Assembly (NCBI GenBank): GCA_963383645.1
Contig: OY726563.1
Location: forward strand, 38,779,831 to 38,843,830
Direction: 5' to 3'
From: Muscardinus avellanarius
Taxonomy: Eukaryota; Chordata; Mammalia; Rodentia; Gliridae
DNA: 64,000 bases
Part shown: in pieces, positions 1 through 64,000 of the stretch
Position numbering within the stretch: position 1 is the first letter of the stretch
Layout: every line of letters starts with the position of its first letter
Program-made: the position numbers and the translations under genes
The notes under the pieces: model-generated
What the model saw: only the letters and a program-made list of their open reading frames with translations
Databases searched by the model: none
What the model was told of the DNA's origin: nothing

Positions 1-624
1 GCCAGGTTGCACGTTCTCCTATGGTGTGATATCTCTGCCACCGCCATTCCCCCACTGGGTCAAGTCTGAGGGAGTACAGTACTGGGATTTCTTCTCTGTG
101 GCCCGCAATTTGACTCACTGTTCTTGAGTATGCAGATGTAGCTGTACTGGACTCGTTGAATTCACTGCTACTGCCGCCGCCGGTAACAATATGGCGCCGC
201 TGTTACGCCCTCGGCCGTGAGGCTGGCATATTTTTTCTTCTCTGGTTTTGAGTTCCACTCTGAGTCCCTGCAGCATGTGCTGAGCTCAGCCACTGGGAGC
301 TTTAGATGCTTCCTGCGCTGAAAGATCCCACCTGGCTGTTCCGCAGTGGCTTACCTTGGCTTGCTGTAGCCGTCCGGTGAATTCGCCGCTGCCACCGGCA
401 GTATGGCGCTGCTGCCATGTCCTCGGGCGTGAGGCCGGTGTATCTCCTCTGTGGCTCTGAGCTCTGTTCTCAGTCTGCTTTCTCTCTGGAGCCTGGTGAT
501 TTTTTTGTTTCTCTGGTGATGGTGTTTTCTGGCTATGAAAGGCGCTGGTTTTGTGGTAATGGAGATTGGTTATTAGCGGGGCTCTTAAGCCCCGCTTTTC
601 TCGGTCGCCATCTTCCCGGAAGTC
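1..624 (-). mobile_element. L1 5'UTR (partial, promoter half of an L1)
   Basis: Reading the minus strand, the element begins at about 624 with the same terminus as the other L1s here (GACTTCCGGGAAGATGGCG) and runs to the window edge. The edge lies about 175 nt upstream of where ORF1 would start, judged against the copy at 14344-16075. It is GC- and CpG-rich and contains two imperfect tandem units of about 212 bp (compare the ATGGCGC motifs near 191 and 403). Only the 5'UTR is visible, so whether it belongs to a full L1 or to the ORF2-less chimeric type cannot be judged. Confidence 0.9.
606..614 (-). promoter_or_regulatory. YY1-like site at L1 5' end
   Basis: The minus strand reads AAGATGGCG about 10 nt from the L1 5' terminus. 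A YY1 site at the equivalent place in human L1 is known to fix the transcription start. The same motif is intact at 16056-16064 (minus), 25482-25490 (plus) and 61279-61287 (plus), and mutated near 22018 (minus). Confidence 0.6.
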
Positions 625-2689
625 CTCCATGTATATGTATTTTAATGTTTGGACTTTTAGGATGCTCAAAGCCAACCCTGAAGCTCCATCAGACATGACC
701 TCTTTGGTTCATACACTTGCACTCTCTTTTCTCCCCAATCTTCATCTTCTATTTCTATTTGGCTATTTTTATTGTTGTTGTCACGGTCAGCATTTTCAGA
801 TATAGGTGGGGAAGCAAGAAATCAATACCACGGGGAGCCATATCGCACAACTTAAAAACTAACTCCTAATGAGATCTCACAGTAGTTGCCAGTTACTTTA
901 TGATGTGACCTGCCTCTTGTTTAAGTGGTGGGGCATCTATCTTTTTCTCTCTTCAATTTCCTTCCTCCCCAGAACACAACACAGAGACATGTTAAATAGA
1001 AGCTGTTCGGGAACTCTTTGTTTTCCATAGGAGCTATTTGGGGGATTTTCACCAGCAGACGGCAGGGGTCACCATAGAGCTGTCCACGATGGCGAGGCCT
1101 CTCACACCCTGGAAACTGAGTTGGATTGTTCTGAAATGGCATGGGATTTAATCATGTGATTCAGACTCGTACTCTTTTTGCTCCAGCTATTAAACAGACA
1201 GCATTTTGCGATGGTTGCCTTCAGTGTCACTTTGCTAATACAGTTGTTTGAAGGAGAAAGAAGGTGGCTTTTATATATTGTTTACCAAAGAAAATCCATT
1301 TCGAGCACTAAGGAACGCTGAAAAAAATGGTTACAAAATGTGTTTACTTAAATATTGTGAAATGAGGATGGAAATTCGCAGTGCAGGGTATTTGTCATCT
1401 GCTCATGACTAGCAGATGGCCGCCTCCTCCTCCTCCTCCTCCTTTGCAAACCGAATGACTCACATCTTACAGGGTGTGCAAAATGAGATTTCGAAACTCT
1501 CCAGAGTAGAGGTGGCAGTGCCATAACTTGATGCGGGAGGAGTGTGCCAGCCAGTTGACATTGCCAGCCAGCATGCTGCCAGAGTCTTCACAAAATGTCT
1601 CTCTCCTTGGAAAGAAAAGTGTCTGGATATCTCCCTGCACGTGTTCAGTCCGCCATCTCTGAAAGGAGGCGGGGGATGCTGGTGAGCCTGTGTGTGCAAA
1701 AGGGGGAAGGTAGTCCCCAGGCCCTGAGCTGGGTAGCAAGCTGTCCCATCGAGGTGATTCAGGCAGAGCGTGTATTGGCTTGTCAGCTCTAAAACATAGC
1801 AGGTCTGCCTCCAGCCATCCACAGAACAAAGTCTGGGCTATTATCACATGCTCTAATAAATGGGAGATTAAATACAGTTTAAAGAGGTGCAAGTCATCTA
1901 AGTTCAAAGTTCTTCTTTTTTTTCTTTTGTTTAATTAAAAGGAACTCTCGATCTATGATGCTTACCAAAGAAAAACAAAAAAGCAAAAGCTGCATTTTAG
2001 GCAATTATATTTGTTTAAAAAATAGAGTCCTGCCAACAAGGTGAACTAACAGCAAAACCTGACTTTCAGTTGCAGATTCTACTCTCTTTCATATGGTAGT
2101 CACTGGAAGTGTTCCCCTCGCATGCAGTGCATCTTCCCCATATAAACAGCGTATTCAGTCCTGTCTTTCTGTCCTTGTGACCTCACCTGGGTCTCTTGGA
2201 ACGATTGCCCTGGAAGAAGCCAGCTGTTCTCTAAGGCATCCAACAACCTTGAGACCACTGTACTTTGAGGAAGCTCAAGTTGCTACATGAAGAGGTTGCA
2301 TGGAGAGAGACGTGCCTGATGAGCCCCTGCTTGTTTCAGGCATTCCAGCTGATGAACCAGATACATGGCTCAGGAAGTCATGTTGAACACCCAGCCCAGT
2401 TGAGCCTTTTGATGACTCCAGCTGCCATTTGACTTGAAACCACCCAAGAGAACCCAAGAACCATCTAGCTAAATCCAATCAACCAACTGAATCGTAAGAG
2501 ATAACAAATTATTTTAAGCCACTTATGCTTTGCAGAGTTTTGTATATAACAGTGATGAAGCAAAATGCTTCAACATGAGATGGGGGGCAAGACAGAAAGA
2601 GAAAGAAAAAGATATCAGGTTGGCTAAACAATAACTGAGAAGGTAGATTATGTTAAAACTCAGTAGTTGGAAGCATGTTTGTTTTCGTT
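625..2689. other. Unique intergenic sequence
   Basis: No recognisable repeat apart from a short (CCT)n run near 1424-1442. Open frames here are short, overlap on both strands and lack splice or codon-usage support. The 1380-1900 part is less AT-rich than its surroundings and contains a TGACTCA (AP-1-like) heptamer near 1457. It could be a conserved non-coding element, but nothing in the sequence proves this. Confidence 0.5.
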
Positions 2690-2907
2690 TTTTGGTTTTT
2701 TTTTTTTTTTTTGGCATTGGGGATTGAACCCAGGGACATTCTACCACTGAGCTAAACTCCCAGCCTATTTTACTTTTTATTTTGAAACGGTCTCACTAAG
2801 TTGCTGAGAGCCTTGCGTAGTTTCTGAGGCTGGCCTTGATCCGGTGATCCTCCTTTCTCAGCCTCCCAAGTATTGGGATTACAGACATATGCCACCACAC
2901 CTGGCTT
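2690..2907 (-). mobile_element. B1-dID (MEN) SINE
   Basis: Poly(T) at the left (the tail), then the complement of the tRNA-Ala/ID-like half (GGGGATTGAACCCAGGGACA), then the complement of the 7SL/B1 half ending near CACCACACCTGGCT. This is the standard dimeric squirrel-type SINE. Confidence 0.85.
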
Positions 2908-2915
2908 GGAAACGC

Positions 2916-3123
2916 TTTTTTTTTTTTGTGGGTCTGGGGATGGAACCCAGGGACATTCGACCTTCGAACTACAACCCTTGTTCTATTTTTTATTCTTTAT
3001 TTTGAAACAGGGTCTCACTAAGTTGCAGAGGTGCCTCACTAAGTAGCTGAGGCTGTCTGCAAATGGTGATCCTCCGGTCTCAGCCTCCTGAATGCTGGGA
3101 TTACAAACGTGCATCACCACCTT
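2916..3123 (-). mobile_element. B1-dID (MEN) SINE
   Basis: A second copy directly beside the previous one and in the same orientation, with its own poly(T) tail. The 5' end is slightly shortened (ends CATCACCACC). Confidence 0.8.
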
Positions 3124-3407
3124 TTAAAATGGCCTGAATTTCCAATATTTTCTAGACTCTAGTTATATGATGACAAAAACTTGTGAGTGAATATAACACA
3201 TTGAAAACAGAAATAGAATGCCTTTTGGAGCTACATGAGATGGAGTTCATGCGTTATGGAGCTAGGAAGTAGGAGAGAACCTGGAAATGATTAAATAAAA
3301 CAGTGCAATTGTCAGCCCTGGAAAAGAGCTTTCCTTTTTCATTATTGGATTTCTAGACATCTGAAACATATAGATAACTGGAATATGGACAAAATATTCT
3401 AAAAACT

Positions 3408-3453
3408 GTGCATGGTGCATACTTGTAATAGCCGTGCATGGTGGTGCACACGA

Positions 3454-3499
<46 letters not shown>
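3408..3499 (+). repeat. SINE 5' stub followed by (AG)n microsatellite
   Basis: About 40 bp resembling the start of the B1 half (GCCGTGCATGGTGGTGCACA) runs straight into an (AG)n tract at 3452-3499 with one interruption. Confidence 0.6.
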
Positions 3500-3611
3500 T
3501 CCTGATAAGTTTGTAAAGAAGAAAGTAGATTAGAGACACTGAATTAGGAGAGCCTAGCTGAACATAGTTAAGATATGGCGGCATTTTTTTAAAGTGAAAA
3601 TGTGAACCTTT

Positions 3612-3795
3612 GTTTTTTTTTTAGATTTTAATTTTTTATTGGTGCATTGTACTTATACATCATGATGAAGCAAAAAACTTGTGTAGGCATAAATGCACAC
3701 ACCACCCAGCCAGCCCCTGCCCAGTCCCCAACTCCCTCCCTTTCCATCCCTCCGTCCCATGCTTGGCTTAGTGGCTGAGGATGTCAATGCCCAAG
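3612..3795 (-). mobile_element. L1 3' end, heavily 5'-truncated
   Basis: Poly(T) and the complement of the L1 3' terminus (TTTTTTATTGGTGCATTGTA), followed by the complement of the purine-rich 3'UTR with its CCAAGCATGGGA motif. No ORF2 sequence is attached. Confidence 0.8.
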
Positions 3796-4649
3796 AAAAA
3801 GGCTGATCGTAGTCATCTATAAGATCAAGTTAAAGCAAATGAAGGAAGGGAAATAAGGACAACAGAGAGCAATTGAGTCAAGAGTGAAACCCCAGAATGT
3901 ATAGAGAGTAGGATCTTTGGGCCAATGTCTTTCTAGTTAACCATACATAGCCATGGCATTGAAGCAAGAAATGTTTTCTGTATTGTAGAGAATAGCAAAG
4001 CTCCAATTGGGAGGTCTTTGTTCAGCTACAAACAGGCAGTATAAACTTGGCAATTGCTCACCCTCGATGAGTCTCTGGAGGGCATGTTGTAACTTATAAA
4101 GGGCTCTACAAAGGCAAAGTATTATTATCAATTATAATAAAATGAGGAGTTGTACTTTATGAAATCTAAACTTCCTTTTGATTTTAAAATCTATGGTTCT
4201 AAACCATAAAAACAAAAGACAGACTTAAAATTTTAAATTAGACAATTAGATTTATAGACTGGAGATATATAAAAATAATTGATTGAAACTTAAGGCAATA
4301 CAGATAGTAACAGCTTTAGGTCGGGACAAAGATTTTTTTTTATTTCCTTGAAATATCCTAAGCACTTAGAACAATACCAACACATGGCAAGCAATAAATA
4401 AAATATTTGTGAACTAAATGAATTAATTATTTATAAAAAAACATAGAAATTACCTGAATAACAGTTGCGTCCACTCTAAGTCAGTCTTTAACTCTTGTTT
4501 TTTATTTTTTTTCTCAGACACTGGTATTCAAGTTTCTAAACAATGTTTAGTCTTGTTTAACTCTTTAACTGTAATGGTTAAAAAAGAAAGCATATATTTT
4601 CCAAGTTAATATTAACTCCCTAATTTATGATTTTTTTTACTACTTAACT
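3796..4649. other. Unique AT-rich intergenic sequence
   Basis: No recognisable gene or repeat. Short frames only. Confidence 0.4.
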
Positions 4650-4842
4650 TTTTCTTGGTACTGTGGATTTAACCTAGGGGCATTCAACCTCCAAGCTACA
4701 CCCCCATTCCTTTTTATTTTTTTATTTTGAAACAAGGTCTCACTAAGTTGCTAAGGCTGGCCTCAGACTTGTGATCCTCCTGTCTCAGCCTCCTAAGTAC
4801 AGGGGTTACTTAGGAGATGTGCATTACTCTGCCTGACTACTT
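4650..4842 (-). mobile_element. B1-dID (MEN) SINE
   Basis: Complement of the ID half (GGATTTAACCTAGGGGCATT) then of the B1 half, ending near GCATTACTCTGCCTGAC. Diverged. Confidence 0.75.
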
Positions 4843-5277
4843 AACTTTTTTATTAGGAAAATGTGAAGCATAAATATAGATTATTTATCACCCAGAATCA
4901 TTAATTATCAACATTACACAATACTGGTTTTATTTACACATCTGCTACTTCTTATTAGCAATGGGCCATAGTATATGACTTTTTATATATTTTCTCCCAT
5001 ATAACAAAACAGACCCTACTAACTTATATATGGCATTCTACTAATCCTACTGTACCCATTTGAAGCATCTTAATTTCCCAAATTTTCAGTAAATTACTGG
5101 CTTGCAAAGAACTGCTCTGAGGCGCTATTTTTTTTTTATTCTGGTTTAAGTAAAATAGCAGCAATTTTAAAGAGGCTTTCTGTTGATGATTTATTTGTAC
5201 TTAGGGTTTCATAGCTGTTTTGTAAAAGGATTCACATCAGCCTGGATTCTTGGTTGCAAACATCAAAACTTGTTATG

Positions 5278-5453
5278 GGAGCTGGGTGTAGTGGCACATG
5301 CCTAAATCCTAGTACTTGGGAGGCTGTGACAGGAGGATCGTAGATCAGAAGCCATCAGCAGCAACTTAGTGAGACCCTGTTTCAAAATAAAAAATAAAAA
5401 GGACTGAAGGTATGGTAGGATGTAGAATTCCCCTGGCATTTAGTCCTCAGTTA
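5278..5453 (+). mobile_element. B1-dID (MEN) SINE
   Basis: Starts GAGCTGGGTGTAGTGGCACA. The B1 half is well preserved, while the ID half is degenerate (GGACTGAAGGTATGGTAGGA). Confidence 0.75.
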
Positions 5454-5664
5454 AAAAGCAAAACAAACTTGCTAGATAGAGTTAAGCAGAAAACATATGT
5501 AAGAGAAACGAGATGTCTCAATAGACCCCCTGGAAGGACCAGACACACAAAGGTCATAGGCAGGTATAACACCCAAATAATGCTATAGGATAGTTCCAGA
5601 AAGAATCCCACTATTACCGCCACTGGGAGCAGACACCACAAATTGTCCTATTGATCCTGAGCAA
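5454..5664. other. Unassigned segment between two SINEs
   Basis: About 210 bp of non-SINE sequence. The minus strand has a 64-codon open frame of hydrophobic character (5447-5641). I considered an endogenous-retroviral remnant but see no diagnostic motif, so it stays unassigned. Confidence 0.3.
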
Positions 5665-5776
5665 TGAGTGCCTCTGCAACTTAGCAAGAACCTGTTTCTA
5701 ATTTAAAAAAAAATAAGGTTGGGGGTATGTATGGCTCAAAGGTAGAATGCTCCTGGGTTCAATCCACCATACCACA
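5665..5776 (+). mobile_element. B1-dID (MEN) SINE, 5'-truncated
   Basis: Only the end of the B1 half and the ID half remain (GGTTGGGGGTATGTATGGCT, then GGTTCAATCCACCATACC). Confidence 0.7.
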
Positions 5777-5907
5777 AGAGTCATATATACTATTTTCTCT
5801 TGCTAAAAAAGCACTTGTCTTCTAGGTCCTCTCCAATATCTTCAAACATCTCAGTCATCTTTGAAGTCTTCACCAAACAGCAGCACTTCTTCCTCTTCTC
5901 AGCTTCT

Positions 5908-6116
5908 CCTGGTGGTATGGGGATTGAACTCAGTCATTCTATCTCCAAACTAAACCCCAAATCCTTTTTATTTTTATTATTTTGCCTTTTGAAACATAGT
6001 CTTGATAGGTTGCTGAGAGTCTCGCTAGGTTGTTGAGGTTGGTTTTTTGAACCCGTGATCCTTCTGTCTCAGCCTCCTAAGTACTGGAATTACAAGCATG
6101 TGTCACCACCCTGCTG
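5908..6116 (-). mobile_element. B1-dID (MEN) SINE
   Basis: Complement of the ID half (GGGGATTGAACTCAGTCATT), A-rich linker, and complement of the B1 half ending GTGTCACCACCCTGCTGG. Confidence 0.75.
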
Positions 6117-7254
6117 GTGCAATATATTTTTCTCTTCAATTTTCCCTCATTAAGAAAAATATTTTCTAATCATATATGCTTCCTTTGATAAGGAAGTATG
6201 CATCGCAGTGCTATAAAAAGATGATGTTAACTGATATATGTATACTCACTCCTTTGGAATTTTACAGTTACAGGCATGTTGGAGATACTTTTCCAAATGA
6301 AGATAGTAAACCATCTATTTTCTATTAAAACAGAAAAAAGGCGAACTAAGGAGATAAGACATTTACTCTCACAGACTTATAAAGATATTACAGTACATTT
6401 ATAATTCATGTCAAAGCTCTTTAGTTTGCCCTATACCTATTCATCATTTCCCTTTCTGTTCCTTGTTGAGAGATCAGATTCTTTCAAATGAAACGTGAAT
6501 AATTTTTCATTTCAAACATTAGACAGAGGACTTTAAATTATGTAAAAATATTGAACTGTGTTTATTATACTTTATCCAGAATAATAAAAAATATACTAAA
6601 CGACCAATCTCAAAAATGATTGTGTACATCAGTTAACATACACCAGCCTTACCCCAAGAGATATAAACTGTGGAGCCCCCACAAAACATTTCTCTCTTGG
6701 TTGATTTTCTTCTTGGTATCACTAAAATACCAAAGTCAGCTACTTACATAATAATCACTGGTACAGTCATTTTAAATGGTTGAAATGCTTAAATTGTCCT
6801 CTCCTTCCCTTAAGAAATATAATTGAGCAGGCAATTTAGTGAAAACGTACTACCCAAATGTTTGATGGCTGGGACTAAAATCAGCCATTAGCCAAAGTCT
6901 GTTTTATATTGTTGAGGCTTTTCTTAGGGGGAAGGGGATCTTTTTCATTTTGCTTTATTTTCATTACTGAATGCAAATGAAACATTTAGGAGACGGGTCA
7001 GCCTGAATGTCAGTGTGAAATATGAATAAGACCAACTTTATTCTGATTAATAATAAGCTTCTGGACTTCATTAACAGACTTCCATGATCACAAAGGGGAT
7101 ATTTTGTAGTTTTTATCAACAGTTTGAAGGGAAAAAAACATTAAATATATTTTACCATACAAATGTTAAAGCTTTATATTGAAACAATCAAAAAATCTCC
7201 AATAAACACTGCTATAAGTGAGAGAGAAAAGAAGTAAGAAATAAGAAACAGCTT
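6117..7254. other. Unique AT-rich intergenic sequence
   Basis: About 1.1 kb with no gene or repeat that I recognise. Confidence 0.4.
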
Positions 7255-7795
7255 ATATTGGCTTCCTATTGTTGTGGAACTAACCGCCATTAATTTAGTA
7301 GTTTAAAACAATGTTCTTTTATTGTATCATAGAGTCTATAAGCTGAATCCAGTCACACAGAACTAAGTGAACAAGGTGTTACTTAGACTGTGTTCTTCTT
7401 ATAGGGTCAAATTGGGGAAAATAAAGCTGGGTGTGGTGATTTATGCCTTTAATCTCAGTACTTGGGAGGGTGAGACAGGAGGATTGCAGGTTCGAGGACA
7501 GCTTCACAATTGAATGAGACTCTCAGCAACCTAGTAAGATCCTGTTTGAAAACAAAAATGAAAAAGTTCTGGGAGTGTATCTTGGAGGTAGAATGCCCCT
7601 GAGTCCAATTCCCAGTCCCCCCTCACACACCCACAAAAGGTAACCATAGGAAGAACATCCCATCATCTTTGTTATATTCTACAGGGTACAAGCAAGTCAC
7701 CAGTTTTGCTTGGACTCAAAGGGAGGGGATTTTACAAGGGTGTGAACATACAAGCCATCTTGGAATTCTGCACATTAACCACCACCAATGAAATC
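7255..7795. repeat. Old mammalian LTR-like repeat, interrupted by a SINE
   Basis: The flanks (TTTAGTAGTTTAAAACAATG on the left, CAAAGGGAGGGGATTTTACA on the right) look like one old interspersed repeat, opened by the SINE at 7423-7622. A second copy of the same family lies at 55815-56265 (shared TAGTGGTTTAAAACAAC-like core). Family name uncertain. Confidence 0.5.
7423..7622 (+). mobile_element. B1-dID (MEN) SINE
   Basis: Starts AAAGCTGGGTGTGGTGATTT. The ID half reads GGGAGTGTATCTTGGAGGTA. It is inserted into the older repeat at 7255-7795, so it is younger than that repeat. Confidence 0.8.
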
Positions 7796-8264
7796 CAAGG
7801 CAGAGTGTTTACCAGGCAGAGCATCATTTGATTAACATATTGGTTGGACTTTGCAACAGTAAGATGAGTAAACAGGACCGAAACGGTGAAGAAAAGAGTG
7901 AAAGGCTTTCTGGGTTATGCAATGCCCCTGCGCTGCTGTGGCCCTAACCAGTTTGTAGCCACAATGTACAGGGGCATACCTGAGTAGACCACACAAAGGA
8001 TGGTCTTGCTTGCAGCACCACTAATGAATTGTCTCTACTCAAATGAGCAGGCACTGAGGTCCTAGACGAACACCACAAGCATAGCCTTCCTTAAATTTTA
8101 CAAGTTTACTCATTTCATGAGGATATTCAAAGAGAAGTGAGTTAAACACACTTCATGTGACCAAAAATAACATGATAAGTAGTAAAAGATGTAAATGAAG
8201 GGCTATAGTTCCCCTCTTTGGAAGCACATCTGTGCTACACATCTTAAGTTAAAATTCTGTATTC
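7796..8264. other. Unique intergenic sequence
   Basis: No gene or repeat that I recognise. Confidence 0.4.
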
Positions 8265-8481
8265 TGAATGCATTTTTTTGTAACACTGGGGATGGAACCC
8301 AAGGAAATTCTACCTCTGAGCCACACTCCTATCCCTATTTTATTTTTTATTTGGAAGCAGAGTTTCACTCAGTCACTGGGACACCCTCTAAGTTGCTGAG
8401 GCTGGCCACCAACCTGTGATCCTCTTGTCTCAGTCTCCCAAGTATTGGGATGGCAGGCGTGCCCCACCATGCCTGGCTATA
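8265..8481 (-). mobile_element. B1-dID (MEN) SINE
   Basis: Poly(T), complement of the ID half (GGGGATGGAACCCAAGGAAA), and complement of the B1 half ending GCCCCACCATGCCTGGCT. Confidence 0.8.
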
Positions 8482-8919
8482 TGCATCCTCTTTAACATGT
8501 GCACATGGATATCAACAGGGTTTTAGATATATTTGTATATATTTGTTCACATGTAGAAACAAAACTATGGATTATGTTGTGAGACCTGAGGAGAATGCAT
8601 ATTTTATACATTTTCCATATTGTAGAAAGAGGAAATAAACTATTCTCCTGTACTGGTAGAAGTTTCTGTGAAGCAGATGCTAGATAAAGTTAAGAGCGCA
8701 AAAAGTTTACTGTGGAGAAACATGTGTGAGGATATGGAATTTAGCAAGGAATGTGGTATCTGCACAACTTCACATGACCCATATCAGTCATAGATCTGAC
8801 CTTTAATTTTCTTTTTGTGGTACTGGGAGTTGAACCCAGGAAGCTCTATCACAGAGCTACATCTGCAGCCTGGTTTCATTTTTTAATTTTGAAACAGGGT
8901 CCAGCTAAGTTGTCAAGTG

Positions 8920-9185
8920 TTAAAGTTAGATATAGAATGTCCCCTGAAGAGCTCACTTATTAATGTTTGAGGCTGATAGGTTTGGGTCATAAGAGTTGTA
9001 ATATCATCAATAGATACATTCATTAGAATGGATTTATCTGTGTGGTGACCTAGGCACATGGGAGTGTGGTAGAGAAGGTGGGTTTCCAGGGGTGTGGCTT
9101 TGGAGACTATGCTTTTGTCTTTGAATCCCTTGTTTGCTTGCTCTCTTGCTTATGGCTTCCATGATATGAGGAGCAGAGCTCCTGT

Positions 9186-9252
<67 letters not shown>

Positions 9253-9411
9253 CTGCTTCCTGCCAGGTTGACCTGAGCTCTAGCACTGCACCCCAGCTTC
9301 ACATGGACTGAACTCTGAGAGTTAAAAAAAACTGAGCAAATAAATCTTCCTTCCTCTAAGTTGTGAGGTCAGTTGTCTTGGATTATAGCAGTGAGAATGC
9401 TGACTAATACA
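8920..9411 (+). mobile_element. ERVL-MaLR-like solo LTR (492 bp)
   Basis: Starts TG and ends CA, flanked by the 5-bp duplication TCAAG (8915-8919 and 9412-9416). Internal features include an ATG-rich middle, a (CT)n tract, an AATAAA-like signal (GCAAATAAATC near 9336) and a 3' end of the form GACTAATACA typical of MaLR LTRs. It interrupts a squirrel-type SINE and so is younger than that SINE. Confidence 0.75.
9188..9249 (+). repeat. (CT)n microsatellite inside the LTR
   Basis: About 31 uninterrupted CT units. It produces a Ser/Leu-repeat frame with no coding meaning. Confidence 0.95.
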
Positions 9412-9767
9412 TCAAGGCTTGCCTCAAATTTCTAATCCTCTTATCCTGGCCTCCCAATTACTGAAATTATAGGCATGCACCTCTGCGCCTGGCTCAGAGC
9501 TCTACTTAAAATGAAGCTGTATGGTTTGTACAATCTGACCCTTTTTTTTTATAATGATGAGAATGATCTTTCAAAACCTCAGGGGCTTATGCAAATTCTC
9601 AGAGGTTGCCTATGTCAATCATTCATTTCTAGGCAGGAATGCATCAAATTACCCTGACCTGGACCATGGGGAAGCTTTTCTACCTTTGCGATGAGTCAGG
9701 TAGATGACTATACAAAATCTTTGCTTAGCTACCCCACTAATAAATAGTAGACATTTGAATCTTTCTC

Positions 9768-9984
9768 TCTTTCTTTTTCCTTGTGGTACCGGGAATTGAA
9801 ACCAGGGGCATTCTACCTCAAGCAACACCCCTAGCCCTATTTTTTATTCTTTATTTTGAGCAGGGTCTCACAAAGTTGCAGAGGGCTTTACTAAGTAGCT
9901 GAGGCTGGCCACAAAGCTGTGATCCTCCTGTCTCAACCTCACAAGTATTGGGATTATAAGGGTGTACCACCACACCTGGCTTGA
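9768..9984 (-). mobile_element. B1-dID (MEN) SINE
   Basis: Complement of the ID half (CGGGAATTGAAACCAGGGGC), then of the B1 half ending GTACCACCACACCTGGCT. Confidence 0.8.
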
Positions 9985-10191
9985 CATTTGAAGCTTTCTA
10001 ATTAAGTTCTCCAGATCTGCCACATGTTGAAAGTAGGATAGTATTCTCTGATGACTCTTTTTTCTTTTGCTAGTCCCTAGTGTGTTGGGGTTCACAATAC
10101 CTTCTTTTCTTCTTAGCAGTTTATCTCCAAGAAAACTCAGCCACCTTCATGTGTGTCAGAGGTTCTATACAAGAGACTTTTTTCTATCCAG

Positions 10192-10372
10192 GGCCCATTT
10201 GGCAATGTCTGAAGACATTTTTGTGTGTTTTCACTGGGGAAGTACTATTGGTAGCTAGAAGAGAGAGCCCAGGGATCCCACTAACACCCTGAAATGTACC
10301 AGGCAGTCCCCCATAGCAAAAGACCTTTCAGTACCAAACATCCTTAGTGCCAAAATTGAGAAACCCTACTGT
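10192..10372 (+). mobile_element. MER20-like hAT-Charlie DNA transposon
   Basis: The order of motifs (CATTTGGCAATGTCTGAAGA, then ACTGGGGAAGTACTATTGG, then CAGTCCCCCATAGCAAA, then GAGAAACCCTACTG) follows the MER20 consensus as I know it. Non-autonomous and non-coding. Confidence 0.75.
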
Positions 10373-10799
10373 AAAGAAACAACTTCCATTCCACATCTCT
10401 TATCCAGGTTTCACTCCCAAGCCCCACATGCCAAGATGAAGAAACTCTGACATAATTTCTAAATACAGTAAAAAGCAAGGTCATCAGATAAAGAGGTCTT
10501 GGGGAACAGGATTGATTTATCCATTAGGCATAGTCACAGTGACTTTCTGGGCTCACAGTACTTTTAGAAGTGCATGTTGTAATTTTAATTTCTTTTGAAA
10601 TCAGAAAAAAATGAATAAAGTAACAATAAATAGATAATAATGAATCAAATTTACATTATATTTGTCTTTATACCAATTCAACAGTAAAACATAATTGTCA
10701 GTAATTTTAATGGAGAAAGAGACCTATGAAGACCAAAGTCATAACATAGCCCTTTTAGAGAGAAGGAGGAATTTAATTTTTCGTGTGTGTGTGTGTATG

Positions 10800-10986
10800 T
10801 GTGGTATTGGGGATGGAACCCAGGCACATTCTACCTCTGAGCTATTTTTTTATTCTTTATATTAAAACAGTATCTCACTGAGTTGCAAAAGGCCTCACTA
10901 AATAGCTGAGGCTGTCCTCAAACCGAGATCCTCCTGTTTTAGCCTCACAAATGCTAGGATTACAAGTGTGCACCACCACATCCAGC
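10800..10986 (-). mobile_element. B1-dID (MEN) SINE
   Basis: A (GT)n stretch, then the complement of the ID half (GGGGATGGAACCCAGGCACA) and of the B1 half ending GTGCACCACCACATCCAGCT. Confidence 0.8.
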
Positions 10987-11689
10987 TGGAATTTAGAATT
11001 TGATGAATGGATAAATTGTGAAATATTATTGTGGACAGTGGGAAAGAAATTTTAAGAGAGAAATGTAAGATTCTTTTGTAAGATTGGCAAATATTATTAA
11101 ATGCCCACTAGTGGGCTTGATATTTATCGATTTATAGACAGATCAATTTTTTTTTCTGGTAGAATAATTCCCTTGTAACACTCAGCTGCATGGGTATGGC
11201 ATAAAGTGGCAAATGTTTGGGATTTTTTAGTGTCAGTCACTTGAAGTAAGGGAGAGCAAATCAGAAGAGATAACAGAATTTGGAATATAATTTATAGAAT
11301 AATGACCGGAGGGACAAGGTGTGCAATGATAACAGAACAGTCTGGATCAAGATAGAAAAGTCAGTAAATTAGAGAGTACAATCAAGTTGAAAAATTGTAA
11401 TTCCTGCATTATTATTTGTGAGATTTTGGAAAGCTAGCATGTGCCCAAATATGCATCCATCAAAAGCTGAAAAAATTGATGATATAGATTAGTTACTTTG
11501 GGAAGACCTTGACAATTTACCGTTTCCTGTTAAAACAGACTTTCTTGAGAAGGAGAAAAATGATGTTCTAGCACTTTAGGTAACAGCTAGTTGTGACTAG
11601 ATCTAAAATGCAATAGAGACCCTGAACGTGGACCTAGGAAGCAAGCCAAGTCAGACATGTATTTGCCGAAAAGTTGATTCAACGTGCGA
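10987..11689. other. Unique intergenic sequence
   Basis: No gene or repeat that I recognise. Confidence 0.4.
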
Positions 11690-11810
11690 AGTAGCTCCTA
11701 GGTGGTGAGTGTGTCCGACAGATTTCATATGTTGGTAACTTGGTTCCCAATGCAGCACTGAGAAGTGGAACCTCTGTGAGGTGTTTGGGTATGAGGGCTC
11801 TGCTCTTCTT
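11690..11810 (+). mobile_element. MaLR-type LTR, left part (split)
   Basis: The sequence resembles old mammalian MaLR LTRs (ATGTTGGTAACTTGGTTCCC, then GCAGCACTGAGAAGTGGAAC). It continues at 16077 after the 4.27 kb L1-derived insertion. The last 15 bases (GGCTCTGCTCTTCTT, 11796-11810) are the left TSD of that insertion. Confidence 0.7.
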
Positions 11811-11849
11811 TTTTTTATTTTATTAAATATATTTTACTTAAGATATTTA

Positions 11850-12362
11850 AGTAAAAAGGTATTAAATACCAATAATCTACCTAACATTGAGTTTTAAACA
11901 GCATACATTAAACACACTCAGAATATTTATATTAGCTTACCTCTGGGAAAAATCATCTAACCTAAACCTATTTTTTTCAATAAGGGTTGACTATTTTATG
12001 TAATTTATTGCATACTGTATTGAAGTGAAAATCAGAATAGTTGTATCAGTTCAGGAGATACAGATAGGCCTGTTGTGGAAATGGTGCCATATGAAACAAA
12101 ATACAATATCCAAGAAACCCTGGTAATACAGTCCATGGTAAGAAAACAATTATTTACTCTAATAGCTAACTGGGATCCGAAGCTCATTGCCAGTAGCATG
12201 GTGAGAGGGTTTCATACCACACATCTCTAGCCTAGGAAAAATTCAAAATTTAAGCAAAACTTCTTCCAGTTGCAACTTACTTTTGCACTATCATAGAAAA
12301 AAATTGCAAGTTGAGCATTGTAAGTCAAAACATCGTAAGTTGGAAGAACATCTGTACTTAGA
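11850..12362. mobile_element. Tigger-like (Tc1/mariner, pogo) DNA transposon remnant
   Basis: Recognisable internal and terminal sequences (ACACTCAGAATATTTATATT, then CATCTAACCTAAACCTA, then GTAAGTCAAAACATCGTAAG). The same family occurs at 54050-54318. It lies inside the 4.27 kb insertion and so was carried along as passenger. Sub-family uncertain. Confidence 0.6.
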
Positions 12363-12389
12363 CTTGTCTAATAAGTGTTACCGTTTTAG

Positions 12390-13060
12390 AAACATGTTTG
12401 GTATTTTCCTGTCTGAGCTTTCTTCATTTTAGTAAATGGCTACTCTGTCCTTCTAGATGTTGCAACCATAAACCACATATCACCTTTGATTTGCTTTCTT
12501 TTCATTTATACTGGGCAGCCAACCCATTCAGCATAGTCTGTCAGATCCTCTTAGCATCTTCAGTCCATAGGTTCAAGCCCTATCATCCTTCCACTACATT
12601 TTTGCTATAGCCTCTTAAGTGGATTCTCTGCTTCACTTCATTTCCCTCTTAAGCCTATTCTCAGCATAGTCGCCAAAGAGATACTTAACAAAATTTGAAT
12701 CAGATCCTGGCCCTCTGATTTATTCTCAAAAGAAATTCTGTAAACCCTTTACAATGCAAGTCAGATGCTTCACACTTTTGATTCAGTCACCAATGACTCT
12801 TTATCTCAGTAGGGGCAAAATTCCAAATCCTGGCCCAAATCTCTTGACCTCCTGGCCTATTGCTCTTTCACTTCTTCTCTGGGCCTGAGCCTTTCCACAA
12901 ACACATCAGGAGGGTTCTGGTTAAACCTCAAAGTCCTTTTCTTCCCACAGAGAGTAATGTGGCAAGCTTTCTCACCTTCTACTATGTGACCTTACAATGA
13001 GGATTTTCCTGCCCTATATAAAATTTCAAATTACTCTGTCTGTACAAAAGAGGTAGAGGT
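12390..13060. repeat. Possible old L2-type LINE fragment
   Basis: Phrases such as CAAATCCTGGCCCAAATCTC and TCTTCTCTGGGCCTGAGCCT look like the diverged 3' part of an ancient LINE. The 70-codon frame at 12398-12610 has no support as a gene. The assignment is weak. Confidence 0.3.
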
Positions 13061-13649
13061 AGTCAGACAGTTCATTTGCTTCAGGGAATTTATAGTTTGT
13101 CAGGGAGAGATGTGTGAAGACTGATTGGTGAATGAGATGCTAAGAGAAATTTTAGCTAGGTCAATGTAGGCAGATAAGAGAAGGAAGGAGATGTTTCCCA
13201 CCCATTAGTTCAAGTTTTCTAAGAAAAGTAAATGTTAATAATACTGAGAAGTCTTCTTGTTTCATGAACTTTTTTTTTCTTCTTTTTTTTTTAACAAAAA
13301 TGGGGTATGGACTAGTTTAGATTTTGTTTTCTAAATTTGAAACTTTTTCTAATTTGGTTTGCTCAAAATACTTGACTTAGCACCAGAAATTGAACTAAGA
13401 CATCAGTGAGTAACCATTTTTCTGTGATCTTGTCTTAATTCTAAAACTAAGTGGTAGAAAAAACCCAACAAAAATAAAAACATATTGAATTAGATTTAAT
13501 GGTGACTTGTTCCTCAATATATTCTTTAAATTTTAAATTAAGTATACTAATACATATAATTAATGCTTATTAAATTTATTAAGTACATGTATTTTAATTC
13601 ATTATGGCTATTGCATATCAAAGGTAACATATACTTTGAAAAACAATTT

Positions 13650-13878
13650 TATTATTTTGGTATCAAGGATTGAACCTAGGGGCATTCTCTCTCCAAGCTC
13701 TACCACACCCCTCCACCCAGGTCTTTTAATTTTACTGTATTTTCAAACAGAGAAACAATGTCTTGCTAAGTTAGTGAGGATCCTACTAAATTGTCATGGC
13801 TAGACCCAAATCTGTGATCCTCCTGTCTCAGCCTCCCAGGTATTTGGATTACAAGCATGGGCCACTGCGCCTGACCAA
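13650..13878 (-). mobile_element. B1-dID (MEN) SINE inside the composite insertion
   Basis: Complement of the ID half (AAGGATTGAACCTAGGGGCA) and of the B1 half ending GGGCCACTGCGCCTGACC, flanked on the right by an A-run. Confidence 0.75.
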
Positions 13879-14024
13879 AAAAAAAAAAAAAACTTTTTAA
13901 AAGTGCATTTCAATCAAGTGGGTAAATAATTGTACTTGAACTAATTAGTGATGTTTTCTATTGGGGAAAATGTTTAATAAACATGTAACTGAGATTAGTC
14001 ACAAAAAATGAAAAGTCAGATGTT

Positions 14025-14316
14025 CAAGTTAGGGAGCAAATAGAATATAGGAGAGACTCTACACAAAGGAGGAGAAACTGTAGATGAATGAAGAAGGCAA
14101 CCTAACTGAGGGAGACTGGAGGGGAAAAGCGGGAAACACCTCAATAGACATGATGTAGATACACAGACTTATCAAAGGCAATCACTGTGCTGAGCAGGGG
14201 AAGGAGGGAGGGGTGAGGAATGGGCCGGGCTCTGGGGAGGGCTCAATGAAAGATACATACATGTATGCCTCTATCACCTTGAACTTCATCAAGATGTATG
14301 GTTACAATGCACATAA
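14025..14316 (+). mobile_element. L1 3'UTR fragment, forward, inside the composite insertion
   Basis: Ends with the L1 3' pattern (ATGTATGCCTCTATCACCTT, then AAGATGTATGGTTACAATGCAC), oriented opposite to the adjoining ORF1. It is therefore antisense within the inserted transcript. Its A-tail merges with the junction to the ORF1 unit at about 14311. Confidence 0.75.
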
Positions 14317-14343
14317 ATAATGAATCTCCACAGATAACCAATC

Positions 14344-15264
14344 TTAGTTGTCTGTTGGATGGAAAATCTTGTTTCTCTGGTTCTGGTGAGTGTTACCTAT
14401 TTCTTCTTTGTAGTTAATCTCTTTGAGTATTTTCTCTAGCGCTGGTTTTGTAAACATAAATTCCTTCAGTTTCTGTTTGTCATGGAAGCTTCTTATTTCT
14501 TCATCTAATTTGATAGAAAGTTTTGCTGGGTAGGAAATTTTTGGCTGGAAGTTGTTTTCTTTCAGAGTTTGGAATATGTTACTCCAAGCCCTTCTGGCTC
14601 TCATGACTTGCTTTGGGAAGTCTGGAGTGATTATAATTGGTTTGCCTCTGAATGTCACTTGGCCCTTTGTTTTTGTTGCCTTTAAGATTCTCTGCTTGGC
14701 TTCCACATTGGTCATTTTGAAAATTATGTGGCATGGGGATCCTCTTCTCCGATCCTGTCTAAAGGGAGTTCTATAAGTTTCCTGGACCTGTGTATCAACC
14801 TCTTGCTCTATGTTTGGAAAATTTTCTGCTATTACTTCCTTGAAGAGATTGTTGATCCCTTTGGTTTCACTTTCTTTTCCCTCCTCTATTCCAATTATTC
14901 TTAGGTTAGCTCTCTTAAAATGGGCCCATATTTCTTCAATGTCAGATTCCTGCTGTCGGATAATTTTTTCTAGATTAGAAACTATGCGTTCATTTTTGGA
15001 TTGCTCATCTTCTAAGAGCGAGATTCTGTTCTCCATGTGGTCTAATCAGTTGTTTGTGCTTTGAATTGAGGCCTTTACTTCATTAATTGCATCCTTTATC
15101 TCTTTTTGGCTCTCTCTCAGTTCTTTTCGAAGCACCTCTATTATTTCTACAGTTATTTTCCTGATTAGATCTTCTAGAAATCTCTGATTTTCTTTTTTAT
15201 CAGGTTCTGATGTTGTGGGGTTGTGGGCGGCATTCATTGCTCCAGTATTATTCCTCTTTCCCAT
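14344..15264 (-). pseudogene. ORF1 (LINE-1): L1 ORF1, one premature stop
   Basis: L1 ORF1 encodes the RNA-binding chaperone that packages L1 RNA in cytoplasmic particles. The frame runs from ATG (complement of 15262-15264) to TAA (complement of 14344-14346), 306 codons plus stop, with one in-frame TGA (complement of 15046-15048). The N-terminal part (about residues 1-120) is heptad-rich and glutamate/lysine-rich, as expected for the coiled coil (ENRISLLEDEQSKNERI). The RRM-like centre follows (NLRIIGIEEGKESETKG), then the C-terminal domain (PDFPKQVMRARRAWSNIF). Related ORF1 proteins are somewhat longer (about 338 aa in human, 370 in mouse). In the copies at 20328-21245 and 61269-62331 the stop codon position is CGA, so the TGA looks like CpG decay. 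Otherwise the frame is fully open, unusual for a copy without ORF2. Confidence 0.9.
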
Positions 15265-16075
15265 GATTTCGGAGGTTTGTGCCTTCTCTGGGTTCTTCCC
15301 TTGGGTCACTATGACTTCACTTAAGGTGTTCTGGATCTCGACTCAGTAGTATCTCAGACCCCACTACTCCTTTACTGGGTTTTATCACAGAGTCTCCGAC
15401 CCAGGGAGTCAATAGAGGCTGCTTTAAACTATGGGGGGTGCCAGGTTGCACGTTCTCCTATGGTGTGATATCTCTGCCACCACCACTCCCTCACTGAGGT
15501 ACAGTGAGGTACCTCACTGTACCTCAGTGAGGTATAGTACTGGGATTTTTCCTCTGTGGCCTGCAATTTGACTCACTGTTCTTGAGTACGCAGATGTAGC
15601 TGTACTGGATTAGGCGAATTCACTGCTGCTGCCGCCACTGGTGGCAATATGGCGCCGCGGCCACGCCCTCGGCCATGAGGCTGGCGTATTTTTTCTTCTC
15701 TGGTTTTGATTTCCACTCTGAATCCCTGCAGCGTGTGCTGAGCTCAGCCACTGGGAGCTTTAAATCCTCTCTGCGCCAAAAGATCCCGCCTGGCTGTTCC
15801 GCAGCGGCTCACCTCGGCTTGCTGTAGCCGTCCGATGAGTTCGCCGCTGCCGTCGGCAGTATGGCGCTACTGCCGTGTCCTCGGGCGCGTGTGTCTCCTC
15901 TGTGGCCCTGAGCTCTGTTCTCAGTCCACATTCTCTCTGGAGCCTGGTGGTTTTTTGTTTTTCTGGTGATGGTGTTTTCTGGCTATGAAAGGCGCTGGTT
16001 TTGTGGTAATGGAGATTGGTTGTTAGCAGGGCTCTTAAGTCCCGCTTTTCTCGGTCGCCATCTTCCCAGAAGTCT
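15265..16075 (-). promoter_or_regulatory. L1 5'UTR / promoter
   Basis: CpG-rich sequence with two diverged monomer-like units (ATGGCGC motifs near 15650 and 15859) and an intact AAGATGGCG YY1-like site near the 5' end (minus strand, 16056-16064). It would drive transcription leftwards through ORF1. It contains the palindrome at 15489-15532. Confidence 0.85.
15489..15532. repeat. 44-bp perfect palindrome
   Basis: Bases 15489-15532 equal their own reverse complement, with the centre between 15510 and 15511 (GAGGTACC core). The other L1 5'UTR copies at the same place (about 40-75, 21460-21500, 61800-61850) have no palindrome, so it arose in this copy, probably by fold-back template switching. 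Confidence 0.9.
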
Positions 16076-16076
16076 C

Positions 16077-16356
16077 GGCTCTGCTCTTCTTGATGGATTA
16101 ATTCAGTCAGACATTAATGGGATATATTGGGAGTGGCTTTGGTATAAAAGCAATCTCTCTCCAGCATGCTTTTTCCATCTCATCACATGATGCCCTCTAC
16201 CATCTTATTATGCATAAAGAGGGCCCTGGCCAGATAATGAGCAGAGGCTGTGTTCTTTGATTTCCCAGCTTCCAGAACAATTAGATAAGTAAACCTCAAC
16301 TCTTTATAGATGATTCAGTACTAAGTATGCAGTTATAGCAATAGAAAATGGGCTAA
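16077..16356 (+). mobile_element. MaLR-type LTR, right part (split)
   Basis: Continues the LTR of 11690-11810. Joining the two at the TSD gives a colinear MaLR-like sequence (GATGGATTAATTCAGTCAGA, then CAGCTTCCAGAACAATTAGA, ending GAAAATGGGCTAAGTCA). The first 15 bases are the right TSD copy. Confidence 0.7.
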
Positions 16357-16386
16357 GTCAATGGCCAGCACAATAAATTGCTAATT

Positions 16387-16388
<2 letters not shown>

Positions 16389-16430
<42 letters not shown>

Positions 16431-16431
16431 T
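16389..16431 (+). repeat. (ATT)n microsatellite
   Basis: About 14 ATT units at the poly(T) tail side of the following reverse-strand SINE. It probably grew from that tail. Confidence 0.95.
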
Positions 16432-16637
16432 ATTTGCAGGTCTGGGAATAGAACCCAGGGGCATTCAACCTCTGAGCTACACTGCCTGTTCTTTTTTTTT
16501 ATTCTTTATTTTGAAACAGGATCTAACTAAGTTGCAGAGAGCCTCACTAAGTAGCTGAGGCTGGCCAGGAACCACAATCCTCTGGTCTCAGTCTCCTGAA
16601 TGCTGGGATTAAAAGTGTGAGCCACCATGCCCAGCTT
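16425..16637 (-). mobile_element. B1-dID (MEN) SINE
   Basis: Complement of the ID half (GGGAATAGAACCCAGGGGCA) and of the B1 half ending GTGAGCCACCATGCCCAGCT. Confidence 0.8.
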
Positions 16638-16789
16638 CAATTGTAGTATTATTGCTTCACTAAAAAATGTTTCTGTTTACTGCTACAAAAATTGTAGCAG
16701 CTTATGTTGAATGAGACAGTTCATCAGGTAAAGTTTCTTTTTTTAGTTAATGTAGTTTGGCTTGGGTTTTATTTTCAATTTACTGAAGT

Positions 16790-16972
16790 CTTTTATTTTG
16801 TGGTACTGGGACTGAGGTCAAATTTGTTCTACCTCCAAGCTACACCCCAGTCTTTTTAAAATTTTTTTAACTTGAAACAGGATCTTGAGGCTGGTCTTGA
16901 ACCTGTGATCATCCTGTCTCAGCCTCTCAAGTACTGGGATTAGAGTCCTGTGCCACCATACCCAGATGCAAT
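16790..16972 (-). mobile_element. B1-dID (MEN) SINE
   Basis: Complement of the ID half (GGTACTGGGACTGAGGTCAA), shortened linker, and complement of the B1 half ending TGTGCCACCATACCCAGA. Confidence 0.75.
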
Positions 16973-17099
16973 AAATTCACTATAGCATTTTCCAATAGAT
17001 TTATCCAACTCCATTGAACTTCATTTTTTGTATGACTTATACCTCAGGCATTGAGCACATTTTAACCATTTATTGGGAGATAATTTTCCATGGGTGTGT

Positions 17100-17485
17100 A
17101 GGTTTCTTTGCTTCTGAGATGATCATATGATTTTTGTCCTTAGATCTACGAATGAAGCAAATTACATTTGTTAATCTGCATATAGTGAACCAGCCTTGAA
17201 TCGCTGGAATTAAACCAACTTGGTCATGGTGTACTATTTTCTTGATGTGTTTTTTTTAATGAAAATTGCTAGTATTTTATTCAGAATTTTTGTATCCATG
17301 TTCTTCAATGATATTGGTCTGTAATTTTTTTCTTGAGGTATTCAGATTTGAGATTAAGATGATGCTGGCTTCATAGAAAGCATTTGGTAGTATCCCATCT
17401 TTTTCTATTTCATGGAATAATTGGAGAAGCATTGAGCTTAGACTTCTTCTGTAAAGATTTTTTTCAATCAAGAGTTGCTTTTTAT
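17100..17485 (-). mobile_element. Old L1 ORF2 (RT region), outermost layer of the nest
   Basis: Complement of the L1 reverse-transcriptase region, including a remnant matching the conserved asparagine/tyrosine region upstream of the catalytic site and the FYEASIILI motif. It is clearly more diverged than the L1 beside it. Its 5' continuation appears to be 23534-23637, on the other side of the younger insertions. Confidence 0.75.
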
Positions 17486-17528
17486 TTATTTTTATATTTT
17501 CCCTCTCTAACTTTTTTGTATCAATTTA

Positions 17529-19270
17529 ATTTTTTAAATTTTTTATTGGTTTATTATATTTATACATCATATTGGGGTAAAAAACTTGTGTGTACATACA
17601 TGTACACATCACTGATTTAACCCCTACCCAATTCCCACCACATTCCCTCCCCGTCCCTCCTTCCCTTGCTTGGCTTAGTGGTTGACTTCAATATGTTTAA
17701 GTACATTGTGTGTTTTAGAGATTTTCCTCTTCCCCCCTCCTTTCTCCTCCTTTAGGTTGTCTTGTTTGCTCCTCTATAGGATTTCCTTTTTCAAGAGTTC
17801 CTCCTATGACACATTTCTCCCTAACGCTCACATATTAGGGAAAGCATCTGATTTCTTATTTTTTGTAACTGACTAATCTCACTTAGCATAATGTCCTCCA
17901 GTTCCATCCATTTCCCTGAAAATGATGTAATTGAGTTTTTTTTTTTGATGGCTGAGTAGAATTCCTTTGTGTACATATCCCACAGTTTTGTAATCCATTC
18001 ATCTGTTGATGGACATCTTGGCTGGTTCCATACTTTGGCTATGGTGAATTGTGCAGCTATGACAATAGATACACATGCATTAGTTTGGTAGTTTGGTTTC
18101 CTATCTTTTGGGTAGATACCCAGAATTGGTATTGCTGGATCAAATGGTAGATTTGTTCTCATTCTTCTGAGGATTCTCCACACTGTTTTCCAAAGTGGTT
18201 GCACTAATTTGCAATCCCACCAACAATGTCTTAGAGTTCCCACTTCTCCACATCCTCACCAGCATCTGTTGTTGTGTTTTGAATGATTGCCATTCTAGTT
18301 GGAGTTAGGTGAAATCTCAGAGTAGTTTTGATTTGCATCTCTCTGATTGCCAGTGATGTTGAGCATTTTTTCATGCATTTATTGGCCATTTGAATTTCTT
18401 CTTTTGTGAAGTGTCTATTTAGTTCATTTGCCCATTTTGTTATTGGATGCTTTGTTTTCTTAGTGTTGAGTTTCGTGAGTTCTCTGTATATTCTAGATAT
18501 TAGTCCTCTATTGGTGGTGTAGGTGGCAAAAATCTTCTCCCATTCTGTTGGCACTCGTTTGAGGTTCTTGATAGTTTCCTTTGCTGAACAGAAGCTCTTC
18601 AGTTTCATGCAATCCCACATATTGATTTGCCTTTAAATTTGTTGTACCTTTAGGTTCTTGTTGAGAAAGTGTATCTAAGCCTATGTGTTGCAGTGTTGGA
18701 CCTATGCCCTCTTCAAGGAGCTTCAAGGTCTCTAGTTTGATTTCCAAGTCTTTGATCCATCTTGAATTGGCTTTTGTACAGGGTGAAAAAGTGGGATTAA
18801 TATCCAATTTTCTGCATATGGTTAACCAGTTTTGTGAACACCATTTGTTGAACAGGCTATCTTTTCTTCAGTGTAGGCTTTAGGCTCCTTTTTAAAAAAT
18901 GAATTGGCTGAAAGTTTGTAGACTTGTTTCTGGGTCTTCTATTCTGCTCCATTGGTCTATGTATCTGAGTTTTTGCCAGTGCCATGCTGTTTTATGACAA
19001 TGGCTTTGTAGTATTGTTTAAAATCAGGTATTGGATTCCTCCCGCATAGTTTTTGTTCCTGAGAACTACCTTGGCTATTCTGGCCTTTTTGTTATTCCAG
19101 ATAAATTTAAGGACTGATTTTTCTATGTCTGTGAGGAATGATCTTGGTAGTTTAATGGGCATTGCAATTAAATATGTAGATAACTTTTGGGAGAATGGCC
19201 ATTTTAATGATATTTATTCTGCCAATCCATGAACATGGAAGGTCCTTCCATCTTCTAAGATCTTCTTCTA
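17529..19270 (-). mobile_element. L1, 3' half (3'UTR and ORF2 C-terminus), middle layer of the nest
   Basis: Starts at the left with the complement of the L1 poly(A) and 3'UTR (17529-17820). ORF2 ends at the TAG complementary to 17821-17823. The C-terminal ORF2 region continues with the cysteine-rich motif ([18 protein letters not shown]) near 18200 but is frame-broken at several places. The element stops at 19270, where another L1-derived element is inserted, and resumes at 22034. Compared with the copy at 25472-31895, the interrupted sequence is colinear across the gap. Confidence 0.85.
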
Positions 19271-19428
19271 ATTTTTTTAATTTTTTATTGGTGCACTGTA
19301 TTCATACATCATAGTGGGATACAAACTTTTGTAGACATACATGCACACATCACCCAGTCAGCCCCCACCCGATCCCCACCCCATTCCCTCCCTATCCCTC
19401 CTTCCCATGCTTGGCTTAGTGGTTGACA
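19271..19428 (-). mobile_element. 3'UTR and poly(A) of chimeric element copy 1
   Basis: Complement of an L1 3' terminus with the subtype-specific end TTTGTATCCCACTATGATGT, differing from the TTTTTACCCCAATTTGATGT type of the two autonomous-type L1s in the window. The same subtype occurs at 52040-52121 and 62332-62497. Confidence 0.8.
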
Positions 19429-19639
19429 TCTAGTATTATAGCATTTTATCCTAAATTAACAATGATAATCTCACCTAACAGTTTCATTTGTCTGATACCA
19501 AGCTTTTGATAACTTAAAGATAACATTTCAATATTTTGTTTTGTTTGCTTTCTTTCTTACCAGAGAATATTTTTTCTTTTTTTTTTAGGTGAAACTATCA
19601 TATATTTATATATTTATTTTTCAGAAAAAAATCTATCCT

Positions 19640-20300
19640 AATATGGAATATGGACTCTAGATACCCAAAACGACCTCGAAGAGGAACAAAGCTAGAAGAT
19701 ATATATTTTCTGATTTCAAACCATATAAAGCTACAATAATTGAAACAGTGTAGTACTGTTTTAAAGGCAGATATATAAACCATGGGAGTTCAATAAAAGC
19801 CTAGAGCTAAATTCTTCCCTATATTATCAAGTTATTTTTCACAAGGTTTCCACGAACATTTGGTGGGGGAAATAATAATCTTTTAACTCAATATTGTTGA
19901 AAAATAATAATAACATGAAAAGGAATAAAATTGAACACTTACCTAATCCCATATACAAATATTAACTCAAAATAGATAAAAGACCTAAATATAAATCTTA
20001 AGACTATAAACTTTTAGAAGAAAATCTGGGTCATAAAACCTCACAACATTGAAATTGGGAGTGATTTCTTGGATATGATTTCAATGGCACAGTCAACAGA
20101 AGAGTATACAAACTCCCTAAGAAATAAAAAAAATTGTATATCCAAAGACAATGTAAACAGTTAAAAGTTACTGATTGAATGGGATAAAATATTTCTAAAT
20201 GCTATATCTGAAGGTATAAAGTAATATTCCAACTAGAAATCCTAAAAATTAACAATAAAAGCAAACAATACAATTTAGAGATAGATAAAGGCTCACAAAA
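19640..20300 (+). mobile_element. Inverted old L1 ORF2 fragment within chimeric copy 1
   Basis: Forward-oriented and diverged. It aligns by eye with the ORF2 C-terminal part of an older mammalian L1 (ACAATAATTGAAACAGTGTA, then GGCACAGTCAACAGAAGAGT). It is antisense within the chimeric transcript, so it adds no ORF2 coding capacity. The adjacent stretch 19429-19640 is an AT-rich spacer of unknown origin that, on the minus strand, contains a splice-donor-like CTG|GTAAGA. Confidence 0.75.
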
Positions 20301-20327
20301 GTAATGAATCTCCACAGATAACTAATC

Positions 20328-21245
20328 TTAGTTGTCTGTTGGATGGAAAATCTTCTTTCTCTGGTTCTGGTGTGTGTTACCTATTTCTTCTTTGTAGTTA
20401 ATCTCTTTGAGTATTTTCTCTAGCGCTGGTTTTGTAAACATAAATTCCTTCAGTTTCTGTTTGTCATGGAAGCTTCTTATTTCTCCATCTAATTTGATAG
20501 AAAGTTTTGCTGGGTAGGAAATTTTTGGCTGGAAGTTGTTTTCTTTCAGAGTTTGGAATATGTTACTCCAAGCCCTTCTGGCTCTCATGACTTGGTTTGG
20601 GAAGTCTGGAGTGATTCTAATTGGTTTGCCTCTGAATGTCACTTGGCCCTTTGTTTTTGTTGCCTTTAAGATTCTCTGCTTGGCTTCCACATTGGTCATT
20701 TTGACAATTATGTGGCATGGGGATCCTCTTCTCCGATCCTGTCTAAAGGGAGTTCTATAAGTTTCCTGGACCTGTGTATCAACCTCTTGCTCTATGTTTG
20801 GAAAATTTTCTGTTATTACTTCCTTGAAGAGATTGTTGATCCCTTTGGTTTCACTTTCTTTTCCCTCCTCTATTCCAATTATTCTTAGGTTAGCTCTCTT
20901 AAAATGGGCCCATATTTCTTCAATGTCAGATTCCTGCTGTCGGATATTTTTTTCTAGATTAGAAACTATGCGTTCATTTTTGGATTGCTCATCTTCTAAG
21001 AGCGAGATTCTGTTCTCCATGTGGTCTAATCGGTTGTTTGTGCTTTGAATTGAGGCCTTTACTTCATTAATTGCATACTTTATCTCTTTTTGGCTCTCTC
21101 TGAATTCTTTTCAAAACACCTGTATTATTTGTGCAGTTATTTTCCTGATTTGATCTTCTAGAAATCGCTGATTTTCTGTTTTATCAGGTTCTGATGTTGT
21201 GGGGTTGTGGGCATTCATTGCTCCAGTGTTATTCCTGTTTCCCAT
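20328..21245 (-). pseudogene. ORF1 (LINE-1): L1 ORF1 of chimeric copy 1, one premature stop
   Basis: The frame runs from ATG (complement of 21243-21245) to TAA (complement of 20328-20330), 305 codons plus stop. One in-frame TGA is the complement of 21111-21113; the paralogue at 14344-15264 has CGA there, so again CpG decay is the likely cause. Downstream the coiled coil, RRM-like core and C-terminal domain are uninterrupted for 230 codons from an internal methionine (complement of 21018-21020). The role would be RNA packaging and nucleic-acid chaperoning for the element's own RNA, with reverse transcription supplied by another L1's ORF2p. That last point is inference from known L1 biology and the HAL1 precedent. 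Confidence 0.9.
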
Positions 21246-22033
21246 GATTTCGGAAGTTTGTGCCTTCTCTGGTTCTTCTCTTGGGTCACTATGACTTCAC
21301 TTAAGGTGCTCTGGATCTCGAGTCTGTAGTATCTCAGACCCCACTACTCCTTTACTGGGTTTTATCACAGAGTCTCCGACCCAGAGAGTCGATAGAGGCT
21401 GCTTTAGACTGTGGGGGGTGCCAGGTTGCATGTTCTCCTATGGTGTGATCTCTGCCACTGCCCCTCCCCCAGTGGGTCAAGTCCCAGGGAGTACAGTACT
21501 GGGATTTCTCCTCTGTGGCCCGCAATTTGACTCACTGTTCTTGAGTACGCAGATGTAGCTGTACTGGATTCGGTGAATTCTCTGCTGCTGCCGCCGGTGA
21601 CAATATGGCGCTGCTGCTACGCCCTCGGCCGTGAGGCTGGTGTATTTTTTCTTGGTTTTGATTTCCACTCTGAATCCCTGCAGCGTGTGCTGAGCTCAGC
21701 CACTGGGAGCTTTAGATTTTACCTGCGGCGAGAAATCCCGCCTGGCTGTTCTGCAGTGGCTCACCTTGGCTTGCTGTAGCTGTCAGGTGAAGTCACTGCT
21801 GCCGCCGGCAGTATGGTGCTGCTGCCGTGGTCTCGGGCGTGAGGCCGGTGTATCTCCACTGTGGCTCTGAGCTCTGTTCTCAGTCCGCTTTCTCTCTGGA
21901 GCCTGGTGATTTTTTGTTTCTCTGGTGATGGTGTTTTCTGGCTATAAAAGGCGCTAATTTTGTGGTAATGGAGATTGGTTGTTAGCAGGGCTCTTAAGCC
22001 CTGTTTTTCTCGGTCGACATCTTCCTGGAAGTC
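21246..22033 (-). promoter_or_regulatory. L1 5'UTR / promoter of chimeric copy 1
   Basis: CpG-rich, with two monomer-like units (ATGGCGC near 21605 and a decayed ATGGTGC near 21812) and the L1 5' terminus at about 22033. It would direct transcription leftwards into ORF1. Confidence 0.85.
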
Positions 22034-23533
22034 CCGATTTTTTTTTCAGGGTTTTATAATTTTCTTTGTAGAGATCTTTTACCTCCTGGGTCAAGTTTAT
22101 TCCTAAGTATTTTATTTTTTTGTAGGCGATGCTGAGTGGAAGTGTTTTCTGAATTTCTTTTTCAGTGGATTTATGGTTGGTGTACAGGAAAGCTTCTGAT
22201 TTTTTAAGATTCATTTTGTATCCAGATACTTTGCTGAATTTGTTGATCAGTCCTATAAGCCTTTTGGTTGAGTTTGCTGGGTTTTCTAAATATAGTATCA
22301 TGTCATCTGCAAATAGTCAAAGTTTGAGTTCTTCTTTTCCTATTTTTACTCCTCTGATTTCTTTTTCTTGCCTTATTGCTCTGGCTAGAGTCTCTAGTAC
22401 TATATTGAAGAGAAGTGGTGATAGTGGACATCCTTGTCTCGTTCAGTTTTTAAGGGGAATTCTTGAAGTTTTCCCCCTTTACTATGATGTTGGCAGTTGT
22501 AGCTTATTGTAGCAGTTGGGCTTATTGTAGATTGCCTTCATAATGTTGAGATATGTTCCTTCTATTCCAATTCTCTGCAGTGTTTTTATCATAAATGGAT
22601 GTTGAATTTTATCAAATGCTTTTTCAGGATCTATTGAAATGATCCTGTAATTTTTGTTCTTGGTTCTGTTTATATGGTGAATTACATGGATTTATTTTCG
22701 TATTGAACCAACCTTGCATCCCTGGGATGAACCCTACCTGGTCATGGTGAATGATTTTCTTGATGTGGTTTTGAATGCGTGTTGCTAGTATTTTGTTTAA
22801 TAGTTTTGCATCCAAGTTCATCAGAGATATAGGCCTGTAGTTTTCCTTCCTTGAACTGTCTTTATTTGGTTTGGGTATTAGTGTGATGTTGGCTTCATAG
22901 AATGTATTTGGGAGAGTGCCAGTTTTTTCTATTTCGCAAAATAGTTTGAGTATTGGGGTTAGCTCTTCTATAAAGGTTTTATAGAATTCACTTGGGAAAC
23001 CATCTGGTCCTGGGCTTTTCTTTGATGGTAAGCTCTTTATTGCTGTTTCAATCTCTTTGATTGTTATTGTTTGGTTTAAGTGTTCTATATCTTCTTGACT
23101 CAGTTTAGGAAGGTTGTATTTATCTAGGAAGTTGTCAATTTCCTCCAGATTTTCCATTTTGTTGGAGTATAGTTTTTCAAAGTAGTTTCTGATAATCCTC
23201 TGGATTTCTACACTGTCAGTAGTAATGTCTCCTTTTTCATCCCTTATCTTCATAGTTCGGATTGATTCTCTCTCTTTTTTTAGTAAGGTTGGCTAGTGGT
23301 TTATCTATCTTGTTAATTTTTCAAGAAACCAGCTTTTGGCTTTGTTAATTTTCTGTATTGTTTTTTTATTCTCTATTTCATTAATATCTGCTCTAATTTT
23401 CATAATTTCCTGTCTTCTACTGGCTTTGGGGTTCAATATTTCCTGCTGTTCAAGGGCTTTGAGGTGTGTCGTTAGGTTATTTATTTGAAGATTTTCTGTT
23501 TTTCTTATGTGAGCACTCCATGCTATAAATTAA
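22034..23533 (-). mobile_element. L1 ORF2, RT region and linker (continuation of the 17529 element)
   Basis: Resumes the L1 interrupted at 19270. It includes the RT fingers and palm as open stretches on the minus strand (23253-22624: [55 protein letters not shown]) and a later stretch with the region after the catalytic loop. Where the FADD motif is expected (about 22300) the sequence reads LIADD-like with an in-frame stop before it. The element is 5'-truncated at about 23533 in the endonuclease-RT linker. Confidence 0.85.
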
Positions 23534-23637
23534 TATCTTTGCTTGCTATTGGTCTACTTAGTTTTTCTCTATCCAATTTAGATACATTGCATGTGTTTAG
23601 AAATTTGTCTATTTCTCCTAGGTTCTCCAGTTTTTTC
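23534..23637 (-). mobile_element. Old L1 ORF2 fragment, other side of the nest
   Basis: Complement of the region just upstream of the RT domain in a diverged L1. It lies immediately upstream, in L1 coordinates, of the fragment at 17100-17485, supporting one old L1 opened by the younger insertions. Confidence 0.55.
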
Positions 23638-23644
23638 GGGTTCA

Positions 23645-24310
23645 GGAGCTATAGAGATCAGTGTGGAGATTTCTCAGAAGACTGGGGATGGAACCACCAT
23701 ATGATCCAGCTATACCACTTCTGGGTCTTTATCCAAAAGAATTGAAGTCAGAATATTATAGCATTACATGTATGTCCATATTTATAGAAGTACAATTCAC
23801 AATAAGCAAATTATGGAACCAGCCTATGCCCATCAACAGATGAAATGGATTATACAACTGTGCTACATATACACAATGGAATTTTATTCAACCATAACAA
23901 AGAAGAAAATTATGTTATTTGCAGGAAAATAGATGGAACTAGAGAATATTATGTTAAGTAAGATTAGTCAGTCTTAGAACATGAATAATTGTATGTTTTC
24001 TCTCATATGTGGAAGCTAGACATAAATTGGGAGATTTGGTTAACAAAAGAGACCTCAGATAAAAGAAGAGATTTCAGTAGAATTATGAAGGGAATTTAGG
24101 AGAGGGAGGAGGGGGGTAGAGATGTAATGAAGGTAATAAAGTAATGCTATGTAGATATACAAAATTATCAATACCAATCTCAACAATATGTACAGGGAAG
24201 GGGAGGGAGTGGGATGAGATCTGGAGGGAAACACACCAAGTGTTGTGTGCATGGATATTCCTATCACTTTATAGCTCATTTTGATAAATAACCAATAAAA
24301 GTATATTTAA
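23645..24310 (+). mobile_element. 5'-truncated L1, ORF2 C-terminus and 3'UTR
   Basis: Starts in the ORF2 C-terminal region (GATCAGTGTGGAGATTTCTC, then CTTCTGGGTCTTTATCCAAA) and runs through a purine-rich 3'UTR to the A-rich end near 24300 (ATAAATAACCAATAAAAG). Frame-broken. Confidence 0.8.
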
Positions 24311-25311
24311 AAAATAAATTTTCCATTTCTGATCTCAGATTTGTGTGTCTTACACTGCAATCTATGAAAATGTATCAGACTAACTTCCCATATCGCGAGT
24401 AGAGTGAAATTTCAGTTCTTGACACTGCCTAAAATGCACACAAAATACTAATTTTTTATCAAATGTTTTTAATCTATAAATTAAAATATTATGAAATGCT
24501 AAGAACCAAATTTAAAATATGTTGGAGCAAGACCCTTCTACTTTGGTTCTGAAATATTTGATCTTTGAGACATATTCAGCATTTGCAATTTGAAATACAC
24601 AAATAATTTTTCACTTGAAAGGTCATATATCCAAAATACTGAAAAATATAGAAAACATTAAACTTTAGCTATCTGTAGTGAAAGGCAGTGGTAAAATAGT
24701 TGCAGAAAATGTAAAACTAGACTCAATGAAATTTTTGTGTCAGTAACCTCAAATGCACAAGAATTTCCTAAAACTGTTAAAACCATCCCAACCAATTTGA
24801 ATTGCCATAAATTTTGTTAAATGGTTAAATAAAACAAAATTTTAAGTGATTCAATAAATTGCCTAATTTCTTATTCATTGATTATGTAATGGGAGGTAGA
24901 AAAGGGATGAGGGTTCAGAGAAACTGAGGAGGGGGGTTTAAGAGAGAGGTGCGGGGAAGATCCAGATGCCCCCACCAGCATGTCTTAATCAAAAGCACCA
25001 GCTCAACGTTCAGAGAATTTTCATAGGCAGATGGGAATTTGTTTCCGTTGCCCTTTCTGCATTAAAGCTGGTACAAATGTTTTTAATCAAACTTAGACAA
25101 TTATCATATTTAGTAGAAGTTCTAGTGGTTGAGAACTAAAGCTTTACTAACCTAGGTTCAGGAACTGGCTTTTACAGTTTTACCTCAATTTTATAAGCCT
25201 CAATTTCTTCACCCTAAAAGTAGAGGAAATCATAGCATATTTTTCCCACAGATGTCATGAGGATTAATTAAAATATGTACTAAATTCCCTAATGTACATT
25301 CACAAACATAT
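24311..25311. other. Unique AT-rich intergenic sequence
   Basis: About 1 kb with no gene or repeat that I recognise. Confidence 0.45.
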
Positions 25312-25468
25312 CAAAGTCAATCACTAAGCCAAACATAAGAACGAAGGAGGGAAGAAGGGATGGGGTTGGAATTGGGGACGGGCTAAATGAGTGATGTGTA
25401 CATGTATGCCTCTACCATCTTGTACCTCATTATGATGTATGACTATAATACACCAATAAAAAATAAAA
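25312..25468 (+). mobile_element. L1 3' end, heavily 5'-truncated
   Basis: 3'UTR fragment (CAATCACTAAGCCAAACATA to AATACACCAATAAAAAATAA). The next L1 begins directly in its A-rich tail. Confidence 0.8.
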
Positions 25469-25471
25469 TAA

Positions 25472-26778
25472 GACTTCTGGGAAGATGGCGATGGAGAAAA
25501 GCGGCACTTACAAGTCCCGCTAACAATCGATCTCTATTACCACAAAACCAGCGCCTTTCAGACCCAGAAAACACCATCAGCAAATAAATAAAAACTGTAA
25601 ATACAAGGGAAAGAGAAAAAGAGGGCTGGAAAAACGAGACACAAGAAAGAAACCAGCCCGCAGTGCCGCAGCCGCCACAGCGCGGAGCGGCCAGAGCCGC
25701 AGCGAGGAGCGGCGTGGGCTACCTCTTCCTTAGCAGCACCAGGCTCCAGAGAGGAGGGAGACTCAGAACAGAGCTCAAATTCAGAGAGCAGTTACACCAG
25801 CCTCACAGACTAGGACACAGCAGCAGCGCCTTACTGCCAGCGACAGTGGCGAGTTCACTGGCCGGCTTCAGACCAACGCACTCAACCAGCCACCAGGAGC
25901 CAGAGAGGAGGGGTGGACAGTGAGCCGAGGTGAACAGCTGCTGAACAGCCGGGCGGCAGTCAGCATTTTTTTCGGTGCAAGGAGCGTCTAAAGCTCCCAA
26001 GGGCCGGGTTCAGCACACCCCGCAGGGACTCAGCAGAGCTCAAAACCAGAGAAGAACTACACCAACCTCATGGCCAAAGACGCAGCAACAGCGCCTTACT
26101 GCTGGTGGCAGCGGCGAATTCACCAGATGGCTCAAGACCAACACACTTGACCATCCACCAGGCTCCAGAGAGGAGGGGTGGACAGTGAGCCAAGGAGAGC
26201 AGTTGCTGAACAGCTGGGTGGCAGTCAGGAGTTTTTTCAGCACATGGAACATCTAAAGCTCCCAAGGGCCGGGCTCAGCACACCTGGCAGGGACTCAGAG
26301 CAGAGATCAAAACCAGAGAAGAAATACGCCAGCCTCACGGCTGAGGGCATGGCAGTGCTGTCATATTGCCAGCAGCAGCAACTGCAAATTCATTGAGTCC
26401 ACTACATCTCCATAGCACACTCAACAACCGTGAGTCAAATTGCGGCACCTAGGGGAGAAATCCCAGTACTGCACTCCCAGGGACTTGCGCAGATAGTCTC
26501 CCTGGGTCAAAGATTTTAGCAGTCCAACCCAGTGGGAGAGTGGCAGTGGCAGAGATATCACACCATAGTCACAACTCCCCACTGGAGAACGCCCAACGTG
26601 GCACCCCCCCCCCACTATCTAAGGAGCCTCGATTGACTCCCTGGGTCTGAGACTTTGAGATACAACCCAGTAAAGGAGTAGTGGTGACTGAGATACCACG
26701 GACTCGCGATCCAGAGCACCTTAATTGAACTCATAGTGACAAGGGAAGAACCCAGAGAAGGCACAAAATTCCAAAATC
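25472..26778 (+). promoter_or_regulatory. L1 5'UTR with ~265-bp tandem monomers
   Basis: About 1.3 kb, longer than in the other copies (about 780 bp). Two consecutive units repeat with a period of exactly 265 bp at three checkpoints: CAGCGCCTTACTG at 25824/26089, GGGTGGACAG at 25911/26176 and AAGCTCCCAA at 25991/26256. A YY1-like AAGATGGCG lies at 25482-25490. Monomeric promoters of this general kind are known from mouse L1s. Confidence 0.8.
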
Positions 26779-27695
26779 ATGGGAAAGGGAAATAAAAATT
26801 GAGCAGTGAATGTCCACAACCCTACAACATCAGAACCTGATAACACAGAAATACAGAGATCTCTAGAAGATCAAATCAGGAAAATAACTTTAGAGATAAT
26901 AGAGGACTTTCGAAAAGAATTCAGAGAGAGTAAAAAAGAAATAAAGGATGCAATCATTAAAATAAAGGCCTCATATTCAAAGTATAAACAATGGATTATA
27001 CTACATGGAGAATAGAATCTCTCTCTTAGAAGATGATCATTCCAAAAATGAACGCATAGTTTCTAATTTAGAAAAATAAATCTGACAGCAGGAATGTAAC
27101 ATTGAAGAAATAAGGGCCCATTTTAAGAGAGCTAACCCAAGAATAATTGGAATAGAGGAGGGAAAAGAAGGTGAAACCAAAGGGATCAATAATCTCTTCA
27201 AAGAAGTAATAGCAGAAAATTTTCCAAACAGAGCAAGAGGTTGATACACAGGTCCAGGAAATTTATAGAACTACCTTTAGATAGGATCAGAGAAGAGGAT
27301 CCCCACGCCACATAATTGTCAAAATGACTAATGTGGAAGCCAAGGAGAGAATCTTAAAGGCAACAAAAACAAAAGGCCACATGACATTCAGAGGAAAACC
27401 AATTAGAATTACTCCAGACTTCCCAAACCAAGTTATGAAAGTCAGAAGGGCATGGAGTAACATATACCAAACTCTGAAAGAAAACAACTTCCAGGCATAA
27501 ATTTCCTACCCAGCAAAACTATATATCAAATTAGATGGAAAAATAAGAAGCTTCCATGACAAACAGAAACTGAAGGAATTTATGTCTTCAAAACCAGCAC
27601 TAGAGAAAATACTCAAGGAGATTAACTGCAAAGAGGAAATGGGTAATACACGCCAGAACCAAAGAAACAAGAATTCCCATCCAGCAGACCACTAA
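26779..27695 (+). pseudogene. ORF1 (LINE-1): L1 ORF1, frame-broken
   Basis: ATG at 26779 and TAA at 27693-27695. A TGA follows after seven codons (ATG GGA AAG GGA AAT AAA AAT TGA), and there are further stops and frameshifts, for example around 27000-27080 and 27230. The total length (917 nt) is not a multiple of three. Recognisable pieces of the coiled coil, RRM-like core and C-terminal domain remain. It is more damaged than the ORF1s of the ORF2-less elements. Confidence 0.85.
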
Positions 27696-27740
27696 GCAAA
27701 GAAGAATAAACAGTATCTCAAAGAGAAATAAGATCTTAAC

Positions 27741-30700
27741 ATGTTGGGAATTAAAAATTATCTCTCTATAATCACACTGAATGTAAACGGCTTCAACTCC
27801 CCCAATAAAAAGACATAAAGTGGCAAAATGGATTAAAAAACAGAATCCATCCATCTGCTGCTTACAAGAAACACACCTTACAAGTAAAGATAGGAACAAA
27901 CTCAAGGTAAAGTGCCAGAGCAAGGTAATCCATGCTAATGGTACTCGAAGACAAGCAGGAATAGCAACTATGATATCAGACAAGTTGGACTTCAAACCCA
28001 AACTTATTAGAAGAGACAAAGAAGGTCACATTTTACTGGTAAAAGGAATAATCCAGCAAGAGGAAATAACAATAATCAACATCTATGCCCCAAACATAGG
28101 GGCAGCTACTTTCATAAATCAAACTCTTTGTGATATGAAGTCACACATAAATCCCAACACAATAATACTGGGAGACTTCAACACACCTCTCACAATACTA
28201 GACCGATCTTCCAGACAATGTGTCAGTAAAGATGCCTCAGAACTAAAGAACACCATTAACCAAATGGACCTGTTGGACACATATAGAATATTTCACCCAA
28301 CTACAGCAGAGTTTACATTTCTCGCAGCTGCTCACGGAACCTTCTCCAAAATAGATCACATCCTGGGACACAAAATGAGCACTAGCAAATTTAAAAAATG
28401 TTACATAGTTCCCTGTGTCATTTCAAACCATAATGGAATGAAACTAGAAATCAACTATAAGAAGACCCAGAGAAACAACATAAACATGTGGAGAATGAAC
28501 ACCACACTTCTGAATGAAGAATGGGTCATAGAAGATGTAAGAGGTGAAATCAAGAAATTTCTAAAAACAAATGAAAATAAAGAAACAACATATCAAAACC
28601 TCTAGGACACTTTGAAGTCAGTATTAAGAGGAAAATTTATAGCACTGAGTGCTCACATAAGAAAAACAGAAAATCTTCAAATAAATACCCTTATGACACA
28701 CCTCAAAGCCCTTGAACAGCAGGAACAATTAAACCCCAAAGCCAGCAGAATACAGGAAATTATTAAAATTAGAGCAGATATTAATGAAATAGAGAATAAA
28801 AAATACAGAAAATTAACAAAACCAAAAGCTGGTTTCTTGAAAAATTAACAAGATAGATAAACCACTAGCCAACCTTACTAAAAAAAAAAGAGAGAGAATC
28901 AACCCAAATTATGAAGATAAGGGATGAAAAAGGAGACATTACTACTGACAGCGTAGAAATCCAGAGGATTATCAGAAACTACTTTGAAAAACTATACTCC
29001 AACAAAATGGAAAATCTGGAGGAAATTGACAACTTCCTAGATAAATACAACCTTCCTAAACTGAGTCAAGAAGATATAGAACACTTAAACCAACCAATAA
29101 CAATCAAAGAGATTGAAACAGCAATAAAGAGCTTACCATCAAAGAAAAGCCCAGGACCAGATGGTTTCCTAAGTGAATTCTATAAAACCTTTATAGAAGA
29201 GCTAACCCCAATACTCCTCAAACTATTTTGCGAAATAGAAAAAACTGGCACTCTCCCAAATACATTCTATGAAGCCAACATCACACTAATACCCAAACCA
29301 AATAAAGACAGTTCAAGGAAGGAAAACTACAGGCCTATATCTCTGATGAACTTGGATGCAAAACTATCAAACAAAATACTAGCAACACGCATTCAAAACC
29401 ACATCAAGAAAATCATTCACCATGACCAGGTAGGGTTCATCCCAGGGATGCAAGGTTGGTTCAATATATGAAAATCAATCCATGCAATTCATCATATAAA
29501 CAGAATCAAAGACAAAAACCACATGATCATTTCAATAGACCCTGAAAAAGCATTTGATAAAATTCAACATCCATTTATGATAAAAACACTGCAGAGAATT
29601 GGAATAGAAGGAACATATCTCAACATTATGAAGGCAATCTACAATAAGCCCACTGCCAACATCATTTTAAATGGGGAAAAACTTCAAGAATTCCCCCTAA
29701 AAACTGGAACGAGACAAGGATGTCCACTATCACCACTTCTCTTCAATATAGTACTAGATACTCTAGCCAGAGCAATAAAGCAAGAAAAGGAAATCAAAGG
29801 AGTACAAATAGGAAAAGAAGAACTTAAGCTTTCACTCTTTGCAGATGACATGATACTATATTTAGAAAACCCAGCAAACTCAACCAAAAGGCTTATAGAA
29901 CTGATCAACAAATTCAGCAAAGTATCTGGATACAAAATGAATCTTAAAAAATCAGAAGCTTTCCTGTACACCAGCCATAAATCCACTGAAAAAGAAATTC
30001 AGAAAACACTTCCACTCAGCATCGCCCACAAAAAAATAAAATACCTAGGAATAAACTTGACCCAGGAGGTAAAAGATCTCTACAAAGAAAATTATAAAAC
30101 ACTGAAAAAAGAAATCGAAGGAGATCTTAGAAGATGGAAATATCTTCTGTGTTCATGAATTGGCAGAAAAAATATCATTAAAATGGCCATCCTTCCAAAA
30201 GTGATCTACAGATTTAATGCAATGCCCATTAAGCTACCAAGATCATTCCTCACAGACATAGAAAAATAAGTCCTTAAATTTATCTGGACTAACAAAAAGG
30301 CCAGAATAGCCAAGGTAGTTCTCAGCAACAAAAACCATGCAGGAGGAATCACAATACCTGACTTTAAACTATACTGCAAAGTCATTGTAATAAAAACAGC
30401 ATGGTACTGGCAAAAGAACAGATATATGGACCAATGGAGCAGAATAGAAGACCCAGAAAAAAGTCCACACACTTTCAGCCAATTGATTTTTGACAAAGAG
30501 GCCAAAAACATACACTGGAAAAAAGATAGCCTCTTCAACAAATGGTGTTGGCAAAACTGGTTAACCATATGTAGAAAATTGGAAATCAATCCCACTTTCT
30601 CACCCTGTACAAAAGTCAACTCACGATGGATGAAAGACTTGGAAATTAAACCAGAGACCTTGAACCACAGACAAATATTTCCTCAACAAGACCCCAAAGG

Positions 30701-31530
30701 CACAACAAATTAAAAGGCAAATCAATATGTGGGATTGCATGAAACTGAAGAGCTTCTGTTCAGCAAAGGAAACTATCAAGAACCTCAATCGAGTGCCAAC
30801 AGAATGGGAGAAGATTTTTGCCACCTACACCACCAATAGAGGACTAATATCTAGAATATACAGAGAACTCACGAAACTCAACAATAAGAAAACAAAGCAT
30901 CCAATAACAAAATGGGCAAATGAACTAAATAGACACTTTACAAAAGAAGAAATTCAAATGGCCAATAAATGCATGAAAAAATGCTCAACATCACTGGCAA
31001 TCAGAGAGATGCAAATCAAAACTACTCTGAGATTTCACCTAACTCCAACTAGAATGGCAATCATTCAAAACACAAACAACAACAGATATTGGTGAGGATA
31101 TGGAAAAGAGGGAACTCTAAGACATTGTTGGTGGGATTGCAAATTAGTGCAACCACTTTGGAAAACAGTATGGAGAATCCTCAGAAGAATGAGAACAAAT
31201 CTACCATTTGATCCAGCAATACCAATTCTGGGTATCTACCCAAAAGATAGGAAACCAAACTACCAAACTAATGCATGTGTATCTATTGTCATAGCTGCAC
31301 AATTCACCATAGCCAAAGTATGGAACCAGCCAAGATGTCCATCAACAGATGAATGGATTACAAAACTGTGGGATATGTACACAAAGGAATTCTACTCAGC
31401 CATCAAAAAAAAAAACTCAATTACATCATTTTCAGGGAAATGGATGGAACTGGAGGACATTATGCTAAGTGAGATTAGTCAGTTACAAAAAATAAGAAAT
31501 CAGATGCTTTCCCTAATATGTGAGTGTTAG
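27741..31530 (+). pseudogene. ORF2 (LINE-1): L1 ORF2 (endonuclease-reverse transcriptase), frame-broken
   Basis: ORF2p nicks target DNA and reverse-transcribes L1 RNA. ATG at 27741, TAG at 31528-31530, about 3.79 kb. The frame is broken at about 27810, 28603 (TAG), 28850-28910, 29469 and 30158, with more beyond. Domains in order: APE-type endonuclease (27820-28605, with QETHLTSKD, GDFNTPL and SKIDHILGHK), linker, RT (28911-30158, with [69 protein letters not shown] and the catalytic FADD at 29838-29849), and the C-terminal cysteine-rich region ([16 protein letters not shown] near 31130-31170). Catalytic residues are present, but the reading frame is not continuous. Confidence 0.95.
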
Positions 31531-31810
31531 GGAGAAATGTGTCATAGGAGGAACTCTTGAAAAAGGAAATCCTATAGAGGAACAAACAAGACAACCTAAA
31601 GGAGGAGAAAGGAGGGGGGAAGAGGAAAATCTCTAAAACACACAATGTACTTAAACATATTGAAGTCAACCACTAAGCCAAGCAAGGGAAGGAGGGACGG
31701 GGAGGGAATGTGGTGGGAATTGGGTAGGGGTTAAATCAGTGATGTGTACCTGTTTGTACACACAAGTTTTTTACCCCAATTTGATGTTTGAATATAATGC
31801 AGCAATAAAA
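31531..31810 (+). mobile_element. L1 3'UTR
   Basis: Purine-rich tract (GGAGGAGAAAGGAGGGGGGA near 31601), then CTAAGCCAAGCAAGGGAAGG, ending AATGCAGCAATAAAAAAATT with a polyadenylation-like AATAAA. Confidence 0.85.
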
Positions 31811-31895
31811 AAATTAAAAAAATAAAAATAAAAATAATACAAATAAAAATATTAAATCATGCTAAGTTAAATAAAATAAAATAAAATAATAAAAA

Positions 31896-33240
31896 AAGAA
31901 ATATGTGTTTAAATTGCTTAACATGTTTTGTGCACAGATATTGCTTAATAACCATAGCAATGGATATTACTAAGAAATATTTTGAACTAGAATTTCAAAG
32001 AACTATTTTAAATGTACTTATTTTCTCCCTTTTGTCTTTTCATAACACTTTCTTTACACATTTGTGCATTGGGGGAGAGCACAAAGATACACCAGGTTCT
32101 AAAAGACTGGATAAATAATGAGTGGGATTGATGTGTTTCAGGGAATCCAGGTACTGCATACCACTTTGTAGATGTTCAGGTTTGGTAGAAAAACACATTT
32201 TGCAAAGACTCTGTCCTTTAATTATTAGACCTTTGTTTATTAAAAAGGAAATTAATCTCTCTTGTAATTTTACCTATTTATACTTAATAAAAATCTGTAC
32301 TTGTAGAAAATATGTGATGTTCAAGCAGTTGTTACCTTCTACTTTATGCTCTTTTTTTGGTTTTTGAAAGTTAGGTTATATCGCAATTAATGTTCACCAA
32401 AAAGAGCCTGCTTTGCTTTAAACACTGAGTATTGCAAAGCTAGCTAAATACTGTGACTCAGTAACCCTAGAGATAGTGTTGCTTTTATTGTCATCATTGT
32501 CAACTAGAAAACACATAAAGAAAGAAGAAATTCCTCGGATGAATCGTTGCTACCTTCTCCTAAATGGAAGCTGGTGAAATTTAAGGCTGATCCAGGTACT
32601 CATATTACTCTTTCAATTACTACTAGTCCAGCTATAATTTGTTGAGCACCAATGATGTAAGCATTATTACCACTTTTTGCTTATGAGGACAAAAGCTTAG
32701 AGAGTTCACGTAACTAGCTCGGGATTACCCAGCTTGAATATAACAGAGTCACATTTTAGACATAGGTACCCTAAGCCCATCAATTTGTGATTCAACTGGG
32801 CCTAAAACAACCTCAATTCTAGATCAGTACTCTGGATATATTCCAGGATTGGTCTGAGCTAAACTGGGATCTGGTCATGAAATAAGTATTGGTTCGAAGG
32901 AAAGGAAGGATGGCAGGATAACTAAGCATAGAGCATACTCCTGCAAGCTGAACATTATTTCAAAATTTTGGTTATACATAATTGATACTACTAATAAACC
33001 TGTCATACAATGGGATAGAAAAAATGAGGGTGCTTCTAAGTCCTGCTATTAAGGACTCTAATGAAACACTATAAAGACCAAAAAAGAATTTCCTAGGTTT
33101 TATCTCTAAGATTACCCATTTTAAGAGTGAAGTTGCAGATATTCAGGGAGGTGAGTATATATTACATGATGTAGGATTAAGTTCAATTAAGAAGGACAGA
33201 AAATTTAATGAGCAGTAGTGTAAGCACATGGAGTTTATTT
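31896..33240. other. Unique AT-rich intergenic sequence
   Basis: About 1.3 kb with no gene or repeat that I recognise. Frames are short and unsupported. Confidence 0.45.
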
Positions 33241-33244
33241 TCTC

Positions 33245-34275
33245 AAATAAAATATCTGATTCATGGATAAACAAAACATTAACAAGCCAAATATAGCAAT
33301 GCATACAAAGAATTATGTAGCATGACCAAATGGGATTTATCCGATGAATGCAAGGATGTTTTGCCATTGTAAAATAAATTAATACAATGTACCATACAAG
33401 TAGAATAAAAGCCAAAATGACATGATTATCTCAATAGACTCAGAGAAAGCAGCTAATAAAATTCAAAACCCTTCCATGATAAAAAAAAAAAAAACATTCA
33501 ATGAGCTAGGAATAGAAGGGCATCTTCAAAAAACAAACAAACCCCACATTCAAAGTTATACTTAATGGTAAAAGGAATGTTTTCCTATTAAGATTAGGAA
33601 CAGGAAAGTGATGCCAATTTTTGCCACATCCATCTTCTCTTTAACACTACCCTGGAGATTATAATCAGACTAGCCAATGAAAATAAGTAAAAGGCATCCA
33701 GATTGGAAAATAAGAAGTAATATCTATTCACAAATGACATGCTCTTGTATATAGAAACCCCTAAGAAATTTGCTAAAAAACCCTACTAGGGCTAAATAGT
33801 CCAGCATATTTCAGGTACATGGTCAATATGCACATATTCATTTTATTCCTATACATTTTCAGTAGAAAATCCATAAACAAAATTAAGAATACAATTCCAT
33901 ACCTTATAGCAACAGAAAGAGTAAAAGACTTGTGAATAAATTTAACAAAAGAAATGTAAAACTTTTACTTTAAAACTACAAAATATTGTTGAAAATTTCC
34001 TATAAGCTCTAAATAAATAGAAAGATATTGCATGTTCATGGTGGCATTATTCCCCTAATTGATAATCTACAGACTAAGAATCTGACCCTAATATTATAGC
34101 TTTCTTGGAGGAAATTAGGATTGGTAAGAAAACAAGTGGAATAATGACAATGTGGGGAAAGGACTTGGTTCCACAAAAAAATAGAGAGTCAGAAAATAAA
34201 ACTAGACCCTCAAAGTCTATATTCTCAGTGAGAGAATACATTGGGAAATAGCCCATCTGCTGGTAATGGAAATTT
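33245..34275 (+). mobile_element. Old diverged L1 ORF2 fragment
   Basis: Weak but colinear resemblance to the L1 RT region: CATGACCAAATGGGATTTAT, then ATCTCAATAGACTCAGAGAA (the DxxxAF region), then ACAAATGACATGCTCTTGTA (decayed catalytic loop), then the C-terminal region. Many stops. An older mammalian L1 subfamily. Confidence 0.7.
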
Positions 34276-34565
34276 GCCACTATCTGAGCTCTGGTAGAAA
34301 AAGGCTTCCCTAGAAATTCGTAACTATAAGCCTATCCAAGTATGAGGTTGGAGATCACCTTTACACTTCCTATGCATGTATCCAGGAATGCCTGAGCAGA
34401 AAAATTAACATAAAGTGGCCCTGAACTGGTACTGTCAATCTGTTACACATAGCAAAAGCAAATGAAAATTCTCTCTGGTAATATACCCCTCAATCCAAGG
34501 GCCAATGTGTATGTGCCAATTACAGATGTGAGATAGAGTAGCTGCTCTAGAATATGACAGAGCTA

Positions 34566-34768
34566 AGCTGGGCATGGTGGTGCACGCTTATAATCCCTGC
34601 ACTTGGGAGGCTGAGACAGGAGGATTACACAGATTTGAAGCCAGCCTCAGCTACTTAGTGAGGCCCTCTGCGACTTAGTGAGGCCCTGTTTCCAAATAAA
34701 GAGTAAACACTAGGGCAGGGGGTGTACCTCGGAGGTCAAATGTCCCTGGGTTCCATCCCCAAACCCAC
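34566..34768 (+). mobile_element. B1-dID (MEN) SINE
   Basis: Starts AGCTGGGCATGGTGGTGCAC. The ID half reads GCAGGGGGTGTACCTCGGAG, then CCTGGGTTCCATCCCCA. It is followed directly by the GAA tract. Confidence 0.85.
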
Positions 34769-34770
34769 AA

Positions 34771-34804
<34 letters not shown>

Positions 34805-34892
34805 AGAAGAAGAAGAAGAAGAAGAAGAAGAAGAAGAAGAAGAAGGAGAAGAAGAAGAAGAAGAAGAAGATGATGATGAAGAAGAAGGAGAC
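34769..34892 (+). repeat. (GAA)n microsatellite at the SINE tail
   Basis: About 120 bp of almost pure GAA/AAG with a few GGA and GAT interruptions. It gives poly-Glu, poly-Leu and poly-Ser frames that are not genes. A long homopurine run of this kind can form triplex DNA. Confidence 0.95.
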
Positions 34893-36237
34893 AGAGCTTT
34901 GGTTTTTGTGGGCCTAAAGGCAACTTTGGGGAGGCTATTAGGCAAGGAAACAATAAGATTATATTTGTCTATTGGAAATGTAACTCTGGTGGCAATAAAA
35001 AGCATGGGTCAGAATAGAGATGAGACTGGTCCCAGGAAGCCAAGAGAAAGTAGGCAATTAAAGAAGGAAGTGTAATGAAAGATCCTAAGAAATGGAACTA
35101 AGTCAGTGGTAAGTGGGTTGATACCTAGCATGCATATTTGAGAGCTCTGTCTGATGACTGATTGAATATAGATATGAGAGTGTGATCACAGGAGTGATTT
35201 AACTAGAACTCCATTAAGAATGATAGAAGATAGTGGACAAACAAAAATTCATGGGGATATGAGCTTGCTAGACATAATATACTTAGCTTAGGAATCATTA
35301 ATAGAAGGATAACTGTACACATAATTCAAACACTTTTTATAAAACTAAGACATGCAATTCATAGTAAATATTGGCCAATGGAGAAATCACAAGAAAATCT
35401 AGGACCTATTTGAAACTGAAAAATAACTAAAATGTTATATATTAAAATGTTTCAGGTGTACATGAAGCAGCATGAAGAATAAAAGTCCTTTAAATGCATA
35501 TATTAAGAAATAAATCTAAAAATTGTTCTCAGAAAAACAAGCAAAAATTAAAACGGGGGAAAGAGTAAAGCCACGAATTAATAAATGAGAAAAATATATA
35601 GAACAGCAAATCCAAAGGATTTTGAAAAAGCAAATAAAATTTACAGGTCTCTAACGAGCCATAGTAAGAAATTAAAGAGAAAAGGAAGAAATAACCAATA
35701 CTAGCCATAAACAAGGAGTATTTACTAAAGTACATGAAGGAAAAGTTGGTAGAACTGAATGGATAAACAGAAAAAAACCCACAATTATAGTTGCACACTT
35801 CAAATGCCCTCTCTCAACAATTTTAGGTAAATGAAAATCAGCAAGGATGAATAATGCAATAATACCATTAACCAACAGGATTTAATAGAACACTACACCC
35901 AATGAAAGTAAAACACACATTTTTTTCAAAGGTCTATGAAATATTCACCAATATTAAGCCATTACCTGTATCATAAAACAGACCTCACAAATGTTTAAAA
36001 CTGAAATCATACAGAGTATATATACTGACCATAATGGAATCACCCAATAAATGAGTAGCATTAAGAAAACAGGAAAGTTAAACAAATTTTGAAAATAAGC
36101 CATGAGTCAAAGAGAAAATCTGAACGAAAATTTAAAAACACAAAGAACTAAATGAATACACATATCAAAATATATGCAAGATGGCTAAAGTATTAGTGAG
36201 AAAGAAATTTAGAGAACCAAATACTTACATTAGAAAG

Positions 36238-36345
36238 GAAAAGATGGGTGGGAAGTGAGGCAGGGCTAAATGAGTGATGTGTGCATGTATGCCTCTAACA
36301 TCTTGTACCCCATTAAGATGTATGACTACAATGCACCAATATAAA
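36238..36345 (+). mobile_element. L1 3'UTR stub
   Basis: Ends ATGACTACAATGCACCAATA. Only the last 100 bp or so of an L1. Confidence 0.8.
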
Positions 36346-36514
36346 AAGTAAGAAAAGAAAGAAGAAAAGGTCTCAATAATATAAGTTCTCACCTCAAGTG
36401 AAAGCAGGTAGAGAGAAGGAAATAATATAGGTAAAAATGAAAGTGAAAAAATAGATAAAAATCAGTGAAACAAAACCTTTTCTTTGAGAGATTAACAAAA
36501 CTGACAAACTTCTA

Positions 36515-36632
36515 GCAAGAGAGGGGGGATGGGGCGGGAGCTGCGGAAGGGTTCACCGAGTGCTGTGTGTATATATGCCCCTATCACTCTGAACTTTATC
36601 ACAATATGTGATTACATTGAACCAATAAAAAA
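36515..36632 (+). mobile_element. L1 3'UTR stub
   Basis: Ends GATTACATTGAACCAATAAA. Inserted in the old L1 at the conserved sequence near CTTCTAGCAAGAG. Confidence 0.8.
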
Positions 36633-37049
36633 TGTAAAGTGACAAATAGAAAAAGAGAGAAGACACAGTAATGAAATGAACCAGTTCCTCAAAAACCGCA
36701 ATTACCAGCTATTTGAAAAGTCACTCAAAATATTCAGGTTTACACATTAGCTCTCTCTTATAGGGAGCTGCCATGCCTCCCAGTTCAAAAGTGTATTCTA
36801 TAGATCAGTAACATACTTACATGTAATTACAGTTTACTATGCAACAAAAATGATTCAAGAAGAAAAATAACAATACAGTGTCTATTTACCTTTGCATGGG
36901 CAATTGCTTACATTACTCTACTTTTAGCATTTGTACTTGGATAAAATGCTTAGGTATGTATAGGAATGTCACAGTTCAAGATGATACTAGCCCAGACACA
37001 AAGTATTAAAATTATTTTCTGAAGATTTAAAATATCACCACAATGACCT

Positions 37050-37226
37050 AGTCAGGCATGATGGTTCGCAATTATAATCCCAGTACTTGGGAGACTGAGA
37101 CAAGAGAATTGCAGGTTTGAGGCCATCCTCAGCAACTTAGTAAGACGCTGTTTCCAAATAAGAAAATAAAAAAGGACTGAGAGTGTAGCCCAGAGACAGG
37201 ATGTCCCTGGGTTCCATCCCCAGTAC
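37050..37226 (+). mobile_element. B1-dID (MEN) SINE
   Basis: Starts GTCAGGCATGATGGTTCGCA and ends CCTGGGTTCCATCCCCAGTA. Confidence 0.8.
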
Positions 37227-37627
37227 AAAAAAATACAAAACCAAACAAACAAAAAAACCCCACACAGTTACACAAAACCCAACCAATAGGAAATAGATTT
37301 GAATGGTCCTCTAACAATTACAAAAATGGTATTTGTAATTGAAAACCTTCTCCCTTCAAAAAAAAAAAAGAAAAAGAAAAAAGAAAACTGTCCTGGGTGA
37401 GATGTTTTCACTGAAGAATTCTATAAAATAGTCAAAAAAGAATTAATATTAATTATTATAAAATTTATATAATCTCTCCCAGAAAATACAAGAAAGACTA
37501 CCTTACTTGTTTAATAAGGTGAGTATAAAATCAGATAAATACAGTACAAAAAGGGAAACTACAGACAGATACCTGTCATGAATTTAGATACAAAATCCAT
37601 AAAAAAAATATTGTTAGACTGAATCCA

Positions 37628-37812
37628 TCAGCCAGGTGCAGTGGTGTGTGCCTGTGATCCTAGTACTTGGGAGGCTGAGACACGAGGATTACAGGTTCAA
37701 AGCCAACTTCAGTAACTTAGCAAGACTCTCAGCAACTCAACAAGACCCTGTTCCAAAATAAAAAAAAAATAGCTTGGAGGTACAGTACCCCTGATTTAAA
37801 TCCCAAGCAAAA
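37628..37812 (+). mobile_element. B1-dID (MEN) SINE
   Basis: Starts CAGCCAGGTGCAGTGGTGTG. The ID half is short and decayed (TAGCTTGGAGGTACAGTACC). Confidence 0.75.
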
Positions 37813-38579
37813 CAGAAACAATCTGCAGTCAATATGAAAAAATAACTGTTAAACCTGAGAATCAGGTATATAAGTGTATGTCATTTTCTGAATTCTTTGT
37901 ATTTGTAACAGAGTCACTCATTCACTCATTCCCTGAGAAGAAATGACAATGGGACCGTTTCACTAAGTCCAACAACACAGACAGTTTTTTCCAAAAATTA
38001 GAATATATTGTCTTTTTTCTTTCATATTAAAATTAAGTAATTAGTTTGCTTTTAATGGCCCTGCTGTTTACCAAAAAAAACCTCAACAATTTTAAAAGTA
38101 TGATCACTACTGTCTCTTACTTTTGCGATGGCCCACATTCTCCCTTCAGTGTCTTTGCTTTCCTAAATAAGGTTCTGTCTTTGTCAATAAACATTAAAGT
38201 GTGCTCACACTCAGTGGGCTAGAGTGTTTCCATGATGGGAGGTAAGCTGGATATGAGACAGGTGGGGAAAGAGCCATTTCTAATCTTGTTTTTCATGTTC
38301 ACTCCATGGCCTACCTTTTTTAGGTGGAAAAGTGATAGAAATATGCAAGATCTTTAAAAATACCCTTTTCTTTCTCCCTCTCATGCTTCTTCTCTCCCTT
38401 CATATTCTTCTGTTTTATGGGATTCCATTCATCTAAATCACAGTTGTGGATTTGTTTTCTACCTAGTACTAACTGCAAATATTTACACAAAGAGATCTGT
38501 GAGTCAAAGGACCTCCAAGTCTAGCTTTGCTTCACCAATAGCTAATTGTTTGCTTTGGGGCAAATCTCTCTACCTTTCT
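37813..38579. other. Unique intergenic sequence
   Basis: No gene. A stretch near 38120-38200 (CTAAATAAGGTTCTGTCTTT, then CAATAAACATTAAA) could be an LTR end but is not diagnostic. Confidence 0.35.
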
Positions 38580-38926
38580 TGGGGGGGTAGATTAGATTAA
38601 ACTAAGGGGAATTCTACCTCCAAGCTACACCCTCAGCCCCATTTTATTTTATTTTATTTATTTATTTTTTGGTGGTACTGGGGTTCCTGGAAACTCTTCT
38701 ACCTCCAGGCTACACTCCCAGACTATTTTTATACTTTTTTAAAATTTGGAAACAGGGTCTCTTATGCCAGCGTGGCTGGCTTAGAACCTGCGTGATCCTC
38801 CTGTCTCCGCCTCCCAAGCGCAGGGATTACAAGCGTGCACCACCATGCCCGGTTATTTTTTTTAATTTTGAAACAAGGTCTTGCTAATTTGCTGAGTGGC
38901 TTAGGCATGTGCCACCATGCCTAGGG
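38580..38926 (-). mobile_element. B1-dID (MEN) SINE interrupted by a second SINE
   Basis: The outer SINE is in two parts (38580-38655 and 38857-38926). Between them, at about 38660-38856, is a SINE of the altered-tRNA-half subfamily (complement GTACTGGGGTTCCTGGAAAC, then AAGCGTGCACCACCATGCCC). Confidence 0.75.
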
Positions 38927-39077
38927 TCTCTCTATCTTCTTAATTTCACCTGGAAAATTAGAAATTTGGGTTAGTCTCAGATCTAAATGTCTAGAAGAAT
39001 AAAGACATTTGATGGAGGACATAAAATTTTTACATAATTCATAAAACTGTAAAAATTTCAGTTAAATCTGTGTTTTC

Positions 39078-39253
39078 AGCTGAGTGTGTTGGGAGGCTGA
39101 GACAGGAGGATCGTGGTTTGCAGCCAGCCTCAGCTACTTAGTGAGGTCCTTTGCAACTCAGTGAGACCTTGTTTCAAAATAAAGAATAAAAAATAGGGCT
39201 GGGGGTGTAGCTCAGAGGTAGAATGCCCTTGGGTTTCATTCCCAGTATCACAA
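39078..39253 (+). mobile_element. B1-dID (MEN) SINE, 5' end shortened
   Basis: B1 half partly deleted (GCTGAGTGTGTTGGGAGGCT). The ID half is well kept (GGGCTGGGGGTGTAGCTCAG). Confidence 0.8.
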
Positions 39254-39691
39254 AAAAATTAATGTGTTTTCAATTCTGTGATAATCTAGGTAGCTGATGT
39301 GATTAACTCTTTCTCTGAGTGGAGCACAATTGTCTGTTTGTTCTAGCATCATATAAATGCAATTTATGTTAACATGACTTACTCATGTAGTCCCCAACGT
39401 AACATTCTCCATCATCAAGACCTCGAACAAACCTTGACAATGTTGACGCACAACTCCTAGGAAAAAGAGACTCATGAGCCAGCTGCTACTTTCATTCATG
39501 GACACTGAGTAGGATTTTTCACTGAGCTAAACTTGATGCACTCCTGTCCCCTTAACAAATGTTTGCAAAAACTCAGTCACACCAAATATATTCTAGTTTT
39601 TATGAAGGATTTTGTGGAATAACAGGGAAGAATGAGGTTAAACAACATATAGTATTTTATGTAAATTCTTCTCAATCAAAACCATCTCTCC

Positions 39692-39887
39692 TTTGTTTTT
39701 GTGGTACATGGGGGTTCAACCCAGGAGCTATATCCCCAGCACTATTTTATTTTTTGTTTTGAAACAGGGCCTCACGAGATTGATGAAAGTCTCAGTAAAG
39801 CAGCTGAGGCTGCCTGCGCACCTGCAATCCTCTCATCTCAGCCTCCCAAGTACAGGGATTACAGGGGTGCACCACCACATCCAGCTC
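39692..39887 (-). mobile_element. B1-dID (MEN) SINE
   Basis: Complement of the ID half (GGGGGTTCAACCCAGGAGCT) and of the B1 half ending GCACCACCACATCCAGCT. Confidence 0.8.
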
Positions 39888-41680
39888 CATCTCTCCTTCA
39901 AGTCTCTAATTTGAGCTTCCAGCTACTGTTTTTCTCTCCTTCCCCAAATTCAGATCCAAACAGCATTCAGCTACGTTCTCCTCTTTATTGTTCTTTTTAA
40001 AAAAAATATAAAGCAGCTTTTTCTTTCAGTGAGGAATGTGTGCCTTGGAGTTTCAGTTTTCCTGCTCTGTATCCTTAGCAAAGTATCACCTCAACAAAGT
40101 CTTTTTCTGCATACAAGGAAATGCCTCTTCTGGATACTAAGATCAATTTTTCCACTTCTAGGCATTTGAAAGCAAATATCCCTTTGCCTGTTAAGGGCTG
40201 AGCTTGCTGTGGGAAGCAGCCTTCTTGGCTCTGAGGTTTCAATTATGTACAAAGCATTGAACAATTTTCTCCTGGAACTATGCCCCCATCCCCAGTACGC
40301 TGTGTGCAGCAGACCTTCCAGCCTACCTCCCAGGCACCGAGATCATTAACCAACTCTGAACTCGCCCTGGACCCAGGCCCCTAATTTTGTCAGAAACCAA
40401 TCTACTCATAAGGTTGGCTTTCATATTCTATCCAAACTTGATTGGAATAATCTACTTAATTAGAAGGAAAAATAGGAGCGTGGTTACCATTGTGCAAGTA
40501 CAATTTTCTCAGATGATTAGACACTTTTTCTTTTGAAATGAATAAATAAGAGGGAGAGAGGGGCCGAATCATAATGGTACAGGTTTTACTTTTTAAAGTT
40601 GGAATAAAATTAGCATAATTTTCCTTTTATTAAGCTACAGTAGATAGAAAGCACATTATAGACACTGTAGGTGGAGATGTGGGTGGACGCATAGGAGGGG
40701 AAATGAGAGAACATTGAAAATACAGCTGAAATAATGAGCATGGAAGATAAAGAACGGCAGCAAGGATCAGGCTGCAGGATGGAAGTGTCCCAGCTCTGAT
40801 GGCACACAAAGGGGATGGAGCATGAAAAATCAGAGGGAACCATTCAGCTGAGCTGGGAAATTGGGGTGGCCTGGACTAATGGATCTGGGCAGAAATAGCA
40901 AGAGACCGAAGAATGCCCTGCCATTGACTAGGAGTTGAAAATTACGCCTTGGACTTAAGGGGGGGGGGGATCCATGAGAGTACCATTCATAAAAAATATC
41001 CAGTTTTATCCACACTAACCCTGATGGAAGTGGAAACTACACAACTCAGCTATACAACTTGTTTTCATTGGTCATGGAGTGAGCTTGCCAGGATATAGAA
41101 CATTGGTTTTAATGGTAATTTTGCTCACTTCATTCAAGAGATGGACAACACAAGCCTACACACACACCTCCCCTTCCCCGTTCATTTTTTACAAGCGAGG
41201 AAGTGAAGGCTCAAAGAGGGTATGCAAACTAAGGGATTTTTTTAAAAAATTAAATTCTTGAGAGGCAGACAACCAAATCACTGCATTTGATTTCCATAGG
41301 AAGTGCTCTGTGGCTTGCCATAGAGCAGACAGTGAATCAAGAAATTGACAGGATTAAGGGAAGTGATTTGAATTTTCAAAGGATGTTTACCAACTAATAC
41401 ATAAATCTGAATTGAAGATTTCCTAGTATAACCTGAGCCTGGCATAATATTTAGATGGTTTTATACTTTCAGCTACAAATCTGGAAAGCTCAGGGAGTTG
41501 TCTGCACAGGTTTTCTCTCTCTAAAGCTTATCCCTTAGTTCCAAATGGGTTCCAGGGATATCATCCATTCAGTTGGTTCTCCTCACACCTCCCAGGAAGG
41601 GGCTTTTCTCTAACTCTCTCCTTGGTCAGAATCTCCTTCTCACTCATACTTTTTCAAGACTTACCCCTCTTGATATTTCC
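39888..41680. other. Unique intergenic sequence
   Basis: About 1.8 kb with moderate GC and no repeat that I recognise. No splice-bounded open frame, though non-coding exons could not be seen by eye. Confidence 0.4.
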
Positions 41681-41879
41681 TTCCTTCCTTCCTTCCTTCC
41701 TGTACTGGGGATTAGACCCAGAAACATTCTACTTCTGAGCTATAACCCCAGCCCTATTTATTTTTAAATTTTGAAACAGGGTATCACTAAGTTATGGAGC
41801 ACTGGCCTGGAACCTAGGATCCTCCTGTCTCAGCCTTCCAAGTATTGGGATTACAGGCGGGTACCACTACACCTGGCTC
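41681..41879 (-). mobile_element. (TTCC)n tract plus B1-dID (MEN) SINE
   Basis: Five TTCC units at 41681-41700 lie at the tail side of a reverse-strand SINE (complement GGGGATTAGACCCAGAAACA to GTACCACTACACCTGGCT). Confidence 0.8.
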
Positions 41880-42106
41880 CTACTCCCTTTTTCCTATCAT
41901 AATTGCCCTTGTTGGATATTGAGAGGAGTTTTAATTGCCCAGTAAAAATGGAACCGATTTTTTTTTGCAGTGCAGAGAATTAAATCCAGGGTCTCACACA
42001 AGAAGAACTATAATTTTTGTGAATGAAAATTAGATCACCTTTACTCAAGGAAAAGGATCATTTTTCTCCAGTATCATAATTAATTGGTCAATAAATGATA
42101 ACTTCC

Positions 42107-42195
42107 AGCCAGGTGTGATGGTCAATATTTGAGGCCAGCCTCAGAAATTTAGGGCTGGTAATGTAGAATGTCCCTGGGTTCAATCTTCAGTACAA
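42107..42195 (+). mobile_element. B1-dID (MEN) SINE with large internal deletion
   Basis: The first 20 bp of the B1 half (CCAGGTGTGATGGTCAATAT), a short middle, then the end of the ID half (TGTCCCTGGGTTCAATCTTC). About 90 bp in all. Confidence 0.65.
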
Positions 42196-43111
42196 AAACA
42201 AAACAAAACAAAAAACAGAGTGTCCCTGGCCATGAAGCAAAAGCACTAAGTTGAGCCTGGCCTAGATTAACAGAGCCACATTAACTGATCCACAGATCTA
42301 TGAGAATAAATGCTGGCTCTTTTAGGCCCTGAGTTTGGGGTGTGTGTTACACAACATATTGTGACATAGCTAATAGGTACATGGCTCTCTTCTCAGGCAC
42401 CATGAAAATTGGCCCCTTCCACAGGTGCTTATTCCAATCAAAAGTAACAATGCACACAAAATAATAAAAAAACACTCATAATGAGAAGATCAATCAACCA
42501 ATCAAAAGTAGCCCAGTAATGATGCAGATTAATAAACAAAGACTAACTAGCTATGATAACTATATTCCTTAAGTTCAAGAAACCAGATGAAAAATTGAAT
42601 ATGTTAGAGAATGGAAGATATATTTTATGACTTAAAACAAAGTCCTAAATTAAACATCCAGAGATTAAAAACACTACAATGTCAGAAACAAAAAGAAGGC
42701 ATTGTATGGAATTAATGGCAAATTAGACGTTGCAGAGGAAAATATTTGTGAACTTGAATACACAGCAATAGAAAGTAACAAAGAATATGGGAGGAAATCA
42801 ATAGAAATTAGTGAGTTTTGTAGCATTTTTAGCATCCTAATATATATTTGAAGTTCCCTAAAGAAGATGGGGGAAAGAAAGAGAAAAAATACTTAAAGAA
42901 GTAATAGAAAAAACTTTTCAAGTATGATGAAAAATATAAATCTACATATTCCTTTGTGTAAATAATCAGAAGAAAATAGCACCAAGCCACATAATAATCA
43001 AACTTCTAAAACAAACAATAAAACATCTAAAAATTGGGAAAAACACATTAGATACAATGGAACATAGATGAGGATGGCAGTAGAGTGATAATGAGAAGCA
43101 TTAGAAGTGAA

Positions 43112-43421
43112 TCTGGTGTGGTATTGCATATCTGTAATTCCAGTACTTGGAAGGCTGAGACAGGAGGACTGCAGCTTTGCAGCCAGCCTTAGCAACCTAA
43201 CAAGGCCCTCAGTAACTTAGTGAGACCATGTTTCAAATATTAAAAATTAGTTGAGCATGGTGGCACATACTTGTAATCTGAGTACTTGCCACGATGAGAC
43301 AAGAAGATCACAGGTTTGAGGACAGCCTCAGTAAGTAGTGAGATCCTGTTTCCAAATAAAATAGGTCTGGGGGTGTAGCTCAGAGGGAGAATGTCTCTGA
43401 GTTCAATCCAAAGTACCATCC
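43112..43421 (+). mobile_element. Two B1-dID SINEs in tandem (first lacks its ID half)
   Basis: A B1 monomer at 43112-43238 (AGTACTTGGAAGGCTGAGAC) is joined to a complete dimer at 43251-43421 (GAGCATGGTGGCACATACTT, then GGTCTGGGGGTGTAGCTCAG). Confidence 0.75.

Positions 43422-43424
<3 letters not shown>

Positions 43425-43459
<35 letters not shown>
43425..43459 (+). repeat. (CA)n microsatellite at the SINE tail
   Basis: About 17 CA units directly after the SINE. Confidence 0.95.
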
Positions 43460-43461
<2 letters not shown>

Positions 43462-43796
43462 GAAAGAAAAAAGAAAAAGAGAAATAATACAAATAGGAAG
43501 ACAATATATTTAAAATATTGAAAGAAAAAGAATTATCAACATAGAATTCTTTCCCAGGAAAAATATTTTTAGAAAATAAATGCAAAATAAAATATTTGTG
43601 GACCCATAAACCTGAAGGAATTAATCATTAGCAGGCCCGCACTATAAAAAATGTTAAAGAGATTCTTCGAGAAGATGGAAAATAATACCACATGCAATTC
43701 TGGATCTGCACAAAGTAATGAAGAACACCTGAACAATATGGATGTCTATTAAAAATAAGTTCTCATTATTTAAACCCCTTTAATAAATAATTGACC

Positions 43797-44025
43797 ATCT
43801 AAAGTAGGAATTAGGAACAATTTTCTGTGAAGGAACAGATCAAAAATACTTTGTGTTGTGGGTCATATGGTCTCATTCATAGCACTCAATTCTACTATTA
43901 TTGCATGAAAGCAACCATAAACAATACATAAATGACTGAGTGTAATTATTTCCAATAAAACTTTATTTACCAAAACAGGTGGCAATCTTAATTTGACTCA
44001 TGAACTGTAGTTTGTCAAATCTCAG
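43797..44025 (+). mobile_element. hAT-type non-autonomous DNA transposon (family uncertain)
   Basis: The sequence follows a well-known mammalian MER pattern: TTGTGGGTCATATGGTCTCA, then AAAGCAACCATAAACAATAC, then CAATAAAACTTTATTTACCA, ending GAACTGTAGTTTGTCAAATC. Non-coding. Confidence 0.6.
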
Positions 44026-44339
44026 CTAAACAAATAAGAATACATTATAGGGTTTCTTTTGTAAAAAAAAAATCCATATGCCAAAAGACATGCCAAGAAA
44101 AGCAATAAGACTGGAAGGTAGAGATGAAAAGGTACGACAGTGTGGCTATGCTAAGTATGAGGTATTATAATGTCACCTGAAGATAGACTGGGATAGCATA
44201 AAGATCAACCTTAGAACCTCCACTAAAGAACAAAACAAAGGATCATAACCAATAACTTAATAAAGGAGACAGATGGAATCATAAAATATTTCACCCAAAA
44301 GAATGGAAATATAATAGTAAAGGCATCAACTATTGTTGC

Positions 44340-44690
44340 ATTCAGCAATTCATTCAGCTTTTGTGGAACTACCAGACTATTTTTCAAAGCCACTGCACCA
44401 TTTTACATTCCGATCAGCAGTGTATGAGGAAGCCCATTTCTCTACATCCTCACCCCTGGCTTTCTTCTGACTTTTTGATGACAACCATCCCAGTGAATGC
44501 ACAATTGTATCTCATTCAGAGATGCCCTTTATCAGACTGAGCAAGTCTCCTTCAATTCCTAGTTTGCTGAGTGGTTTCTTTTATCATAAAATGTGCGTTG
44601 GATGCTATCAAATACTTTGTCATTTTATTTATATTCTCTATTTTGTGAGACACTTTCATCATCCTTTCACTTATTTAATCATGTTTTACT
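44340..44690 (-). mobile_element. Old L1 ORF2 fragment
   Basis: Complement of the diverged L1 C-terminal region (ATTTTACATTCCGATCAGCA, then TCTACATCCTCACCCCTGGC), joined to a second piece (GTTGGATGCTATCAAATACT) from the RT region. Confidence 0.55.
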
Positions 44691-44744
44691 TTTTCCTTAA
44701 ACATAGTTATAATGGCTATTTTGAAGTTTTTGCTTGTTTGTTTG

Positions 44745-44936
44745 TTTTGGTGGTACTGGGGTTCCTGGAAGCCCTTCTACCTCCAGGATACACTCCCAGA
44801 CCTATTTTTATATTTTTTATTTGGAAACAGGGTCTCCTAAGCCAGCGAGGCTGGCTTCGAACCTGAGCTGTCCTCCTGTCTCCGCCTTCCAAACGAGGGG
44901 ATTACAAGCGTGGGCTACCATGCCTATCTTATAAAA
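44745..44936 (-). mobile_element. B1-dID SINE, altered-tRNA-half subfamily, left arm of hairpin
   Basis: Complement reads GGTGGTACTGGGGTTCCTGG to GGGATTACAAGCGTGGGCTA. It lacks the usual GGTTCAATCCC near the end of the ID half, having CTTCCAGGAACCCCAG-type sequence instead. It pairs with the copy at 44949-45125. Confidence 0.8.
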
Positions 44937-44948
44937 AATTAAAAAAAT

Positions 44949-45124
44949 AAGCTGGGCGTGGTGGCGCACGCTTGTAATCCCCGCGCTTGTGAGGCAGAGA
45001 CAGGAGGATTGCAAGGCAGCCGCGCGCGCTGGCTTAGGAGACCCTGTTTCCAAATAAAAATGTAAAAATAGGTCTGGGAGTGTAGCACAGAGGTAGAAGG
45101 GCTTCCAGGAGCCCCAGTGCCACC

Positions 45125-45125
<1 letters not shown>
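44949..45125 (+). mobile_element. B1-dID SINE, altered-tRNA-half subfamily, right arm of hairpin
   Basis: Starts AAGCTGGGCGTGGTGGCGCA and ends GGGCTTCCAGGAGCCCCAGT. It is nearly the reverse complement of 44745-44936, with a short AT-rich spacer between them. Confidence 0.8.

Positions 45126-45174
<49 letters not shown>
45126..45174 (+). repeat. (AAT)n microsatellite at the SINE tail
   Basis: About 16 AAT units directly at the end of the right-arm SINE. Confidence 0.95.
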
Positions 45175-45176
<2 letters not shown>

Positions 45177-45189
45177 TAAAAATTAAAAA

Positions 45190-45905
45190 ATCTTTTGTCT
45201 TAAAAAAGATTCCAATTTCTCCACATCTTCTCCAACACTTGTTATTTTTCATTTATTTTTATTATAGCCACTATAATGAATGTGAGATGGTCTCATTGTG
45301 GTCTTGATTTGTATTTACCTAATGAGTAATGATACTGCATATGTTTTCATGTACTTGTTGGCCATTTGGATATCTTCTTTGGAAAAATGTTTATTTGAAA
45401 GGTGGGTTTTTTGCCCATTTTTAACTGGGCTATTTATTGTCCTCTTGTGAGCTGAAAGAGTTCTTTGAGGAACCTTTATGCTAATTTCCATAGTGATTGT
45501 GCTAATTTACAATCCCACCAACAGTGTGTTTATTGAGTGTTCCTTTCCCCCCACATCCTGGCCAGCATTTATTATTTGTATTCCTGATATTCCTGATACC
45601 TACTATTCTAACTGAAGTGGAATGAAATCTCACTGTAGTTTTGACCTGCATTTCTCTGGTGACTGTAGATGCTGAACATTTTTATATATATTTGCTGGCC
45701 ATTTTTATTTCTTCTTTTAAGAAGTGTCCGTTTAGTGATGTAATATGCATGTTTGAATGCACTGCTATGAATCTATGATATAAAACTACAATGCACCAAT
45801 AAAATCAATTTTAAAAATGTCTGTTTAATCTTTTGCCTACTTAGTGATTTGGCTCTTTGTTGTTTTTGGCATTAAGCTTTTTTAGTTTTTCATATATTCT
45901 GAATA
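45190..45905 (-). mobile_element. Old L1 ORF2 C-terminal fragments (two overlapping copies in a row)
   Basis: 45190-45475 and 45480-45905 both cover the same part of ORF2 (complement of the CCAGAATATACAAAGAA-type region; TTTACAATCCCACCAACAGT in the second), so two different old insertions lie side by side or a duplication occurred. A younger 83-bp L1 stub interrupts the second. Confidence 0.65.
45735..45817 (+). mobile_element. Very short L1 3' stub with TSD
   Basis: 83 bp ending AACTACAATGCACCAATAAA plus an A-rich tail, flanked by TGTCCGTTTA (45725-45734) and TGTCTGTTTA (45818-45827), a 10-bp duplication with one mismatch. Confidence 0.7.
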
Positions 45906-45951
45906 TTAATTTTCTGTTGGAAGAGTACCTGGCAAAACTTTTCTCCTATTG

Positions 45952-46367
45952 GAAACATTGTTAGCGATCTGCTTTAAGGTCACCTCCGTTTGGCTTGGGA
46001 GGGGCACAAACTGCCCACTGAAGTGGGAATTGTTTGCACAAGGACAAGTTTCCAAGGACCAAATGGGACCAATAACCAGTGACCCTGACAGTTTCCTTGT
46101 TAACACTTTCCTTGCCTGATTCATCTGTGACTACCTTGGTGTTAATTCCCTGACTCACCCCATGATTGCTTTATTTCCTGTGATTACTGATTTCTTATAA
46201 TGTTTTGCTTATAACCCTCTATAAAAGCAAGATGCTGATGGAAGGAAGACAGGAATGGAGATATCTCTCTCCTTCCCAGCCCCCCAGCTGTAATATTGAC
46301 TCTATTGTCATTTATGTGAGAGACTACTTCTCATCAATCAATCAACATCAATGCCATCTGCTACATT
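45952..46367 (+). mobile_element. Probable solo ERV LTR
   Basis: About 415 bp that interrupts the old L1. It contains a TATA-like CTCTATAAAAGCAAGATGCT near 46218 about 150 nt from its end, and ends in CA (CATCTGCTACA). L1 sequence resumes immediately (CCCATTCTTTAGGACTTTGC). TTCTC occurs on both sides (upstream near 45943, downstream from 46368), but the exact left terminus is uncertain. Confidence 0.55.
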
Positions 46368-47445
46368 CTCCCATTCTTTAGGACTTTGCTTCACACTCTT
46401 CACTATTTCCTTTGCTATGAAGAATTTTTGTTGTTTTTGTTGGTACTACGGATCATGCCCAGGAGCATTATACCTCTGCACTATACCCCTAGACCTTTTA
46501 TATTTTTATTTTGTAACCAGCTCTCACTAAGTTTCTGAGGGTCTCATTAAGTTGCTGATCCTGGCCTGTAACATGCAATCCTTTTGTTTCAGACTCCTAA
46601 GTATTGGAATTACAGGCATGCACTACTAGGCCCAGCTACAGAAGTTTTTTTTTAATTTGATTCTATCCCATTTAGTATTTCTTGGTATTATTTCCTGTGC
46701 TTTAGAAGTCCAATTAAGAAAACTGCTGCTGGACCTATATATTGAAATGTTGTCCCTATGTTTCCTTCTAGCACTTGTAAAGTTTCTGATTTTATTCCTA
46801 GGTCTTGGATTCATTCTGCATTGAATTTTGTGCACAGTGACAGAGATCTAGCTTCATTCACCTACATATGGATATTTGGTTTTCATAGCAGTGTATGTTT
46901 AAAAGGCTGTCTTTTCTCCAATGTATGTTTTTGGCATCTTTCTCAAGGATCAGATGACTATATTTTGTGGGTCGTTTTCTGTATCCTCTATTCTATCCTA
47001 TTAGACTATGTGTCTGTTTTTATGCCGGTCCCATGTAATTTTAGTTACTGTAGTTCTGTAGTATAATTGTAAGTTCTGAGTTGTGATGCCTCCAGCATTG
47101 CTCTGATGGTTCAGAATTGCTTTGTTTATTCTGGTTCTTTTATTCTTCCATATGAGTTTTAAGGCATTTCTTTTTAGTTCTGTAAAGAATGTTGTTGGTA
47201 TTTTGATGGGGGTTACATTGAACCTGATTCTGTCTATTCATAAACATGGGAGGTTTTCCCATCTCCTCAGGTTCTTCTTTAATTTCTTTCTTCAGTGTTA
47301 CATAATTTTAATTATAGAGGTTTTTCACCTCCTTCATTAGATTTTTTCCTAGGGTATTATTTTTGAGATTACCATAAATGTAACTATTTTCCTGATTACT
47401 TTTTTAGTGAACTTATTATTGGCGTATAGGAGAGATACTAACTTT
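46368..47445 (-). mobile_element. Old L1 ORF2 fragment, continuation
   Basis: Complement of the L1 C-terminal half, colinear with the part before the LTR: TTGAATTTTGTGCACAGTGA, then GGTTACATTGAACCTGATTC, then GAGGTTTTTCACCTCCTTCA. Frame-broken. A SINE (46435-46638) is inserted. Confidence 0.7.
46435..46638 (-). mobile_element. B1-dID (MEN) SINE
   Basis: Complement of the ID half (GGATCATGCCCAGGAGCATT) and of the B1 half ending GCACTACTAGGCCCAGCT. Confidence 0.75.
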
Positions 47446-47447
47446 TA

Positions 47448-47641
47448 TGCTTTTTTGTACTGGTGATTGGATTTAGAGAACTTCTTCCCCTGAACTATAC
47501 ATCTAGCCTTTTTATTTTTAAAATTTAGACAGAGTCTAAGATGCTGAGGGTCTACATTGTTGAGGCTATCCTTGAACCTTGATCCTCCTGTCTGAGTCTT
47601 CTAGATATTGAAATTACAGGCATGTACCACTGTGCCTAGTT
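47448..47641 (-). mobile_element. B1-dID (MEN) SINE
   Basis: Diverged complement (GTACTGGTGATTGGATTTAG to CATGTACCACTGTGCCTAGT). Confidence 0.7.
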
Positions 47642-47661
47642 TACAAAGGTTCTTCTTTGTT

Positions 47662-47863
47662 TTGTTTTGGTACTGAGGATTGAATCCAGAGGCATTCTAC
47701 CTATAAGCTACTCTCCCAGATCTTTTTATCTTTTATTTTTAAAGATAATATGATTAAGTTTCCAAGGGTCTTGCTAAGTTTCCAAGGCTAGCCTTGAACC
47801 TGAAATCCCCTGTCTCAGCCTCCCAAGTACTGAGATTACAGGTGTGTGCCACTATGCTTGGCT
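47662..47863 (-). mobile_element. B1-dID (MEN) SINE
   Basis: Complement GGTACTGAGGATTGAATCCA to GTGTGCCACTATGCTTGGCT. Same orientation as its neighbour. Confidence 0.75.
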
Positions 47864-47879
47864 GACAGTAGTTCTTCTC

Positions 47880-48065
47880 TAAAGTTCTAATAAAATTCAG
47901 TTGAGTATTCATTTGATCCCAGGTCTTTCTTTGTTGAAGGGATTTTTTATTACTGTTTCAATTTCATTGCTTGTCATTCGTTTATTTAGTTTTTCTGTAT
48001 CTTCTTGGTTTAATTTTGGTAGGTTGTATATGCCAAGAAATTTATTCATTAGGAAGTATATTTTA
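47880..48065 (-). mobile_element. Old L1 ORF2 fragment (start of RT)
   Basis: Complement of the region just before and within RT fingers (TCATTTGATCCCAGGTCTTT, then TTCTTGGTTTAATTTTGGTA). It probably belongs to the same old L1 as 46368-47445, split by SINEs. Confidence 0.65.
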
Positions 48066-48249
48066 AGATCAAGAATGAGTTTGATCTTGAACATGAGTTG
48101 TAGTGCCATGGGGCATTTGATAGAATCATCTAGAAGGAATCAGTTATATTTCTACAGCTTAGGAGACAGGCTTGAGTGGAGATGTAGATTTTTAATATGA
48201 ATATATATGGAGATTACAATTGAATCCATGCTTCATCAATATTAAGAAA

Positions 48250-48602
48250 GTATATTAGTCTGCTTTTCATTACTATAATGAAATGCCTGTGGCAAATAAC
48301 TTGCTGAGTTAAAAGGATTACTTAGCTCATAGTTCTGTAGGTTCTAGTTCAGGAATGGGTGTCTTTATTGCTTTGGACCTCTGGTGATGGACAGTGAGTG
48401 GCAATAGCAGGGACATATGTCAAAGCTGAGAAGGCAGAGGGCTGGCAAGAACTCACAATCCCTTTCAAGAGCATCACTCCAATTGCCTGAGGATTTTCCG
48501 CATTACCTGACATTCTAAAGATTCCACCACCTCCCAACAGCACTAACCTTGGAACCAAGCTTTTAACACATCAACTTGGGGGACAAGCATCCAAAGTATA
48601 GC
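48250..48602 (-). mobile_element. MaLR-type LTR (reverse)
   Basis: Reads as the reverse of the MST/MLT-type LTR pattern: ATTAGTCTGCTTTTCATTAC at the left, TAGCTCATAGTTCTGTAGGT inside, and ACATCAACTTGGGGGACAAG near the right end, closing TATAGCA. Confidence 0.7.
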
Positions 48603-48625
48603 AAAGAGCACATAAAAATAATTTG

Positions 48626-48815
48626 AGGCTGGGTGTGGTGGTGCATACCTGTAATTCCAGTACTTATGAGGCCGAGATAGGAAGATGGTAGGTTCTAAGC
48701 CACTCTCAGCAACTTAGCAAGGCTCTCCACAACTTAGTGAGACCATGTTTCAAAATTAAAAAAAAATAAAACGGAGCTCAGTGGTATAATACTGAGTTCA
48801 ATTCCCAGTACCCCA
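48626..48815 (+). mobile_element. B1-dID (MEN) SINE
   Basis: Starts AGGCTGGGTGTGGTGGTGCA. The ID half is reduced (AACGGAGCTCAGTGGTATAA). Confidence 0.75.
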
Positions 48816-49785
48816 AAAATTGATAAGGGGGAGTAATAAAGTAGGTAAACAATGAGATAGTTGTACAGTAGAAGCCAAAGGGGGAATGAGATTTAACACT
48901 GTGGTTCATACTGCAGATCATTCATGAACAACCAATAAAGCTGGTAGTAAGAATACTACTGGTAATCCTGAAGAACACAGTCTGTATGGATTGTAGAGAA
49001 TGAAATCTGGCTTAGGGTGGGTTGGAACATATATCAGAAGTGAGAAAGAGGGGGAGAACAGAAGTATAGACTATTGGTTTTTAGCATCTTGGTTGGGAAA
49101 AGGTAAGGCTAGTGCAAGAGAAAGATACGGTGTTACTGAGTGCCTTAGAGTCCACAGAAAAGTACTGCAAAAAGGAGAGAAGTTGAATATATATAAGAAA
49201 GTGTGAGTCATATGTGGGATGAACCCATGAGTCTTTAGGAAATGAAGGAGGACATGGAAAATGTCAGCCTTGGGCAAGACAAAGTATGACCTCCACAGCC
49301 TACTATCTCCTTTTTTTTTTTTACCATGAATGACCATACTTGAAGGTAGGTACAGATAAAAATAACTGACAGGTTGAAGAAAACTATGAACATTTAATAC
49401 CCCATGAGAGGACAACATGATAAGATGAAGACCTCGAGGTTAATGGAGAAGACTGGAATAGACATTCTGAGGAACAGGAGAAGCTGGTCAGATAAGGTAA
49501 CCAATTAATGAGGGAAGCTGAGAGTCCAGGAGAGAGTAGAGATCATAAATCTGTAGTGGCACTAATACATTCAAAGATGTAGTATTCTATAACAGCACTC
49601 AGCAACCCAGGGTGGAAGCAGCAAAGGCAGATGATAGGATTTATTCAAGGTTGCAAACTGTAGGAAAGATTTGATAGAAGGATAATGGGCTCATTTTAGG
49701 TAAAGGAGTACCATGGTTAAGTTCAGTGGAATGGATGTCCCATAGACAAGAAACTAAAGTAAGAAAAGGCTAACAGGATGATTTT

Positions 49786-49837
<52 letters not shown>

Positions 49838-50889
49838 GTTGAAGAGTTGAAATAAGACATTGAAGAGGCTAGAAAGATAGGAGGATAAAATCCAGAGTGG
49901 TCCATTAGAATATAAAAGTTCAGAGGTAGAGATGTTTCCAAGTGGTATCAGGATCTAGGGTTTGACAATAGCAGTGAGTCACTGACATAGTTACAGGTGA
50001 AGATTATGTATTGATGTTCTTTTGAAAATCCAGGAGCCAGTGCACTATGCAGCTTCATGTGGAAATAGAAGCTACCCAGCATGAAATTAGAGCAAGAAGA
50101 AACAATGAGGTGGTGTCCAAGTTCTTAAGGAACAAAGGAGAATCTTGAGGTTTAAATGTAAAATGAAGAAGGATTGAACAAAGTATATATATTTGGCACA
50201 AATCTTAATAAAAGAGGGATTATTTTCCCTCAGAGGAGTAATGACCTCCCAATTATCTCAAGGAGCCAGGAGATGATGATCAAGCCACAATTCATGATGT
50301 GTGGTGACAAAGAATCTGCTTCTTTCACAGAAGTTGCAGGGGAGTTGGTGCTCTAGGAAAAGCCTGGAGATAGAGTTCTGTGAAGTGGTGGGGGATATAA
50401 AGGAGGTTATTTATAATGGAATGAGGGCTTCTGAGGAAAGGGTTCAAAGAAAGTCAGCAGTGGGAAAAAATCCAGGTGCAATGAAAATAATGAGTGATAA
50501 TAATAATGCTTATCAGGCATCATGTCAAAGGCTTAATAGAATTATGTTATTTGATCATTACACTAACCCTTCAATGGAGGTGTTATCTCTCTTTTGCATA
50601 CAAATCAGCTGACCCTTAGGGCATCTTGAAAATTGTCCAAAGTTATATATCTAAAAAAAGACTGAGTTGGATATGGATCTGATTTTAAGAACTGATCTCT
50701 TAACCACTAAGCCATATTGGAATGTAAGAAAAAATGCTAAAGAACTCCCATTTGGGGACAGGGTCTCTGGTGTCAGGGTGGGAGACCTCATGGATCTAAA
50801 CAACTAAGAATCTAGATATATGCTTATAGGGTGCTCAGGGTGACAGAAACCTCTGTTTAGGTCAGCATCTTGGCCTCAGAGTTCCAGGT
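48816..50889. other. Unique intergenic sequence
   Basis: About 2 kb without a gene or repeat that I recognise, apart from a (CT)n tract at 49788-49834. The longest frame (115 codons, minus, 49071-49418) has no recognisable domain and no support. Confidence 0.4.
49788..49834 (+). repeat. (CT)n microsatellite
   Basis: About 23 uninterrupted CT units. Confidence 0.95.
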
Positions 50890-51029
50890 TGTTCTAGTCT
50901 GGATCTGGAATGTCCCACAAAGGCTCATGTGTTAGAGGCTTACTTCCTCAGTGCAGCAATGTCCAGAGGTGGGGCTTTGGGAAAAGGATCAAGGATTAAC
51001 TCACTGAGATAATCAAAAGACCTGACCAC

Positions 51030-51360
51030 ATAACTTAGACGAAGGTTTATTTGCTCACAGTTTCCTTGGGGATTTGGGGTTCAGTCCATGTGAGGCCAGG
51101 GACCATGAATCGCAGGGCACTGCAGCTGGAAGTAAAGAGAGAGAAAAATGCACTGATTCTCTCTCACATCATGGAGGCCAAAAGCAAGGGAGTGAGCACG
51201 AGAAGGAGGAGTCATATATAATCCCCATTGCTGCACCCTCAGGGACCCACTTTCTCAAGCCATACCCTATTGGCCCTGGCCACCATCCAGATAATTCCAC
51301 AAAGAATATATCTGCTAATGAGAGTAAAACCACTATGAATGAGCCATATCACCCCTGAAT
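51030..51360 (-). mobile_element. LTR-like fragment nested in the MaLR LTR
   Basis: Reverse MaLR-like pattern (GGTTTATTTGCTCACAGTTT, then GACCCACTTTCTCAAGCCAT, then CCATCCAGATAATTCCACAA). Confidence 0.5.
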
Positions 51361-51468
51361 ATTAATATATCAGCTTTGGATGCATAGCTGAAGACATTAC
51401 CTGGTAGGAGAAAGTTGATCACTGGGGATGTGTTCTGGACGGGCATTTTTTCCTAGGTCCCTTCAAAA

Positions 51469-51469
<1 letters not shown>

Positions 51470-51515
<46 letters not shown>

Positions 51516-51520
51516 TCTGT
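51470..51520 (+). repeat. (CT)n microsatellite
   Basis: CT units with minor interruptions toward the right end, inside the LTR. Confidence 0.95.
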
Positions 51521-51727
51521 CTGTCTGCTTTCTGACTGTCATAGGTGAGTGCATTTTCTCTTCTACACTCTTTTCATCATGAAGCTCTGCCTCACCACAT
51601 GCCCAAAGCAATGGATCCAGCCAACATGGATTGAAACCTCTGAAATAGTGAGGCATAATACTTTTTTACTCCTTTAAATAGTTTTCCTCAGGTATTTTGT
51701 CACAGCAATGAGAAACCTACTAGTACA

Positions 51728-52024
51728 CAGATGGAATGCAGGAAGAAGATTTTTTTGGTAGTAAAGAATGATTAGTTTGGAGCAGGCACCTTCCCCCTTG
51801 GTTGAAGGAACAGATTGCAGCATTCTCACAAATGACTCCAATTTTTATTATATTTAAGCAATCAGTTAATTCAGGCTGCTGGGGAAGAATATCCATATAA
51901 ACAGTTGCTAAAGAAGGCTTTTATGGTGAAGTAAACTTAATAATTACTTATCAAAGGCATTTACTGCTCTGTGTAACCAATAGGATGTTAGAAGTTTCTT
52001 TCTGTTCACAGCTTTTAACAAAGC
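51728..52024. other. Unique sequence
   Basis: No repeat or gene that I recognise. Confidence 0.4.
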
Positions 52025-52039
52025 CAGAACTTCATTATT

Positions 52040-52121
52040 TTTTTTTAATTTTATTTTATTGGTGCACTGTATTCATACATCATAGTGGGATACAAACTTT
52101 TGTAGACATACATGCACACAT
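52040..52121 (-). mobile_element. Minimal L1 3' stub with perfect 15-bp TSD
   Basis: 82 bp: poly(T), then the complement of an L1 3' end. Flanked by CAGAACTTCATTATT at 52025-52039 and 52122-52136. The 3' end is of the same subtype as the chimeric ORF2-less elements (contains TAGTGGGATACAAACTTTTG), so it could be a truncated copy of either type. Confidence 0.9.
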
Positions 52122-52136
52122 CAGAACTTCATTATT

Positions 52137-52789
52137 GAGTAAACAGAGATAATTAAGCAAGTGTCTACTCTCTGAACTCTGAGAATATAACAAAAACAGG
52201 ATTGCAGATACAAGAAGTGCTTTTTCTTTGGGTTCTTTTTACTCCTTGCCTCCCACTACCAGTCATGCCCTTCCCACAGCCTTCTGCTTTCTAGGTACTT
52301 TGCCAGCTGTAGTGAGAGCATTGTGGTACTTAGATTCCTTCAGATCTTTCTTACTGTTTGTGCACATCCATCCTCTTGTTTTGGTATGTTTTTGCCTCTA
52401 AAGACCACATCCAGTGTCCACTCTTTTTATGATTTCTCTCTTTGCCTGGGGTAGCCTTTAGCCAGTGACTAACAGGTATGCCAGCATGAGGCTGGGTCAA
52501 CTTGGAGGCATAACTTTATGGAAGAGTACTCCTGAGGGATCAGGGTGGATGTTCATTCTATAGGACCTTGCCTGAAATTGTACTTTGGTTTGGCCTCTTC
52601 CCCCACTGTCTTCTCAGTATCTCCTGGAAATACTTTTTAAGTAAACCAAATGTACATGAGTCCTCAACTTAAGGTCTTCTTCTGGGGAAGTTAGCTTAAG
52701 ACAGAGCATCAGATAAATATTTAAGGAAAGGTCATTTAAATAGAAATTTTGAGGATATAGTTAAAATTTTGTTAAACAAAAACATATGT
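52137..52789. other. Unique sequence
   Basis: No repeat or gene that I recognise. Confidence 0.4.
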
Positions 52790-53960
52790 TAGACCATTTG
52801 AGTAGTAAAAGAGAGTAGGGGTGAATTACTTTGTAATATGAGAGTGAAGAAAGCCTTTATAACTATGACTTAAAATTAAGAAGCAATAAAAATAAAAGAT
52901 CAATAAATTTAATTACATATAAATAAAAATTGTTTAAGGTAGAATGGTATTGCCAAACACTGGGGTAAAAAAGAAAAAAGTGGGGGAGATATTGGTCAGA
53001 GTTAGGTAAGATGCACAATTCTGTATATTTAATGTATAGCTAAATGACTATATCTTACAATATTAAATTGTATACTCAAATTTTGCTAGGAGGGTAGATA
53101 CTGTGTTTCCACAAAAATTTGTTATTTAAAATTCTATAAGTAAAGTTGAAAAACGATAAGTAAAAGCAATATTTGTAATTTATATCACAAATTGAGGGCT
53201 AATTTCCCCGATATATAAAGTGCCAATAAATATTGAGAAGAAAAATGCCCCAAACCCAATAGAACAATGAGAAGAATGAAGAGTTCAAATAATACTATGT
53301 CCATATATGAGGGTATCATGAGCAATCTTACTAATATTTATGAGGAGAGAGGAGCAGGGCAGAATGTGAAGAGAAATACACCAGTTGCCGTGTACATAGA
53401 TGTGTATGTCACTTTGAATCTCAGAATGATGTTCAATTACAATGCATCAATATAAATGTACATTTTAAAAGTGAAATGGCTCTTAAACATATGGAAATAT
53501 GGTTAAACTCACTGATAACTGAAATACAAATTACCACCACTTGAAGATATTTTATACTTATCAGACTGGCAAAATTTAAATGCTTGGCAAATACCCTGTT
53601 GGCAAGGCTAGGCAGAAACATATGCTCATGTGTATTGCTGGTGGGCAGTGCAAAATGGCATGATCCCTTTGGAGGAGAATTTGGCAACATGTAACAAAAT
53701 TAAATATGTATTTATTCTCTTACTAAGCAATACTAAAGATACATTTCCATAAAAATAAAATATGTGTAAGTTTACTAGTCAGGCATTTTTCACAATAACA
53801 ATAGTTTGAAACCAATGGGCTGATTGAACAAACTATCCACATAATTGAATACTACACATCCCTAAAGAAAGAATAAGGACAATTTCTATGAATAGATATG
53901 GAATGATAACTAAGGCATATTAAGTTAAACATATATAGAATAATCTATATGGTCTACTAA
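52790..53960 (+). mobile_element. Old diverged L1 (L1M-like) ORF2 C-terminus
   Basis: Degenerate but colinear: AAAATTTAAATGCTTGGCAA, then GCTGGTGGGCAGTGCAAAAT, then AATTGAATACTACACATCCC. A short younger L1 3' end lies within (about 53290-53470, ending CAATTACAATGCATCAATAT). No open frame. Confidence 0.6.
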
Positions 53961-54049
53961 AGAAGGTGAAAATAACTTCACACATATGCATATGGAGATG
54001 CTTCTTCACTTACAGCGGGATCTATCTCAATAAATCCATCATAATTTTA

Positions 54050-54318
54050 AAATATTCTAAGTTGAGGTTGCATTTAATATACCTAACCTAGTTAACATGC
54101 TAGCTTAGCCTAGCATACTTTAAATGTGCTCAGAATGTTTATATTACTCAAAGTTGGGCATCATAAGAGAATATCATATTGCATATCATTAACCCAGGAA
54201 AGGATCAAAACTCAAAATTCACAGTACAGTTTTCACTAAATGCATATCACTTTTGTACCATTGTAAATTTAAAAAATTCATGAAGTTGAATCATTGTAAG
54301 TTGAGGATCATCAGTGTG
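54050..54318. mobile_element. Tigger-like DNA transposon, internally deleted copy
   Basis: Shares with 11850-12362 the order TACCTAACCTAGTTAACATG, then AATGTGCTCAGAATGTTTAT, then GGAAAGGATCAAAACTCAAA, ending GAATCATTGTAAGTTGAGGA. It lacks the middle part and is probably a MITE-like derivative. Confidence 0.65.
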
Positions 54319-54570
54319 TATATATACATCAATAGAAATAAAAATATATAAAATGTACAACTATATATGCATTTATGCATATAAGTTATATTTTTCCAAA
54401 AATGACATAGAAAGTATCATCAGATGCTAATAAAATTGCTGCTGTGGAGATATGATGATAAGGAGGGTATCAAGATGGGACTGATATTTCTGAGTCTGCC
54501 TTTCTGCATGTTTCTTACTTTTGAGACATATTAGCAACTTACATTTAAAAGATAGAATAGAAAAAATTCT

Positions 54571-54750
54571 AGCTGAGCATGATGGCGCAAGCATGTGATC
54601 CCAGTACTTAGGAGGCTAAGACAGGAGGATTACAGGTTGGAGACCGGTCTTAGCAACCTAGTGATCCTGTTTCTAAACTTCTAAACAAAGAATAAAAAGG
54701 GATGGGGACATAGTTCAAAAGTAGAATGCTTCCAGGTTCCAACCCTAGTA

Positions 54751-54752
<2 letters not shown>
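54571..54752 (+). mobile_element. B1-dID (MEN) SINE
   Basis: Starts AGCTGAGCATGATGGCGCAA. ID half degenerate (GATGGGGACATAGTTCAAAA). Confidence 0.75.

Positions 54753-54812
<60 letters not shown>
54750..54812 (+). repeat. (CT)n(CA)n microsatellite at the SINE tail
   Basis: About 9 CT units followed by about 22 CA units. Confidence 0.95.
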
Positions 54813-54814
<2 letters not shown>

Positions 54815-55814
54815 GAAAACCCTAATATTGACCAAATATATGAACTTTGCTATATATCAAGTTTACAGCATAACCACACAGAGAAAATATGTACATAATT
54901 TCAAGAAATTTTTAACACAATTCTCTGATTCTAATGCTCTATATATTTTGCAGCTTATATTTTATAGAGTCTTGAACTTTGCTCAGTATGATTGCAGTTA
55001 ATAAAAGCATTTGGCTTGTATATATTATTGGATAAACCAATTTGATAATTTGAGAGTGGATGAGAAACTGTTGCATATTTATTATAAGACAGGAAAAAAA
55101 GAGCAATCTATACTCCAAAAGAGGAAAGAGAAAAGGAGGAAGAGGGTGATTATGAGAAAAGTTCTTTTATACAAATGAATATCAGCTAATAAAGTATATA
55201 AGGAATGTTATAATTAGAAAAATTTCCAGGTTGCATCTTCCAAACTAATAATCAGTTCAGGTAAAGATTATCAATAGATGCTAAAACAACCATTAGGTGT
55301 GTTTGTTAGGGAACAGGAGATTCTTATGTCAAAGTATCACTTACAGATTTCTTATTAGTTGCAAAAATTAAAATCTCTCTTTAAACAGAGGGACCCAAGA
55401 ATAACTTCCTTAACCAAATGATAAAATTTAGCAAAACCAATAGAGTCATAACTTGATATTATCACCCCCTATATGTGATGCTAGCATTATCTATGAATTC
55501 TTAACAAATATTATTGTCAATTTTGCTTAACTTGAATATAATCCATCTTTAATCTAACTTACAGGCTACAGGGGAAAATGGAAAAGAGAAATGAGCTCAA
55601 GAGGAAATGATTAGACAAATCCAAAATGCAGAACAAGACAACTGTCTTGGACTCAGTAAGTCAACATCATGAAAAAACAAATTCTTCAGAGTGGAGGCTG
55701 CTCCCATCTGAAAGAAACTGAAGAGACATAATGGCCATCTGTGCAAAGTAAGGGTGTTTCTTGGTTTTAAAACAATAGTTAAATAAAATTCTAGTGACAA
55801 TGGAATAATTCCAA
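54813..55814. other. Unique AT-rich sequence
   Basis: About 1 kb with no gene or repeat that I recognise. Confidence 0.4.
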
Positions 55815-56139
55815 TATTGTATTAGTTGTCTATTGCTGCCACTTAGTGGTTTAAAACAACAAACATTATTTCACAGTTTTGGTGAGTCAGGAATCTGTGA
55901 GTGCCTTAGCTGGGTGGTTCTGGCTCAACATCTTTCACTTAATTGAAATTGAGCTGCCATCAAGGGCTGCAATCATCAAAAGATTGGACTGAGGCTTGAA
56001 GACCTGCTTCCACGTTCACTGCTATTGGATGGAGGTCTCAGTTCTTGACACGAGATCCTCTTTACAAGCTACTTGAGTGTCCTCACAATATGGCTCCTCA
56101 CTATCTCCACAATGAACAAACCAAGAAAGAAAGAGTGAT

Positions 56140-56182
<43 letters not shown>

Positions 56183-56265
56183 AAGCAAGCTCACAGGAAG
56201 ATTGTCTCTTAAGTCACATCCTGTTGCTTCCACTTTATTCTATTTATTAGAAATGATGAAGCAGA
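55815..56265. repeat. Old mammalian LTR-like repeat with (GA)n
   Basis: Same family as 7255-7795 (TTGTCTATTGCTGCCACTTA, then AGTGGTTTAAAACAACAAAC). Contains a (GA)n tract at 56142-56181. Family uncertain. Confidence 0.5.
56142..56181 (+). repeat. (GA)n microsatellite
   Basis: About 20 GA units. Confidence 0.95.
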
Positions 56266-56879
56266 TAAATAGGCATGGCCTTTTAAAGGGAGAAACATCA
56301 AATAATTTATAAATATATTTTTAAAAATTACAAATATGGACTGAATGCAAGAAGATATTATGAAGCATTGTTACTTTTCTTAAGTGTGACCATTTACTTA
56401 GGTGAAATGATTTAGAAATTTAGCATTCCAAGATGTGTGCAGAAGAATTAGGAGTGAATTGCCATAATCTGAATAAGAGAAAAAAATAAAACAGATATAC
56501 CAAAATAAGTGTGTTTGTTGAATCTGGAAAGAAGGTATACAAATACTCATTGTATCATCTTTTCAACATCTTTCTATGATTAAAACTTTGATGGTTAAAA
56601 GATAAAGGGGAAAAAGTACTGGCCATTAAGCGTGCACTAAATATCGTGCCTTATGTACTAGATACTGAGAATGATAGCCAAGACTGAGAATAGGCACAAA
56701 TTTGTAAGTAGACACAGGATCTCATGTACCAAAACAAGTTGCAGGCAGTGATAAAAGGGGAAAGTCAAGGAGGTGGGCTGAGAGGTTGGATTGTGGGGAG
56801 GAAAAGGGGGAGAAGCAAAGCAAAGTGTGAGGAACTGTCGTATTATAGATGGACTACAAATAGCTGTTCTCTACAGAAA
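56266..56879. other. Unique sequence
   Basis: No gene or repeat that I recognise. Confidence 0.4.
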
Positions 56880-57080
56880 CAGGGGGATGCTCTTCCACCA
56901 TGGTGAGAGTATAAATTAGTATAGTTATGATACAAAACAGCATGGAAATTCCTTGAAAACAGAAAATACAACTACCATATGATCCAATAGTTCCACTACT
57001 GAGTATATATCCAAAGGAGTTGGAATCAGTATATTGACAAGACATCTACACTCACATTTCTATTACAGCATTGTTCAAAA
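56880..57080 (+). mobile_element. L1 ORF2 C-terminal fragment
   Basis: CAACTACCATATGATCCAAT, then ACTGAGTATATATCCAAAGG. A short piece from the ORF2 C-terminus that immediately precedes an RT-region L1 fragment, so it is a separate insertion or a rearranged piece. Confidence 0.65.
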
Positions 57081-57084
57081 TAAT

Positions 57085-59470
57085 CAAGACACAGATTCAA
57101 CACAGCAATAAGACAAGAGAAGGATATCAAAGGAATTCAAATAGGAAAAGAGGAATTAAAATTATTTTTGTTTGCAATGACATGATCCTATATGTAGAAG
57201 ACCAAAAAAAAAAAAAAACTCAGCCAAAAGACTACTGAAACTGTTTAACCAATTCAGCAAAGTGGCAGGATATAAAAATCAACCTAAAGAAATCAGTTTC
57301 TTTTCTATATACCAACAGTGAATCAATGAAGAAAAAAATAAAGAAAACAATTCCATTCACAATAACCTCAAAAACCAATAAAATAACTAGGAATAAACCT
57401 AACCAAAGATATAAAAGACCTCTACAATGAAAATTATAAAACATTAAAGAAAGAAATTGAAGAAGACCTTGGAAGATGGAAAGATCTCCCTTGCTCATGT
57501 GTAGGCAGAATAAATATTATCAAAATGGTTGTTCTGCCAAAAGTGATCTACAGATTCAATGCAATTCCTATCAAAATACCAATGATATTCTTCATAGACC
57601 TAGAAAAATCAGTTATGAATTTCATATGGAGAAACAAAAGACCCAGAATAGCCAAACCAATTCTCAACAGTAAGAACCATGCAAGATGCATCACAATTCC
57701 TAACTTCAAATTATACTACAGAGCCATAGTAGTTAAAACAGCATGGTATTGACACAAAACAGGCACACAGACCAGTGGGACAGAATAGAAGATAAAGAAA
57801 CAAGCCCATACACTTATAATCAACTTATCTTTGACAAAGAGCCCAAACTCATACACTGGAGAAATAACAGTCTTTTCAACAAATGGTGCTGGAACAAGTG
57901 GCTATTCATTTGTAGATAGATGGAACTAAATCCCTACCTCTCACCATGCATAGGAATAAACTTGAGATGAATCAAAGACCTGGAAATCAGATCAGAGACT
58001 GTGAAGCTATTAGAAGATGGCATAGGTTCAACATTCCAACATATAGGCACAGGTAGTAACTTCCTCAACAAGACCACCAAAGCGCAGGAAATTGAAACAA
58101 CAATTAATAAGTGGGATGGCATCAAACTAAAGTTCCTGCTCATCAAAGGAAATCATCAAGAATCTAAAGAAATAGTGTGAGCATGGAAAGGAAGGAGGGG
58201 GAGGGAAGGGTTTATGGATTGGGTAAGGGCTGATTGGGTGATATGTGCATGTATATCTCCACAAGTTTTTTATTTCATGAAGATGAATGACTACAATGCA
58301 CCAATAAAATTTATTAAAAATAAGCAAAACAAAAAAAATAAAGAGATAGTGTGGGAATTTGATAGGGGCTAATTGGATGTGTGCATGTATGCCTCCACCA
58401 TCTTGTACCACATTAAGATGTATGACTACAATGCACCAATAAATTTTTTTTAATCTAAAGAGAAAGCCTACAGGATGAGAGAAGATCTTTACCAGCTACC
58501 CCTCTCATAGAGGGCTAATATTTAGAATATACAAAGAGCTCAAAAGACTTTACACTAGCAAAGCAAATAACCCAATTAAGAAATGGGCATCTGAATTCAA
58601 TAGACATTTCACAAAAGAAGAGATACAAAAGGCCAATAGATGCATGAAAAAATGTTCGACATCATTAGCAATCAGGGAGACACAAATAAAAACTACACTT
58701 GAGATTCCAATAACCCCAATCAGAGTGGCAAGCATAAAGAAATCAAATAACAACAAATGCTGGCAAGGATGTGGGGAAAGAGGAACTCTTTTACACTGTT
58801 GGTGGGAATGTAAACTAGTTCAGCAGCTATGGAGATCTGTGTGGAGATTCCTAAGAAAGGTGGGAATAGATCCACCATAAGATCCAGTTATACCAGTACT
58901 GGGTATTTCCAAAGGGGTTGAAATCAGAGAACTACAGTAACATACGAATACCCATGTTCATAGCAGCACAATTTGCAATAGCTAAAATATGGAACCAACC
59001 TAGGTCTCCATCAGAAGATGAATGGATTACAAAATTATATAAAATACACACAATAGAATTCTACTCAGCAATAAAGAACAAAATCATGTCACTCGTGAGA
59101 AGATGGAAAGACCTGGAGAACATTATGTTATGTGAAAACAGCCAAGCACTGAAAGAGAAGGGACATATGTTTTCTCCAATATGCTCAAGCTAGGGAATAT
59201 TAAGGATACCAGAGGGATTCCAGATAATGGAGGGAAGCCTCAGTGAAACCAGGAAGGAAGGGTAGGGGAGAAAGAAGGCTGAGGTTTATTAATGGAAAAG
59301 ATACATGTGACTCTGTGTATACATGTGATTATAACATTGTTATCCTGGACACTCAGTTTTGGGAAGGAGGAAAAGGGGAAGCAGAGGGAGGCATCAAGTA
59401 CTGTGTGAATATATGCCATTGTCAACATGACCCATATTATGATGTGAGACTATAGTGCACCAAAAAAATA
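57085..59470 (+). mobile_element. 5'-truncated L1, ORF2 from RT to 3'UTR
   Basis: Begins at the RT palm (AGACAAGAGAAGGATATCAA) and runs through the ORF2 C-terminus (SLAIRETQIKTTLE and HCWWECKLVQQLWRSVW near 58650-58840) to a 3'UTR ending ATAGTGCACCAAAAAAATAT. The catalytic FADD codons are lost through a one-base deletion (TTTGCAATGACATG near 57172). Two L1 stubs are nested at 58171-58451. Confidence 0.85.
58171..58451 (+). mobile_element. Two nested L1 3' stubs
   Basis: An outer stub begins at about 58171 and resumes at 58354-58451. Its TSD is AATCTAAAGA (58161-58170 and 58452-58461). An inner stub (58180-58339) sits in its first bases with TSD AAAGAAATAGTGTG / AAAGAGATAGTGTG (58166-58179 and 58340-58353). 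Both end in CACCAATAAA-type 3' ends. Confidence 0.75.
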
Positions 59471-59486
59471 TATATATATATATATA
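59468..59486 (+). repeat. (TA)n microsatellite at the L1 tail
   Basis: About 9 TA units, grown from the L1 A-tail. Confidence 0.85.
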
Positions 59487-59498
59487 CACACATATATA

Positions 59499-60156
59499 TG
59501 CCAGGAATAGTAGAGCACATTTGTAATCCTTGTACTTGAAAGGCTCAGGCAAGAGTATCACAGGTCCAAGGCCAGCCTCAGCAATTTAGCAAGACCCTAA
59601 GCAACTTAGTAAGACCCTGTTTCAAAATATGAAATAAAAAGAGCCAGCCATGGTGTAGCTTGCCTGTAACCCCAGTACTTGGGAGCCTGAGGCAGGAATA
59701 TGGCTGGTAAGATGCCACCCTCAGCAATTTAGTGAGGCCTTTAGCAATTTATCAAGATCCTGTTTAAAAAATAGAAAATAAAATAGGGCTGGAGGTGAAG
59801 CTCAGAGTTAGAATGCTCCTGGGTTCTGTACCCAGTACCACCAAAAATTTCGTTTTGATTAAATATAAAAAGGGTTGGGGTGTATCTTGGAGGTAGAATG
59901 CCTCTGGGTTCAATCTCTGGTACAAAAATAAAATAAAATAAAATGTTTTTGAAAGTAAAAGTAAGCTATGCATGGTAGCATGCGTCTATAATCCCTGTAC
60001 TTGGGAGGCTGGGACAGGAGGATTGCAGGTTTGAGAACAGCCTCAGCAAGTAGTGAGACGCTCATCAACCTAGAGAGACCTTTTTAAAAAATAAATAAAA
60101 TAGGGCTGGGGATGTATCTCAGAGATAGAATGCCCCTGAGTTCAATGCTCACTCCC
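59499..60156 (+). mobile_element. Cluster of B1-dID SINEs (four units, all forward)
   Basis: A B1 half without ID half (59499-59640), a full dimer (59643-59842), an isolated ID-like half (59870-59925, GGTTGGGGTGTATCTTGGAG) and another full dimer (59961-60156). The isolated ID-like unit may be a 5'-truncated dimer. Confidence 0.75.
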
Positions 60157-60569
60157 ACATATACACACAAAAAAGGAAAAGGAATAACCATCCTCACTTT
60201 TCAAAATTGGGCTTCTATTTTGTAATTCTATGACAAAAAAATAGAAAAAATATTTCTATTAGAAATATCAATTTGATGAAACTTCCATGAGGAAAAGGCC
60301 ACTTATAAAGTTTCAAAGTATCTTTTCCAAAATTATATATTGATAGGACAAAATAGTAACTTTGCAGTTGATTATTAACCTGGAAAACACCAGCTGAACT
60401 GAATGAACAAAGCTTAACATCACCACGATTGATTAAACATGAGCGTGTCCCTTTTGATATATAGTATATGCTAAGAAAATGATACAATATTTTTAAAATA
60501 GTGTTCCTGGCAAACATTCAAACCTAAATTTGTCTGAAAAACCCAAGTTGAACATTCTAAAAATCATTA
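60157..60569. other. Unique AT-rich sequence
   Basis: No gene or repeat that I recognise. Confidence 0.4.
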
Positions 60570-60757
60570 TGAGCTGGGCGTGGTGGCACATGCTTGTAAT
60601 CCCCGTGCTTGGGAGGCAGAGACAGGAGGATCGCACAGGTTCGAGGCCAGTCTCGCTGGCTTAAGAGACCCTCTTTCCAAATTTAAAAAATATAAAATAG
60701 GTCTGGGGCTGTAACGCAGAGGTAGAAGGGTTTCCAGGAACCCCAGCACCACCAAAT
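60570..60757 (+). mobile_element. B1-dID SINE, altered-tRNA-half subfamily
   Basis: GAGCTGGGCGTGGTGGCACA to GGTTTCCAGGAACCCCAGCA. It shares with 38660-38856 and 44745-45125 the features CTCGCTGGCTTAAGAGACCC and TAACGCAGAGGTAGAAGGGT. Confidence 0.85.
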
Positions 60758-61268
60758 AAATAAAATAAAATAAAAAATTAAAAAAAATTAATCATTATGA
60801 AATGGTGATGAATGATTACAAAATGCTGAAGAGATATTTTGGATTGAAGGTGACTTAGAAGACACAGCGGCCAAAGGCAATGTGTGACCCTGAATGGAAT
60901 TGGGATTAGAAAAACTCAAAATACCCATAAATATTTTTGTTGGAATAATTGTGGGATTTGAATAATGAGTGAGAAGTAAATATTAGCATTTTATCAACAC
61001 TAATTCCCTGAGTTTTATTGTAAGTTATGGTGTGATCATTTAAGAAAATGTTCTTATTCTTATTTGAGAGTATTCAGTTTGAGAAAATCCCATACACAAA
61101 CTGAGAAGAAGACAGAATGAGAAAATAAGGCAGATGGGGAAAATAAGAATAACTGGTAGATTTGGTTGAAGAGTGTAGGCAAAATCTTCACAGTATTCAT
61201 GGAGCTTGAAATTTTATCAAAGTAAAAAGTTAACAAATGAATAACTTTGTTAAAGGTTATGGTTTGAA
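60758..61268. other. Unique AT-rich sequence
   Basis: No gene or repeat that I recognise. It ends at the L1 5' terminus. Confidence 0.4.
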
Positions 61269-62331
61269 GACTTCCGGGAAGATGGCGACCGAGAAAAGTG
61301 GGGCTTGAGAGCCCCGCTAACAACAAATCTCCATTACCACAAAATCAGCGCCTTTCAAAGCCAGAAAACAACATCACCAGAGAAACAAAAAAAATCACCA
61401 GGCTCCAGAGAGAAAGCGGACTGAGAACACGCCCGAGGACGCGGCTTCACGCCCGAGGATGCGGCAGCAGCGCCATACTGCCGGTGGCATGGGCGAATTC
61501 ACGGAACGGCCACAGAAAGCCGAGGGGAGCCGCTGCGGAATAGCCAGGCGGGATTTCTCGGCGCAGAGGGCATCTAAAGCTCCCAGTGGCTGAGCTCAGC
61601 ACACGCTGCAGGGATTCAGAGTGGAAATCAAAACCAAGAAAAAAAAATGCCAGCCTCACAGACGAAGACGTAGCAGCGGCGCCATATTGCCACCGGCGAC
61701 GGCAGCACCGAATTCACCGAATTCAGTACAGCTACATCTGCATACACAAGAACAGTGAGTCAAATTGCGGGCCACAGAGGAGAAATCCCAGTACTGTACT
61801 CACTGGGACTTGACCCAGTGGGAGAGGGGCGGTGGCAGTGATATCACACCATAGGAGAACGTGCAACCTGGCACCCCCCACAGTCTAAAGCAGCCTCTAT
61901 CAACTCTTTGGTCGGAGACTCTGTGATACAACCCAGTAAAGGAGTAGTGGGGTCTGAGATACTACTGACTCGAGATCCAGAGCACCTTAAGTGAAGTCAT
62001 AGTGACCCAAGGGAAGAACCCAGAGAAGGCACAAACTTCCGAAATCATGGGAAACAGGAATAACACTGGAGCAATGAATGCTCACAACCCCACAACATCA
62101 GAACCGGATAAAACAGAAAATCAGAGATTTCTATAAGATCAAATCAGGAAAATAACTGTAGAAATAATAGAGGTGCTTCGAAAAGAACTCAGAGAGAGCC
62201 AAAAAAGAGGTAAAGGATGCAATTAATGAAGTAAAGGTCTCAATTCAAAGCACAAACAACCGATTAGAACACATGGAGAACAGAATCTCGCTCTTAGAAG
62301 ATGAGCAATTCAAAAATGAGCGCATAGTTTC
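61269..62331 (+). mobile_element. L1 5'UTR and ORF1 start, interrupted
   Basis: Canonical 5' end with intact AAGATGGCG (61279-61287), a CpG-rich 5'UTR of about 778 bp, and ORF1 from ATG at 62047. It breaks off within ORF1 at about codon 95, where the poly(T) of an opposite-strand chimeric element begins. The rest of this L1 presumably continues beyond the window. Confidence 0.85.
62047..62331 (+). pseudogene. ORF1 (LINE-1): L1 ORF1 N-terminus, interrupted
   Basis: Begins MGNRNNTGAMNAHNPTTSEP-like. An early in-frame TAA follows QRFL (near 62131), and a one-base insertion occurs near 62200. The visible part covers only the N-terminal region and the start of the coiled coil, then the chimeric element interrupts it. 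Not functional. Confidence 0.8.
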
Positions 62332-64000
62332 TTTTTTTTTTAATTTTATTTTATTGGTGCACTGTTTTCATACATCATAGTGGGATACAAACTTTTGTAG
62401 ACATACATGCACACATCGCCCAGTCAGCCCCCACCCGATCCCCACCCCATTCTCTCCCCATCCCTCCCTCCCATGCTTGGCTTAGTGGTTGACATCTAGT
62501 ATTATAGCAATTTATCAAAAATTAAAAATGATAATCTCACATAACAGTTTCATTTGTCTGATACCAAGCTTTTGATGACTTAAAGATAACATTTCAATAT
62601 TTCTTTTTGCTTTCTTTCTTACCAGAGAATATTTTTTTCTTTTTTTTAGGTGAAACTATCATATATTTATTTTTCAGAAAAAAATCTATCCTGATATGGA
62701 ATATGGACTCTAGATACCCAAAACAATCTCGAAGCAAAAACAAAGCTAGAAGATGTATATTTTCTGATTTCAAACCATATAAAGCTACAATAATTGAAAC
62801 AGTGTAGTACTATTCTAAAGGCAGATATATAAACCATTGGAGTTAAATAAAAGCCTAGAGCTAAATTCTTCCCTATATTGTCAAGTTATTTTTGACAAGG
62901 TTTCCACGAATATTTGGTGGTGGAAAAAATAATCTTTTAACTAAATATTGTTAAAAAATAATAATTACATGGAAAAGAATAAAGTTGGACCCTTACCTAA
63001 TCCCATATACAAATATTAACTCAAAATAGATAAAAGACCTAAATATACATCTTAAGACTATAAACTTTTAGGAGAAAATCTGGGTCATAAAACCTCACAA
63101 CATTGAAATTGGCAGTGATTTCTTGGTTATGATTTCAATGGCACAGGCAACAGAAGAGTATACAAACTCCCTAAAAAATAAAAAACATATTGTATATCCA
63201 AAGACAATGTAAACAGAGTTAACAGTTACTAATAGAATGGGATAAAATATTTCCAATTGCTATATCTGAAGGTATATTAATATTCCAACTAGAAATCCTA
63301 AAAATTAACAACAATAAAGGCAAACAATACAATTTAGAGATAGGTAAAAGACTAACATAAATAATGAATCTCCACAGATAACCAATCTTAGTTGTCCGTT
63401 GGATGGAAAATCTTGTTTCTCTGGTTCTGGTGAGTGTTACCTATTTCTTCTTTGTAGTTAGTCTCTTTGAGTATTTTCTCTAGCGCTGGTTTTGAAGACA
63501 TAAATTCCTTCAGTTTCTGTTTGTCATGGAAGCTTCTTATTTCTCCATCTAATTTGATAGAAAGTTTTGCTGGATAGGAAATTTTTGGCTGGAAGTTGTT
63601 TTCTTTCAGAGTTTGGAATATGTTACTCCAAGCCCTTCTGGCTCTCATGACTTGGTTTGGGAAGTCTGGAGTGATTCTAATTGGTTTGCCTCTGAATGTC
63701 ACTTGGCCCTTTGTTTTTGTTGCCTTTAAGATTCTCTGCTTGGCTTCCACATTGGTCATTTTGACAATTATATGGCGTGGGGATCCTCTTATCGGATCCT
63801 GTCTAAAGGGAGTTCTATAAGTTTCCTGGATCTGTGTATCAACCTCTTGCTCTATATTTGGAAAATTTTCTGCTATTACTTCCTTGAAGAGATTGTTGAT
63901 CCCTTTGGTATCACTTTCTTTTCCCTCCTCTATTCCAGTTATTCTTAGGTTAGCTCTCTTAAGATGGGCCCATATTTCTTCAATGTCAGATTCCTGCTGT
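62332..64000 (-). mobile_element. Chimeric ORF2-less L1 element, copy 2 (runs off the window)
   Basis: Same order as copy 1 at 19271-22033: poly(A)/3'UTR (62332-62497), AT-rich spacer (62498-62690), inverted old L1 ORF2 fragment (62690-63358, forward), the common 33-bp extension, then ORF1 from 63388 rightward. The distance from the left end to the ORF1 stop is 1056 bp here against 1057 bp in copy 1, with scattered substitutions and small indels. It is inserted into the ORF1 of a forward L1, a different target from copy 1, so the two are independent insertions. Confidence 0.85.
63388..64000 (-). CDS. ORF1 (LINE-1): L1 ORF1 of chimeric copy 2 (C-terminal part, open)
   Basis: The stop TAA is the complement of 63388-63390. 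The frame is open over all of the visible 204 codons up to the window edge, covering the RRM-like core (LRITGIEE, ESDTKGINNLF) and the complete C-terminal domain (PDFPNQVMRARRAWSNIF to IFHPTDN). The N-terminal third and start lie outside the window. This is the best-preserved ORF1 here and belongs to an element without ORF2. Whether the whole frame is intact is unknown. Confidence 0.8.
   Translation of the reverse strand, partial: QQESDIEEIWAHLKRANLRITGIEEGKESDTKGINNLFKEVIAENFPNIEQEVDTQIQETYRTPFRQDPIRGSPRHIIVKMTNVEAKQRILKATKTKGQVTFRGKPIRITPDFPNQVMRARRAWSNIFQTLKENNFQPKISYPAKLSIKLDGEIRSFHDKQKLKEFMSSKPALEKILKETNYKEEIGNTHQNQRNKIFHPTDN

What the first reader, a model, noticed from the sequence alone, without database searches (positions are those of the whole stretch)
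19271..22033. A compact ORF2-less chimeric L1 that has moved as a unit (copy 1)
In order on the minus strand: L1 5'UTR, ORF1, an inverted older-L1 ORF2 fragment, a spacer, and an L1 3'UTR with poly(A). The same order, junctions and spacing (1057 vs 1056 bp between left end and ORF1 stop) are found at 62332->64000 in an unrelated target. A structure repeated at two different targets cannot be a local rearrangement; it must have retrotransposed. The element has a promoter and an RNA-chaperone gene but no reverse transcriptase, so it should depend on ORF2p of other L1s. HAL1 elements are a known ORF1-only L1 type, but the inverted-ORF2 insert and L1-type 3'UTR here do not match what I know of HAL1.
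Basis: partly seen in the sequence, partly recalled or inferred. Interest (0 to 1): 0.88.

Follow-up and report, generated by a model that had tools for sequence, protein, structure and literature searches.

The report
ORF1-only L1 family lending its tail
The window holds copies of a very abundant jumping-gene family that kept only one of the two genes of its LINE-1 parent and must borrow the copying enzyme, and the last third of it also sits on a younger, complete LINE-1 lineage, which suggests that the parasite gave a piece of itself to a host element.

Summary
Window 22033->19271 (minus) is a 2.76 kb unit: L1 5'UTR, ORF1, ~900 bp holding an inverted old ORF2 fragment, L1 3'UTR. It belongs to a dispersed family ('E'): with up to 3 mismatches a 40-mer over the ORF1|insert junction occurs 18,108 times in this genome and one over insert|3'UTR 24,468 times, controls 0. 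Both junctions lie at the same place in 28 of 28 aligned copies; 21 of 28 score >=10 for a target-site duplication. The 305-codon ORF1 is uninterrupted in 16 of 28 mostly best-match copies, in 0 of 6 less biased ones. E is HAL1-like: L1 promoter and ORF1p in cis, ORF2p borrowed in trans (inferred). New: 781 places join L1 3'UTR start to E's last ~900 bp. These 'H' elements carry ORF2, their ORF1s lie in a young L1 clade away from E, and five L1s checked, one from that clade, have a plain 3'UTR: the tail most likely went from E to L1. Species and Repbase identity are untested.

The parts
19271..22033 (-). whole element, copy 1 of family E (5' end at 22033)
21246..22033 (-). L1-type 5'UTR (presumed promoter), begins GACTTCC
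   Evidence: about 80% like the 5'UTR of the L1 at 25472-31826
20328..21245 (-). ORF1 (305 codons in intact copies; in-frame stop after 44 codons here)
   Evidence: Pfam and PDB matches of intact copies
19431..20327 (-). insert, about 900 bp, joined directly after the ORF1 stop
   Evidence: canonical L1 goes on to spacer and ORF2 here; junctions in 28 of 28 copies
19685..20011 (+). old L1 ORF2 fragment, inverted relative to the element
19271..20175 (-). tail (E1859-2763) shared with the ORF2-bearing L1 lineage H
19271..19430 (-). L1 3'UTR with G-rich tract and poly(A)
   Evidence: G-rich four-run motif in 30 of 30 family members that include the 3' end
62335..64000 (-). copy 2, its 3' part (the 5' part lies beyond the window, L028)
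61269..62332 (+). host of copy 2: another E copy (E1-1073)
14310..16074 (-). E copy, 5' part E1-1740, holds the ORF1|insert junction
1..624 (-). 5' part of a further E copy (E1-2753 together with L029)
25472..31826 (+). ORF1+ORF2 L1 (canon26) with a plain 3'UTR, used as comparison; not part of the element

Best explanation
E is a HAL1-type non-autonomous L1. Shown: its structure, its dispersal in many thousands of places, one clade of ORF1s, TSDs and poly(A) in most copies examined, and a tail shared with an ORF2-bearing L1 lineage (H). Inferred: it is transcribed from its L1 5'UTR, its RNA encodes ORF1p that coats it in cis, and ORF2p of a co-resident L1 nicks the target and copies the RNA (target-primed reverse transcription). 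E arose once, when L1 5'UTR-ORF1 was joined directly after the ORF1 stop to ~900 bp of genomic DNA that holds an old inverted ORF2 piece and ends in an L1 3'UTR. Later a young ORF2-bearing L1 took E's last ~900 bp as its own 3' end, either because a 5'-truncated E landed ~60 nt past an L1's ORF2 stop and supplied the poly(A) end, or by template switching of the reverse transcriptase from E RNA to L1 RNA; this L1 (H) then spread.
For: Junction counts 18,108 and 24,468 with 0 in controls. Junctions at the same place in 28 of 28. TSD score >=10 in 21 of 28 against 95th/99th percentiles 9/12 in 756 mismatched pairs. ORF1 domains and human-type ORF1p structures; 16 of 28 ORF1s uninterrupted. ORF1 tree: E one clade 100/99, H in a young L1 clade 100/97. 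H junction in 781 places, ORF2 upstream in 7 of 8 distinct loci fetched, ORF1|ORF2 junction upstream in 19 of 37 listed places. Plain 3'UTR in five L1s, one of them (L088) in H's own young clade. H tails are less diverged among themselves than E tails (0.031 vs 0.047).
Against: Cis use of ORF1p is not shown: within E substitutions in ORF1 look near neutral (singletons N/S 2.56 against 3.01 expected; variants in 4 or more copies 13 N to 2 S), and 0 of 6 less biased copies have the 305-codon frame. The tail tree is rooted at its midpoint only, H attaches near the base of E, and one E-type row, L064, falls among H (explained as a mosaic). H does not come out as one group in the ORF1 tree, on weak branches. 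Only five L1 3' ends were judged; L093 and L094 were uninformative. No transcript or assay.
Confidence: 0.72

Rival explanations
1. E was made by deleting ORF2 from an autonomous L1 that already carried the tail (ancestor of H to E, not E to H).
For: E and H share the right-hand junction and the tail; E-to-H tail distance (0.074) exceeds the distance within either; H attaches near the base of E in a midpoint-rooted tree.
Against: H lies inside a young L1 clade while L1s branching between the E split and H, and L088 in the same clade, have a plain 3'UTR. E holds a further ~150 bp (E1706-1858) that H lacks; weak antisense-ORF2 similarity in one copy (L022, E=0.005) and recalled L1M sequence suggest that the old fragment runs on across E1859.
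Confidence: 0.15
2. ORF1 of E is a passenger: both ORF1p and ORF2p come in trans from full L1s, and ORF1 is intact only because copies are young.
For: Near-neutral N/S inside the radiation; 0 of 6 less biased copies with the 305-codon frame.
Against: 16 of 28 copies uninterrupted; on the E stem 8 N to 6 S, as on the L1 stem (9 to 7), against about 3 to 1 expected, though not tested for significance and the stem may include time before ORF2 was lost.
Confidence: 0.25
3. E and H got the tail independently, or by gene conversion between genomic copies, without a founding transfer event.
For: A local mosaic of E and H exists (L064), so exchange between copies happens.
Against: The joint is identical in 8 of 8 distinct H loci printed, and H tails form one clade apart from the mosaic L064.
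Confidence: 0.06
4. A local rearrangement or segmental duplication that happens to show two copies.
For: None beyond the two copies lying within 45 kb.
Against: Different targets and thousands of dispersed places, most examined copies with their own TSD.
Confidence: 0.01

Closest known systems
HAL1 (half-L1) retrotransposons
   Same: L1-derived, ORF1 without ORF2, poly(A), TSDs, dependence on L1 in trans; said to have arisen several times (passages of PMC5753468, PMC5322556, PMC4161310). HAL1 families are listed for guinea pig and marmoset (PMC3183009).
   Different: The insert with an inverted old ORF2 piece between ORF1 and an L1 3'UTR, the copy number (the human HAL1 figure quoted in PMC5322556 is nearly 2,100), and the tail shared with an ORF2-bearing L1. 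Whether known HAL1s have inserts of this kind was not tested; the founding paper is not held.
Autonomous L1 (as at window 25472-31826)
   Same: 5'UTR, ORF1 (89% nt identical over 1094 bp) and 3'UTR (82%).
   Different: E has no ORF2 in sense; the insert starts directly after the ORF1 stop.
SpIREs (spliced L1s; PMC5860796, abstract and passages)
   Same: Internally altered L1s that retrotransposed.
   Different: SpIREs lose 5'UTR or ORF1 parts by splicing; E keeps both and loses ORF2, with no GT donor at the junction.
Chimeric L1 insertions (PMC13174262, abstract and passages)
   Same: Reverse transcription or splicing can join L1 with other RNAs; the paper suggests that this may renew L1 5'UTRs.
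   Different: Here a whole family was founded, and the module moved is a 3' tail that comes from a non-autonomous L1. The paper's text does not contain the words HAL1 or squirrel.

Membership tests
HAL1 | L1-derived ORF1 present | tested here: met
HAL1 | ORF2 absent as a sense gene | tested here: met
   (antisense fragment only)
HAL1 | retrotransposed: poly(A) and TSDs | tested here: met
   TSD score >=10 in 21 of 28 with control; poly(A) or A-rich ends seen. Five score 5-6 (one of them, L005, through a wrong start in the script; one search shows 16 bp).
HAL1 | mobilised by L1 proteins in trans | not testable with these tools
   inferred from structure; no assay or transcript
HAL1 | sequence match to a named HAL1 family of Repbase or Dfam | not tested
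   neither library is on hand
Autonomous L1 | ORF2 with endonuclease and reverse transcriptase | tested here: not met
SpIRE | deletion bounded by splice sites within 5'UTR or ORF1 | tested here: not met
   5'UTR and ORF1 kept, no GT at the ORF1 junction

The most novel reading that the evidence does not exclude
A non-autonomous ORF1-only L1 parasite gave its chimeric 3' tail to an autonomous-type L1, founding a young ORF2-bearing lineage (H), so that host and parasite now end in the same RNA tail: modules can flow from parasite to host in LINE-1 systems, possibly changing how the two compete for ORF2p.
Probability: 0.62. Interest if true: 0.75.

Novelty: new variant of a known kind. Interest (0 to 1): 0.6.

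Why it matters
It gives a large and comparatively young set of copies in which one can ask why an L1 that lost its reverse transcriptase did so well, whether ORF1p acts in cis for such RNAs, and whether 3' ends matter in competition for ORF2p. The tail shared with an ORF2-bearing L1 makes exchange of RNA ends between host and parasite elements directly testable.

Tried and rejected
Rejected: local rearrangement or segmental duplication. Rejected: L064 as an E subfamily inside H; its diagnostic sites are of E type at 1925-1935 and of H type from 2032 on, so it is a mosaic at one place. Rejected: splicing as the origin of the ORF1 junction (no GT donor). The repeated end points near E2190 and E317 looked like subfamilies but were alignment breaks. 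dN/dS of 0.50-0.53 within E first looked like purifying selection; the neutral expectation from the insert's own spectrum makes it weak evidence. One search's ORF1 tree was superseded, which used 20 chosen E rows, 13 other L1 rows and 3 H rows (L079 and L087 gave no usable ORF1).

Led nowhere: searches with the insert and with the start of the canonical ORF2, a 40-mer search for a direct ORF2-bearing parent of E and one for the commoner canonical junction did not complete. The canonical count of 2,470 thus rests on the less common variant and is a lower bound, so I do not claim a ratio of E to full L1s. Paper searches on squirrel and HAL1 failed, one search was malformed, PMC2923044 is not held.

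Full report
Check. In the L1 at 25472-31826 ORF1 is followed by a short spacer and ORF2; in E foreign sequence starts directly after the ORF1 stop. About 330 bp of the insert match ORF2 in the opposite orientation (61%, E=4e-17), in 27 of 27 copies tested and in none in sense, with no hit in the shuffled control. Copy 2 has the same order and spacing but sits in another family member with about 1.16 kb of that host missing and no clear TSD, whereas copy 1 sits in an L1 ORF2. Window 1-624 and 14310-16074 are further members.

Family. The first genome search scored 40 of 14,078 candidates and listed 39 places besides copy 1; I fetched 26 of these 39 and, by position, copy 2 (L028). In these 28 loci the element spans most or all of E (18 of 28 from E1 to within 10 bases of its end in one match), at 91-95% identity apart from copy 1 itself, and both junctions lie at the same place in 28 of 28. 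TSD scores of 10 or more occur in 21 of 28, against 95th and 99th percentiles of 9 and 12 and a maximum of 14 in 756 mismatched pairs; some of the repeats are A-rich, and L005 was scored from a wrong start. Genome-wide, with up to 3 mismatches, the ORF1|insert 40-mer occurs 18,108 times and the insert|3'UTR 40-mer 24,468 times, controls 0. Of 6 copies picked by hand from the 100 exact ORF1-junction places listed, 6 reach the first ten bases of E, three with a gap in the 5'UTR. Of 10 copies taken every tenth from the 100 exact insert|3'UTR places listed (all on C1), 7 are full-length or nearly so, 2 are truncated and 1 is of type H; of 20 others from that list 18 have the ORF1 junction, L057 and L062 have not. 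By arithmetic the family is of the order of 1-3% of the 2.5 Gb genome (inference).

ORF1. The two intact ORF1s tested have the L1 RNA-binding and C-terminal domains; one was compared with solved structures and matches L1 ORF1p (2yko, E=4e-59). 16 of 28 copies are uninterrupted over 305 codons, but in the 6 less biased copies none has that frame; one, L033, is open for 332 codons from the ORF1 start. Within the radiation non-CpG singletons have N/S 2.56 against 3.01 expected from the insert's spectrum, variants in 2-3 copies 19 to 12, in 4 or more 13 to 2: near neutral, with no constraint shown. Against canon26 dN/dS is 0.40. The E stem has 8 nonsynonymous to 6 synonymous changes, the L1 stem 9 to 7: below the neutral 3 to 1, but few and not formally tested. 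Divergence is higher in the 5'UTR (0.079) and the insert (0.041) than in ORF1 (0.030).

The tail in an ORF2-bearing L1. One of the ten sampled loci, L040, has ORF2 just upstream of E1859; L067, the stretch upstream of it, shows 5'UTR, ORF1 and the rest of ORF2, with broken frames. The junction occurs 781 times, control 0; the joint is identical in the 8 distinct places printed, and 7 of these 8 have ORF2 upstream, L075 being cut shortly before the joint. Of 37 junctions listed on C1 up to 126.2 Mb, 19 have a listed ORF1|ORF2 junction 3.5-4.9 kb upstream. Apart from the mosaic L064, H tails form one clade (99%), attached near the base of E in a midpoint-rooted tree. They differ less among themselves (8 tails, 0.031) than E tails (57 tails, 0.047). 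In the ORF1 tree of 36 rows E is one clade (100/99) and H lies in a young L1 clade (100/97) together with L084, L085, L086 and L088; H itself is not resolved as one group there. Plain 3'UTRs are seen in five L1s: canon26 and the host of copy 1 in the window, L081 (branching early), L078 (only the last part was in the stretch) and L088, of the same young clade as H; L093 and L094 hold other insertions and tell nothing. The simplest history is one origin of the tail in E and one transfer to H. A truncated E landing in an L1 3'UTR, or template switching, would both do it; I cannot tell which.

Mechanism. Inferred from structure and from the L1 literature: transcription from the 5'UTR, ORF1p in cis, ORF2p in trans, target-primed reverse transcription. 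A passage of PMC4859970 says that ORF2-less L1 RNAs with ORF1 might be mobilised, citing an ORF1 reporter in cell culture and HAL1. The G-rich tract of the L1 3'UTR is kept in 30 of 30 members that include the 3' end; that such tracts favour L1 mobility is recalled. With a recalled rate of 2-3e-9 changes per site and year the mean tail divergences would mean spread roughly 8-12 Myr ago for E and 5-8 Myr for H (inference; sampled copies lean to close matches).

What is known. HAL1 is the kind (passages of PMC5753468, PMC5322556, PMC3183009, PMC8535693, PMC4161310). PMC3183009 lists HAL1 families among the youngest of guinea pig and marmoset, not among the five of ground squirrel. In the listings of the paper searches that were answered I saw no title or abstract start that describes this chimera or a HAL1-to-L1 tail transfer; the open library lacks the founding paper, and the squirrel/HAL1 searches failed. 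E may well be in Repbase or Dfam under some name.

Noticed in passing
window 14179-14324: An L1 3' end on the opposite strand lies where the family member at 14310-16074 stops (34 bp into the insert), probably a later insertion.
   Followed up: no
L028 1100-5459 (window 61269 onward): An E copy inserted into another E copy; about 1.16 kb of the host (E1074-2229) is missing and there is no clear TSD.
   Followed up: partly
L064 and L066 (G000:C1:6372533-6376300): A mosaic: E up to about E1935, H-type tail from E2032 on, then a second piece E2195-2631.
   Followed up: partly
L013 (G000:C2:143237160-143243560): An E copy with an internal duplication of E1878-2513 between good TSDs.
   Followed up: no
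L057 (G000:C1:5093985-5095325): A rearranged copy with E3-476 next to an inverted E1902-2421.
   Followed up: no
ORF1 of family E: Variants shared by 4 or more of 28 copies outside CpG are 13 nonsynonymous to 2 synonymous, more than the neutral 3 to 1; small numbers, but positive selection or exchange with L1s is possible.
   Followed up: no
L032, L033, L035, L041: A group of E copies with a gap or divergent stretch around E202-297 of the 5'UTR, perhaps a promoter variant.
   Followed up: no
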